Shown here: positions 1 through 29,576 of the stretch, piece after piece
Layout: every line of letters starts with the position of its first letter
Position numbering within the stretch: the first letter of the stretch is position 1
IMG/VR virus record: IMGVR_UViG_3300010153_000064
Location: 1-29,576 of that record
Reading direction: 5' to 3' (one strand)
Source: a virus
DNA: 29,576 nt
Made by a program: the position numbers and the translations under genes
Notes under the pieces: generated by a model
The model's database searches: none
The model's input: only the letters and a program-made list of their open reading frames with translations
Told to the model about the DNA's origin: nothing

Positions 1-27
1 CACCGGAATAAAAGGTACAATAAAATT

Positions 28-192
28 ATGAAAATGCCAGGAATGAAATTAAAGAAAAGTAAAGTGTCTAAGCGGCAAGGTAAAGCTATTGATAAGCTAC
101 CTCAAACTAAACAAGCGTATATAAAACGCCGTATTTTAATGGGTGACACCTTGAGACAAGCTAAAAAAAGAGCTAAAGGTCTTAACGCCTAG
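28..192 (+). CDS. small basic protein, unknown function
   Basis: A 54-residue Lys/Arg-rich protein starting MKMPGMKLKKSK and ending KKRAKGLNA. It has no signal peptide or membrane segment. The reading frame stays open to the left edge of the window, so the true start could lie further upstream. A second frame closes with a TGA at 29-31 that overlaps this ATG, which would fit the end of a preceding gene with an ATGA junction. Stop and next start are six bases apart, so it is probably cotranscribed with the membrane proteins that follow. I do not recognise the family. Short basic proteins like this are common in phage late regions. Confidence 0.6.
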   Translation: MKMPGMKLKKSKVSKRQGKAIDKLPQTKQAYIKRRILMGDTLRQAKKRAKGLNA

Positions 193-198
193 TAGCTA

Positions 199-495
199 AT
201 GCAAGACGTTTTACAATTAGTTAGTGAGCTTGGGCTACCAGTAGCTGGGGGTCTTATTATGGCTTACTTTATTTTTCTTGTAATGAAACAGCTTATGGAT
301 GGTCTTGTAGGTGAAATCCAGACAGTACAAGCTATCTCTAAAATGCTTATTACTAGAGCTTCTACTATGAACAACGATATGATTAGAATAGATACTAGCG
401 TTAGTAGTGCACTAGGTTTATCACCTGATTTAGAACGGATAGCTAGAGCTGAAAATTTTGTAGAGGATGGGCGTATAGATGCAAGACGAGATTAA
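199..495 (+). CDS. small single-span membrane protein with helical tail (paralogue A)
   Basis: A 98-residue protein. A short amphipathic start (MQDVLQLVSELGLPV) leads into one hydrophobic segment at about residues 14-31, followed by a long helical, partly heptad-like domain with the motif NNDMIRIDTSVSSAL. The protein at 661-921 has the same plan and matching motifs (VQIISEFGFPV, DQDMIRLQQKVNTVL), so the two are diverged duplicates. It could be a holin-like or membrane-anchored coiled-coil protein. Nothing in the sequence proves lysis. It overlaps the next gene by 17 bases. The position upstream of the curli genes suggests shared transcription. Confidence 0.75.
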   Translation: MQDVLQLVSELGLPVAGGLIMAYFIFLVMKQLMDGLVGEIQTVQAISKMLITRASTMNNDMIRIDTSVSSALGLSPDLERIARAENFVEDGRIDARRD

Positions 496-661
496 TTTAG
501 CCCCAATAGGTGATGCAGAAGCAGTAGTTGACGGATTGTTTGGTCTGATATACCTATACCCGTCTGATTATTTTGTTGTATTTGGCTCTCTGAGCTTGTT
601 TGCTATTTATGGTTTATCAATCTATGCAGGGATAAAGTACATACAAAAGAAATTTAAATAA
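479..661 (+). CDS. small membrane protein between two paralogues
   Basis: A 60-residue protein. An acidic N-terminal half (DEINLAPIGDAEAVVDGL) precedes a hydrophobic stretch at about residues 30-53 and a basic tail KYIQKKFK, which fits a membrane protein with a positive cytoplasmic end. Its start lies inside the previous gene and its stop shares a base with the start of the next (TAATG), so the three genes form one tightly coupled translational unit. The family is not recognised. A small holin or accessory membrane protein is possible, but only as inference. Confidence 0.7.
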   Translation: MQDEINLAPIGDAEAVVDGLFGLIYLYPSDYFVVFGSLSLFAIYGLSIYAGIKYIQKKFK

Positions 662-921
662 TGGACATTGTGCAAATAATTTCCGAGTTTGGTTTTCCTG
701 TAGTAATGGTCGTAGGGTTAGGGTATTTTGTATACTTTGTTTGGCAGACAATTACCAACAAAATTGATCCGGCTGTGCAAGAAATGAAGGTAACTATTAT
801 AAGATTAACTGATCAATTAAGGTTACTAGATCAAGATATGATAAGATTACAACAAAAAGTAAATACAGTACTAGAACTAAAAGAAGAAAATAGGTTAAAG
901 GATGATGAAGAAATTTTGTAG
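661..921 (+). CDS. small single-span membrane protein with coiled-coil tail (paralogue B)
   Basis: An 86-residue protein. MDIVQIISEFGFPVVM leads into one hydrophobic segment (about residues 13-30), then a predicted coiled coil (IIRLTDQLRLLDQDMIRLQQ) and an acidic end. Topology and motifs match the 98-residue protein at 199-495, so this looks like a local duplication with a third small membrane gene trapped between the copies. Its 3' end overlaps the start of csgF by 20 bases, tying it to the curli operon. It could be a holin, or an inner-membrane partner of the secretion system; the sequence does not decide. Confidence 0.78.
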   Translation: MDIVQIISEFGFPVVMVVGLGYFVYFVWQTITNKIDPAVQEMKVTIIRLTDQLRLLDQDMIRLQQKVNTVLELKEENRLKDDEEIL

Positions 922-1345
922 TGTTGTAGTGTTAATACTAAGTAGTTTAGTACATGCAGATGAATTATTGTTTAAATTTAAAAGTCCTAGCTTTTCAGGA
1001 ATAAATTCTTCTTCACATTACTTAACAATTGAAAACCAAGAAAATACTAGGCGCGGCACAATTAAACAAGAACGTGAAGCTGAGTTAGATGCTATAGAAC
1101 GTGAAGAAAACAACTCAACTTTAGCTAGGTTTATGAGAAATTTTGAATCTAGGGTGTATGCACAGTTAAGCAGACAATTGGTAGAACAACTTTTTGGAGA
1201 AAACCCAAGCACGGAGGGTAAATTAGAATTAGAGGGTAATTTAATAGAGTATGTAGTAGCAGAAGAGACTGTTACACTTACAATTACGGACGAAAATAAT
1301 GGTCAAACTACTATTACTATTCCTGTGGGGGACTTTACTTTCTAG
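902..1345 (+). CDS. csgF: CsgF-like curli assembly factor
   Basis: A 147-residue exported protein. A signal peptide (residues 1-19, cleavage after VHA) is followed by FKFKSPSFSG at 24-33, the counterpart of the FQFRNPNFGG segment at the mature N-terminus of E. coli CsgF, which plugs into the CsgG pore. A helical region (RFMRNFESRVYAQLS, 76-90) and a beta-rich end with GQTTITIPV match the rest of CsgF. In the known system CsgF caps the CsgG channel and couples secretion to fibre nucleation at the cell surface. Translation could start at either of two adjacent ATGs (902 or 905). It is followed by csgG, as in a minimal curli locus. No csgE- or csgD-like gene is visible. Confidence 0.93.
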   Translation: MMKKFCSVVVLILSSLVHADELLFKFKSPSFSGINSSSHYLTIENQENTRRGTIKQEREAELDAIEREENNSTLARFMRNFESRVYAQLSRQLVEQLFGENPSTEGKLELEGNLIEYVVAEETVTLTITDENNGQTTITIPVGDFTF

Positions 1346-2099
1346 TTGTGCGTCTAGAAATTTACTAGAAGGAAGTGGTATCCCTAATGTAATAATAAAA
1401 GATGCCTCTGTTCTGTCGTTACAATCAGAAGAATTAAGGGATATACTTCCAGCAAAGCGTAAACCTGTAATTGCTATTTATGCTAATAGCTTGCAAGACT
1501 TAACAGGCCAACGTAAAAGTAATGGTAGCTTTGCTATGTTTTCTACTGCTATTACACAAGCTCCCGAAGCATTTTTAATTCGTGCGTTAAAACATACTGC
1601 GAGCGGAAAATTTTTTAAAGTTACAGAAAGAGTTGGTTTAGATTCACTTACAAAAGAACGCCAGCTAATTCGCAGCACACGTGATAATTTTGATGAAGAA
1701 AGTAAATTAAAGCCTTTATTATTAGCGGGTTTGTTAATGCAAGGAGGAGTAATAGGCTATGATTCTAATACTTTTTCAGGAGGAGCAGGAGCTCGAATGT
1801 TAGGTATAGGAAGTTCAAAACAATATAGATCTGACTCAGTTAGTGTATCATTAAGATTGGTCAGTGTGTCTACAGGAGAAGTACTACTAGAAGTTCTTAC
1901 TTCAAAAAGTATTTTATCCGTTAGTCTTTCACAAGATGTGTTTAGATTTGTAGACATAAATGGTGCTAGTTTAATTGAAATGGAGGGAGGTATTACTGCA
2001 AACGAAAGCACCTCAATAGCTTTACAAAAAGCAATCGAAGCAGGAGTATTAGAAATGGTAAAAATAGGTATTAGAAAGGGGTATTGGGAATATGAATAA
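1299..2099 (+). CDS. csgG: CsgG-like outer-membrane curli secretion pore (lipoprotein)
   Basis: A 266-residue lipoprotein. A hydrophobic signal with lipobox LSSC gives lipidation at Cys17. Family blocks are clear: DLTGQRK (68-73), FSTAITQ (81-87), GVIGYDSN followed by GGAGARMLGIG (150-171), VSTGEVL (190-196), VFRFVDI (214-220), GYWEYE at the end. CsgG forms a nonameric outer-membrane barrel that exports curlin. Phe81 appears to be the counterpart of the pore-constriction Phe of E. coli CsgG, while the neighbouring Asn position looks like Met. The protein ends at the GxW motif and lacks the longer C-terminal tail of E. coli CsgG. The start is fixed by the need for the signal peptide, which is encoded inside the last 47 bases of csgF. 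Confidence 0.95.
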   Translation: MVKLLLLFLWGTLLSSCASRNLLEGSGIPNVIIKDASVLSLQSEELRDILPAKRKPVIAIYANSLQDLTGQRKSNGSFAMFSTAITQAPEAFLIRALKHTASGKFFKVTERVGLDSLTKERQLIRSTRDNFDEESKLKPLLLAGLLMQGGVIGYDSNTFSGGAGARMLGIGSSKQYRSDSVSVSLRLVSVSTGEVLLEVLTSKSILSVSLSQDVFRFVDINGASLIEMEGGITANESTSIALQKAIEAGVLEMVKIGIRKGYWEYE

Positions 2100-2823
2100 A
2101 ATTACTTGGTTGTTTATGTATACAACTACTTTAGCATATTTGTGTAGTGTGTACAGTTACGCAGCAGATAACGAAATATATGTAGACCAAGTAGGCACAA
2201 CTACGGTTAATATAGACCTTGAACAATTAGGAAGTGGGAACATTATAGGGGGTTTATTAGCGGCAGCTGGTTCTATGACGGCGCTTGATCTTGATGGAAC
2301 CTCAATGACTTTAGATATAAATCAAATTGGAGACACTAATAAATTCCTGGGGGATATGTATGCAGATACATACACTGGTTACTTTAACTTTGATGGTGAT
2401 ACCAACACGTTCACATCTAAAATGGATCCGACCAATGCGTTTGGCGCAGATGGTTCAAATGTTAATGTGCAAGTGACGGGAAATACTAATGCTATGACTC
2501 TTGATTTAGCAACAACTGCTTTAGCTAGTAGTACAGACCTTGATTGGACTATTAACGGAGCGAGTAATACAATTGACGTAGACATTGATGTAGATACAGC
2601 AACTCATTTTTTAGACATAGATGGGAGCAGTAATAATATAAATACAGATATGGACGGGTACGCAAACGGTTATTTTTATTTAGATCATACAGGGAACTCA
2701 AGGACATTTACAATTGATCAAGCAAGTACACAAGCTAGAGATTGGGTGCGTATTACTTCTAATGGTAACAATGGTACAGTTTGTGTTAACCAAAACGACC
2801 AGGGCACAAGTGTCGCTTGCTGA
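2092..2823 (+). CDS. curlin-like amyloid fibre subunit
   Basis: A 243-residue secreted protein with a signal peptide (residues 1-24, ending YSYA). The mature part is Asp/Asn/Thr/Gly-rich with short beta-strand repeats spaced by Gly-x-x-Asn turns: VDQVGTTTVNIDLEQLGSGN, LDINQIGDTNKF, VQVTGNTNAMTLDL, WTINGASNTIDVDI, LDIDGSSNNINTDM. The first units keep the curlin Q-x-G-x-x-N pattern and later ones are degenerate. The C-terminus has two Cys (NGTVCVNQ and a terminal Cys). It has no obvious Gly-rich N22-type targeting segment as in CsgA. Lying directly behind csgG with an 8-base overlap (ATGAATAA), it is the obvious cargo of the pore. It could be nucleator or major subunit. The SD-like AAAGGGG lies about 10 bases upstream. 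Confidence 0.82.
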   Translation: MNKITWLFMYTTTLAYLCSVYSYAADNEIYVDQVGTTTVNIDLEQLGSGNIIGGLLAAAGSMTALDLDGTSMTLDINQIGDTNKFLGDMYADTYTGYFNFDGDTNTFTSKMDPTNAFGADGSNVNVQVTGNTNAMTLDLATTALASSTDLDWTINGASNTIDVDIDVDTATHFLDIDGSSNNINTDMDGYANGYFYLDHTGNSRTFTIDQASTQARDWVRITSNGNNGTVCVNQNDQGTSVAC

Positions 2824-3844
2824 AGATATAGGAAGTATTACACAATTAAACGGTAATACTAGAGTAGTTAGAGACAAACCCTACGAAAGTGCAATCGACT
2901 TTTCGCTTAATTCTATGGACCGTTTAGAAACGGCTGCAGGTAGAATGGGTGTAACATTTCGAGACAACACTACGATACGTTTGACTGAAAACTCAAACGT
3001 GGTTATTGATTCTTTTATCTTTGATCCAGAACCAAATAAATCAAGTATGGCTCTTAATTTTGTAAAAGGAACTGGGAGGTTTATTAGTTCTAAAACAAAA
3101 CGTATACCAAAAGAAAATATTAAAATACGTACACATGCAGCCACCGTAGGGATTAGGGGTACGGACTTTACAATAACTGTAAAAGAAACAGGCGAAGCTC
3201 TTATAATTTTACTGCCAGATGAGTTTGGTAATAGTTCAGGAGAGATTTCTGTAACCACGGCCCTCGGTCAAGCAATATTAAATAAACCCTACGAAAGCAC
3301 AACTGTATATAATTTTGAAACCGCACCTACTACACCTGCTGTACTTAATTTAACGCTGGATATGATTGACAATATGTTGATTATTAATCCCCCTGAAACA
3401 AAAGAATTAGAAGTTAATGAAGATAAATCAGTAGCAGATAATTTACTTGATGTAGACTTTCTTGAGTTTGATGAATTAGAACAAGATGCTCTAGAAGAAG
3501 ATAACTTAGAGTATCAAGAGTTAGATATAGACTATTTAGCGGGTAATTTTTTAGAAGATTTGCTTGATGTTATACAAGAGATTGATGCTTTATCTAAGGC
3601 TGATAAAGCTTTAGGAGAGAGTGGTATACAAGGGACTGCAATAGGATACGATGCTGAAACACAGATTAGTACTTTTGTTAACGATACCGAAGCAAAGTTT
3701 ATAAGACAAATAGAGGACTCAGTACAAATGCAAGTTAATAAAAACGATTCTGTATCTATTGTTATTGAACAAGAAGGTAAGGTAAACAGAGTTTTAAATA
3801 ATGGAGGAACTTCCTCTCGTATTACAATAAGACAAGGCAGCTAA
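2714..3844 (+). CDS. exported FecR-domain protein with curlin-like C-terminal repeat
   Basis: 376 residues from a TTG start preceded by AAGGA; an in-frame ATG at 2762 is the alternative. A hydrophobic segment at about 12-25 followed by TRAQ suggests an export signal. Residues 38-156 form a FecR domain, with DIGSITQLNGNTRVVR at the front and the family-typical AATVGIRGTDF near its end. A long acidic Leu/Asp/Glu-rich segment (about 225-290) follows. The last 40 residues contain SIVIEQEGKVNRV and RITIRQGS, which fit the curlin pattern S-x4-Q-x-G-x-x-N. FecR domains are usually periplasmic. Here the protein may bind or nucleate the fibre (inference). It overlaps the curlin gene by 110 bases in another frame. 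Confidence 0.83.
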   Translation: MIKQVHKLEIGCVLLLMVTMVQFVLTKTTRAQVSLAEDIGSITQLNGNTRVVRDKPYESAIDFSLNSMDRLETAAGRMGVTFRDNTTIRLTENSNVVIDSFIFDPEPNKSSMALNFVKGTGRFISSKTKRIPKENIKIRTHAATVGIRGTDFTITVKETGEALIILLPDEFGNSSGEISVTTALGQAILNKPYESTTVYNFETAPTTPAVLNLTLDMIDNMLIINPPETKELEVNEDKSVADNLLDVDFLEFDELEQDALEEDNLEYQELDIDYLAGNFLEDLLDVIQEIDALSKADKALGESGIQGTAIGYDAETQISTFVNDTEAKFIRQIEDSVQMQVNKNDSVSIVIEQEGKVNRVLNNGGTSSRITIRQGS

Positions 3845-3845
3845 C

Positions 3846-4091
3846 ATGGCACGTAATTATCAAAATGAATATAGAAAATATCAAGGCACTACAGAACAGA
3901 AAAAAAGAAGAGCGATGCGTAATGCAGCTAGAAGAAATGCAATACGTAACGGCACGGCCCGGAAAGGAGATGGTAAGGACGTACATCATGTAGATGGTAA
4001 TCCTATGAACAACTCGCCGAGAAATACTAGAGTAGTATCAGCAAGTAGCAATCGTTCTTTTAAACGCGACCGTTATGGACGAAAAGCTTAA
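3846..4091 (+). CDS. small HNH-like protein
   Basis: An 81-residue, strongly basic protein. The C-terminal half contains DVHHVDGNPMNN followed by NTRVVSASSNRSF, the layout of the beta-beta-alpha HNH fold (HH, DG, N) seen in many phage proteins. The N-terminal half is Arg/Lys/Asn-rich and could bind nucleic acid. The domain is short, and it is unclear whether all metal ligands of an active nuclease are present. It starts one base after the FecR-protein stop, so it closes the plus-strand operon. Its stop overlaps by four bases with the stop of the convergent minus-strand gene. Confidence 0.72.
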   Translation: MARNYQNEYRKYQGTTEQKKRRAMRNAARRNAIRNGTARKGDGKDVHHVDGNPMNNSPRNTRVVSASSNRSFKRDRYGRKA

Positions 4092-4261
4092 GCGAACTTT
4101 TTTGCTTTTTGTTTAGCTCGTTTAGACAGATCTTTATAATGGTATAGTTTTACACTTGTTTTAGTATGGCTTTTATTGCTATGTAAATCACCATTAGGCA
4201 TTTTATGAGAACTACCTTTGTGTAAAGTGCCGTCTCTTTTATAATGTTTAACACCTTTCAT
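4088..4261 (-). CDS. small conserved-looking basic protein
   Basis: A 57-residue protein reading MKGVKHYKRDGTLHKGSSHK at its start and LYHYKDLSKRAKQKAKKFA at its end. His/Lys-rich repeats of the form K-x-H-x-G-T-L-H recur (DGTLHKG, NGDLHSN). This is a real gene by context: its ATG shares a base with the stop of the nuclease upstream (TAATG), and its stop overlaps the convergent plus-strand gene (TTAA). Proteins with this HYKxDGTLH and MPNGxLH style occur widely in tailed phages; function unknown. It is the last gene of the minus-strand block. Confidence 0.75.
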   Translation of the reverse strand: MKGVKHYKRDGTLHKGSSHKMPNGDLHSNKSHTKTSVKLYHYKDLSKRAKQKAKKFA

Positions 4262-4698
4262 TACTTCCCCTTATTTGTTGTTACAGGCGTAAATAAACCT
4301 TCTTTAATAAGTTTATCTCTATTAATCATGTGTGATTCTTCAATATCAGCTTTATTTTGACCGTGATACGCGACTGCTAAGTTTTTGTCTACTAGTGTTT
4401 GGTTTATGTTTAACCCATCTGTTACTAAAGTACCAAGCACACGTCCGAACTTACCTTTAGAATCTTTTAAATGTGTTTGTATTACACAAGATTCTGCAGC
4501 GTTAACGTGTTGTACAATAAAGTTTTTAGCCATTAAACCTCTAGCTTTTTCATCTTTATTTCTAGTACGTGATTCTGGGGTGTCGATTGCGTACAACCTT
4601 ACCCTGGCCTTATGTAGTATAGAAAAACCTAAATCTAAAATTACATCAACTGTATCGCCATCAATAATTTTAACTACTTCACATTTGTATTCATACAT
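4261..4698 (-). CDS. thermonuclease (SNase)-family nuclease
   Basis: 145 residues covering a complete staphylococcal-nuclease-type OB-fold domain. IIDGDTVDVILDLGF carries the calcium-ligand Asp region, VRLYAIDTPESR contains the catalytic Arg34/Asp39/Glu42 equivalents, and KGKFGRVLGTL holds the second catalytic Arg. Members cut DNA or RNA to short 3'-phosphate products using calcium. No signal peptide is seen, so it acts inside the cell, perhaps in host DNA breakdown or recombination (inference). A good ribosome site, AAAGGAA, lies upstream of the ATG. It shares a TAATG junction with the small gene downstream. Confidence 0.9.
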   Translation of the reverse strand: MYEYKCEVVKIIDGDTVDVILDLGFSILHKARVRLYAIDTPESRTRNKDEKARGLMAKNFIVQHVNAAESCVIQTHLKDSKGKFGRVLGTLVTDGLNINQTLVDKNLAVAYHGQNKADIEESHMINRDKLIKEGLFTPVTTNKGK

Positions 4699-4708
4699 AG
4701 AGGTTCCT

Positions 4709-4954
4709 TTATTTACACTTAGTTTGATCCTCTATCTTATCAGTAATTAATCTATTTAAATAGAACTGAGCTTTACGTAAATCTTCTAATTTATTTTTAT
4801 GTGGATATCTCCATAAATATTTAATTACATTACCGCGCAGCCAGCCTTCAAACTGTTCTGTAGATAGAGCAGCTTTAATTGCGTCAATACATTCTATGCT
4901 GCTGGAGCTTGTGTAATGTACAGGTTTATTTACAGGATCATTATTCTGTGTCAT
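4709..4954 (-). CDS. DUF3310-family phage protein
   Basis: 81 residues with the full DUF3310 signature: PVNKPVHYTSSS near the N-terminus, then ECIDAIKAALS, FEGWLRGNVIKYLWRY and KLEDLRKAQFYLNRLI. The family is common in phage genomes near replication and nuclease genes and has no settled function; it is often described as a nucleotide kinase-like annotation without proof. The start overlaps the end of the endonuclease gene upstream by 14 bases, so the two are translationally coupled. Cytoplasmic. Confidence 0.88.
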   Translation of the reverse strand: MTQNNDPVNKPVHYTSSSSIECIDAIKAALSTEQFEGWLRGNVIKYLWRYPHKNKLEDLRKAQFYLNRLITDKIEDQTKCK

Positions 4955-5351
4955 TTTTTGTTCCTAAACAATGTTGTTCTATGAATAAAATGTAGTCTAC
5001 TAAGGGCAAAGATTCTGTATTAAATCTTTCTTTAGTGCAAGAGTTAACATTTTTAAAATCCTGAGTTAACCAAAAGTCATCTTTGCAACCAGCTAATACA
5101 TATGTATGTACATTATGTTTAAGTTGTTTTGTCAGCCAAAGTTCTTGTTGATCACTTAGTTGAAATCCCATTCTAGAAGTGTCTTTTTTAGGGGGCTTAT
5201 GTTTATATTTATATTCTACAAAACAATGCCCAGCGGGCCCACTGTAGTATGTATCTGCTACTCCGCCATGGTAGCTGTCGTTTATTTTCCAACGATAAAT
5301 TTTACAAGATAAAACTCTATGCACTCTGTTAATGAGTTGACGTTCATTCAC
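4941..5351 (-). CDS. PD-(D/E)XK endonuclease, possibly junction-resolving
   Basis: 136 residues. The core G-G-V-A-D-T-Y-Y-S-G (about 29-38) followed by C-F-V-E-Y-K-Y-K (about 43-50) and LSDQQELWL gives the D-x(n)-E-x-K catalytic pattern of phage endonuclease I, VRR-NUC or Holliday-junction-resolvase-like enzymes. VRR-NUC-type domains often carry the same downstream S-x-x-Q-x-x-W/L helix. It likely trims branched replication intermediates before packaging (inference from family). It is the first gene after a palindrome-rich 130-base gap and may start its own transcript. Confidence 0.72.
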   Translation of the reverse strand: MNERQLINRVHRVLSCKIYRWKINDSYHGGVADTYYSGPAGHCFVEYKYKHKPPKKDTSRMGFQLSDQQELWLTKQLKHNVHTYVLAGCKDDFWLTQDFKNVNSCTKERFNTESLPLVDYILFIEQHCLGTKNDTE

Positions 5352-5352
5352 G

Positions 5353-5390
5353 ACTCTAAGAGTAACATATAAGTATATAAATTATATGTT
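5353..5390. promoter_or_regulatory. paired palindromes with TATAAT-like box upstream of the endonuclease gene
   Basis: Between the genes ending at 5483 and starting at 5351 (minus strand) lie two dyads. ACTCT-A-AGAGT occupies 5353-5363. A perfect nine-base inverted repeat, AACATATAA at 5364-5372 and TTATATGTT at 5382-5390, has nine bases between its arms. On the minus strand the dyad includes CATATAATTT, which could serve as a -10 box; no good -35 is visible. This may be an operator/promoter for 5351-4088. The rest of the 5352-5482 gap shows only a weak four-base hairpin (ACAC/GTGT) followed by T-rich sequence on the minus strand, perhaps a poor terminator. Confidence 0.4.
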
Positions 5391-5482
5391 TATTTCTATT
5401 TAAAATGTTCGTGGAAGTTTGTACACGAAGATGCTACAACAATAGGAGAAAAAATAACACCTCCGTGTACGCACTAAAAAAA

Positions 5483-6187
5483 CTATTTACTAGAGTTTGT
5501 TACACCTTCGTAGATAGCTTTGGCTTTTTCATAGTCTTCGTCATGAACCCATCCTTGATTCTCAACAGAAAGATTATGAAACTTTTGAGCAGCACGGTTT
5601 TGTGTAGAGACGGATGTTATCTTCCACATGGAAGAAAAACGATCTCCACCCAACTGTTGGATTTGTGTATTCCATTCGCGTGATACTCTTAACTTAGATG
5701 AAGCAAAATCCATTAAGAATGGACTTACATCTAAAGCTCCGGTCTTTTCATTCTTACGAAGTAAAAGATGAGACTGAGTCTGTATGACTTCATAGTCTTC
5801 AGGAGATCCATCTAAGGTAGCAATTTTTTCAGTTGCTTCTTGCGCAGTACCTACTGTGCCAACTAAACCACCACCTTTCTCACGTTTACGCCAAATAACA
5901 AAGTCTTCAGTAAAATGTACGTTAATAACGTATATCTCTTTGAATAGTTCATTTGTTACAGTGTTTAACAAAGCACCGGGTTTGGCACCTGTAACGTACG
6001 CATCGTGACTTTCATCCACTTCATTGTTCATTTGTTGCAACAATTTGATCCGTGGGACTTGAATATGGTCAGTAGTAACATTTTCATTACCAAGACCAGC
6101 CGCTTTTGAAACGTGTGCAGGGACTTTAGTAGAGACTAAAGATACCGCTGTTTCTTTTGCGGGTGTAGCTATAGCTTGTTCAGACAT
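5483..6187 (-). CDS. probable single-strand DNA-binding/recombination protein
   Basis: A 234-residue cytoplasmic protein. A low-complexity N-terminus (about 1-35) is followed by TTDHIQVPRIKLLQQMN, then a beta-rich domain (KPGALLNTVTNELFKEIYVI, FVIWRKREKGGGLVG, SHLLLRK) and a helical tail rich in acidic residues and Lys. Its size, beta-rich core and place between replication genes match a class of phage proteins usually guessed to bind ssDNA, but I have no diagnostic motif. AAAGGA lies just upstream of the chosen ATG. It is followed by a gap of about 130 bases, so it may end a transcript segment. Confidence 0.5.
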   Translation of the reverse strand: MSEQAIATPAKETAVSLVSTKVPAHVSKAAGLGNENVTTDHIQVPRIKLLQQMNNEVDESHDAYVTGAKPGALLNTVTNELFKEIYVINVHFTEDFVIWRKREKGGGLVGTVGTAQEATEKIATLDGSPEDYEVIQTQSHLLLRKNEKTGALDVSPFLMDFASSKLRVSREWNTQIQQLGGDRFSSMWKITSVSTQNRAAQKFHNLSVENQGWVHDEDYEKAKAIYEGVTNSSK

Positions 6188-6208
6188 TTCATCGTCCTTT
6201 TTTCATGG

Positions 6209-6589
6209 TTATTGTTTAGACCTGAAGTTTATTCGGGTCAGTTCTGTTGCTTTGACACCAGGAACGTCTAAGTTCATGGTTCGCAGCTCTCTATAAGCAG
6301 TAGCCGACATGCGTTTTTGTAACAACTCAAACTGTCCAGTATCACGGACATGGCGTTGTACAGCCTCCCAGTCTTCTACCGTAGGCACAATTTCTTTTTT
6401 CAAAGATACTGTACATACCTCATTGCCGACTCGATCTACACCTTGTTGGTCTAGCTTAGTCATTAATGTTGCTTCTAGTGCTCGTTGATGTTTTTTAAGT
6501 TTGTTTTCTAGTTCTTGAAAACCCTTAATCTCCACTCTAGTACTGTGAAGTTCATCTAGTAAATCATTTATATTTTTATCTTCTAACAT
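6209..6589 (-). CDS. helical hypothetical protein in the replication operon
   Basis: 126 residues. The N-terminal 50 residues (INDLLDELHSTRVEIKGFQE, then LENKLKKHQRALEATL) look like a coiled coil, followed by a small mixed domain (VDRVGNEVCTVSLKKEIVPT) and a helical end. Size and layout resemble the phage proteins that sit next to ssDNA-binding and helicase genes; no catalytic motif is seen. Its ATG overlaps the helicase stop (TAATG), so it is made with that helicase. Function unknown. Confidence 0.7.
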   Translation of the reverse strand: MLEDKNINDLLDELHSTRVEIKGFQELENKLKKHQRALEATLMTKLDQQGVDRVGNEVCTVSLKKEIVPTVEDWEAVQRHVRDTGQFELLQKRMSATAYRELRTMNLDVPGVKATELTRINFRSKQ

Positions 6590-7944
6590 TACGCTGCCTC
6601 CTGTGCGTATAGCTTAGTTAATACATGCAGTAAATTTTCCATTTTGCCTAATTTACCATTTAGTTTTTCATACACTTGCTCTTCCCAGGTATCACGTGCT
6701 GTAACTAATATAGTTTCTGTTTTCTTAGTTTGACCGGCACGATGAATACGTCTGTTGAATTGCTGGAAATGTTCTGCATTGTAAGTTGGACTACACCAAA
6801 TACAGGCTGTAGCTTTAGTTAAGGTCAACCCATGACTCGCAGATTGTGGATGAGCTAGTAAGACTTGTAATTGACCTGCTTGAAAACGTTGTACTATATC
6901 TTTACGTTTGTGTGCAGGAGTTTCACCATCTATAACAGCATAAGATATTTTCTTTTTATCAGCGAGTGCGATTAACGCATCACGTTCGTGTTTCCAATTG
7001 AATGCTACAATGCTGTGTTTACGACTAGCAACTAGATCTATAACTATGTCGTGTCGCTGCTGGTGGAAGTATTGTACGTTACCTTCTTCGTCATAAACTC
7101 CTCCAGAGACGAGTTGTAATAACTTTTTAACCCTGGCCCCGGCATGGACTGCATTAATAGTGCCCATTTTAGTGTACAACACCGATGAGTCTTGTAAAGT
7201 TTTGTACATCTTTTGTACAGCTGGAGTTAGACTAGTATACAAAGTACGAACGATATTATCTGGTAGATCAATACAGTCTTCTAAAGCGTGACGTATAGTA
7301 ATGTCACTTAACATTTGTGCTACTGTTTCTTCTATACCAGGTTTATCTATCCATTCATTAGCAAAGCCATTGAACTTAGAAGTACAAACTTGATTCCTAA
7401 AGGAATAATAACGAACGCCTAAACGTTCGCCATCATCTACACATAAGGCAGGATGCCATAAGTCTAATATAGTATTAGTATTAGGAGTACCAGACATAAA
7501 GATCCTACGATCAAAATGTCCGACCAAAGTTTTGAGATTTTTAGAACGCTTTGCGTCTTTGTTCTTAAACGCTGTAAATTCATCCACAACCAAAGTGTCA
7601 AATCTTTCAAGATACTTAGGATTTTTCTTGAGAAAATTGACAGCCTCAAAGTTAGTGATGACCATATCGTACTTTGAATCTTCAAATATTTTTTTGCGAT
7701 TTTTAGCATAAGCTACCCCACAATTAATTGTTGGTTGAAATTTAACTATGTCATCTACCCATGCTGCTTCGAGTATAGATAACGGAGCCAGGACTAATGT
7801 AACACATTTGTTTTTTACATGAGCATCTAAAACTGAACGAGTCTTCCCTGTACCAGGGTCTGAGGTAATTAAACAGCGTAAATTATTAGTTATGAAATCA
7901 GTTGTGTCAGTTTGATGCGCATACGGCGGTGGGATTGAAGTCAT
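6589..7944 (-). CDS. SNF2-type superfamily 2 DNA helicase/translocase
   Basis: 451 residues with both RecA-like lobes. Motif I is SDPGTGKTRS (28-37), motif Ia APLSILEAAW, motif II VVDEFTAF (119-126, DEFT instead of DEAH), motif III FMSGTPN, and motif VI FNRRIHRAGQTKKTE near the C-terminus, with SHGLTLTKATACIW as motif V. The HRAGQTK form is typical of the SNF2/SWI2 branch, which moves along duplex DNA using ATP. Phage members are thought to help replication or recombination. A sigma70-like promoter lies just upstream (7998-8025), so this gene probably begins a transcript that runs to 5483. Start chosen because AAGG precedes it and the N-terminal PPPYAHQTD is family-like. Confidence 0.93.
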   Translation of the reverse strand: MTSIPPPYAHQTDTTDFITNNLRCLITSDPGTGKTRSVLDAHVKNKCVTLVLAPLSILEAAWVDDIVKFQPTINCGVAYAKNRKKIFEDSKYDMVITNFEAVNFLKKNPKYLERFDTLVVDEFTAFKNKDAKRSKNLKTLVGHFDRRIFMSGTPNTNTILDLWHPALCVDDGERLGVRYYSFRNQVCTSKFNGFANEWIDKPGIEETVAQMLSDITIRHALEDCIDLPDNIVRTLYTSLTPAVQKMYKTLQDSSVLYTKMGTINAVHAGARVKKLLQLVSGGVYDEEGNVQYFHQQRHDIVIDLVASRKHSIVAFNWKHERDALIALADKKKISYAVIDGETPAHKRKDIVQRFQAGQLQVLLAHPQSASHGLTLTKATACIWCSPTYNAEHFQQFNRRIHRAGQTKKTETILVTARDTWEEQVYEKLNGKLGKMENLLHVLTKLYAQEAA

Positions 7945-7997
7945 TTATTTATACCTTGTATTTATTATTTATTATTTGTAACTGTATTTAAGATTTA

Positions 7998-8025
7998 ATT
8001 ATACCTTAAAATAGCTCGTTTACAA
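7998..8025 (-). promoter_or_regulatory. sigma70-like promoter for the SNF2 helicase transcript
   Basis: On the minus strand TTGTAA (8025-8020) and a perfect TATAAT (8003-7998) are separated by 16 bases, leaving a leader of about 45 bases before the helicase ATG at 7944. It lies in a 119-base gap between 8064 and 7944. A six-base inverted repeat (TAGCTC/GAGCTA, 8012-8038) and a five-base one (CTAGG/CCTAG, 8027-8045) cover the -35 side and could bind a regulator. Prediction from sequence only. Confidence 0.55.
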
Positions 8026-8063
8026 CCTAGGTGAGCTAAGCCTAGTATCTCGTGTAGCGTTGT

Positions 8064-8819
8064 TTATTTAATACCGTGTTGGCAATGTGGATATTCTCCA
8101 TTTTTATACGAACACCATCGACAATTTGTTTTAGATGGGTTTGGCATAAATTGCATTGCAGTTGTCATATCTACGGCCCGTTTATGTAATGTAGGCATAA
8201 ACACCATAGCTTCATCACGAGTATAAGCCTGTTTAGTTATTTCACCATGATCTAAATACCATAGTTCTGTTTGTGCGTGTTGCAACTCAGGGAATTTAAA
8301 AAAACTACCGATTGCATAAGTTAAAGCTTGCTGTGCATGGCTTATCTCATTACCAAACATTTTACCTGTTTTGTAATCAATAACGCGAGCTGAAGTAGGT
8401 GAGTCGTGCAAGATAGCATCTAGTTTTATACGTGCCCAAACATCTTTTGCCATCCAACCACAAGGGGACCAATCAATTGTAAACCCCCATTCTCCTTCTA
8501 GTTCTGTTTTATCTAACTCATACATGTCACGTAAGTGTGCAAACTCACTTGTAAATTTGTTTAACTCAACAGGTAGTTCTTTTAACTTACCACTGACATA
8601 GTCTTCTGCAAGCTGGTGGATTACAGTACCACGGGCTGCAGCAGGACCAAAGTCTTCTTGTATGCGTTTAACTTTAGCTATATAAGAACGATAAGCACAG
8701 GTTTCAAATGTTTTGAGGGTCGAGTGCGACCAAGCTGGAATAAGTCCTAGCTCCTCTGGAGTCTCGGGTTGGATTACTTTATCCAAATCCGGACGCTTGT
8801 TTTGTACAAGCTCTACCAT
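8064..8819 (-). CDS. RecB/Cas4-type PD-(D/E)XK nuclease with four-cysteine cluster
   Basis: 251 residues. STLKTFETCAYRSY (33-46) holds the first Cys (41). RGTVIHQLAEDY (63-74) provides the conserved His69. IKLDAIL (Asp134) and VIDYKTGK (Asp148, Lys150) form the PD-(D/E)XK centre, followed by QALTYAIG, the conserved Q-x-x-x-Y motif IV. The end CRWCSYKNGEYPHC supplies Cys233, 236 and 246, so with Cys41 the Fe-S cluster of the Cas4/AddB/RecB group is complete. Members cut ssDNA ends as exonucleases. In a phage it probably acts in recombination or end processing (inference). It sits five bases after the primase-helicase gene. No strong ribosome site is seen. Confidence 0.88.
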   Translation of the reverse strand: MVELVQNKRPDLDKVIQPETPEELGLIPAWSHSTLKTFETCAYRSYIAKVKRIQEDFGPAAARGTVIHQLAEDYVSGKLKELPVELNKFTSEFAHLRDMYELDKTELEGEWGFTIDWSPCGWMAKDVWARIKLDAILHDSPTSARVIDYKTGKMFGNEISHAQQALTYAIGSFFKFPELQHAQTELWYLDHGEITKQAYTRDEAMVFMPTLHKRAVDMTTAMQFMPNPSKTNCRWCSYKNGEYPHCQHGIK

Positions 8820-8824
8820 ATTAC

Positions 8825-11308
8825 TTAATGTGCAGTTTTCCTGTTTATAAGTTCCATATCTTTGGCATCAAAATGTTCTAACGCTAAAGACTCTTGTAGT
8901 TCTTCACTTAAGACCCAAGTCAAAAAGACTCCTCGAGGGGCAGAACGATTTTCACCTTCACCCATTCTCTTACGAGTAGTTTGTATATTTAATCTACTCA
9001 TGGCTTTTGTAAAGTCCCGTACTGATAATGTTTTACGATTATCTGTTAATACATCATACACTAATTTGAAGTGTTGCATAGGGATAACCATTTCTTGTCC
9101 TACTGAAGCTACCCAGTTTTTAAGATATCGTTGTGCTGTACTTATGCCACCAGCGTCAAAAGTGTTTGTAAGTGGGATATCTAAAATCTCAATAAAGTAT
9201 TCTAAGTTGTTTAATTTAATAGCATTTGCAAATTCTTCTAATACCGACATTGAAACTAACTTCATGTTTTTCTTAGCATCGTTGTCTAACGCAGTGTGAG
9301 CCATGCGTTCATCAACTTTAAAGTTTTTTAACAGTCCAGAAAATGTATACAATTCTTTTTCTAATGTGTCTAACTTTGTAAGCAATTCAGGCATAGTTTT
9401 ATCTAGCTTACGTTCTTGCCTGGGAGCTACGTTGTAACGTCTGTCTCCATCTTCTATTTTAACTGCATCCGCTCGGTTTGTTAGAAAAATAAAATTACAA
9501 TAACTAGGCAGTTCAACTTGATTTGTGCGCATTGCACGTACTGTTAGAGTAGGTTCTGTAATCTGATGTTTAAGTTTATCTGCCATTCGTCCTATGTTTC
9601 CAGAGTCACCCATACGAAACTCATCTACTACTAAAAACAAAGCAGTACGCATGTATAAGTTATATTGCTCCTCTATGTTTTCTAAAGCTCGCATTGGAAC
9701 TTGAGCTTCGCCGAATAAAGGCTTAAGTATTTTATGTACAAACAGGCCCTTACCAGTTCCAGGTACGCCCGTAAATATCCATGCCGTCATAGTCTTACGT
9801 TTGTTTTGGTATATATAAGCTAACCAATTTATAAAGTGTTCTACTTCGGTTGTACCATTTCCTAGAATTTGCTTTAAGAGTTTGTAAGTAAAAGGTATGT
9901 GATTTTCAAATACTTGAGTTTCACCATATTCTACTTCTGGCAACTCTGTAGCTGGCTTTAACATGTAAGGCGTTTTTCTAAATAGATTTACATAGTACGG
10001 AGCTTTGTCCATTTGCATACCTACATCTGAAGCAGGATTAAATACTACTTGTGCATCAGCTACAAAGTCCGGCATAGGACGATTGTGAGTACGCATAAAA
10101 CCTTCTAAGGATCCTTTTTGCGTAGGCATTAAAGGAAAGTCATCAGTAAACTGTTCTTTGTTTTTATCAAAAATACCATTGTAAAAAGTATCTGTGTAGT
10201 AATCACGTAGAACTATTGGTCTAAGGTCTTTACCTCCTTCCATTTCTTTTGCAAAGACCTCGAAGATGCTTTTGTAAAAGTCTGGATCGGCTTTTTGTAT
10301 TTCAAATACAGGCTCACCTTTAAAATTGTACATATAGTGAGGGTTGGTAAGAATAAAGTAATAGGCACCGCTATCTCCTCCATTAATATTACAGTTAACA
10401 TAAGGCTCACTTACCCTACAGATTTCTATTGTCATCCGGTCTGGGTTTTGCAGAACCTCTTGAGATTCGCCTCCGATATTAACTGTTGTAATACGTTCGC
10501 GTTTCTTTGTAAGGCCTGCTCGTTTACGTAAGCCATCTTTTATTTGTACTCCTACGCTGTGAACTTTCTCTGGATTAACATCCTTAAGCAAATTGCTAAG
10601 GTCCACGGTCGGTTCACCACGAGTAATACATACAAATCTTTCACCAGCTATAGGGTCTTGTGCACCCCCTACAAATTTAGGTGGCGCGATATAAATAAGT
10701 TTAGAGTTATCTGCTAAGCTAACATCTAAAGGAAAAGCAATACTTTGTCCGTTAGCAGATAAGTTTAACTGATTAGCTAAAAAATCTATTTCATAGTTTA
10801 AAGTTCTAAACCATTCTTTTAATACTTTTGGATACACTGGATATTTAAGTAAAAAGAATAAATGCATTGATACTTTATTGCCTTTCATACCTAAAGAAGC
10901 AGACGCTTGTGCAATGTAACTAACATCTTGAAATTCAGCTGGCATGTAAGTAACAAACTGCTCAGCAATAGTTTGTATGTCAAAAGTATTTAAAGTGGAC
11001 TTAGATGAAGCTATTGGAAACTCAACTCCATCTAAATCTAAAACCAATAAATTAGTTTGTGCTACACGATCCGTCATCATTGCACGAGATTCGTTTTTTA
11101 GTTTCTTTTTAAGTAATCCTTTATGTAACGCCGCACCTGTTTGTGCGTATTTAAGTAAAAGATTATAAAATTCAGTAAAACCTTCAGGTGTTTTATCAAA
11201 GTTATGATGATGTGAAGTAAAGTTTTTAGCTAATGGATAAGGCTTTTTGCCTTGTAGTGATATTTCTTTTATTAATTTTTGTTTCGCTTTGAGGAAGACG
11301 ACTTCCAT
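8825..11308 (-). CDS. primase-helicase: AEP-like primase with SF3/DUF5906 helicase
   Basis: 827 residues. The N-terminal part resembles an archaeo-eukaryotic primase: VLDLDGVEF gives the D-x-D of motif I (91 and 93), and VSMHLFF gives the S-x-H of motif II (147-149). The C-terminal half is a D5/DUF5906-type helicase with Walker A GVPGTGKG (514-521), Walker B LVVDEFR (559-565) and sensor FIFLTNRADAV (606-616). Such fusions make primers and unwind the fork, standing in for DnaG plus DnaB. Start supported by GGGGAG eleven bases before the ATG. Together with PolA and the probable SSB it makes a near-complete phage replisome. Confidence 0.9.
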   Translation of the reverse strand: MEVVFLKAKQKLIKEISLQGKKPYPLAKNFTSHHHNFDKTPEGFTEFYNLLLKYAQTGAALHKGLLKKKLKNESRAMMTDRVAQTNLLVLDLDGVEFPIASSKSTLNTFDIQTIAEQFVTYMPAEFQDVSYIAQASASLGMKGNKVSMHLFFLLKYPVYPKVLKEWFRTLNYEIDFLANQLNLSANGQSIAFPLDVSLADNSKLIYIAPPKFVGGAQDPIAGERFVCITRGEPTVDLSNLLKDVNPEKVHSVGVQIKDGLRKRAGLTKKRERITTVNIGGESQEVLQNPDRMTIEICRVSEPYVNCNINGGDSGAYYFILTNPHYMYNFKGEPVFEIQKADPDFYKSIFEVFAKEMEGGKDLRPIVLRDYYTDTFYNGIFDKNKEQFTDDFPLMPTQKGSLEGFMRTHNRPMPDFVADAQVVFNPASDVGMQMDKAPYYVNLFRKTPYMLKPATELPEVEYGETQVFENHIPFTYKLLKQILGNGTTEVEHFINWLAYIYQNKRKTMTAWIFTGVPGTGKGLFVHKILKPLFGEAQVPMRALENIEEQYNLYMRTALFLVVDEFRMGDSGNIGRMADKLKHQITEPTLTVRAMRTNQVELPSYCNFIFLTNRADAVKIEDGDRRYNVAPRQERKLDKTMPELLTKLDTLEKELYTFSGLLKNFKVDERMAHTALDNDAKKNMKLVSMSVLEEFANAIKLNNLEYFIEILDIPLTNTFDAGGISTAQRYLKNWVASVGQEMVIPMQHFKLVYDVLTDNRKTLSVRDFTKAMSRLNIQTTRKRMGEGENRSAPRGVFLTWVLSEELQESLALEHFDAKDMELINRKTAH

Positions 11309-11330
11309 AATGCAACTCCCCTTGTATTAT

Positions 11331-11516
11331 TTAATTTTTTTTGTCATATAGTTCTTTACGGTCTATTTTTATGTCAGAGTCAGCTTCAAAAGCCAACTTG
11401 ACTTGTTTATTTCCCAATGAAGTTATAACTATTTTGCAGAATATTTCATCTGGCTTACCGTCTTTATAAAGAACAATAGACTCGTGTTTTTTACGTGTAA
11501 GTATTAAATTGCTCAT
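11331..11516 (-). CDS. CsrA/RsmA-like RNA-binding regulator
   Basis: 61 residues. LILTRKKHESIVL (4-16) matches the LILTRRVGETLMI opening of CsrA, ILVITSLG-type strands follow (KIVITSLGNKQVKLAFEA), and IDRKELYDKK aligns with the VHREEIYQRI helix containing the RNA-contacting Arg. An insertion of a few residues (KDGKPDEIF) lengthens the loop between strands 1 and 2. CsrA dimers bind GGA motifs near ribosome sites and block or stabilise mRNA. Here it may change host or phage translation during infection (inference). It is sandwiched between polymerase and primase genes with a TAATG junction to polA, so it is expressed with the replisome. Confidence 0.85.
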   Translation of the reverse strand: MSNLILTRKKHESIVLYKDGKPDEIFCKIVITSLGNKQVKLAFEADSDIKIDRKELYDKKN

Positions 11517-13321
11517 TATTTGTCATAGACCTTACTGTATCCCCCTTCGGCATCTAACGGTAGTTCTTGACACCAATGAGGGGGTATTTTCATTATAGAC
11601 ATAATTTGATTTAATATCGAGTCCATATTTTTATCAGGACCAATGCATATAATTTCATCGTGTACAGTTAATACAATATCAACCTCTGGTACTTGTTCTT
11701 TTATGTTAAGTAGTTGATCTGTAATAACAATACGAGATAATGCTTGCACTACATTTTCACATACACGTGGACCATGAGTGCGTATCGGAGCCCGTCCTAC
11801 ACGTTGTGTATATAAAAAATCACCAATATGATAATTTAAATGCGGATACTTTAAAAACATTCTATTTGGCAGCTCAAGTGCGTTGTTTGAAATAGTTATG
11901 GGTCCAAAACGATTACCATATTGAGCTCTATCCATCATGCCATATAAAAACTGTTTACATACATTCCATAAACCCGGTATGTTTGGATACATAGTTCGAT
12001 AAGCAGTAACAATAGACAAAGCTGTTTCGTCTGTTACATCTACTGAAGGGGACCCATTACGTAGTGTATCTTGGAATCTATCTTTACCCATACCATAACC
12101 AAGGCCTAAGATAGCTGTTTTACCAACATAACGTTCTAGTTTATTAGCTTTGGTAATGGGGCGGTTATATATTTCTGAAGCAAATTCAGAATACACATCT
12201 CTACCTGCAGCAAACGATTGTAGTAATCCTTCTTCTTTAGCTAACCATGCAAGCATTCTAGCTTCTATATTGGATAAGTCAGATACATACACTAATTTAC
12301 CAGGGGGAGCTTGTAATGCAGTACGTAGTTTAGAGCCCCGTGGAAGGTTTTGTAAGTTAATTTTTTCTGAACCTCCAAAGCGCCCAGTGTGAGCTGCATA
12401 GTAACGTAATGGCACTGAAAAAGTACCATCTTTATTAACTGAAGTTAAAAAGCGTTCGGCACGAGTTTCTTCTATACGTGACTTTACAGCTTCTCTAGCA
12501 TCCCAAACGTGCTTGTACTGAGGATAAAGGGCCTGCATTTGTATGTAACCTCCATCAGATTTACTAAATGCTGGAATCATTTCACCGGTGCGTGGGCTTT
12601 TCTTAGTGGGTACAGTAATACCCAGGGACTCAATGTGCGCTGCAAACTTAGGTTGAGAAGCTAATGTTTCACGATCAGTACCACTAGCTGCTATTTTTTG
12701 TGCTGTTTCTGTTGCTATTTGTTCTTTGTGAGCGATTAAAAGTTCACGGTCGAGCACTAGTTTAGGTTCAACAAACATACGGACTGTAATATCTATAAGA
12801 TCAAGTTCACTAGTAGGGAAGTTTTTAACCATCTTGTGGAAAATTGCATTAGTAAGATCTACGTCTTGTATACAATAACCCGCTATTACTTTTTCTAATT
12901 CAGGATCTAAGTCACGTATACCTTTAGCAGTAACTAATTCATCTCCTTTACGCATTGTTTTATCATCTGGAAATAAACGTTTACATACATCTTTTAGGCT
13001 GGCAGATTCGTTTGGGTACAAACCACGACTCATCGCAGCTGTATCGTAATAGTATGCAGGTTTTACTTTATGTATCTGGGTCATAATGTAAGCATCAAAC
13101 AAAGTGTTATGGCAGACTAAAGCTGTGTCATCCCAAGGTATTTGTTCAAACATATGTGGTATATCGTCTGGTGAAATCCATTCTGTGGGTTCGTCATTCC
13201 ATTTTATACCTACACCCCACACGGCAAACTGATTATCGTTTACATATGCAGCAGTAGACATTTTAGTAAGAGAAAAACCTACGTCATAGAATGTTTCGTA
13301 ATCTAAGACTAGTATATTCAT
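11516..13321 (-). CDS. polA: family A DNA polymerase with 3'-5' exonuclease domain
   Basis: 601 residues from the ATG at 13321, which overlaps the upstream stop as ATGA; an earlier TTG start would add 11 residues without a better ribosome site. The exonuclease domain shows LDYETFYD (Asp7, Glu9), VCHNTLFDAYI and YCIQDVDLTN. Polymerase motif A is YVSDLSNIEARMLAWLA (Asp348), motif B RYVGKTAILGLGYGMG (about 398-413), motif C VHDEI (about 554-558). No 5'-nuclease domain is present. This is the short phage type of Pol I that copies the genome with the primase-helicase encoded downstream. All main catalytic residues are visible. Confidence 0.95.
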   Translation of the reverse strand: MNILVLDYETFYDVGFSLTKMSTAAYVNDNQFAVWGVGIKWNDEPTEWISPDDIPHMFEQIPWDDTALVCHNTLFDAYIMTQIHKVKPAYYYDTAAMSRGLYPNESASLKDVCKRLFPDDKTMRKGDELVTAKGIRDLDPELEKVIAGYCIQDVDLTNAIFHKMVKNFPTSELDLIDITVRMFVEPKLVLDRELLIAHKEQIATETAQKIAASGTDRETLASQPKFAAHIESLGITVPTKKSPRTGEMIPAFSKSDGGYIQMQALYPQYKHVWDAREAVKSRIEETRAERFLTSVNKDGTFSVPLRYYAAHTGRFGGSEKINLQNLPRGSKLRTALQAPPGKLVYVSDLSNIEARMLAWLAKEEGLLQSFAAGRDVYSEFASEIYNRPITKANKLERYVGKTAILGLGYGMGKDRFQDTLRNGSPSVDVTDETALSIVTAYRTMYPNIPGLWNVCKQFLYGMMDRAQYGNRFGPITISNNALELPNRMFLKYPHLNYHIGDFLYTQRVGRAPIRTHGPRVCENVVQALSRIVITDQLLNIKEQVPEVDIVLTVHDEIICIGPDKNMDSILNQIMSIMKIPPHWCQELPLDAEGGYSKVYDK

Positions 13322-13521
13322 GTTGTTTTCTTCTTTTTTGTGAGTGTTAACCAATGAGCATAATCACCCTTCTTTGCTCGCTCCCAACCGATTTTCTTAC
13401 TATGAATCATGTTGAAAGCCGTACTAAGGGGGACGTATTTAAATTCTATATATTCTGCTTGGTCATCTGCAAAAGCGAATGGTAGCTTTGTGTTACGTTT
13501 AACGTAAACATATTTTGCCAT
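13318..13521 (-). CDS. hypothetical protein upstream of polA
   Basis: A 67-residue basic protein, MAKYVYVKRNTKLPFAFADD at the start and a Lys/Thr tail at the end. A short beta-rich front and a helix (STAFNMIHSKKIGWERAKKG) are suggested. It is the first gene of the polA-csrA-primase run, next to a divergent plus-strand promoter, and overlaps polA by four bases (ATGA). Ribosome site AAGGAG seven bases upstream. Function unknown. Confidence 0.75.
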   Translation of the reverse strand: MAKYVYVKRNTKLPFAFADDQAEYIEFKYVPLSTAFNMIHSKKIGWERAKKGDYAHWLTLTKKKKTT

Positions 13522-13540
13522 AAATACTCCTTATTTAGGC

Positions 13541-13568
13541 TTGACATTTAGTGTAAATGCCTTATGTT
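13541..13568 (+). promoter_or_regulatory. sigma70-like promoter for the isolated plus-strand gene
   Basis: A perfect TTGACA (13541-13546) and TATGTT (13563-13568) are separated by 16 bases, with a leader of about 40 bases to the ATG at 13615. It lies in the divergent gap between 13521 (minus) and 13615 (plus). The perfect -35 and the matching terminator after the gene make this one of the better promoter calls in the window. Confidence 0.65.
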
Positions 13569-13614
13569 AAAAATAGTAACATAATTTTTAATTTTAAACA
13601 TAGGTATATATAAC

Positions 13615-14091
13615 ATGGCTACAATAGCAAATTTAACAAAAAGCGGTAACGTTGAAGGTAATCAAGCATATAAACATTTTCCTTCAGGCGGTATGTTCGT
13701 GCGTAAAGCAACAATTACAACTGGCACTTTAGTTCTAAACGATGTAATACAGTGTCTTGACATGTTTGCAGGTGAAACACTACATGGCATTCGTATGGCA
13801 GTAACTGATATTGATACTGGTGGTTCTCCAGCAGTTGTACTTGATGTAGGTTATGGTAACAGTGATTCTGCTACTGCATCTACATCTGACGATATTGTTG
13901 ATGGTTCAACTATTGGTCAAGCAGGTGGATTCGTTATAGCTAACGTATTCTCTGCAGACGAAGACGCTGGTACAGCATTTGCTGCAGGTCCATTAGACTT
14001 TTCGGCTGATGATACAATTGATGTTCACGTACAAGTAGCTCCTGCTACAAGTGCAGCTGGAACAATTACAATGTATGCGTACATAACTTAA
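13615..14091 (+). CDS. beta-rich putative structural/decoration protein in its own cassette
   Basis: 158 residues, rich in Ala, Thr, Gly and Asp with alternating hydrophobic strands (FVRKATITTGTLVLNDVIQC, VVLDVGYG, GGFVIANVF, IDVHVQVAPATSAAGTITMY). No signal peptide and no Cys-rich or catalytic motif. The composition is that of a small virion surface or decoration protein; I infer that role from composition only. It is the sole plus-strand gene inside a minus-strand block and has its own promoter (13541-13568) and terminator (14129-14156), the layout of a moron-like cassette that can be expressed apart from its neighbours. Confidence 0.72.
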   Translation: MATIANLTKSGNVEGNQAYKHFPSGGMFVRKATITTGTLVLNDVIQCLDMFAGETLHGIRMAVTDIDTGGSPAVVLDVGYGNSDSATASTSDDIVDGSTIGQAGGFVIANVFSADEDAGTAFAAGPLDFSADDTIDVHVQVAPATSAAGTITMYAYIT

Positions 14092-14128
14092 AAAGTTCTC
14101 CCGGCTCTGTTTAATCAGAGATTAGAAA

Positions 14129-14156
14129 GGCGGCTAGAGATAGTCGTCTTTTTTTT
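14129..14156 (+). terminator. rho-independent terminator of the plus-strand cassette
   Basis: An eight-pair stem (GGCGGCTA / TAGTCGTC, two G-U pairs) with loop GAGA is followed by eight T. It sits 37 bases after the stop of the structural-type gene and protects the convergent minus-strand gene that ends at 14155. Confidence 0.88.
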
Positions 14157-14457
14157 ATGTATTGTTAAAATCAGGAAATCCATAAAATTTCCTTGGTCCT
14201 TCTGGCACTAAGTCCCATTCAGCTTTAGAGATTTTTTTACCATTGTAGTAATATATTTTATTCCAAGTTCCTTTAGCAGTATCTTGTGTAACTTCTACTA
14301 TGGAATCATTAGTATCTAATAAAGCCAACACAAAATTTTGTACAATATCGTTTAGTTCTGTACGAGTTAATAATTTTTTATTAGTAGTATTGTTATACCT
14401 ACGACCAAGATCTAAACGTTGGTCGTCATTTAATTCTATTGATAAATTAGTTTTCAT
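14155..14457 (-). CDS. hypothetical protein
   Basis: 100 residues from the ATG at 14457, chosen because AAAGGAAC lies six bases upstream; an upstream TTG/ATG in frame has no ribosome site. The N-terminus (MKTNLSIELNDDQRLDLGRR) is acidic-basic helical with possible DNA-binding look, then LTRTELNDIVQNFVLALLDT, and an aromatic C-terminus (KIYYYNGKKISKAEWDLVPE). Function not recognised. It ends against the terminator of the convergent cassette. The gene is preceded by a 230-base stretch that includes a GC-rich, hairpin-forming segment that could be its leader. Confidence 0.7.
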   Translation of the reverse strand: MKTNLSIELNDDQRLDLGRRYNNTTNKKLLTRTELNDIVQNFVLALLDTNDSIVEVTQDTAKGTWNKIYYYNGKKISKAEWDLVPEGPRKFYGFPDFNNT

Positions 14458-14478
14458 TTTAGTTCCTTTTCTTTGCAT

Positions 14479-14687
14479 TACGAAATTAGGCTAGCAGTTT
14501 TCCGAGCCCGGCGGGCGAGGGAAACGTAGCTGTGTAATGCACGAAGTGCATTTACACGAGCGGCGGGCCTCATTTAGTAATGAAAAGATGAGATATAGAT
14601 CGTGTATCAGGAAGGTGGTAGTCCGCCAGGGTATTCCACATTAAGAGCTCTGGACTCAACGGTCGTAACTGATCTATATCCCAAAAC
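14479..14687. other. GC-rich gene-free segment with nested inverted repeats
   Basis: A 209-base gap that is distinctly more GC-rich than its AT-rich surroundings. Left half: GAGCCCG (about 14504-14510) can pair with CGGGCCTC (about 14564-14571) around an inner hairpin GTGTAA-TGCAC/GTGCATTTACAC with loop GAA, and CGGCGGGC occurs twice. Right half: GATATAGATC (14592-14601) and GATCTATATC (14671-14680) can close a 70-base loop that contains GGTGG/CCGCC and CCAGGG/CTCTGG helices. Only tiny open frames are present. It could be a structured RNA, the 5' leader of the gene at 14457, or a cis-acting DNA site. The strand is undecided. I could not match it to a known RNA family or tRNA. Confidence 0.4.
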
Positions 14688-14828
14688 TTAATGTTCAGTA
14701 GGTGGATCTTCTTTCTTAGGAGTAATTCCAGTTTTACTAAGTTCTATTACTTCAAATATATGTTGAATTAAACTTATTAACATTTCAGCATCTTCTTCTG
14801 AAAACTCAATTGTTATTTTTTTAGCCAT
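14688..14828 (-). CDS. small acidic hypothetical protein
   Basis: 46 residues: MAKKITIEFSEEDAEMLISL followed by IQHIFEVIELSKTG and an acidic, Pro-containing tail. It looks like one beta strand plus one amphipathic helix. The ATG lies inside the last codons of the gene upstream (ATGGCTAA, eight-base overlap), a common phage junction that supports it being real. Function unknown. Confidence 0.62.
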   Translation of the reverse strand: MAKKITIEFSEEDAEMLISLIQHIFEVIELSKTGITPKKEDPPTEH

Positions 14829-15009
14829 GAGAATCCCTCAATTTAAAAGCTATACGTTGTGAAGCTTTAGATAAATCTTTTAAAAAATATAAAGGTTGGC
14901 TATTGTCACGATGCGTAGCATAAGTATAGATAACACCATCTGGCATAATGTGCATATGAGAAGTCCAAGGTATTCCATTTTTTAAATAGTACTTTCTTGT
15001 AGTTTTCAT
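14821..15009 (-). CDS. hypothetical protein
   Basis: 62 residues, basic and rich in aromatic and His residues: MKTTRKYYLKNGIPWTSHMH, then IMPDGVIYTYATHRDNSQPL, with a helical C-terminus (KDLSKASQRIAFKLRD). No motif recognised. It overlaps both neighbours (ATGA with the upstream gene, eight bases with the downstream gene), so it belongs to a translationally coupled run of small genes. Confidence 0.65.
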   Translation of the reverse strand: MKTTRKYYLKNGIPWTSHMHIMPDGVIYTYATHRDNSQPLYFLKDLSKASQRIAFKLRDSHG

Positions 15010-15188
15010 ACTTTACTAATTTCTTTTAAGTACTTAGCAGTAAGAAACTTTTGGTTTTTCTTTTCATATTCTCTTGCATTTTTGTATGGAGTCTGACCAT
15101 AACTTTCTAATTCTGCACAGTTTCTATAATACATTCTACGTACCCAGTGCTTGTAATTAGTTTTATCTATGTGTAATTTAGTAGCCAT
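15006..15188 (-). CDS. small basic hypothetical protein
   Basis: 60 residues: MATKLHIDKTNYKHWVRRMY, then YRNCAELESYGQTPYKNARE, ending KFLTAKYLKEISKV. Strongly basic and aromatic, with no membrane segment. It overlaps the next gene by four bases (ATGA). Ribosome site AAAGGA lies about seven bases before the ATG. Function unknown. Confidence 0.65.
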   Translation of the reverse strand: MATKLHIDKTNYKHWVRRMYYRNCAELESYGQTPYKNAREYEKKNQKFLTAKYLKEISKV

Positions 15189-15197
15189 AAATATCCT

Positions 15198-15671
15198 TTA
15201 ATTTATAGTAAAGCCTCCTGAGTTACGAGCAAAGCTTGCAAATTCTAAACAATTTTCTATAGAGAAAGGAAGTTCATCATGTTTATATTCAGAGGTGTCG
15301 TTTTTGTGTTCTTCTTTTAACATAGCAAACGCTTTCTTTAACTCACCATTAAAGTAAGCCTTGTTTATTTGGTCTGCAATATAATTAGCTTTGATGGCAT
15401 TAATTTCATAGCCATCGTTATAATGTCCACGTTCGTTGTCTTCTTCAGTTAATACTTTAGAACACAATACTTCATTTATATAAGCCCACAATGGATGCCA
15501 CCACCAAATGTTATTACGAAAGTAAACACCTGGATTAAGGTTATGAAACTCGTCAACTTTTTTAAAGTATTGAGTTCTTTCTTCTTTGGAAGGTTCTTTA
15601 TCCCAATCTATAACTGGTTCTGTAGAACCTTTTTTTATTTTAGGTTTTATTCCACTTAAATCAAATCCCAT
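15198..15671 (-). CDS. phage hypothetical protein
   Basis: 157 residues. An N-terminal disordered, charged stretch precedes NPGVYFRNNIWWWHPLWAYI (about 46-65), a Trp-rich segment, then GHYNDGYEI (about 82-90) and ADQINKAYFNGELKK. The combination of a WWWxPLW segment and GHYNDG looks like a conserved phage family I have no name for; the aromatic block could be a ligand pocket rather than a membrane span because it is interrupted by Pro, His and Asn. Neighbours are small unknown genes. Ribosome site AGGAGGG upstream. Confidence 0.7.
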   Translation of the reverse strand: MGFDLSGIKPKIKKGSTEPVIDWDKEPSKEERTQYFKKVDEFHNLNPGVYFRNNIWWWHPLWAYINEVLCSKVLTEEDNERGHYNDGYEINAIKANYIADQINKAYFNGELKKAFAMLKEEHKNDTSEYKHDELPFSIENCLEFASFARNSGGFTIN

Positions 15672-15683
15672 AACTAAGCCCTC

Positions 15684-16019
15684 CTAGGCTACTAATATAT
15701 TATAAGCTTCTGGCTCGTTAAGTTTAAGCCAGTCCCATCCTTTTAACACTTCTTTGTACTGATTAAATTCTTCACCTCTTATAATAACATCCCAAACTGC
15801 AACTGCATCAGGTGGCAGCACAATTGATCTATTAGTATTAGGGTTTGTAATTGTTTTATATTCCTCACCTACTACACATACAAAAGGAACAGTGCGAGGT
15901 GGTATAGTAGGTAAAGGAATTTGTTCTTCAGCATACTCACAACCTCTCTGCTTTGCGGCACAATACTCGCAAAAATCTGGATGATGTTTAGCACAAGGCT
16001 TGTCGTACACTTTATTCAT
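15684..16019 (-). CDS. hypothetical protein with Cys/His-rich N-terminus
   Basis: 111 residues from the ATG at 16019, which has GGAG nine bases upstream; a TTG start at 16034 is less likely. Residues 8-26 hold Cys-x-x-His-His, Cys-x-x-Cys and a further Cys (CAKHHPDFCEYCAAKQRGC), which could bind a metal such as zinc. The remainder is a Pro-rich segment and a beta/alpha domain (FVCVVGEEYKTITN, AVAVWDVIIRGEEF, VLKGWDWLKLNEPE). Function unknown. It is followed by other small genes with close spacing. Confidence 0.68.
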   Translation of the reverse strand: MNKVYDKPCAKHHPDFCEYCAAKQRGCEYAEEQIPLPTIPPRTVPFVCVVGEEYKTITNPNTNRSIVLPPDAVAVWDVIIRGEEFNQYKEVLKGWDWLKLNEPEAYNILVA

Positions 16020-16024
16020 AATGT

Positions 16025-16342
16025 TTAACTCCAATCAGGATCATATTCTTCCCATTTGGCTGTAGGTCTAGACAAATTAACTTTGTAAAACTTGACCTTT
16101 TTAGATTTTATGGCTAATTTCTCGTGTTTCATAGTCTTTTTCATAATAAAAAGTACAATAGAAGCAACTAAACCACCTACCATAGCTGCAGCCATACCGC
16201 TGAAAGTACCATAGAAACTGACCATAAGCGTTATTGTAATAAGAATATCTACTACAATATCGTGACCAATTGTTTTGCGACCGCCTAGTTTAAGCGCAAG
16301 CAGCAGCAGTCCTAATGCGCTGGCTATTCCGACTAAAAGCAT
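16025..16342 (-). CDS. multi-span membrane protein
   Basis: 105 residues from the ATG at 16342, preceded by AAGGAG. Three hydrophobic segments are visible: about 2-16 (LLVGIASALGLLLLA), 28-44 (VVDILITITLMVSFYG) and 47-65 (GMAAAMVGGLVASIVLFIM). A basic cytoplasmic-type tail KKTMKHEKLAIKSKK follows and the end is acidic (EEYDPDWS). It starts inside the upstream membrane gene, overlapping it by 53 bases. Candidate roles are a holin or another inner-membrane phage protein; no diagnostic motif. Confidence 0.72.
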   Translation of the reverse strand: MLLVGIASALGLLLLALKLGGRKTIGHDIVVDILITITLMVSFYGTFSGMAAAMVGGLVASIVLFIMKKTMKHEKLAIKSKKVKFYKVNLSRPTAKWEEYDPDWS

Positions 16343-16445
16343 TATTTTTCTCCTTCCACATAAGATAAGCCATGTACCCAAATTGGATAGCTTCGATTAA
16401 GATCCACAAAGCTGTGGTCAAACTACTAATAATAGTTGCATTCAT
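16290..16445 (-). CDS. small single-span membrane protein
   Basis: 51 residues from the ATG at 16445, which has GGAG six bases upstream and overlaps the previous stop (ATGA). One hydrophobic segment (about 4-30, TIISSLTTALWILIEAIQFG onward) is followed by a basic tail (WKEKNNAFSRNSQRIRTAAA). The 3' third is also the start of the next membrane gene read in another frame, an unusually deep overlap. Function unknown; one of three consecutive small membrane proteins. Confidence 0.62.
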   Translation of the reverse strand: MNATIISSLTTALWILIEAIQFGYMAYLMWKEKNNAFSRNSQRIRTAAACA

Positions 16446-16621
16446 TTGTTGCTCCATAAAATATAAAAACAAATACCGATTAAAGAAATTACTGTAAGTA
16501 AAGTAATAGTGTGATGTAACGTAGCAACTATGCCTAATACACCAAGCATAGCAATAGCACCATATAAAATTGAATTTTTGTACTCATTTAAGAGTTGTTT
16601 ACATTTGGACAATTTCACCAT
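16442..16621 (-). CDS. small two-span membrane protein
   Basis: 59 residues from the ATG at 16621 (MVKLSKCKQLLNEYKN), with GGAG about ten bases upstream, inside the end of the VWA gene (23-base overlap). Two hydrophobic segments: about 19-34 (ILYGAIAMLGVLGIVA) and 37-56 (HTITLLTVISLIGICFYILW), with a short basic start. Two-span topology with a tiny hairpin loop is compatible with a holin, which I infer only weakly. Translationally coupled to both neighbours. Confidence 0.66.
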   Translation of the reverse strand: MVKLSKCKQLLNEYKNSILYGAIAMLGVLGIVATLHHTITLLTVISLIGICFYILWSNK

Positions 16622-17723
16622 AAGGAGCCTCCGTGGCTTCTGTTGTAACCCATAACACAGGATAATCAGGTTGTTCACCAAAATCCCATGCTTCTAGATC
16701 TGTTAGATAAACTAATGCACATACATTAGGATATTTTTTATTTACATAATCAATAGCTGGCCCAAACGCAGTACCACCACCACCACCGTATTTTACTTTA
16801 AGAGGTAAGTCCTCACGGGTGTATGTAGTATCGTCATGGACTTCAGTATCGCATTGTATAAATCGAACTAACTCAGGATTTAAGTCATGTAAGATACTGG
16901 TAATTTCACCAGTAAACTGTTCGAGATACTCACGGCATGATCCAGAAGAATCACCAACTATAGCGATCTCACCTAACGAAGGATTATATAGTGAAGGTAA
17001 GTACATACCTTGTGCAATAAACCTACGATTGGGTTTAGCCCATGAAAAGTCAGACTTGTTGTTGGCACGTAAAAATCTAGCAAGTACCATTTTCCAATCG
17101 ACTTTAGGAGCTAAAGCTTTTTCTACTAACTCTTGCATGTGTCCTGGTAATTTACCTACACCCTTAGCTACTTCAGCAGCTTGTTGTATAGCTATATTAG
17201 TATCAGCTTCAAATTTACCAGTACCTGAACCTTCGGCTAACGATTCATGGTCGATCACTCCACCGCAACCACCAGGATCAAATCCTTCTAGTAGTGCTAC
17301 ACCAGATATAGGATCATCACCTAGATCTTTAGGCAGTTTGTTATACACATCTTCGGTGCTATGATCTTCGTATTGTTCATCATATAGCTCACCATGCGGT
17401 AGTATAAGACCACACTTTCTGAGAGCTAAGTTGATGACATAATCACCGGCAATGTTCCACCGTTTGGGATCGCGTTCCATACGGCGTAACATATGCAGTA
17501 GCACAACATGCATTACTTCGTGAGCTATAAGCCCAACACGTTGTGCTTCGGTAAGTTTAAGAAACCATTTAGGATTAAACTTAATGTACTGCCCGTTAGT
17601 ACAGGCAGTTTCAATAGTCTCATCTTCAATAGGTGTCAAACGTAACGCTAGAGTACCAAAGAAAGGCTGATCTAAAATTAGACGAGCACGAGCTTTGGTA
17701 TAAGCTTGCATTGCTTCGGACAT
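16599..17723 (-). CDS. metallopeptidase-like/VWA-domain protein (DUF2201 type)
   Basis: 374 residues with two modules. The N-terminal module has an intact zinc-peptidase motif HEVMH (68-72) followed by WNIAGDYVINLAL, the usual downstream Asp. The C-terminal module is von Willebrand A-like, with the MIDAS sequence DSSGS (258-262), GGGGGT (313-318) and YLTDLEAWD (339-347). Bacterial proteins of this plan (DUF2201) pair with MoxR-type AAA+ ATPases; such a gene lies at 18586-19602 with one gene in between. The pair may act as a chaperone/remodelling machine on a metal-dependent complex (inference). Ends inside a cluster of small membrane genes. Confidence 0.88.
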   Translation of the reverse strand: MSEAMQAYTKARARLILDQPFFGTLALRLTPIEDETIETACTNGQYIKFNPKWFLKLTEAQRVGLIAHEVMHVVLLHMLRRMERDPKRWNIAGDYVINLALRKCGLILPHGELYDEQYEDHSTEDVYNKLPKDLGDDPISGVALLEGFDPGGCGGVIDHESLAEGSGTGKFEADTNIAIQQAAEVAKGVGKLPGHMQELVEKALAPKVDWKMVLARFLRANNKSDFSWAKPNRRFIAQGMYLPSLYNPSLGEIAIVGDSSGSCREYLEQFTGEITSILHDLNPELVRFIQCDTEVHDDTTYTREDLPLKVKYGGGGGTAFGPAIDYVNKKYPNVCALVYLTDLEAWDFGEQPDYPVLWVTTEATEAPYGEIVQM

Positions 17724-18574
17724 TAATTATCTCCTAATAAGGAAGAAGTAAGAATAGTATTATTAAGATTAGCAGCTGATACAGCTTCATCAGCAGCAAG
17801 TTTTAATTTTTGTTGTTTACGTTTACGTTGTTGCTTTTCGTTGACTTTAGCCATATGGTTTGAAGTAACAAGCTTACTGATACCAGGCCAAGCTTTTAGT
17901 GCTTGGTTAAGTGTAGTAAATTGAGTTAACAAATCTTCTAACTTGCATATTTCATATTCTCTTTGTAGTTTAGCTTTTTTGTATTCTAAATCCAAAGCAG
18001 TAATATTAGATAATGTAGTGGAAGCAGCAACTTCAGAAGAAGTAAAATATAACTCTAAGGGACTAGGGTCATAGCTATTGTAATGACATGGCACTACAAC
18101 TTCTTTAGATAAAGGAATACTTATTTTTCGATAATCAGTATCTTTTATAGCTATTGCAACTGGACCATCTGCTCTAGCAGCATTCCTAGTACGTAGCATG
18201 TCAACTGTTTGAGTATGATCTCCAGTATCAACTGCATACCAAGCACATTCTGATAAAGGTAAATTTATCCAAAGTTTTGTAGTATGAGAAAAATATTCTT
18301 TAGGATATTTTTGACCAGAACGTACACAACCTCCTTCAGGGTTGATTTTGTTTTCTAGTTTTATATTATTATATAATGGATCTGATATATAAGTTTCAGT
18401 ATGTGCTAATAATGGAAACATATATTGGTCATATAGTTTGTCACCATCAGTTGCATCATACGCAGGACCATTATAACCAGCATTATTTAAAACTGGACTA
18501 GTGCGTTTATAGGCACTTTTATACTCATTTACAATATGAGATTGTAGAGCCATAGACATTCTAACTGTAGACAT
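17723..18574 (-). CDS. hypothetical protein between MoxR and VWA genes
   Basis: 283 residues. The front has aromatic-rich, mixed alpha/beta sequence (KLWINLPLSECAWYAVDTGD about 109-128; ISIPLSKEVVVPCHYNSYDP about 161-180). A long coiled coil follows (about 196-225, LEYKKAKLQREYEICKLEDL), then FTTLNQALKAWPGISKLV and a basic Lys/Gln/Arg-rich, Ala-rich tail. The coiled coil plus the LxxAWPGI end recalls uncharacterised proteins of large phages, but I cannot name the family. It shares a base with the VWA start (TAATG) and lies 11 bases after MoxR, so it is likely the third partner of that system. Confidence 0.65.
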   Translation of the reverse strand: MSTVRMSMALQSHIVNEYKSAYKRTSPVLNNAGYNGPAYDATDGDKLYDQYMFPLLAHTETYISDPLYNNIKLENKINPEGGCVRSGQKYPKEYFSHTTKLWINLPLSECAWYAVDTGDHTQTVDMLRTRNAARADGPVAIAIKDTDYRKISIPLSKEVVVPCHYNSYDPSPLELYFTSSEVAASTTLSNITALDLEYKKAKLQREYEICKLEDLLTQFTTLNQALKAWPGISKLVTSNHMAKVNEKQQRKRKQQKLKLAADEAVSAANLNNTILTSSLLGDN

Positions 18575-18585
18575 TGCATTCTCCT

Positions 18586-19602
18586 CTATAGAATTACATT
18601 AGAATTTTTAGACACCCACGATGTAATCGCGGCATTATTTAGAAGTGTTGAATCAACACCTAACGAACTTTTGATACCAACAACTTGAAACTCGACTGGT
18701 AATTTCTCAATTACTTTTACGATATTAGTTATTTTAGTATCACAGGCTTGAGCAGCCAGAGCACCTGTAAGTGCATACAGTACCGCTGGATTGTCGTCCT
18801 TTTTGTAGGTACTTGGGTTAGCAATCAACTCATCTATATCAGGCAATGATGTACAGATTTGTCTGAAAGCCATATATTCCCCAGCAGGCCCATCACCGAC
18901 AAGTGATGAAACTCCATAAAAGAGTCGGTCTTCGTCAACTTTTGGTAATTTCAACCGTTTGTCTACGAATGACCAGCTACGAGGAGTTGGGAAAGCATAA
19001 CTCTCTGGATTGAAGTCATACAATAAGCCAGGACGATATCGTAAGAACGAAATCAAAGTCGAGTCTATATTGTTGGCATTAGCCCATGTGCACCAGTCCT
19101 CGAGGCTAGCTTCGAGTTCATAGTGGGCAAGTCTATTTCTTACAGGTGATGGCATTTGATAAACTGCAGCGGCATCAGTAAGTCTGTTACCAGCGGCAAT
19201 CATAGACCACCCATCAGGAATGCGGTAATTACCGACTTGACGGGTGAGTAGTAGTTGAAGGAACGCATTTTGTGTAGCCGGCGGTGCAGTTGGTAATTCA
19301 TCAATCATAAATATACCGCGTTTACCATCGCGTTCAGCAATTGGAAATATGTCAGGCACAGCCCAACGTGTAAAACGTTTGTTAGTTCCTGTTTGCTGAG
19401 CCACGTACGGTACACCACGTACGTCAACAGGATCGAATAAGTTAGCACGAAAATCTAACAAAGTTATGTTACGTTCCGCAGCACATTGTTGTGGTATTTC
19501 TGACTTACCAATGCCGGGTCCGCCCCATATCATAGTGTTAAGATTTGCTAACATATTGTCGAATATTTCAGCAACTAGTTTTGAAGGTCGAATTGCGTGC
19601 AT
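18586..19602 (-). CDS. MoxR-type AAA+ ATPase
   Basis: 338 residues. Walker A WGGPGIGKSE (26-35), a loop ANLFDPVDVRGVPYV typical of the MoxR/dynein-related branch (53-67), Walker B FMIDELPTAP (98-107), AAGNR as sensor 1 (136-140) and SPVRNRLAH with the arginine finger (152-160). Such ATPases remodel partner complexes and normally work with a VWA-domain protein, here encoded two genes downstream. Cytoplasmic. It starts 14 bases after the small gene at 19617-19832, in the same transcript. A good ribosome site (GAGGAG) is placed about eleven bases upstream. Confidence 0.92.
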   Translation of the reverse strand: MHAIRPSKLVAEIFDNMLANLNTMIWGGPGIGKSEIPQQCAAERNITLLDFRANLFDPVDVRGVPYVAQQTGTNKRFTRWAVPDIFPIAERDGKRGIFMIDELPTAPPATQNAFLQLLLTRQVGNYRIPDGWSMIAAGNRLTDAAAVYQMPSPVRNRLAHYELEASLEDWCTWANANNIDSTLISFLRYRPGLLYDFNPESYAFPTPRSWSFVDKRLKLPKVDEDRLFYGVSSLVGDGPAGEYMAFRQICTSLPDIDELIANPSTYKKDDNPAVLYALTGALAAQACDTKITNIVKVIEKLPVEFQVVGIKSSLGVDSTLLNNAAITSWVSKNSNVIL

Positions 19603-19616
19603 AATAATTTACTCCT

Positions 19617-19832
19617 CTAAGTAGATGGCACAGGTTCGATATCGCGGATTTTGATAATCCTTGATCGTAGTTCTTGGTTAAATTGTTCAATGGCTAATTT
19701 TTCATAGTCAATGTGTTTTTGTATTGGATAAGGTGCTCTAAACTCTATCTCAATAGATTGTTCTGGTTTGCTAGCATGATAAAACATGGCACGAAACCAA
19801 AGGTTCCTGTATTTAGGAATAGTAGTCTTCAT
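19617..19832 (-). CDS. hypothetical protein leading the MoxR-VWA transcript
   Basis: 71 residues: MKTTIPKYRNLWFRAMFYHA at the start, then IEIEFRAPYPIQKHIDYEKL and a helix AIEQFNQELRSRIIKIRDIE. Basic, no signal or membrane span. AGGAG lies seven bases before the ATG. It follows a terminator and a probable promoter, so it is likely the first gene of the transcript that continues through MoxR and VWA. Function unknown. Confidence 0.72.
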   Translation of the reverse strand: MKTTIPKYRNLWFRAMFYHASKPEQSIEIEFRAPYPIQKHIDYEKLAIEQFNQELRSRIIKIRDIEPVPST

Positions 19833-19874
19833 AAATAACTCCTCATAGAAAAGACATAAAATTAACTGGCTAGA

Positions 19875-19903
19875 TATATATTAAGCACACTAGGACTCTT
19901 TAA
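19875..19903 (-). promoter_or_regulatory. possible sigma70 promoter for the MoxR-VWA transcript
   Basis: On the minus strand TTAAAG (19903-19898) and TATATA (19880-19875) are 17 bases apart, about 45 bases before the ATG at 19832. The match is modest (three and four of six), but it sits right behind a strong terminator, where a new promoter is expected. Confidence 0.4.
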
Positions 19904-19931
19904 CTTAAACGAAGGGACACTAGCTTGGCAT

Positions 19932-19966
19932 AAAAAAACCCTCTACCAGACTAAGCTAGTAGAGGG
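19932..19966 (-). terminator. rho-independent terminator between early and MoxR blocks
   Basis: Read on the minus strand, CCCTCTAC pairs perfectly with GTAGAGGG around a 12-base loop and is followed by seven T. It lies 70 bases after the stop of the 251-residue gene at 20037 and ends the transcript coming from the 20.8-23.5 kb region. Confidence 0.9.
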
Positions 19967-20036
19967 TTAAGTTGAGCAGTTTTTGTGATACACACCAAGG
20001 AAGTAATGTGCACGTCATACTCAGGACTTCTATAAA

Positions 20037-20792
20037 CTATGCAGACATAGCCATCTTCTTGCAATGTTCTGCTGTTTGAACATTCATGGAACTGTTAGTT
20101 TTGCCAGTTGTATCGGCATGTTGGTTGTAGTTCCATTCTGCTAAACGTTGCAGTCTACGTTCAACCTCGTTCTGGACACGGTCACGATTTAGTGAAGTGC
20201 TCTTCAGACCGAACTTGTCATCTATTGCTTCAATAGAATCACGACATAGTCTAAACTTACGACCCAATTGGAACATCTTAGCTTCACGCTCGACAAGCCA
20301 ATTAGGAACTTCTTCCGTCATAGTAAGAGACGATATAGAATCACTATACTCATAACATATACTGATGAACTCAGCGCAAGTACGAGTACAATGTTGTAAG
20401 AACGAAATACCAGTTGATTGCGGATCAACTTCTAGCAATGGCATCAAACCTTTTGCTATGTCTTGAATCTGCAATTGGTAGTACTCTTTCTCTTGGTCAG
20501 AATCACCTTCGCAAGCATCAAAGTTCATCTCTGATTTTGCTTTGTCATCATAAACCTTCATGATGCCAGCAACTACAGTAGGACTAAACGTTGGCTTACC
20601 ATCAGCATCGAGCATATACTTCTTAAAGAAGAAGTCAGGCAAGGCAACATCTGGTTTAGCTTCACGTGCTTCAACACCTTCTGGATCAGCATTTGTATCT
20701 GGTATATATGCTGTTTCTGGTGTTTCGTTAGTAGCTACTAACTCGGGGCCAATTTCTTGGTCGTTGGGATCAAAAATATCAACTTTTGACAT
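20037..20792 (-). CDS. acidic hypothetical protein with early-type leader
   Basis: 251 residues. An acidic, probably disordered N-terminus (about 1-50, FDPNDQEIGPELVATNETPE) is followed by a mostly helical domain with FFFKKYMLDADGKPTFSP, CTRTCAEFISICYEYSDSIS and LGRKFRLCRDSIEAIDDKFG, five Cys in all. No known motif. It is preceded by a copy of the repeated hairpin/AT-block element (20813-20863) and by AAGGAG, and followed by a strong terminator, so it may be a separately regulated unit. Function unknown; a host-takeover or virion-maturation role cannot be told apart from sequence. Confidence 0.75.
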   Translation of the reverse strand: MSKVDIFDPNDQEIGPELVATNETPETAYIPDTNADPEGVEAREAKPDVALPDFFFKKYMLDADGKPTFSPTVVAGIMKVYDDKAKSEMNFDACEGDSDQEKEYYQLQIQDIAKGLMPLLEVDPQSTGISFLQHCTRTCAEFISICYEYSDSISSLTMTEEVPNWLVEREAKMFQLGRKFRLCRDSIEAIDDKFGLKSTSLNRDRVQNEVERRLQRLAEWNYNQHADTTGKTNSSMNVQTAEHCKKMAMSA

Positions 20793-20812
20793 AAGTGTTA
20801 CTCCTTGTAACG

Positions 20813-20863
20813 TTGGTTATAAAAATAAAACATTTAAAATAATATTCGCGAATCTTGTTCGCG
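20813..20863 (-). promoter_or_regulatory. repeated leader/promoter element, copy 1
   Basis: On the minus strand a hairpin CGCGAA-CAAGA-TTCGCG (20863-20847) is followed by AATATTATTTTAAATGTTTT, then TATAACCAA and the ribosome site of the 251-residue gene. The element begins right at the stop of the upstream gene. Stem bases differ from the other three copies but stay paired, while the loop and AT block are kept, which points to selection on structure. Confidence 0.65.
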
Positions 20864-21094
20864 TTATTCATCGTGAGTAGGATAGTCCATAGCACGATCT
20901 AAAGGACTAAGTTCCATTTCATCTTCTTCGTTTTGAAGGCGTTGTTGTTCACCTTCCTTAAGAAGAGTATTAATTTCATCTAGCTCTGCACGCAATTCTT
21001 CAGCGGTCATGTTGTCTAGCTCATGGAAATATCCAAATAAGCACACTCCAAAACCTGTTAAGAATCCTATTAATAGAAATAATATTTCACTCAT
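20864..21094 (-). CDS. small membrane-anchored acidic protein
   Basis: 76 residues from the ATG at 21094, which has GGAG eight bases upstream; a TTG further upstream is less likely. One N-terminal hydrophobic segment (about 4-24, ILFLLIGFLTGFGVCLFGYF) anchors an acidic coiled-coil-like tail (MTAEELRAELDEINTLLKEG). Its start overlaps the stop of the gene before it by eight bases (ATGAGTGA). It resembles a small phage membrane protein with spanin- or anchor-like topology, but no lipobox is present. Function unknown. Confidence 0.72.
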   Translation of the reverse strand: MSEILFLLIGFLTGFGVCLFGYFHELDNMTAEELRAELDEINTLLKEGEQQRLQNEEDEMELSPLDRAMDYPTHDE

Positions 21095-21239
21095 TGGAAT
21101 CTCCAACTATTTGAATAATGTTTCCCTCGAATAATTGCTTTTCAAAAGACTTCGGTAGATCCATTCCTGCAACTACATCAAAGTACTGGCACATTATGTC
21201 CTTAAACTTGTCGTACTCGGCTTGTGTTACTTTAACCAT
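21087..21239 (-). CDS. small hypothetical protein
   Basis: 50 residues: MVKVTQAEYDKFKDIMCQYF then DVVAGMDLPKSFEKQLFEGN and an acidic end. Looks like a helical pair. AAGGAG lies just upstream of the ATG, and it overlaps the following membrane-protein gene by eight bases and follows the previous stop by one base, so coding is well supported by context. Function unknown. Confidence 0.68.
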   Translation of the reverse strand: MVKVTQAEYDKFKDIMCQYFDVVAGMDLPKSFEKQLFEGNIIQIVGDSNE

Positions 21240-21240
21240 A

Positions 21241-21417
21241 TCAATTCTCCTTGTGAGAATAAGATTTAAGATCTAGAATTACATCACCATCAGCTCGCAG
21301 CGAATTGCCACGAACTGTGATGATAACTCTAGGTTCAATTTCTGATGCTGTAGCTAAGCCATCGGCTACACCGTTATCAACTTTTAAGTTGAAATCTAGC
21401 TCTTCTGGTTGTGTCAT
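21241..21417 (-). CDS. small hypothetical protein
   Basis: 58 residues from the ATG at 21417, preceded by GAGGAG nine bases upstream; an ATG at 21441 would add eight residues but lies before that ribosome site. MTQPEELDFNLKVDNGVADG and VIITVRGNSLRADGDVILDL suggest a small beta-sheet domain. No motif recognised. Part of the early-type run of short genes between the SLOG protein and the membrane protein. Confidence 0.68.
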   Translation of the reverse strand: MTQPEELDFNLKVDNGVADGLATASEIEPRVIITVRGNSLRADGDVILDLKSYSHKEN

Positions 21418-21453
21418 AATATACTCCTCAGTAATTGACATTATAGTATAAAT

Positions 21454-21912
21454 TTATATGAGCTGAGCTTGAACCCAAGTCTCATCTTGATCTTGTTGAT
21501 AAGCCCAATGCTCTTGTTGTAACTGATGCTCTGCCTGTGCAATAGTATCCATAGTGTATACTCTGGTTTCTAGCCCTTGGCGATTAGCTAAAGTAATCAT
21601 ATGGCTTGAGCCTTTACTTACACCGTCCCAAAAGACTACGCAAGCATCGGCATATTTAGCCATAGCATCATTACGTACATACCCAGCTTTACGCCCGAGC
21701 TTATTCCAATCAGGAAGAAACTGTTTGATAGGGTAGTTGTTAGCTTTAGCAAACTTTTCACCAAGCTTATCAGCACCTCTAGCACCACCAGAAACTATTT
21801 CTATGGATTTAGGATCCTGATTTTGAAATAAGAATGAAAGTTTCTTCGAGACGAAGTCAAACTGTTCTGAAGAACTAACACCACGTGAACCTGCAATAAT
21901 AACTTTAAACAT
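21454..21912 (-). CDS. SLOG/DUF2493-type nucleotide-binding protein
   Basis: 152 residues from the ATG at 21912 (MFKVIIAGSRGVSS), which follows a ribosome site and a repeated leader element; a longer in-frame start lacks support. Rossmann-like motifs: IIAGSRG (5-11), VSGGARGADKLGEKFAK (about 41-57), LPDWNKLGRKAGYVRNDAM (about 66-84) and ACVVFWDGVSKGSSHMI (about 89-105). This is the DUF2493/YspA branch of the SLOG superfamily, predicted to bind or hydrolyse nucleotide-derived ligands. A role in NAD or nucleotide signalling during infection is inference. The C-terminus is Gln-rich (QAEHQLQQEHWAYQQDQDE). Confidence 0.86.
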   Translation of the reverse strand: MFKVIIAGSRGVSSSEQFDFVSKKLSFLFQNQDPKSIEIVSGGARGADKLGEKFAKANNYPIKQFLPDWNKLGRKAGYVRNDAMAKYADACVVFWDGVSKGSSHMITLANRQGLETRVYTMDTIAQAEHQLQQEHWAYQQDQDETWVQAQLI

Positions 21913-21928
21913 AACTTTTACCTTGTAG

Positions 21929-21971
21929 TTGATTAAAAACACTTGAAATAATATTTACGAGCTTGCTCGTG
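21929..21971 (-). promoter_or_regulatory. repeated leader/promoter element, copy 2
   Basis: Minus strand: CACGAG-CAAG-CTCGTA hairpin (21971-21956), then AATATTATTTCAAGTGTTTT and TAATCAAC, ending about 17 bases before the ATG of the SLOG gene (21912). The hairpin overlaps the last codons of the gene upstream. The outer stem pair is a G-U here. Confidence 0.65.
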
Positions 21972-22167
21972 CATTGGTAGGATCAAATCTATCTTCTAAC
22001 CCATAAGTATCTATCGCACACTTCAACGCTTTATAGTGCGGGCTGAAGATACGAGCTTTAACATAAGAAAATATAAAACCTCGATAGTCGTTATATTGAG
22101 AAATATAAGCAGACTGCCAAGCATATAAACTTTGGTCTAAAAAACAATAATAGATTAACTTAAACAT
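21955..22167 (-). CDS. aromatic-rich hypothetical protein
   Basis: 70 residues: MFKLIYYCFLDQSLYAWQSA, then YISQYNDYRGFIFSYVKARI and FSPHYKALKCAIDTYGLEDR. Unusually rich in Tyr and Phe, with a hydrophobic N-terminus but too polar for a clear membrane span. The final codons are part of the hairpin of the next leader element. Two bases separate it from the stop of the 41-residue gene. Function unknown. Confidence 0.66.
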   Translation of the reverse strand: MFKLIYYCFLDQSLYAWQSAYISQYNDYRGFIFSYVKARIFSPHYKALKCAIDTYGLEDRFDPTNARASS

Positions 22168-22169
22168 AA

Positions 22170-22295
22170 TTAGCTCGCCTCACATTTAGGGGTATAGTCA
22201 AATTGCCAGCAATAAACTAGTTCTGAAGTATCAGTACCAGTAAAATAGTCGATTGCCATTAGAGTAATAAGAATCATAATAATCTTTATATTCAT
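22170..22295 (-). CDS. very small hydrophobic peptide behind a repeated leader
   Basis: 41 residues: MNIKIIMILITLMAIDYFTG then TDTSELVYCWQFDYTPKCEAS. The first 18 residues form a short hydrophobic helix, like a signal anchor or uncleaved signal; two Cys follow in the polar part. The gene is supported by its position: it starts just after leader element copy 3 with AAGGA upstream, and ends two bases before the next ATG. Function unknown; a small membrane effector of the host is one possibility (inference). Confidence 0.6.
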   Translation of the reverse strand: MNIKIIMILITLMAIDYFTGTDTSELVYCWQFDYTPKCEAS

Positions 22296-22312
22296 ACGTA
22301 AGTCCTTGATTT

Positions 22313-22355
22313 ATAGTTAAAAACATTAGAAATAATACTTACAAGCTTGTCTTGT
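22313..22355 (-). promoter_or_regulatory. repeated leader/promoter element, copy 3
   Basis: Minus strand: ACAAG-ACAAG-CTTGT hairpin (22355-22341), then AAGTATTATTTCTAATGTTT and TTAACTATAAAT, ahead of the 41-residue gene (ATG at 22295). The stem is five pairs, weaker than the other copies. The element directly abuts the first repeat of the TGGTACAG array at 22357. Confidence 0.6.
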
Positions 22356-22356
22356 C

Positions 22357-22694
22357 CTGTACCAGCACTTAGGAAGTAGTGGTACAGGGGTAAGTAACTG
22401 ATATATATAGAGAATATAAATAGCTGTACCAGCAACATAAATGAAGTGGTACAGGCTGAGTTCCTTTCTGAGAGAAGCTTAGGGGTGAATCTGTACCAAC
22501 TGTACCAGTAAAATAAGAAACTGAACTAATAAAAACGAACCATGAACCACGGTTGATTAATATAAGCTGTTAGATTTTAGCGGTACAGTTGGTACAACGG
22601 GGGTTGCACGCTACGAAAGCCACGAACCACGGTCGGTCTAGCTGTACCAGTACGGTGTAAAACAAGTGGTACACACGTGGTACAGTCGGTACAG
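22357..22694. repeat. array of twelve TGGTACAG/CTGTACCA repeats, candidate origin or operator
   Basis: Copies of CTGTACCA or its complement (first base may be C for T) start at 22357, 22380, 22424, 22447, 22491, 22500, 22581, 22590, 22642, 22667, 22678 and 22687. The first two pairs are inverted repeats with identical 15-base spacers in length and are 67 bases apart; three later pairs are direct repeats nine bases apart. A separate ten-base direct repeat, GAACCACGGT, occurs at 22544 and 22624, and a very AT-rich run lies at 22399-22423. Iteron-like arrays next to AT-rich DNA are typical of replication origins, but repeated operators for a phage repressor look the same. No gene is visible in 22296-22861. 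Confidence 0.75.
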
Positions 22695-22814
22695 TAGAGC
22701 CGACCTTCGCTCGTAGCGGACGCACGCGCACGCAACTTCACCGAAGAATCATCAAACAAGTTGATGATAGTAGTGCAATGATAGTAGCACGCACACTACG
22801 AGCCCCACCTTGGT
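22695..22814. other. GC-rich gene-free segment with an eight-pair hairpin
   Basis: This part of the gap is GC-rich (repeated ACGCACGCGCACG-like sequence near 22720-22733). It holds a perfect hairpin ATCATCAA-ACAAG-TTGATGAT at 22748-22768, then TGATAGTAG twice. The loop ACAAG equals that of leader element copy 3, but on the opposite strand. No convincing gene: the minus frame here codes a Cys/Arg-rich peptide with no ribosome site and an unlikely composition. It may belong to the origin/operator region. Confidence 0.4.
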
Positions 22815-22848
22815 AAAAAAAACCCCGATACCCTTTCGGATACCGGGG
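22815..22848 (-). terminator. rho-independent terminator
   Basis: On the minus strand a stem with five outer CCCCG/CGGGG pairs and further inner pairs around GAAA is followed by eight T. It lies 13 bases after the stop of the 106-residue gene at 22862 and closes the two-gene transcript from 23550, keeping it out of the repeat array. Confidence 0.87.
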
Positions 22849-22861
22849 ACAAAGGAAAGAT

Positions 22862-23182
22862 TTAATAAGGTTGATTGCCTTTGTACTCAGAAGCATAATA
22901 ATAGTCGTCAAACCAACTATTAGCTTCTACCATAGAACCCCAATTAGTTTCTTCTATAATTGAAGTTACTAGGTCATGTATTTCTTTATACTGGGGAGGC
23001 TTGTCATATTCAATACAATGCCAATGAAGCATTGCCTCTAGAAAATGAGCATAATAAGAAAAATCTGTTTGTAACTTAGAGATTTCTTCTTTATGTGCAG
23101 TAGAGTGTCCATACATAACGAGTATTGTTACTACGAGAGAACCAATAGTAAAGATGATAAAACCGAATAAGTAAATATCCAT
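22862..23182 (-). CDS. membrane-anchored hypothetical protein
   Basis: 106 residues from the ATG at 23182, preceded by AAAGGA; longer in-frame starts have no ribosome site. One N-terminal hydrophobic segment (about 3-24, IYLFGFIIFTIGSLVVTILV) then a helical cytoplasmic or periplasmic domain (HKEEISKLQTDFSYYAHFLE) and an acidic, Tyr-rich end (SWFDDYYYASEYKGNQPY). Second gene of a two-gene unit. Function unknown. Confidence 0.74.
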   Translation of the reverse strand: MDIYLFGFIIFTIGSLVVTILVMYGHSTAHKEEISKLQTDFSYYAHFLEAMLHWHCIEYDKPPQYKEIHDLVTSIIEETNWGSMVEANSWFDDYYYASEYKGNQPY

Positions 23183-23235
23183 AATTTGTGTCCTTTGTAA
23201 TGATGGGAGAGCCATCTCTGACCCTCCCGTTAGAG

Positions 23236-23550
23236 TTACCCAGCATCTGCTGGATGGTTTGGAGTCGTAGCTTCACGTTCAGCGTCCGACTTTGCAGCAG
23301 CGTATGAGCCAGCAGAGGCTAAGATAAGTTCATCTCTATACTTAGCATTGAACTTAGCAGTCTCTTTGACGAACTTTGCTTCAGCTTTGACAGCGTTGTG
23401 TGCATGTGCATCAGCAACAAGAGTTGAGCCAGCGTCCTTAGCTTTAACGAAAGCATAAGTAGCAACTGGAACTGCGTTAGATGCAACAGCTTTAGTAGCT
23501 CGAATAGCTAGGGCTGTAGTAGATACTGCGATAGTTTTTAGAATGTTCAT
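23236..23550 (-). CDS. Ala/Lys-rich helical hypothetical protein
   Basis: 104 residues from the ATG at 23550, which has a strong AAAGGAG upstream; a longer frame upstream is not needed. The sequence is Ala-, Lys- and Val-rich and largely helical (AIRATKAVASNAVPVATYAF, AKFVKETAKFNAKYRDELIL), with a slightly hydrophobic N-terminus that could touch membranes. It follows leader element copy 4 and is the first minus-strand gene next to the late-gene promoter region, so it is probably among the earliest expressed. Function unknown. Confidence 0.74.
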   Translation of the reverse strand: MNILKTIAVSTTALAIRATKAVASNAVPVATYAFVKAKDAGSTLVADAHAHNAVKAEAKFVKETAKFNAKYRDELILASAGSYAAAKSDAEREATTPNHPADAG

Positions 23551-23569
23551 ATATGATCTCCTTTGATCG

Positions 23570-23613
23570 TTAGTTATAAACACTTAGAATAATACTCACG
23601 AGTCTTGCTCGTG
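23570..23613 (-). promoter_or_regulatory. repeated leader/promoter element, copy 4
   Basis: Minus strand: CACGAG-CAAGA-CTCGTG hairpin (23613-23597), then AGTATTATTCTAAGTGTTTA and TAACTAACG, followed by AAAGGAG and the ATG at 23550. Here the element is not downstream of any minus-strand gene, so it must serve initiation or leader function rather than termination of an upstream gene. Confidence 0.68.
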
Positions 23614-23769
23614 AATTTTGAACAAGGTTCCAAGGGTAAATTTTAGGAAACAAGGTTCCAGACAGGCAATCGGGGATTGGGGTGGTGATTGGTGGTGATA
23701 GTAGGACCCTGCCTCCGCGGTAGTCTGAAAATATTTCTATAAAAAATTTCTACAAAAAAATTTCCCAAG
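23614..23769. repeat. divergent intergenic region with direct repeats, G-rich tract and A-tracts
   Basis: Between the minus-strand early genes and the plus-strand terminase genes. A 12-base direct repeat AACAAGGTTCCA occurs at 23621-23632 and 23649-23660. A G-rich tract at 23672-23697 alternates GGGG and GG runs and could fold as a two-layer G-quadruplex. Three phased ATTTC plus A-run units (from about 23733, 23746, 23760) suggest bent DNA. Its place just before the small terminase gene makes it a candidate packaging (pac/cos) or late-promoter region; no direct proof. Confidence 0.45.
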
Positions 23770-23791
23770 ATAGGGCTCCGTACCCTATAAT
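23770..23791 (+). promoter_or_regulatory. TATAAT box overlapping an inverted repeat before the terminase genes
   Basis: ATAGGG (23770-23775) and CCCTAT (23783-23788) form a six-base inverted repeat with seven bases between. A perfect TATAAT (23786-23791) overlaps the right arm. No convincing -35 is present. The start codon at 23801 is only ten bases away, so transcription from here would give a leaderless or very short-leader mRNA, or translation may start at the ATG at 23813. Confidence 0.45.
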
Positions 23792-23800
23792 AAATTACAG

Positions 23801-24328
23801 ATGAGCAAAGCTATGGAAAAAATTGAACTCACTGAGACAGACCGAGCAGAAATGCAATCTCATTATCCGTACATGGACATAAAACTTAATGAGCTATCGG
23901 TACAAGAAGAGCGTTTACTACTGTTTCACATACGTGGCATGAGTAAAGCAGCCGCCGGACGTGCAGCGGGGTACGTGGACCCTGAACATGTGTACAAGAT
24001 TTTTAAAAAACCTAAAATCCAACAGGCTCTTACTTACTTGCGCAAAGATATGCGCGAACAAGTCAAGTTTGATAAAACTCAAGCTACCTCCATGTACCTC
24101 GAAGCACATCGAAAGTCCGCAAATGCTACGGAAGAAACGCGCGTTGTTGATTCTTTGTGCAAGCTCCACGGTCTATTTACTCCAGAAAATGCAACTCAGA
24201 TTAATATTAATGTAGACTCTATAGAACAGCTTGAAAGACTACCTGATTCCGAACTGTTAAAAATAGCAGGCGTAGATAAACAGTACTTAATTCCTAAAAA
24301 CGAGGCAAAAAATGAAGAAAAAGTGTAA
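23801..24328 (+). CDS. terS: terminase small subunit
   Basis: 175 residues. After an acidic start, the helical DNA-binding part contains EERLLLFHIRGMSKAAAGRA, AGYVDPEHVYKIFKKPKIQQ and ALTYLRKDMREQVKFDKTQA, i.e. a helix-turn-helix of the KxAAxxAGY-x-x-P type found in phage small terminases. The tail (INVDSIEQLERLPDSELLKI) would bind the large subunit. It recognises the packaging site and hands DNA to TerL, encoded about 1 kb downstream. No ribosome site before the ATG at 23801; an in-frame ATG at 23813 is possible. It starts the plus-strand packaging/head block. Confidence 0.83.
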   Translation: MSKAMEKIELTETDRAEMQSHYPYMDIKLNELSVQEERLLLFHIRGMSKAAAGRAAGYVDPEHVYKIFKKPKIQQALTYLRKDMREQVKFDKTQATSMYLEAHRKSANATEETRVVDSLCKLHGLFTPENATQININVDSIEQLERLPDSELLKIAGVDKQYLIPKNEAKNEEKV

Positions 24329-24422
24329 TCATGGGATAAATGCACCTCCTCCTAAAAACCCAAAAAAATTTGCTAAAAAAATGAACCGATATAAGTCTAT
24401 AAAAAGAGGTAAAAATGGCTAA
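24312..24422 (+). CDS. tiny basic protein
   Basis: 36 residues: MKKKCNHGINAPPPKNPKKF then AKKMNRYKSIKRGKNG. Extremely Lys-rich, with one Cys and a Pro run. It overlaps the end of terS by 17 bases and the next gene by eight, so context supports coding, though length alone would not. Short basic peptides like this are frequent next to terminase genes in phages; perhaps a DNA- or RNA-binding peptide (inference). Confidence 0.5.
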   Translation: MKKKCNHGINAPPPKNPKKFAKKMNRYKSIKRGKNG

Positions 24423-24558
24423 AGCTACACCTACTAATAAAGCTCTGTATTCTAGAGTAAAAGCTGAAGCAAAACGGAAGTTTAAAGTTTACCCAAGTGC
24501 GTACGCTAACGGTTGGTTAGTAAGAACGTATAAAAAACGTGGCGGGAAGTACAAATAA
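24415..24558 (+). CDS. DUF5872-like small phage protein
   Basis: 47 residues: MAKATPTNKALYSRVKAEAK then RKFKVYPSAYANGWLVRTYK and KRGGKYK. The pattern LYxRVKAEAKRKFKxYPSAYANxWLVxxYKKRGG is that of a widespread small phage/algal-virus family (DUF5872 as I recall), with no known function. Ribosome site AGAGG upstream; the stop is shared with the next ATG (TAATG). Positively charged and probably nucleic-acid or virion associated. Confidence 0.75.
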   Translation: MAKATPTNKALYSRVKAEAKRKFKVYPSAYANGWLVRTYKKRGGKYK

Positions 24559-24869
24559 TGGCAGCAAAACCAAAAGGTGGTCTAACTGCTTGGTTTGGCA
24601 AGGGTAAGAAAGGCGATTGGGTAGATATAGGAGCACCAAAAAAGAAAGGTAAGTACCAAGCTTGTGGTAGAAAGTCTGCTAAAGGCAAAAGTAAAAGAAA
24701 ATATCCAAAATGTGTACCAAGAGCTAAAGCTAATAGTATGACAGCAGCTCAAAAACGGAGTGCAGTATCCAGAAAACGAGCCGCAGGTAATCCAGGAGGT
24801 AAGCCGCGTAATGTAAAAACTATAGTTAAGAAAAAACGAAGGAGTACCCGTGGCAAGAAAAAAAGCTAA
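24558..24869 (+). CDS. basic Cys-containing phage protein
   Basis: 103 residues. Motifs GGLTAWFGKGKKGDWVDIGA (7-26) and YQACGRKSAKGKSKRKYPKC (about 33-52) are family-like, with two Cys that could bind a metal, and a Lys/Arg-rich tail (RKRAAGNPGGKPRNVKTIVK). This combination recurs in small proteins near phage terminases; I cannot assign a role with confidence. Perhaps it binds DNA in the virion (inference). Overlaps the next gene by 20 bases. Confidence 0.75.
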   Translation: MAAKPKGGLTAWFGKGKKGDWVDIGAPKKKGKYQACGRKSAKGKSKRKYPKCVPRAKANSMTAAQKRSAVSRKRAAGNPGGKPRNVKTIVKKKRRSTRGKKKS

Positions 24870-25146
24870 CCCCATCCGTAGAACTACTGGCAAAGGGGGT
24901 AATTACCGTAAGACTAAATCCGGTGCTGGCATGACTAAAAAAGGGGTGCGAGCTTATCGAAAAGCAAACCCTGGATCTAAATTAAAAACAGCTGTAACAG
25001 GTAAAGTTAAGAAAGGTAGTAAAGCCGCAAAAAGAAGAAAATCTTATTGTGCAAGATCAGCAGGACAACTTAAAAGAAGTTCTGCAAAAACCAGAAACGA
25101 TCCTAATTCTAGAATAAGACAAGCTAGGAGAAGGTGGAAATGTTAA
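24850..25146 (+). CDS. basic phage protein of the MTKKGVxAYRxxNPGSKLKTAVT type
   Basis: 98 residues from a GTG start with GGAG upstream. The core runs GKGGNYRKTKSGAGMTKKGV, AYRKANPGSKLKTAVTGKVK and KAAKRRKSYCARSAGQLKRS, then RRRWKC at the end. The NPGSKLKTAVTG and RRKSFCARS-type blocks form a recognisable small family found in many phages (often left as hypothetical). Very basic, with two Cys, suggesting nucleic-acid contact. It sits between terS and terL in the run of basic proteins. Confidence 0.78.
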   Translation: MARKKANPIRRTTGKGGNYRKTKSGAGMTKKGVRAYRKANPGSKLKTAVTGKVKKGSKAAKRRKSYCARSAGQLKRSSAKTRNDPNSRIRQARRRWKC

Positions 25147-25286
25147 CTATTTATGATTTATTAAAAAAGGTGAAGACTATGTATGGATATGGGAAAAAAA
25201 CTAAACTAAAGAAAGCAAAACCACCAGCAGCAAGACCAAAAGCAAAAGCTAACAAGAAAGCAAAAAAAACTAAAAAGAAAATGTAG
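25140..25286 (+). CDS. tiny Lys/Ala/Pro-rich protein, histone-tail-like
   Basis: 48 residues: MLTIYDLLKKVKTMYGYGKK then a tail of Lys, Ala and Pro (PPAARPKAKANKKAKKTKKK). The tail looks like an eukaryotic H1-type or bacterial histone-like tail and would bind DNA non-specifically. The ATG overlaps the previous stop and its last base is the G of the TerL GTG, so it is embedded in the packaging operon. Role unknown; charge neutralisation of DNA is a guess. Confidence 0.58.
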   Translation: MLTIYDLLKKVKTMYGYGKKTKLKKAKPPAARPKAKANKKAKKTKKKM

Positions 25287-26932
25287 TGGAAATAGCTAAA
25301 ACAGAGTGTGTAAGGTGTAAGGCTTTACACCCTGAAACTTTATACCCGTCTGATGATAAAATTTGTGTGTACTGTAAAGCAGATGAAGCGGAACGGATAG
25401 AAAAACCGCCAGTAAAGATAAGTAAAAAAGAACAGCAGAAGATAACTCAAGAAGCTGCCGCACAACGTGAACTAGCGCTGCGTGCACTTGCACGTAAACA
25501 CATGTTACCTTTTGTAGAGCGATTTGATTCTAATTATCAAGCAGGCTGGGTGCATAAAGATATCTGTCAAAGACTAGAACAATTTAGTCAAGACGTAGCA
25601 GATAGAAAATCCCCTAGGTTAATGTTATTTATGCCTCCTAGGCATGGCAAATCGACCTTGGCTAGTGTAGCGTTTCCCGCGTGGCATTTAGGTAGAAACC
25701 CAGAACACGAATTTATTAGTTGTTCCTACTCCGGTTCATTAGCTATGTCTTTTTCTAGAAAAGTTAGACATCAACTACGTGAACCCAACTATAAAAATGT
25801 ATTTAGTGGGGCATCTTTAGATCCTACTTCGCAATCAGTAGAATCATGGTTGACTACAAAAGGTGGTGGTTATGTAGCGGCAGGTGTTGGTGGTGGTATT
25901 ACAGGTAAAGGGGCCCATGTACTGGTAATAGATGATCCGGTAAAAAACCGTGAAGATGCAGAGTCTGAATATAGTCGCGCTTCAGTCTGGGATTGGTATA
26001 CATCAACTGCGTACACACGTTTAGCTCCAGGCGGAGGGATACTAGTTATTTTAACGCGATGGCATGATGATGATTTAGCTGGAAGGTTATTACAAGCTGC
26101 AGCTGATGGTGCAGACGAATGGGAAGTTGTTAAATATCCTGCAATTGCGGAACAAGACGAAGAATTTAGGTTAGAAGGTGATGCATTACATCCTGAAAGA
26201 TATGACATACCTTCTTTGGAAAAAATACAAAGAGCAATAGGACCAAGGGATTGGTCAGCACTATACCAGCAAAATCCAGTTGCCGATGAAGGGGATTATT
26301 TCAATAGAGAAATGATAAACTACTATGATGAACCTGATTTAGATTATACTAGATTACGTTACTATTGCGCTTGGGATTTAGCTATTGGACAACGTGAACG
26401 CAATGACTATTCTGTAGGTTTAGTTGTAGGTGTTGATGAATATGATAAATTGTATATAGTAGATTGTGTACGTGGTAAATGGGATGGGTTTGAGTTAGTT
26501 GAACGTATCTTAGATTTGTATGAAACTTGGCGACCAGGAGTAGTTGGTATTGAAAAGGGACATATTGAAATGGCTCTGGGTCCGTTTTTGGAAAAACGAG
26601 TTAGAGAACGTAGGTTAAATGAAGCATACTTTAGAGACTTAAAGACAGGTAGGAGAGATAAAGAAGCAAGAGCACGGGCAATTCAAGGTCGGATGCAACA
26701 AGGCATGGTATACTTTCCAAAAGAACCGCTTTGGGTAGGACCTTTAATAGCAGAATTATTACGTTTTCCTAACGGAGTACATGATGATCAGGTAGACGCT
26801 CTAGCGTGGATTGGTTTGATGATGACAGAATTTGCAACATATATTGAACCGATTGAACATATTCCGTCTTGGCGAGATAAGTTAGACAGTATTGCTAAGG
26901 GTGATAACAAAAAAACAGCAATGAGCGCATAA
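25286..26932 (+). CDS. terL: terminase large subunit with N-terminal zinc ribbon
   Basis: 548 residues from a GTG start. Residues 8-30 hold CVRC and CVYC, a CxxC-x15-CxxC zinc ribbon not usual for TerL. The ATPase has Walker A MPPRHGKST (116-124), Walker B HVLVIDDP (211-218) and the coupling motif LTRWHDDDL (256-264). The RNase H-like nuclease shows CAWDLAIG (Asp363), GIEKG (Glu422) and HDDQVDALAW (499-507). The motor cuts concatemeric DNA and pumps it into the head through the portal encoded next. One base-free junction (TAAATG) joins it to the portal gene. Confidence 0.95.
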   Translation: MEIAKTECVRCKALHPETLYPSDDKICVYCKADEAERIEKPPVKISKKEQQKITQEAAAQRELALRALARKHMLPFVERFDSNYQAGWVHKDICQRLEQFSQDVADRKSPRLMLFMPPRHGKSTLASVAFPAWHLGRNPEHEFISCSYSGSLAMSFSRKVRHQLREPNYKNVFSGASLDPTSQSVESWLTTKGGGYVAAGVGGGITGKGAHVLVIDDPVKNREDAESEYSRASVWDWYTSTAYTRLAPGGGILVILTRWHDDDLAGRLLQAAADGADEWEVVKYPAIAEQDEEFRLEGDALHPERYDIPSLEKIQRAIGPRDWSALYQQNPVADEGDYFNREMINYYDEPDLDYTRLRYYCAWDLAIGQRERNDYSVGLVVGVDEYDKLYIVDCVRGKWDGFELVERILDLYETWRPGVVGIEKGHIEMALGPFLEKRVRERRLNEAYFRDLKTGRRDKEARARAIQGRMQQGMVYFPKEPLWVGPLIAELLRFPNGVHDDQVDALAWIGLMMTEFATYIEPIEHIPSWRDKLDSIAKGDNKKTAMSA

Positions 26933-29050
26933 ATGGCATATAAAAAATTTAAAGAAAAACTCAGCAAAGCAGAACAACATGAATTAGCCCGTACTCAGTG
27001 GGCAGCCTACACTAGAGCACGTGACAACGGGCATCAAGACTATGTAGAAATAGCAAGGCAATGTGATGCTTTTTACCGTGGACAACAATGGGATCATGGT
27101 GATATTTCAGCACTTGATGATCAAGGTAGACCCGCTCTTACTATTAATACTATATTACCTACTATTAATGCTGTACTTGGTGAACAAAGTACACGGCGTA
27201 TGGATGTAAACTTTAAACCTCGTGGTAGAGGCAAACAAGAAGTTGCGGATGTACTTGATCGGTTGTTTATGCAAATTGGTGATAATAACAAATTAGATTG
27301 GACTGAGTCCCAAGTTTTTGCTGATGGCTTAATTCAAGATCGTGGTTGGTTTGATGTACGTATAGATTTCGATGATCATATTCAAGGTGAAGTACGTATA
27401 ACTGCTAAAGACCCTTTAGATGTTTTAATTGATCCTGATGCTAAAGAATATGACCCGCGTACGTGGAACGAGATTTTTGAAACAAAGTGGATGAGTCTTG
27501 ATGAAATAGAAGAAACCTACGGACAGAAAAAAGCAGACCAGTTACGAGTTGCGGTAGAAGAAGGTTCTGTTTTAGGTACAGATTCAGTTGAGCATGAAGA
27601 AAACAGATATGGTGATACAACTACAGGTGTAGAGTATAACCAAGGTAACACTTCTAACCCTGAAGAAAATAGATCTTTACGTGCTGTACGAGTTATTGAA
27701 CGTCAGTACTATAAATTAAAAGAGTGCATGTACTATGTGGATAGTGTTACAGGTGACATGCGCGAAGTTCCATATGTATGGAGTAAAAAGAAACGCGAAA
27801 GTTTTGCGGATCAGTTTGGTTTAGAAATTCTTACTAAACTAGTACGTAAAGTACGTTGGACTACTACTGCAGATACTGTGGTACTTAATGATACTTGGTC
27901 GCCATATGACCATTTTACTTTAGTACCTTACTTTCCTTACTGGAGACGAGGTAAACCATTTGGAATGGTACGAAACCTTATTTCTCCACAAGAACAACTT
28001 AATAAAATTTCCTCACAGGAATTACATATTGTAAATACAACAGCTAATAGTGGTTGGATTGTAGAGACAGGTTCTTTACAAGGTATGACAGCAGATGACT
28101 TAGAAGAACATGGTGCAGAAACAGGTTTAGTCTTAGAATTTAACCGTGGTTCTAGTCCTCCTGCTAAAATACCGCCTAATCAAATACCAACAGGTTTAGA
28201 TCGTATTGCTCAAAAAGCAGCTGCTAATATAAAAACTATTAGTGGTATAAGTGATGCGATGTTAGGTACAGATAGTCCAGAAGTATCTGGTATAGCAATA
28301 CAACAAAAACAAAACCGTGGTGCTATGATGATTCAAGTACCATTAGATAATTTAACTAAAACTAGACAGTATTTGGCTGAGAAAGTATTAAACTTAGTAC
28401 AGATGTATTACACCGAAGAACGTTTAATACAGATTACAGATGAACAAGATCCACAGAAACAACGTCAACCAATGCGAGTAAACCAAATGACTCCAGAAGG
28501 TTTAATTTTAAATGACCTTACTTTAGGAGAGTATGACGTTATTATAGCTACCGCTCCATCCAGAGATACATTTGAAGAAATTCAGTTTGCTGAAGCTATT
28601 CAGTTACGTCAAGTTGGAGTGCCAATTCCAGATGATTTGATAGTAGAGTACTCGCACCTAGCTAGAAAAGGAGACATTGCAGAAAGAATACGAGCAATGC
28701 AAGGTACTAACCCACTTACTCCAGAACAAGCTGAACTTCAGCAGTTCCAAGCTCAAGCAGCTATTCAATCTACGCAACTTGAAATTGCTAAGCTAGAAGC
28801 TGAAGTACAGCAATTACAATCTATGGCAATCCTTAATCAAGCTAAAGCTCAAGAAACTGCAGAAATTGATCCACAATTGAAGATGGCAGAAATGCAGAGT
28901 AGAATTGCCATTAAACAAGAAGAACTAGCTCTACGTGAAAGGTTATCTCAGATGACTAATCAAGTTAGAACTGGACAAAGTGAAACCCAAGCAGCGTCAA
29001 AAGTAGCCGTTGCTGCAATGAAACCCACAAAACCTACAGGAGGTAGCTAG
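26933..29050 (+). CDS. portal protein, P22-like
   Basis: 705 residues, the size of the P22-type portal family. Typical parts: FYRGQQWDHGDISALDDQGR and PALTINTILPTINAVLGEQS (about 45-90), KDPLDVLIDPDAKEYDPRTW, FTLVPYFPYWRRGKPFGMVR with ISPQEQLNKISSQELHIVN, and GISDAMLGTDSPEVSGIAIQ near the crown region. The C-terminus (about 600-690) is a long Gln/Ala/Glu-rich coiled coil (QFQAQAAIQSTQLEIAKLEA), like the barrel of P22 portal. Twelve copies form the DNA entry ring at one capsid vertex and bind TerL. The family points to a short-tailed virion. Confidence 0.92.
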   Translation: MAYKKFKEKLSKAEQHELARTQWAAYTRARDNGHQDYVEIARQCDAFYRGQQWDHGDISALDDQGRPALTINTILPTINAVLGEQSTRRMDVNFKPRGRGKQEVADVLDRLFMQIGDNNKLDWTESQVFADGLIQDRGWFDVRIDFDDHIQGEVRITAKDPLDVLIDPDAKEYDPRTWNEIFETKWMSLDEIEETYGQKKADQLRVAVEEGSVLGTDSVEHEENRYGDTTTGVEYNQGNTSNPEENRSLRAVRVIERQYYKLKECMYYVDSVTGDMREVPYVWSKKKRESFADQFGLEILTKLVRKVRWTTTADTVVLNDTWSPYDHFTLVPYFPYWRRGKPFGMVRNLISPQEQLNKISSQELHIVNTTANSGWIVETGSLQGMTADDLEEHGAETGLVLEFNRGSSPPAKIPPNQIPTGLDRIAQKAAANIKTISGISDAMLGTDSPEVSGIAIQQKQNRGAMMIQVPLDNLTKTRQYLAEKVLNLVQMYYTEERLIQITDEQDPQKQRQPMRVNQMTPEGLILNDLTLGEYDVIIATAPSRDTFEEIQFAEAIQLRQVGVPIPDDLIVEYSHLARKGDIAERIRAMQGTNPLTPEQAELQQFQAQAAIQSTQLEIAKLEAEVQQLQSMAILNQAKAQETAEIDPQLKMAEMQSRIAIKQEELALRERLSQMTNQVRTGQSETQAASKVAVAAMKPTKPTGGS

Positions 29051-29052
29051 AA

Positions 29053-29576
29053 ATGGCTAAAAGCAAAGCGAAAGAAGAAGGAATAATAATGGACTCCATG
29101 CCAGGAGCAGATGTAAAAACCGCAGAAGAAGTAAAACCCTTTGAAGTTGATTTAAACTTTGAAGATGAACCAGTAGCAGAAGAAGCTGTAGCCGAAGAAG
29201 TAAAAGAAGAAGTTGTAGCCGAAGAACCAAAAGTAGAAGTAGAACCAGAACCAGAAGCAGAAGCAGAAGCAGCAGTAGAAGCGGAAGCGGAAGAAACAGT
29301 AGAGTTTCCTACCGAAGAAGTTCCTGAAGTAATAGAAGAACCTATTGCAGAAGAAACTAAAAAACCTAAAGCTCCTATGGTTCCTAAATCTAGGCTAGAT
29401 GAAGTTTTAGCTAAAAATAAAAAAATGCAAAAAAGAATTGATGACATTGAGAAACAAGAAGCAGAAGTAAAAGCTGAAGCTCCTAAGTATGATTTTGATG
29501 TTAAAGAACAAGAATACCAACAGCTAATTCTAGATGGTGAATCTGCTAAAGCTGTAGGGTTACGTAATGAAATACG
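29053..29576 (+). CDS. scaffold/head-assembly protein, partial
   Basis: At least 174 residues, running off the right edge. MAKSKAKEEGIIMDSMPGAD at the start, then about 80 residues of almost only Glu, Ala, Val and Pro (EEVKEEVVAEEPKVEVEPEP), followed by KAPMVPKSRLDEVLAKNKKM and a helical charged region. Acidic, disordered, helical proteins directly after the portal gene are typically internal scaffolds for procapsid assembly, and the MVPKSRLDEVL helix is common in such proteins. The major head protein is expected next. The repeated GAA codons make the DNA low-complexity at about 29120-29300. Confidence 0.75.
   Translation, partial: MAKSKAKEEGIIMDSMPGADVKTAEEVKPFEVDLNFEDEPVAEEAVAEEVKEEVVAEEPKVEVEPEPEAEAEAAVEAEAEETVEFPTEEVPEVIEEPIAEETKKPKAPMVPKSRLDEVLAKNKKMQKRIDDIEKQEAEVKAEAPKYDFDVKEQEYQQLILDGESAKAVGLRNEI

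Follow-up and report, generated by a model that had tools for sequence, protein, structure and literature searches.

A curli-type locus in a podophage genome

The window, by which we mean the whole stretch of 29,576 nucleotides that was analyzed, encodes on its plus strand a CsgF homolog (902..1345; PF10614, E=4.5e-19; phrog_35372, E=5.1e-39), a homolog of the outer-membrane secretion pore lipoprotein CsgG (1299..2099; PF03783, E=1.9e-45), a 243-aa curlin-like fibre subunit, fib1 (2092..2823), and an exported FecR-fold protein (2714..3844; PF04773, E=2.2e-12; phrog_37870, E=1.8e-64). The FecR gene was called from a TTG at 2714, and its true start is uncertain. A sequence-only reading had placed these four genes at 902-3844 and had suggested a profile search for CsgF and CsgG; the Pfam matches bear out its naming of CsgF, CsgG and the FecR protein. 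It had also described the genes as following one another without gaps. They are contiguous, but this understates their packing: csgF and csgG overlap by 47 nt, csgG and fib1 by 8 bases, and fib1 and the FecR gene by 110 nt. Selection on the fib1/FecR overlap was considered and rejected, as synonymous variation is not lowered there (0.496 vs 0.504) and the hydrophobicity of the shifted frame does not set this overlap apart. Thus, the overlaps appear to reflect compaction only.

Three small membrane-protein genes at 199-921, directly 5' of csgF, were absent from the sequence-only reading, and two of the three belong to the conserved module. TM1 (199..495, plus strand) encodes a 98-aa single-TM, coiled-coil-like protein (phrog_18771, E=1.7e-23), and TM3 (661..921, plus strand) a second phrog_18771 protein of 86 aa (E=8.8e-26). 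Between them, TM2 (479..661, plus strand), an open reading frame call for a 60-aa membrane protein, is optional among relatives, with homologs in 15 of the 100 stretches surveyed. On the other side of the module, an HNH endonuclease-like gene (3846..4091, plus strand; PF13392, E=4.9e-6) directly follows the FecR gene. In many relatives, this slot is the site of an adenylate cyclase gene. An Rfam scan of the window recognized no riboswitch or other known RNA, and promoter-like sites in the window were no more frequent than in shuffled sequence.

Judging from sequence, we conclude that the genes at 902-3844 make up a curli-type secretion module carried by a phage, and that this is the type VIII module of marine phages in its podophage form. 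As had been noted from the letters alone, CsgE is missing: a profile search (PF10627) found none in the window, in its 57-kb relative G003 or in six other contigs. Export would therefore need a different gate or none. The absence of CsgE bars a complete E. coli-type system but not a phage subtype, because the published phage modules are also without CsgE. An adenylate cyclase gene and a second fibre gene are likewise absent from G003.

Phage origin and lineage

The module lies in a phage genome. The window encodes a terminase large subunit (TerL; 25286..26932, plus strand; PF03237, E=3.8e-19; phrog_38, E=3.2e-124) followed by a P22-type portal protein (26933..29050, plus strand; PF16510, E=2.3e-121), so the pairing of such a portal with a FecR protein, pointed out earlier, holds. 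PolA, an SNF2-type helicase, a PD-(D/E)XK nuclease and a VapE/DUF5906-type protein are also encoded. The possibility that part of the contig is a bacterial chimera is ruled out by a separate podophage contig (G003; 57,239 bp), which covers the entire window, differing from it at 29 of 29,576 bases, and spans the module, the replication genes, TerL and the P22-type portal, and by the same gene order in about 100 stretches, the outcome of the survey of related phages that the sequence-only reading had proposed.

The nearest deposited relatives of the portal, TerL and PolA include Pseudomonas KPP25/phiR18-like phages, Aeromonas phage phiA008 and Rhizobium phages, at no more than 50% identity. HTVC023P-type phages are defined by a PolA at least 45% similar to that of HTVC023P/HTVC027P, and the PolA of the window is 24% identical to that of HTVC027P over 320 aa (E=3e-5). 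Its TerL is 34% identical to the HTVC027P protein, and the capsid of HTVC027P has no match. Because of the PolA divergence, the window phage is, by sequence comparison, not HTVC023P-type, and the module is present in a further podophage lineage. Among other contigs with the module, one (G011) is HTVC023P-type (PolA 52%), one (G766) has a PolA 84% identical to that of the window, and nine match HTVC027P PolA weakly. The module also occurs in two types of Kyanoviridae myophages. It is thus present in at least three phage lineages, and probably in four or more.

Several matches in metagenome-assembled contigs (assigned to Maricaulis, Rhodobacteraceae, Flavobacteriaceae and Pelagibacter) were considered as bacterial ancestors and set aside: L027 and L030 are flanked by phage genes, and we count L028 and L029, in which the module has its phage form, as probable phage contigs. 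One bacterial CsgF match (G111, L121) was not recognized by the phage-built model. A tblastn match in "Salmonella phage S.Kent 1-2-1" was also discarded, the record being 1,499 bp and unannotated.

The secretion pore and the fibre

CsgF has a signal peptide followed by FKFKSPSFSG, a CsgG-binding-type N-terminus, and phmmer matched it weakly to CsgF in the PDB (E=0.0098). The match of CsgG to the solved E. coli protein is strong (phmmer; residues 49-265, E=1e-42). Its lipobox reads LLSSC, and the lipobox cysteine (Cys17) is invariant in seven phage homologs. Conservation on the pore side includes TGQ, GGxGAR and the hairpin strands. Tyr51, Asn55 and F56 are constriction residues of E. coli CsgG. 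Podophage CsgG proteins keep an aromatic side chain at the site of F56, and the equivalents of Tyr51 and Asn55 are not kept in the window. In a tree of CsgG, phage-type sequences cluster together and are separated from the four bacterial sequences included (support 100/99), with long branches.

The product of fib1 has a signal peptide, an NEIYVDQVG start, a beta-ladder and a C-terminal pair of cysteines, C231 and C243, which are invariant in 43 sequences. The AlphaFold model is a confident beta-ladder (pLDDT 85.4, pTM 0.81) that matches viral "Curlin associated" models in BFVD (E=2.8e-5) and has no fold match in the PDB at E<0.1. The description of this protein as a curlin-like fibre, made from the sequence alone, is consistent with the ladder, with the viral match and with two of seven orthologs that match the Pfam curlin repeat (PF07012, Curlin_rpt; best E=8.6e-6), but the window protein itself misses that repeat.

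The FecR-fold protein

The FecR protein combines its FecR domain with an acidic linker and a conserved C-terminal beta motif. Part of its predicted model, which as a whole has low confidence (pLDDT 58), matches the fold of the PupR cell-surface-signaling domain (CSSD; E=1.3e-4). The periplasmic-type FecR fold is present, and none of seven homologs of the protein has an anti-sigma domain recognizable by Pfam. No FecI-type sigma factor was found among the scanned proteins of the window. In 398 Pseudomonadota genomes, full-length matches were confined to phage-type contigs of G014. The best other matches cover approximately positions 30-206, leaving the C-terminal part unmatched, and many of them sit in open frames of more than 1,000 aa. 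In the bacterial cases that we inspected, the FecR domain lies near the N-terminus and is accompanied by low-complexity linkers and, in the long proteins, by adhesin-like sequence; the nearest bacterial matches are mostly such long adhesin-like proteins. Because its bacterial kin are adhesin-like, a surface-structural role of the phage protein is favored over an iron switch. This kinship and the missing anti-sigma part also make the label "iron regulator" doubtful.

One possible structural role is that of a secreted, nucleator-like (CsgB-like) partner whose C-terminal beta motif would form a curlin-type rung, which would be compatible with our main reading of the module. Residues Q353, G355, N363, G364, G365 and Q374 of the motif are invariant in 46 phage sequences, and terminal strands are present in the model. 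However, the resemblance of the C-terminus to a curlin repeat, attractive by eye, was rejected as not significant: with a curlin-repeat matrix, the score of the window protein was reached by 83 of 1000 shuffles, and when its profile was aligned with that of the fibres, the probability was ~2%. Given also the low confidence of the model, we regard a nucleator as conceivable but unlikely.

The upstream membrane proteins

TM1 and TM3, single-helix proteins of 98 and 86 aa, occupy the position of a gene published as a "histidine kinase". The hydrophobicity of TM1 peaks at residue 11 (KD19 2.18), and it matches no Pfam family; TM3 has a weak holin-family match (phrog_4898, E=5.1e-4). Pfam recognized neither HisKA nor HATPase nor any further kinase family in the TM proteins of the window or its relatives. 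By these searches, the published label is not supported for the TM versions in the window and in the relatives examined.

Distribution and the lysis neighborhood

The module is widespread, with at least 588 CsgG relatives matched in one profile scan of viral contigs. The common order is TM(-TM)-CsgF-CsgG-fibre-FecR(-cyclase). Of 100 surveyed stretches, 98 have CsgG, 97 the fibre, 95 CsgF, 90 a TM gene, 81 FecR and 46 the cyclase. These counts are approximate because a few stretches overlap one another or are parts of a single contig, many end inside the module, and some cyclase matches are on the opposite strand. A fibre gene is linked in 97 of the 98 stretches with CsgG, and it is because of this nearly constant company that we consider pore and fibre cargo to be retained together.

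Many podophage modules have lysis genes as neighbors. At 53 mutually related loci where the sequence reaches 2.5 kb or more upstream of the module, a holin-like gene (so called from its position and membrane helices; phrog_1544 is a family of unknown function) lies within 2.5 kb at 37 and a lysozyme gene at 24, and at many of the 53 a holin-like gene directly adjoins the first TM gene. With the models used, no lysis gene was found within 2.5 kb at 16 of the 53. Four loci have Rz/Rz1-like spanins and a lysozyme just 3' of the module (by profiles for one locus). In the lineage of the window, the lysis genes are ~3.7-4.1 kb upstream of the module. G003 encodes a holin-like protein (phrog_1544) and a phage lysozyme (PF00959, E=7.6e-8), the two genes of its map that were checked by profile, the others being read from the map; no spanin was recognized in it. 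In one direction, its genes run from TerL, the portal, structural-type genes, a 2547-aa protein with a lysozyme-like start and tail-fibre-like genes to the holin-like protein, the lysozyme, two tail-like proteins, the curli module and the HNH gene. Most replication genes are opposite in direction to this block. The module looks like the far end of an apparent late unit of structural and lysis genes, and its usual position near endolysin and holin-like genes in podophages suggests late expression. The word "holin" does not occur in the podophage paper (PMC9599517).

Possible functions of the module

We consider it fairly probable that a late-made secretion pore coats or links infected cells with curlin-like fibre, a reading built on the identities, order, conservation and context of the genes, the predicted fold and the linkage of pore with cargo, from which we infer the late timing, the secretion, the formation of the fibre and the benefit. 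CsgG would insert as an outer-membrane lipoprotein to form the pore, CsgF would sit at its outer mouth, and the 243-aa beta-ladder protein would be exported through it as the fibre subunit. The FecR-fold protein could act with pore or fibre at the envelope or surface, and for it the part of an anchor or of a helper in assembly is likelier than that of a transcription regulator responding to iron. The pair of short single-helix proteins probably belongs to the inner membrane. Because its genes come last in the late gene block, the module is probably made late, a timing read from gene position, and the fibre would coat or link infected cells shortly before or at lysis. The phage might benefit through aggregation or capture of neighboring hosts, receptor masking or superinfection exclusion. 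Against this reading, infected OM43 cells did not clump in the study of Buchholz et al. (PMC9004378), and the miss of the curlin repeat, the fibre's lack of a PDB fold match, the absence of CsgE, the promoter-like sites that do not exceed shuffled sequence and the 16 loci with no lysis gene recognized within 2.5 kb also weigh against it.

A role in lysis was proposed by Buchholz et al. (2022; PMC9004378) for a myophage module, from synteny and structure. On this view, CsgG-CsgF might have taken on a new task, as a gated pore of the outer membrane or a pinholin-like component that helps lysis or sets its timing. The holin-like and lysozyme genes near the module at most podophage loci, the weak holin-family resemblance of the upstream TM proteins and the missing spanin in G003 are all consistent with this proposal. 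However, a bare pore needs neither the fibre, which is nearly always linked, nor the FecR protein, which usually is; the phage separately encodes a lysozyme and a holin-like protein; and at least four relatives carry the module plus Rz/Rz1-like spanins. We regard a lysis device as quite unlikely. Similarly, permeation of the outer membrane as the main role seems less likely, because of the fibre linkage (97/98) and the separate lysozyme, holin-like and, in some phages, spanin genes.

It is very improbable that the module aids uptake, with an ungated CsgG pore admitting larger nutrients, cofactors or siderophores to the periplasm and the FecR protein as an iron-linked sensor (options taken from PMC7029224 and PMC9599517): the CsgE cap is absent from module and genome and the FecR fold resembles the PupR signaling domain, but CsgF and the cargo would be superfluous, Pfam recognizes no anti-sigma domain at the N-terminus of the FecR protein, whose best bacterial relatives are adhesin-like, and the place of the genes looks like that of late rather than early ones.

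Returning to a late fibre coat, we also speculate on a stronger version, which we regard as unlikely. Several unrelated marine podophage lineages might carry a lysis-linked amyloid island, in which a phage-made curli-like fibre wraps the dying cell and traps neighbors or masks receptors on debris, and the TM pair and the FecR-fold protein would be phage-specific assembly parts that replace CsgE and CsgB.

By giving its host a secretion system and a fibre outside the cell, a virus would alter the effect of infected cells on their neighbors, beyond the mode of death, and the module is found across unrelated phage lineages. Its proximity to lysis genes in podophages makes both timing and purpose testable, as a late coat or a late pore. 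The labels "histidine kinase" and "iron regulator" have pushed published hypotheses toward regulation, and questioning them therefore matters.

Comparison with known systems

The sequence-only reading implied more novelty than the literature allows. The idea of the module, FecR and curlin genes included, was published in 2020-2022: CsgF-CsgG-CsgA/B-FecR without CsgE in HTVC023P-type podophages (Wittmers et al. 2022; PMC9599517), and a curli module in pelagimyophages (Zaragoza-Solas 2020; PMC7029224) and in myophage Melnitz (Buchholz 2022; PMC9004378). Clumping, the blocking of other phages and a part in lysis had all been proposed earlier.

The pore family is shared with E. coli CsgG-CsgF (PDB 4uv3, 6l7a, 6lqh), whereas the Tyr51 and Asn55 equivalents are not kept in the window, CsgE is absent and the fibre protein has diverged. 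In alphaproteobacterial curli operons, CsgF-CsgG is adjoined by curlin-repeat proteins, and the four bacterial curli loci examined are without a phage-type TM, FecR or cyclase gene. The pelagiphage type VIII systems of HTVC023P-type phages and pelagimyophages (PMC9599517) have the same order, small upstream gene(s)-CsgF-CsgG-CsgA/B-FecR, and are without CsgE, CsgC and CsgD; unlike the module described there, that of the window lineage is without an adenylate cyclase and a second fibre, has an HNH gene next to it and has no kinase domain upstream. Pelagibacter phage HTVC008M and Methylophilales phage Melnitz (Kyanoviridae) share the gene order, with homologs of CsgF, CsgG (45% identity), the fibre, FecR (33-34%) and the TM pair. 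In contrast to the window, these are myophages of 141-147 kb with a second fibre and a cyclase, and their CsgF and CsgG genes abut rather than overlap. What we add to the module papers of 2020-2022 is the adjacency to lysis genes in podophages, doubt about the "histidine kinase" and the kinship of the FecR domain with adhesins.

Other genes in the window and related records

On the minus strand of the window, three adjoining genes (16599-19602) encode a DUF2201 metallopeptidase/VWA protein (match 5.7e-55), a 283-aa unnamed protein and an AAA ATPase-like protein. This gene set has the likeness of a MoxR-VWA pair, here in a phage. A lone plus-strand gene (13615-14091), surrounded by minus-strand replication genes, encodes a 158-aa protein that had no Pfam match.

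Some MAGs that carry bacterial labels, namely Maricaulis, Rhodobacteraceae, Flavobacteriaceae or Pelagibacter, include phage or probable phage contigs bearing the curli-type (type VIII) secretion module (contig stretches L027, L028, L029, L030, L125-L127 and L129), and searches for curli of bacterial origin in these four groups could be misled by such contigs. CsgG is also present, at 40% identity, in the 1,499-bp record OR851715.1 ('Salmonella phage S.Kent 1-2-1'), which is possibly host DNA deposited as phage.

Very long adhesin-like proteins of Pseudomonadota (genome stretches L160-L166) carry a phage-type FecR-like domain near the N-terminus, preceded by a conserved segment of ~100 aa (LLLRADF...GYF...LAGP). 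Our literature search found no paper on this domain in such proteins.

Gene overlaps in the secretion module

In the module of the window (902-3844) and its relatives, the signal peptides of both CsgG and the FecR protein are coded within the 3' end of the preceding gene. Measured by longest ORF, the overlaps with the preceding gene in podophages are mostly 47-101 nt for CsgG and mostly 86-212 nt for FecR. In contrast to the podophage arrangement, the CsgF and CsgG genes of the two myophage types, Pelagibacter phage HTVC008M and Methylophilales phage Melnitz, abut rather than overlap.

Follow-up and report, generated by a model that had tools for sequence, protein, structure and literature searches.

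A MoxR ATPase and a metallopeptidase-VWA protein flank a divergent Nmad5-like protein in a marine phage lineage

In the viral DNA analysed here (the window; IMG/VR record IMGVR_UViG_3300010153_000064, 29,576 nt), genes for a MoxR-type ATPase and a metallopeptidase-VWA protein enclose a third gene whose product, by profile comparison and with a compatible predicted fold, belongs to a divergent Nmad5-like family. The three ORFs are genuine and intact, as the original prediction had it, and the order and strand of the trio are fixed across a lineage of related marine contigs. The outer pair is not new; it is of the phage N4 gp24/gp25 kind and has already been described in jumbo phages. As for function, the reading we tentatively favour, at a little short of an even chance, is that the pair forms a remodelling machine of the N4 gp24-gp25 type and that the Nmad5-like protein is its dedicated client or adaptor.

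The unit and its two outer proteins

The trio genes overlap or nearly overlap and carry Shine-Dalgarno (SD) sequences (Table 1). The claim that they form a transcript of their own holds in part: a strong intrinsic terminator sets the unit apart from the upstream gene, and the likely promoter that was also proposed finds no support, with 18 promoter-like sites in the sequence versus 24.5 (sd 5.4) in shuffles. The unit is also longer than the three genes first assigned to it, with a 71-aa ORF before the MoxR gene and genes for small membrane proteins after the VWA gene. Of 109 loci with MoxR, 33 have a same-strand homologue of the 71-aa ORF, with 31 of them separated from MoxR by −3 to 36 nt. 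Among the downstream products, the second small protein has no segment above the hydropathy threshold used, and the three hydrophobic segments of the last were counted on a longer ORF.

Table 1. Features of the unit in the window
Feature	Position	Strand	Remarks
Intrinsic terminator closing the upstream gene	19937..19968	-	13-pair stem and T run
71-aa ORF, first gene of the unit	19617..19832	-	directly upstream of MoxR, 14 nt away
MoxR-type AAA+ ATPase, N4 gp24-like (phrog_1297)	18586..19602	-	338 aa; phrog_1297 at 9.2e-87
Middle protein, divergent Nmad5-like	17723..18574	-	283 aa; family-level profile matches
Putative zincin metallopeptidase (DUF2201_N) with VWA/MIDAS (DUF2201), N4 gp25-like (phrog_1314)	16599..17723	-	374 aa
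Small two-helix membrane protein	16442..16621	-	overlaps the VWA end; hydropathy; start by eye, ATG of MVKLSK
Small hydrophobic protein	16290..16445	-	conserved homologue; start by eye
Membrane protein, several hydrophobic segments	16025..16342	-	hydropathy; phrog_37899 at 2.1e-9 (unknown function); start by eye

The first protein of the trio matches a PHROG labelled 'ATPase' and, as predicted, has intact Walker A and B motifs. Across 83 rows of the MoxR alignment, the Walker A Lys and the Walker B Asp-Glu are each present in 82, and the sensor-1 Asn, Arg157 and Arg208 in all 83. Against Pfam AAA_3 the protein scores 17.1 bits (hmmscan) or 18.5 bits (genome search), below the curated cut-off of 27, and the MoxR-like name comes from phrog_1297 and annotated relatives, not from Pfam. 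Identity of MoxR among other lineage members is 48–78%.

The last protein of the trio does combine an HEVMH motif (residues 68–72) with an intact MIDAS, DSSGS (258–262). Pfam recognises both halves, with DUF2201_N (PF13203) at 187.3 bits (cut-off 23.2) and the VWA-like DUF2201 (PF09967) at 80 bits (cut-off 26.4). The putative peptidase residues H68, E69 and H72 occur in 82 of 83 alignment rows, the MIDAS residues D258, S260 and S262 in every row, T318 in 82 and D342 in 80; Asp94 (82 of 83 rows) and the invariant His77 are candidate third zinc ligands. Residues 249–374 of the structural model resemble VWA domains (best Z 13.9, rmsd 2.1, 126 aligned), the fold-search matches of the whole model mainly spanning 217–374. 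Identity among other lineage members is 52–89%. A search by sequence found no solved structure for the ATPase, the VWA protein or the middle family.

The middle protein and its relation to Nmad5

The original prediction left the middle partner without an identity; it can now be placed as a remote Nmad5 relative, at the level of its family. By itself, the middle protein of the window matches no Pfam family at E<=1, is not recognised in PHROG and would not be called Nmad5. Within family A1, however, 10 of 15 members match Pfam Nmad5 (PF18757; best 1.4e-5) and 11 of 15 match phrog_1965, the PHROG of true Nmad5 proteins. Alignment of the middle family with the Nmad5 alignment in hhalign gave an E of 3e-9 (prob 96), and in the reverse search five of nine Nmad5 proteins were recovered at E of about 1e-4 or better. 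The two families share a short N-terminal helix motif and C-terminal helices with a T-T-(V/L) ... WP ... L-P motif. They differ in that the middle proteins are mostly longer, have another C-terminal end, score weakly against the family model and have MoxR-VWA, not thymidylate synthase, as their linked genes.

The predicted structure of the middle protein (pLDDT 84.9) is compatible with this relationship but not decisive for it. Foldseek matched it at prob 0.97 to two 'nucleotide modification associated' proteins (E 0.017 and 0.024) and at 0.85 to an eiAU protein, with TM-scores across the Nmad5 matches of only 0.3–0.5. A second fold search returned mostly long-helix matches (best Z 5.2), and a fold search of the PDB gave nothing significant. 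The coiled coil first proposed for this protein fits the modelled helices at 186–217 and 238–279, and a central strand region is present besides.

Searches of phage genomes by tblastn reached little beyond the lineage. Among 50,697 phage records, the middle protein of the window found seven weak records (best E 0.9), a relative from L020 found none, and the second-copy type found five at E 0.01–0.07, among them ep3, which Pfam identifies as a true Nmad5 protein. In isolate loci, below an E of 0.02 (A2) or 0.047 (A4), the middle profiles matched Nmad5 proteins and nothing else. The bacterial MoxR-vWA ternary conflict systems have, in the available text of Kaur et al. 2020, a third component of the VMAP or FtsH/beta-propeller type; the middle protein has no Pfam match.

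A conserved LLGDD-like tail at the C-terminus of both the middle proteins and the second copy was considered as a possible MIDAS ligand, or bait. Its conserved Gly codon is GGA in 41 and GGG in two of 56 complete type-A genes, and its Glu codon is GAG in ten of the 56; elsewhere in these genes, GGA accounts for 43 of 319 Gly codons and GAG for 310 of 1090 Glu codons. Three further counts, of GGT, are a pattern artefact, as these genes end in ILGGSLLED and the real codon is GAG. Moreover, wherever a gene has an ATG close to its stop (51 genes), an SD-like sequence lies there. The tail is largely the embedded ribosome-binding site of the next gene and was rejected as evidence for a bait.

The trio within the lineage and the pair beyond it

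Three queries, with the MoxR, VWA and middle proteins, yielded 33, 7 and 80 loci in all, on contigs that overlap between queries. The middle gene lies between the other two in 30/30, 5/5 and 72/72 of the loci with both flanks, respectively. Over these 107 two-flank observations it was never lost or moved, and it was retained even beside insertions of up to 1.5 kb on one side. The trio stays together in every two-flank contig, with no gene kept without the others, and practically every homologue has unaltered catalytic motifs; neither of the two outcomes that would have counted against the original prediction occurred within the lineage.

Outside the lineage, the co-occurrence breaks down: nine of nine isolate loci have the pair without the middle gene between, and the middle profile found no match inside the MoxR-VWA gap of these first nine. 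Nmad5 in turn occurs outside the lineage without a nearby pair, including many phages of 40–62 kb types in which the stretches examined around Nmad5 held no pair. The trio is therefore lineage-specific. In the family Schitoviridae, N4 gp24 (AAA ATPase) and gp25 (vWFA/metallopeptidase) belong to the same two families, with the same order and replication/middle region, and the labels gp24-like and gp25-like are used in records and papers. These loci differ in that none examined has an Nmad5-like gene directly between the pair. Among them, Vibrio phage 1.097.O alone offers an independent case, its interval containing a clear Nmad5 (48.6 bits, cut-off 27) besides other genes; in Shigella phage B2 and Vibrio phage D270, Nmad5 and the pair are about 11 kb and 3.6 kb apart.

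In the same 50,697 records, tblastn matched MoxR in 797 and the VWA protein in 558. A first impression of partner loss was set aside. Some genera agree fully (Pseudomonas 112/112, Vibrio 104/104, Rhizobium 20/20, Achromobacter 17/17); the numbers are unequal in several, among them Escherichia (186/75) and Klebsiella (70/41). In Vequintavirus MaxBurger, which is among the MoxR matches, MoxR has an annotated putative metallopeptidase about 4 kb away.

A proposed remodelling machine and its alternatives

Both outer identities hold, and so does the analogy with remodelling chaperones on which the proposed mechanism draws. NorQ-NorD likewise joins a MoxR ATPase to a VWA/MIDAS partner; as far as the available texts go (PMC9976466, PMC13036017), a finger of the VWA domain inserts into the pore of the ATPase, the MIDAS is dispensable for binding NorQ but required for client activity, NorD is described without a metallopeptidase domain, and the client is nitric oxide reductase. 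By this analogy, the ATPase would form a ring that engages the VWA domain, and the MIDAS metal site would bind an acidic residue on the client. ATP turnover could then strain the client or present it to the zincin-like domain, presumably an active peptidase. The Nmad5-like protein, encoded between the two and tightly coupled to them, may be that dedicated client or adaptor.

It is also possible, if less probable, that the pair works as a chaperone-protease complete in itself. The Nmad5-like gene would then be a lineage-specific passenger that descent has fixed and that serves nucleotide or DNA metabolism in its own right. All trio contigs form one syntenic lineage, with synteny broadly conserved, so shared descent accounts for much of the gene order; a membrane protein encoded nearby is conserved almost to the same degree (100/109), so the fixed order may be mere descent. 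Other phages carry RNase H, an annotated HNH endonuclease, MazG or no annotated gene in the MoxR-VWA gap, and a lone Nmad5 adjoins thymidylate synthase in Shigella phage B2 and, in YuA, has a putative dUMP hydroxymethyltransferase close by. Against a passenger, the middle protein diverges far faster than its neighbours (20–38% identity) yet has kept its place throughout.

A role in virion assembly or processing, with the middle protein as an assembly factor, is unlikely. Iyer et al. 2021 (PMC7824862), in the available text, proposed virion assembly for group 2.2 jumbo phages, where an N-terminal metallopeptidase is likewise fused to vWA and partnered by MoxR; here, the unit instead lies on the replication strand and has an Nmad5-like partner. 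In the archaeal virus ATV, the MoxR ATPase p618 is bound by its VWA partner p892 and also binds virion proteins (PMC4124505), with a role in the virion tail and no peptidase domain mentioned in the text available; in cyanophage S-TIM5, the pair is near a gene annotated as a virion structural protein. However, the trio shares the strand of DNA polymerase in 78/78 matches in lineage loci and is opposite to terminase in 49/49 and portal in 22/22, and the pair stands beside helicase and DNA polymerase in the Schitoviridae loci examined. This position and strand disfavour the virion maturation suggested originally; counter-defence, suggested with it, has no direct support.

Rather improbable, finally, is a unit that remodels a membrane complex, with two or three small membrane proteins as targets and the middle protein as a soluble adaptor, much as in NorQD (by the available text, acting on a membrane enzyme, with small membrane proteins NorE and NorF in the operon) and RavA-ViaA: the first hydrophobic gene overlaps the VWA end, homologues of the three follow VWA on the same strand in 96, 87 and 100 of 109 loci, and both MIF8 and MaxBurger have rIIA-type membrane genes in the vicinity of the pair, but the link was surveyed in lineage loci and may be lineage synteny only.

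For the machine with a dedicated Nmad5-like client or adaptor, the likely target would be DNA replication, DNA modification or host takeover rather than the virion, since the unit is encoded alongside the replication genes and presumably expressed with them. DNA modification as such is unsupported and weakened, because neither kind of thymidylate synthase turned up in any of 12 long contigs; the ThyX and ThyA profiles each gave 0/12 in these perhaps incomplete contigs and were positive in 6 and 9 of 14 control genomes.

Pairs of MoxR and a metallopeptidase-fused VWA protein are spread widely among phages, with hundreds of records, and many phage annotations are misled by the PHROG label 'HNH endonuclease' on phrog_1314. 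Among open-licence papers, we found no tested function for such pairs and none linking Nmad5 to MoxR-VWA. A partner fixed between the pair provides a named candidate client, and the link of the Nmad5 family to DNA modification a concrete clue to the machine's possible substrate. The trio also connects two phage families that lack an explanation, N4 gp24/gp25 and Nmad5, of which the second has been implicated in Tmn sensing. According to the available text (PMC11846954), Dhillonvirus can escape Tmn immunity through one substitution in nmad5, and deletion of nmad5 does not bring escape. It is conceivable, though a long shot, that Nmad5-type proteins in general are clients or adaptors of phage MoxR/metallopeptidase-VWA machines, which would activate or cleave one early in infection. 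If so, the name 'nucleotide modification associated domain 5' may stand for a regulated factor of host takeover and not for a modification enzyme, which would bear on the Dhillonvirus escape.

Identity of the three products

The window comes from a virus record of IMG/VR. The three minus-strand genes of this unit encode, in transcription order, a MoxR ATPase, a middle protein and a metallopeptidase-VWA protein. The last carries a DUF2201_N putative metallopeptidase domain and a DUF2201 VWA-like domain, both far over Pfam cut-offs, and its predicted model contains a VWA fold at residues 249-374 (best Z 13.9, rmsd 2.1, 126 aligned). The ATPase belongs to phrog_1297 (9.2e-87) and scores below the Pfam AAA cut-offs. 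Catalytic residues were compared in alignments of 83 rows, comprising the window, members of its lineage (a syntenic group of related viral contigs) and 9 isolates. In the metallopeptidase-VWA protein, H68, E69 and H72 were retained in 82 rows, the MIDAS Asp-Ser-Ser in all 83, Thr318 in 82 and Asp342 in 80, with gaps accounting for two of its three exceptions. Likewise, the ATPase retained Walker A Lys33 and Walker B Asp101-Glu102 in 82 rows, and sensor Asn139, Arg157 and Arg208 in all 83. Judging from these alignments, selection acts on the pair to keep the ATPase active and the metal site of its partner intact. This is an active-looking MoxR/metallopeptidase-VWA machine of an already known phage kind.

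The middle protein alone had no match in Pfam, PHROGs or NCBIfam. When a 15-member family was assembled from contigs related to the window, Pfam Nmad5 (PF18757) was matched by 10 of the aligned members (best 1.4e-5) and the next family by only 2, while phrog_1965, into which clear Nmad5 proteins fall, was matched by 11 (best 1.1e-8) and each other PHROG by only 1. Comparison of 52 middle proteins with 9 Nmad5 proteins by hhalign gave an E of 3e-9 (probability 96), and the profile of the 52 matched eight of the nine with E no higher than 0.02; the remaining one, from Vibrio phage D270, had E 4. The AlphaFold2 model was good (mean pLDDT 84.9, pTM 0.76), and its viral-library fold matches included "nucleotide modification associated" proteins at ranks 8, 9, 18 and 22 and an eiAU protein at rank 14, all with low TM-scores; the names of the three top-ranked matches were uninformative. 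The middle protein is called Nmad5-like here, in the sense of a remote relative, as the one in the window does not pass the Pfam test.

Setting and fixity of the unit

Features of the window
Feature	Position	Strand	Remarks
CsgG-family (curli transport) and FecR-domain genes, near each other	1299-2099 and 2714-3844	+	PF03783 (1.9e-45), PF04773 (2.2e-12)
Small hydrophobic protein run	16025-16621	-	Directly after VWA; conserved in most of the lineage
Metallopeptidase-VWA protein, 374 aa	17723-16599	-	Third in transcription order; phrog_1314
Middle protein, 283 aa	18574-17723	-	Second in transcription order
MoxR ATPase, 338 aa	19602-18586	-	First in transcription order
Strong terminator	19968-19937		Ends the gene preceding the unit
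SLOG-family (YspA/YAcAr) domain protein	21454-21942	-	2.8e-9; the family binds nucleotide-like ligands

The gene junctions are short or overlapping, with SD sequences, and promoter-like sites at the unit were no more frequent than in shuffles. Across lineage loci, DNA polymerase (78 of 78 matches) and a primase/helicase-like gene (71 of 71) lie on the unit's strand, and terminase (49 of 49) and portal (22 of 22) on the opposite one. The unit runs on into small hydrophobic genes, with homologues in 96, 87 and 100 of 109 loci. Virion assembly has been proposed for the same pair in group 2.2 jumbo phages, as described by Iyer et al. 2021 (PMC7824862). Here, the replication-gene strand, opposite to terminase and portal, and the run into hydrophobic genes disfavour that role, leaving replication, host takeover or a membrane target.

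Trio loci were collected with three separate queries, under several of which one contig may recur. Among loci with both flanks, the middle gene lay between MoxR and VWA in 30 of 30 from the MoxR query (33 loci in all), 5 of 5 from the VWA query (7 loci) and 72 of 72 from the middle-protein query (80 loci). Insertions between trio genes reached 1.5 kb, and the middle gene was never lost. This fixed order should not be over-read, since the contigs form one syntenic lineage, in which 78 loci also have DNA polymerase and 100 of 109 a downstream membrane protein. Within these contigs, the Nmad5-like partner is fixed in one lineage, presumably marine from related roseophage and cyanophage matches rather than from the window's own record.

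A second Nmad5-like copy follows VWA in 20 of 30 loci (MoxR query) and 31 of 72 (middle-protein query); its N-terminal motif and its final 80 residues are shared with the middle protein. This gene, of ~280 aa, occurs in part of the lineage, mostly 0.5-1.3 kb after VWA (L008-L035 and other loci); a single Nmad5-like copy is present in the contig closest to the window (57 kb).

The pair and Nmad5 in other phages

Among 50,697 phage records, 797 contained a protein-level match to the ATPase and 558 one to the VWA protein; many of these are Schitoviridae labelled, for example, N4 gp24-like and gp25-like. Papers list N4 gp24 as an AAA ATPase and gp25 as a vWFA or metallopeptidase, function unknown. 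Both genes were found in all nine first isolate loci (L043-L051). By annotation, the ATPase adjoins a metallopeptidase or "HNH endonuclease" in B2, D270 and Halo_KS_7; in Vibrio phage 1.097.O the two genes lie 6 kb apart. The "HNH endonuclease" label of phrog_1314, copied onto many phage records, is misleading given the DUF2201 and VWA matches.

In Escherichia phage Pollock (L051, 4154-5942), the gp24-like ATPase seems split: an 85-aa N-terminal fragment is followed by a gene for an HNH homing endonuclease and then by an ORF matching the remainder, so a mobile intron may interrupt this gene. The pYD6-A ATPase match is likewise in two pieces. Genes for rIIA/rIIB occur within a few kb of MoxR or VWA in MaxBurger (L136) and MIF8 (L044).

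The gaps of the nine isolate loci gave no significant match to the middle-protein profile and contain other genes, among them RNase H, MazG and a gene annotated HNH. Nmad5 proteins were found in 121 phage records with one query, many in 40-62 kb phages. Nmad5 adjoins thymidylate synthase ~11 kb from the pair in Shigella phage B2, lies 3.6 kb upstream of the pair in D270, and in 1.097.O a clear Nmad5 lies between the two genes, 0.86 kb past MoxR, with VWA 4.5 kb further on. Closeness to the pair is thus recurrent, not obligate. Also in 1.097.O (L139, 17454-18862), the annotation of a thymidylate synthase complementing protein is divided in two, with a 218-aa ORF between the parts; this may be a further interrupted gene.

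A possible mechanism

In the bacterial NorQ-NorD system, as described in PMC9976466 and PMC13036017, a VWA finger inserts into the ATPase pore, client activation needs the MIDAS while NorQ binding does not, and the presumed MIDAS ligand is an acidic residue of the client. The phage pair is inferred to share this core mechanism, the peptidase domain adding possible cleavage. The strongest candidate for a client or adaptor is the middle protein, given where its gene lies and how it is retained with the other two. Its conserved acidic tail was set aside as evidence for a client role, being largely explained by an embedded ribosome-binding site. The identities of the MoxR, metallopeptidase-VWA and Nmad5-like proteins are firm and a functional link of the last with the pair is plausible, and the Nmad5-like protein is a newly recognised partner of a MoxR-VWA pair.

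Follow-up and report, generated by a model that had tools for sequence, protein, structure and literature searches.

Clustered initiator sites beside an AT-rich region are a common plan for replication origins. They are found in iteron plasmids, in the lambda O system and at DnaA/oriC origins; there, initiators unrelated to the candidate discussed below act on DnaA boxes or on direct repeats some 18-22 bp long. Satellite phage P4 offers a different version: its record carries an annotated ori and crr with 8-bp type 1 repeats, and it encodes a primase with an SF3 helicase. In PICIs, the origin has an AT-rich region between two groups of iterons and adjoins the primase-Rep gene (PMC6092414). Lastly, the primase-polymerase of Nitratiruptor phage NrS-1 starts primers in vitro at TTTGGTTA and at GTG(G/A), reading single-stranded templates via its helix-bundle domain, and the study proposes that the start of genome replication may be set by TTTGGTTA (PMC8718748).

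The DNA analysed here (the window) is the 29,576-base record of an uncultivated marine phage, to which no near-identical phage record could be matched. Between its small-terminase gene (terS) and a leftward early operon, where transcription directions diverge, a first sequence-only reading had described twelve near-identical eight-base units in both orientations. The array proved to be real: 12 sites at most one mismatch away from TGGTACAG lie in 22357-22694, 8 of them exact, while 300 first-order shuffles yielded at most 2 exact sites per 338-bp span. Over the whole window, 49 sites within one mismatch were counted, compared to 21.7 +/- 4.4 expected. Two inverted pairs with equal spacers (15 bases) and three 9-base-phased tandem pairs (22491/22500, 22581/22590 and 22678/22687) were present as described, and the stretch, reported as gene-free, holds no credible gene, its sole listed ORF (60 aa, TTG start, 22577-22759) being unconvincing. 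Beyond that description, the array is bipartite around a 73-bp AT-rich core, and its 8-bp sites stand in inverted tandem pairs instead of the direct repeats or DnaA boxes of iteron plasmid, lambda O and oriC origins. Its parts are the following.

22357-22694, both orientations: whole 12-site iteron array (TGGTACAG)
22357-22387: inverted pair 1, CTGTACCA-N15-TGGTACAG, sites at 22357 and 22380; same spacing in relatives L006, L007 and L008
22424-22454: inverted pair 2, sites at 22424 and 22447, 67 bp from pair 1
22491-22507, minus strand: 9-bp tandem pair, one arm around the core
22508-22580: AT-rich core of 73 bp, 29% GC, between the inverted tandem pairs; candidate strand-opening region
22537-22554, minus strand: non-iteron core element AACCGTGGTTCATGGTTC, a variant of the clade consensus GACCgtgGACCntnGtTAtt
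22581-22597, plus strand: opposite arm around the core, a 9-bp tandem pair in inverted orientation to that at 22491-22507
22642-22694: outer module, one minus-strand and three plus-strand sites, with steps of 25, 11 and 9 bp

The likeness to P4 is one of layout. Both have 8-bp sites in the two orientations, tandem steps of 9-11 bp and an inverted copy at about 22-25 bp. The P4 ori reads >>><>> with steps of 10, 11, 22, 43 and 10 bp, against 9, 11, 25, 52 and 9 in the window, and its type I repeats (steps of 22, 11 and 10 bp) share the topology of the outer module. P4 alpha, like the candidate initiator of the window, combines a primase with an SF3 helicase, and its origin-binding domain is a winged helix (1ka8), whereas the counterpart in the window is a predicted one. 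P4 differs by its motif, GGTGAACA, and by having a separate ori and crr where the window has one array with a fixed core; the window phage, unlike P4, encodes its own family-A polymerase. P4 alpha was rejected as a sequence homologue: its profile match to the window primase (hhalign) was not significant, and 1ka8 matched the model of the C-terminal domain at a Z of only 3.2. Given this lack of significant sequence similarity between the initiators, the array is not filed as a P4 homologue. The PICI/SaPI origins, compared by layout and not by initiator sequence, share with it the two iteron sets around an AT-rich region, an arrangement found in 86 of the 93 marine arrays described below. They lie directly 3' of the rep gene, whereas the window array (22.4-22.7 kb) is 11 kb away from the primase gene (8.8-11.3 kb), and PICIs are satellites, whereas the window is a phage. 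By this comparison the layout is of a known kind, and the array most likely works like the P4 and PICI origins.

Conservation was analysed on 229 sequences (fetched loci, six longer records and the window), which fell into 146 groups; the array was present in 93 of these, a count that depends on whether metagenomic contigs reach the array place. All 93 non-redundant marine records covering the syntenic place carry an array of 9 to 16 sites, and every group with 3.5 kb or more of sequence upstream of the AAA gene had one. The sequence-only reading had staked its own refutation on the conservation of the repeats in relatives: there they sit at the same place and with the same geometry, with a co-drifting motif. 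In relatives at ~65% polymerase identity TGGTACAG is absent, and a de novo repeat search at the syntenic place uncovered other 8-mers in the same layout. Five motif classes were recognised, TGGAACCA, TGGTACAC, TGGAACAT, TGGTACAG and TGTAACAT, all with one common layout; the TGGTACTT clusters of L078 and L079, short and of 7 sites only, were left out. In 86 of the 93 arrays, outward-pointing tandem pairs with steps of 8-9 bp enclose a core spacer of 66-77 bp (median 76; mean GC 36%, that is 64% A+T). The core element GACCgtgGACCntnGtTAtt (GACCgtgGACC...GTTAtt) is conserved across all iteron motif classes. Motif turnover within a frozen geometry is the trace expected of a binding protein co-evolving with its sites. 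As a predicted origin of a known kind, the marine array is unusual for its clean geometry and for this turnover.

Partition or anchoring systems also use arrays of short sites in both orientations. A centromere-like array of this type, or one bound by a host protein, is a most unlikely explanation here: no partition protein was found among the window proteins scanned, and a conserved host binder is disfavoured because the motif changes along with the phage even between close relatives.

The relatives L006, L007 and L008 (83-85% polymerase identity) keep the array and its spacing, while the flanking genes and the leader differ. This bears on the second proposal of the sequence-only reading, a multi-site operator for the early genes, considered here as an operator or enhancer on which a phage DNA-binding regulator would control the leftward early operon. 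The position suits such a role, as the array immediately precedes the first small early ORF of the operon, which starts at ~22.3 kb, and is downstream of a terminator; moreover the inverted pairs resemble dimer sites, and a regulator and its sites would likewise drift together. But in these three relatives the array is kept while the downstream leader and genes change, and repression needs neither a conserved core element nor a fixed 76-bp distance. A sigma-70 promoter scan of a 2-kb region, covering this promoter type only, returned 8 promoter-like matches against 5.9 expected, which is near chance, and none that was credible within the array. As a side result, CTACTATCA, considered as a genome-wide promoter motif, was discarded, being no more frequent than expected by chance.

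Arrays of comparable layout were found in cultured phages. The Kochitakasuvirus phages KPP25 (a Pseudomonas phage) and phiR18 have homologues of the window's primase (hhalign 100% over residues 1-703 of the profile), polymerase, terminase and portal, and carry TCGTAACA arrays in which outward-pointing pairs again flank an AT-rich spacer. They differ from the window by this motif and by a spacer of 117 bp, and KPP25 has a second array. The latter, at ~58.26-58.54 kb (L185:39484-39769), is unannotated and stands between two late genes; it is possible that it is a second origin. In the early region of KPP25 (L185:11208-11350) we also noted ~16 head-to-tail 9-bp repeats (CAGCCCAGC).

In NrS-1 (L250), 11 GTGTAACC-like sites were found at 17061-17378, unannotated, directly behind the primase gene and directly upstream of terS. 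TTTGGTTA, the priming template, has a single copy in the NrS-1 genome, at 17198, within this array. The primase/SF3 helicase of NrS-1 is homologous to that of the window (E 5e-30 to 6k9e), and its array resembles the window's by having sites in both orientations and an AT-rich gap, with GTGTAACC nearly the same sequence as the TGTAACAT iterons of some marine relatives. Its spacing is looser than in the window (steps of 12-22 bp), and it is placed right behind the primase gene, compared to 11 kb away. Moraxella phage Mcat9 has ACCCTTCACAC repeats arranged as << ... >>>, also behind the primase gene. When the window proteins were searched against these phages by tblastn, the primase, from the SF3 domain onward, was the sole match in NrS-1 and Mcat9. 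Stenotrophomonas phage Suzuki has an array behind its primase, near the predicted cos. On the negative side, phiA008 has a primase that aligns over 84% of the query, yet no array in the searched 94% of its genome, and the fetched genome parts of Rollin and KT1 showed none either. An array thus accompanies a primase-helicase of this type in most but not all phages examined, a set that contains no systematic primase-less controls. The records of KPP25, phiR18 and NrS-1 carry no annotated origin. For the operator, these phages add two difficulties: KPP25 has a full second array flanked by late genes, and in NrS-1 and Mcat9 the array stands behind the primase gene. We conclude that the operator, which fits the conserved core and these locations worse than an origin does, is unlikely.

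We also considered that the array might serve to initiate packaging, as a pac or cosB-like site to which the small terminase subunit binds. The array is ~1.1 kb from terS in the window and directly upstream of it in NrS-1, that of Suzuki is near a predicted cos, and ten truncated contigs (L007, L018, L065, L074, L116, L149, L154 and others) begin at most ~70 bp from the array edge. These ends scatter at the array, however, and most contigs run through it, so that a fixed physical genome end at this place was rejected. TerS was rejected as the binder too: its helix-turn-helix-like stretch is essentially identical across the motif classes, and 0 of 173 terS columns separated the classes exclusively in three ways. 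Finally, arrays of such kind in P4 are annotated as ori and crr. The packaging site is thus quite unlikely, and like the operator it is less likely than an origin. Independently of this question, contig starts at the array edge exceed the general density of contig ends, at variable positions; they may reflect a recombination junction between the conserved array and its variable flanks.

We then looked for residues that follow the motif. Trees of the primase, the polymerase and the AAA protein indicated that the motif changed several times, convergent cases included: L068 has TGGTACAC inside the TGGAACCA clade, and L122 has TGGAACCA among TGTAACAT and TGGAACAT relatives. Among ~5,600 alignment columns from 19 proteins, three separate the motif classes three ways, and of these only the column of primase residue 264 (A / M,N,S / L) includes both convergent records, L068 and L122, and agrees with both. 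Another primase residue, 790 (A versus I/V/T), tracks base 4 of the motif. The features concerned are these.

8825-11308, minus strand: candidate initiator, an AEP-type primase with SF3 helicase (DUF5906) and C-terminal winged helix (phrog_24712)
10517-10519, minus strand: codon for A264 of the primase, a residue that follows the iteron class
8939-8941, minus strand: codon for A790 of the primase, a residue of the predicted winged-helix wing that follows iteron base 4

The column of residue 264 taken alone gives p = 0.002 (cluster-permutation null), a value that fails correction over the ~500 variable primase columns, and for this reason the covariation is only suggestive; as such, it points to the primase as the binder. 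The C-terminal domain, for which Pfam returned nothing, was modelled as a winged helix (pLDDT ~72), with residue 790 in the predicted wing. Its best structural match was the NrS-1 Tail (Z 7.2, a middling value; 94 residues, rmsd 3.2). Foldseek alone gave no E below 0.1. The model of the full-length primase was poor (pLDDT 58).

By domain order, the helix-bundle domain is expected at the position of residue 264, immediately after the primase core. Given that the NrS-1 enzyme reads TTTGGTTA and GTG(G/A) single-stranded through that domain, the sites might be single-strand priming sites instead of duplex sites of an initiator. Priming, however, needs neither the strict 8-9 bp phasing nor a fixed core of 66-77 bp with sites in both orientations; such tandem phasing and such a core suggest complexes assembled on duplex DNA, and an array made for priming only seems very unlikely.

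Taken together, the conservation in relatives and the comparable arrays of KPP25, NrS-1, Mcat9 and P4 make an origin bound by a phage initiator, the first proposal of the sequence-only reading, the best supported explanation: the array is probably the DNA replication origin of the phage, of the iteron type, bound by its primase/SF3 helicase. Three points of this reading are inferences: binding by the primase, melting of the core, and a replication start at the array. The primase-helicase would bind the 8-bp sites, those of the outer modules included, and copies of it on the outward-pointing tandem pairs would flank the AT-rich core on both sides and open it. Two SF3 helicase rings would then be loaded, one per strand, making replication probably bidirectional. 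The same protein would make the primers, to be extended by the family-A DNA polymerase of the phage. The conserved core element, a sequence similar to the GTGG/TGGTTA templates of the NrS-1 enzyme, would perhaps be the place of priming. The array could also repress the neighbouring early promoter, which is compatible with its role as an origin.

A further, rather doubtful idea is that in NrS-1-type replicons the same short sequence is both a duplex iteron and a single-stranded priming template for the helix-bundle domain, its sequence drifting with residues 264 and 790 while the nucleoprotein geometry stays frozen. If true, one sequence would serve both origin opening and primer start in these replicons. 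For the choice of start sites by NrS-1-type primase-polymerases, the array gives a concrete site that can be tested in cultured phages. The marine group itself is uncultured, and supplies ~100 natural iteron-initiator pairs with a changed site; it is therefore a good system for studying how the specificities of initiator and origin change jointly.

The surroundings of the array fit two divergent blocks. From 23.8 kb onward, the plus strand holds the terminase and portal genes. The minus strand encodes the family-A DNA polymerase, the AEP-type primase with SF3 helicase, a SNF2-like helicase, a RecB-like exonuclease, a CsrA-like protein and an AAA ATPase adjoining a metallopeptidase/VWA protein. 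GC skew, which has a minimum near the array, was discarded as evidence for an origin, because gene direction changes at the array; the signal is confounded by gene orientation, and it was inconsistent between records. No tRNA or known RNA family was detected. Two hairpins stand on the right of the array.

22744-22773 (to 22790), minus strand: CTACTATCATCA and hairpin beside the array, z -4.5; similar sequence at the same place in relatives
22823-22848, minus strand: intrinsic-terminator-like hairpin, which ends the upstream minus-strand unit and isolates the array on its right

In the CTACTATCATCA hairpin, some 80 bp outside the array, stem letters vary among relatives while pairing is kept, and CTACTATCATCA with its hairpin may be part of the origin. 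A leader-like element, made of a hairpin such as ACGAGCAAGCTCGT followed by AAgTATTATTTnTAAtGTTTtTAA, is present in three minus-strand copies upstream of early genes (21922-21975, 22306-22345 and 23563-23617); L007 and L008 have a different GC-rich hairpin at the leader place. The gene of the CsrA-like protein (11331-11516), between the polymerase and primase genes, is conserved across the clade. At the left end of the window, curli-type genes (902-3844), of a kind reported in marine phages, encode CsgF (Pfam E 4.5e-19) and CsgG (E 1.9e-45), together with a repeat protein and a FecR-domain protein.
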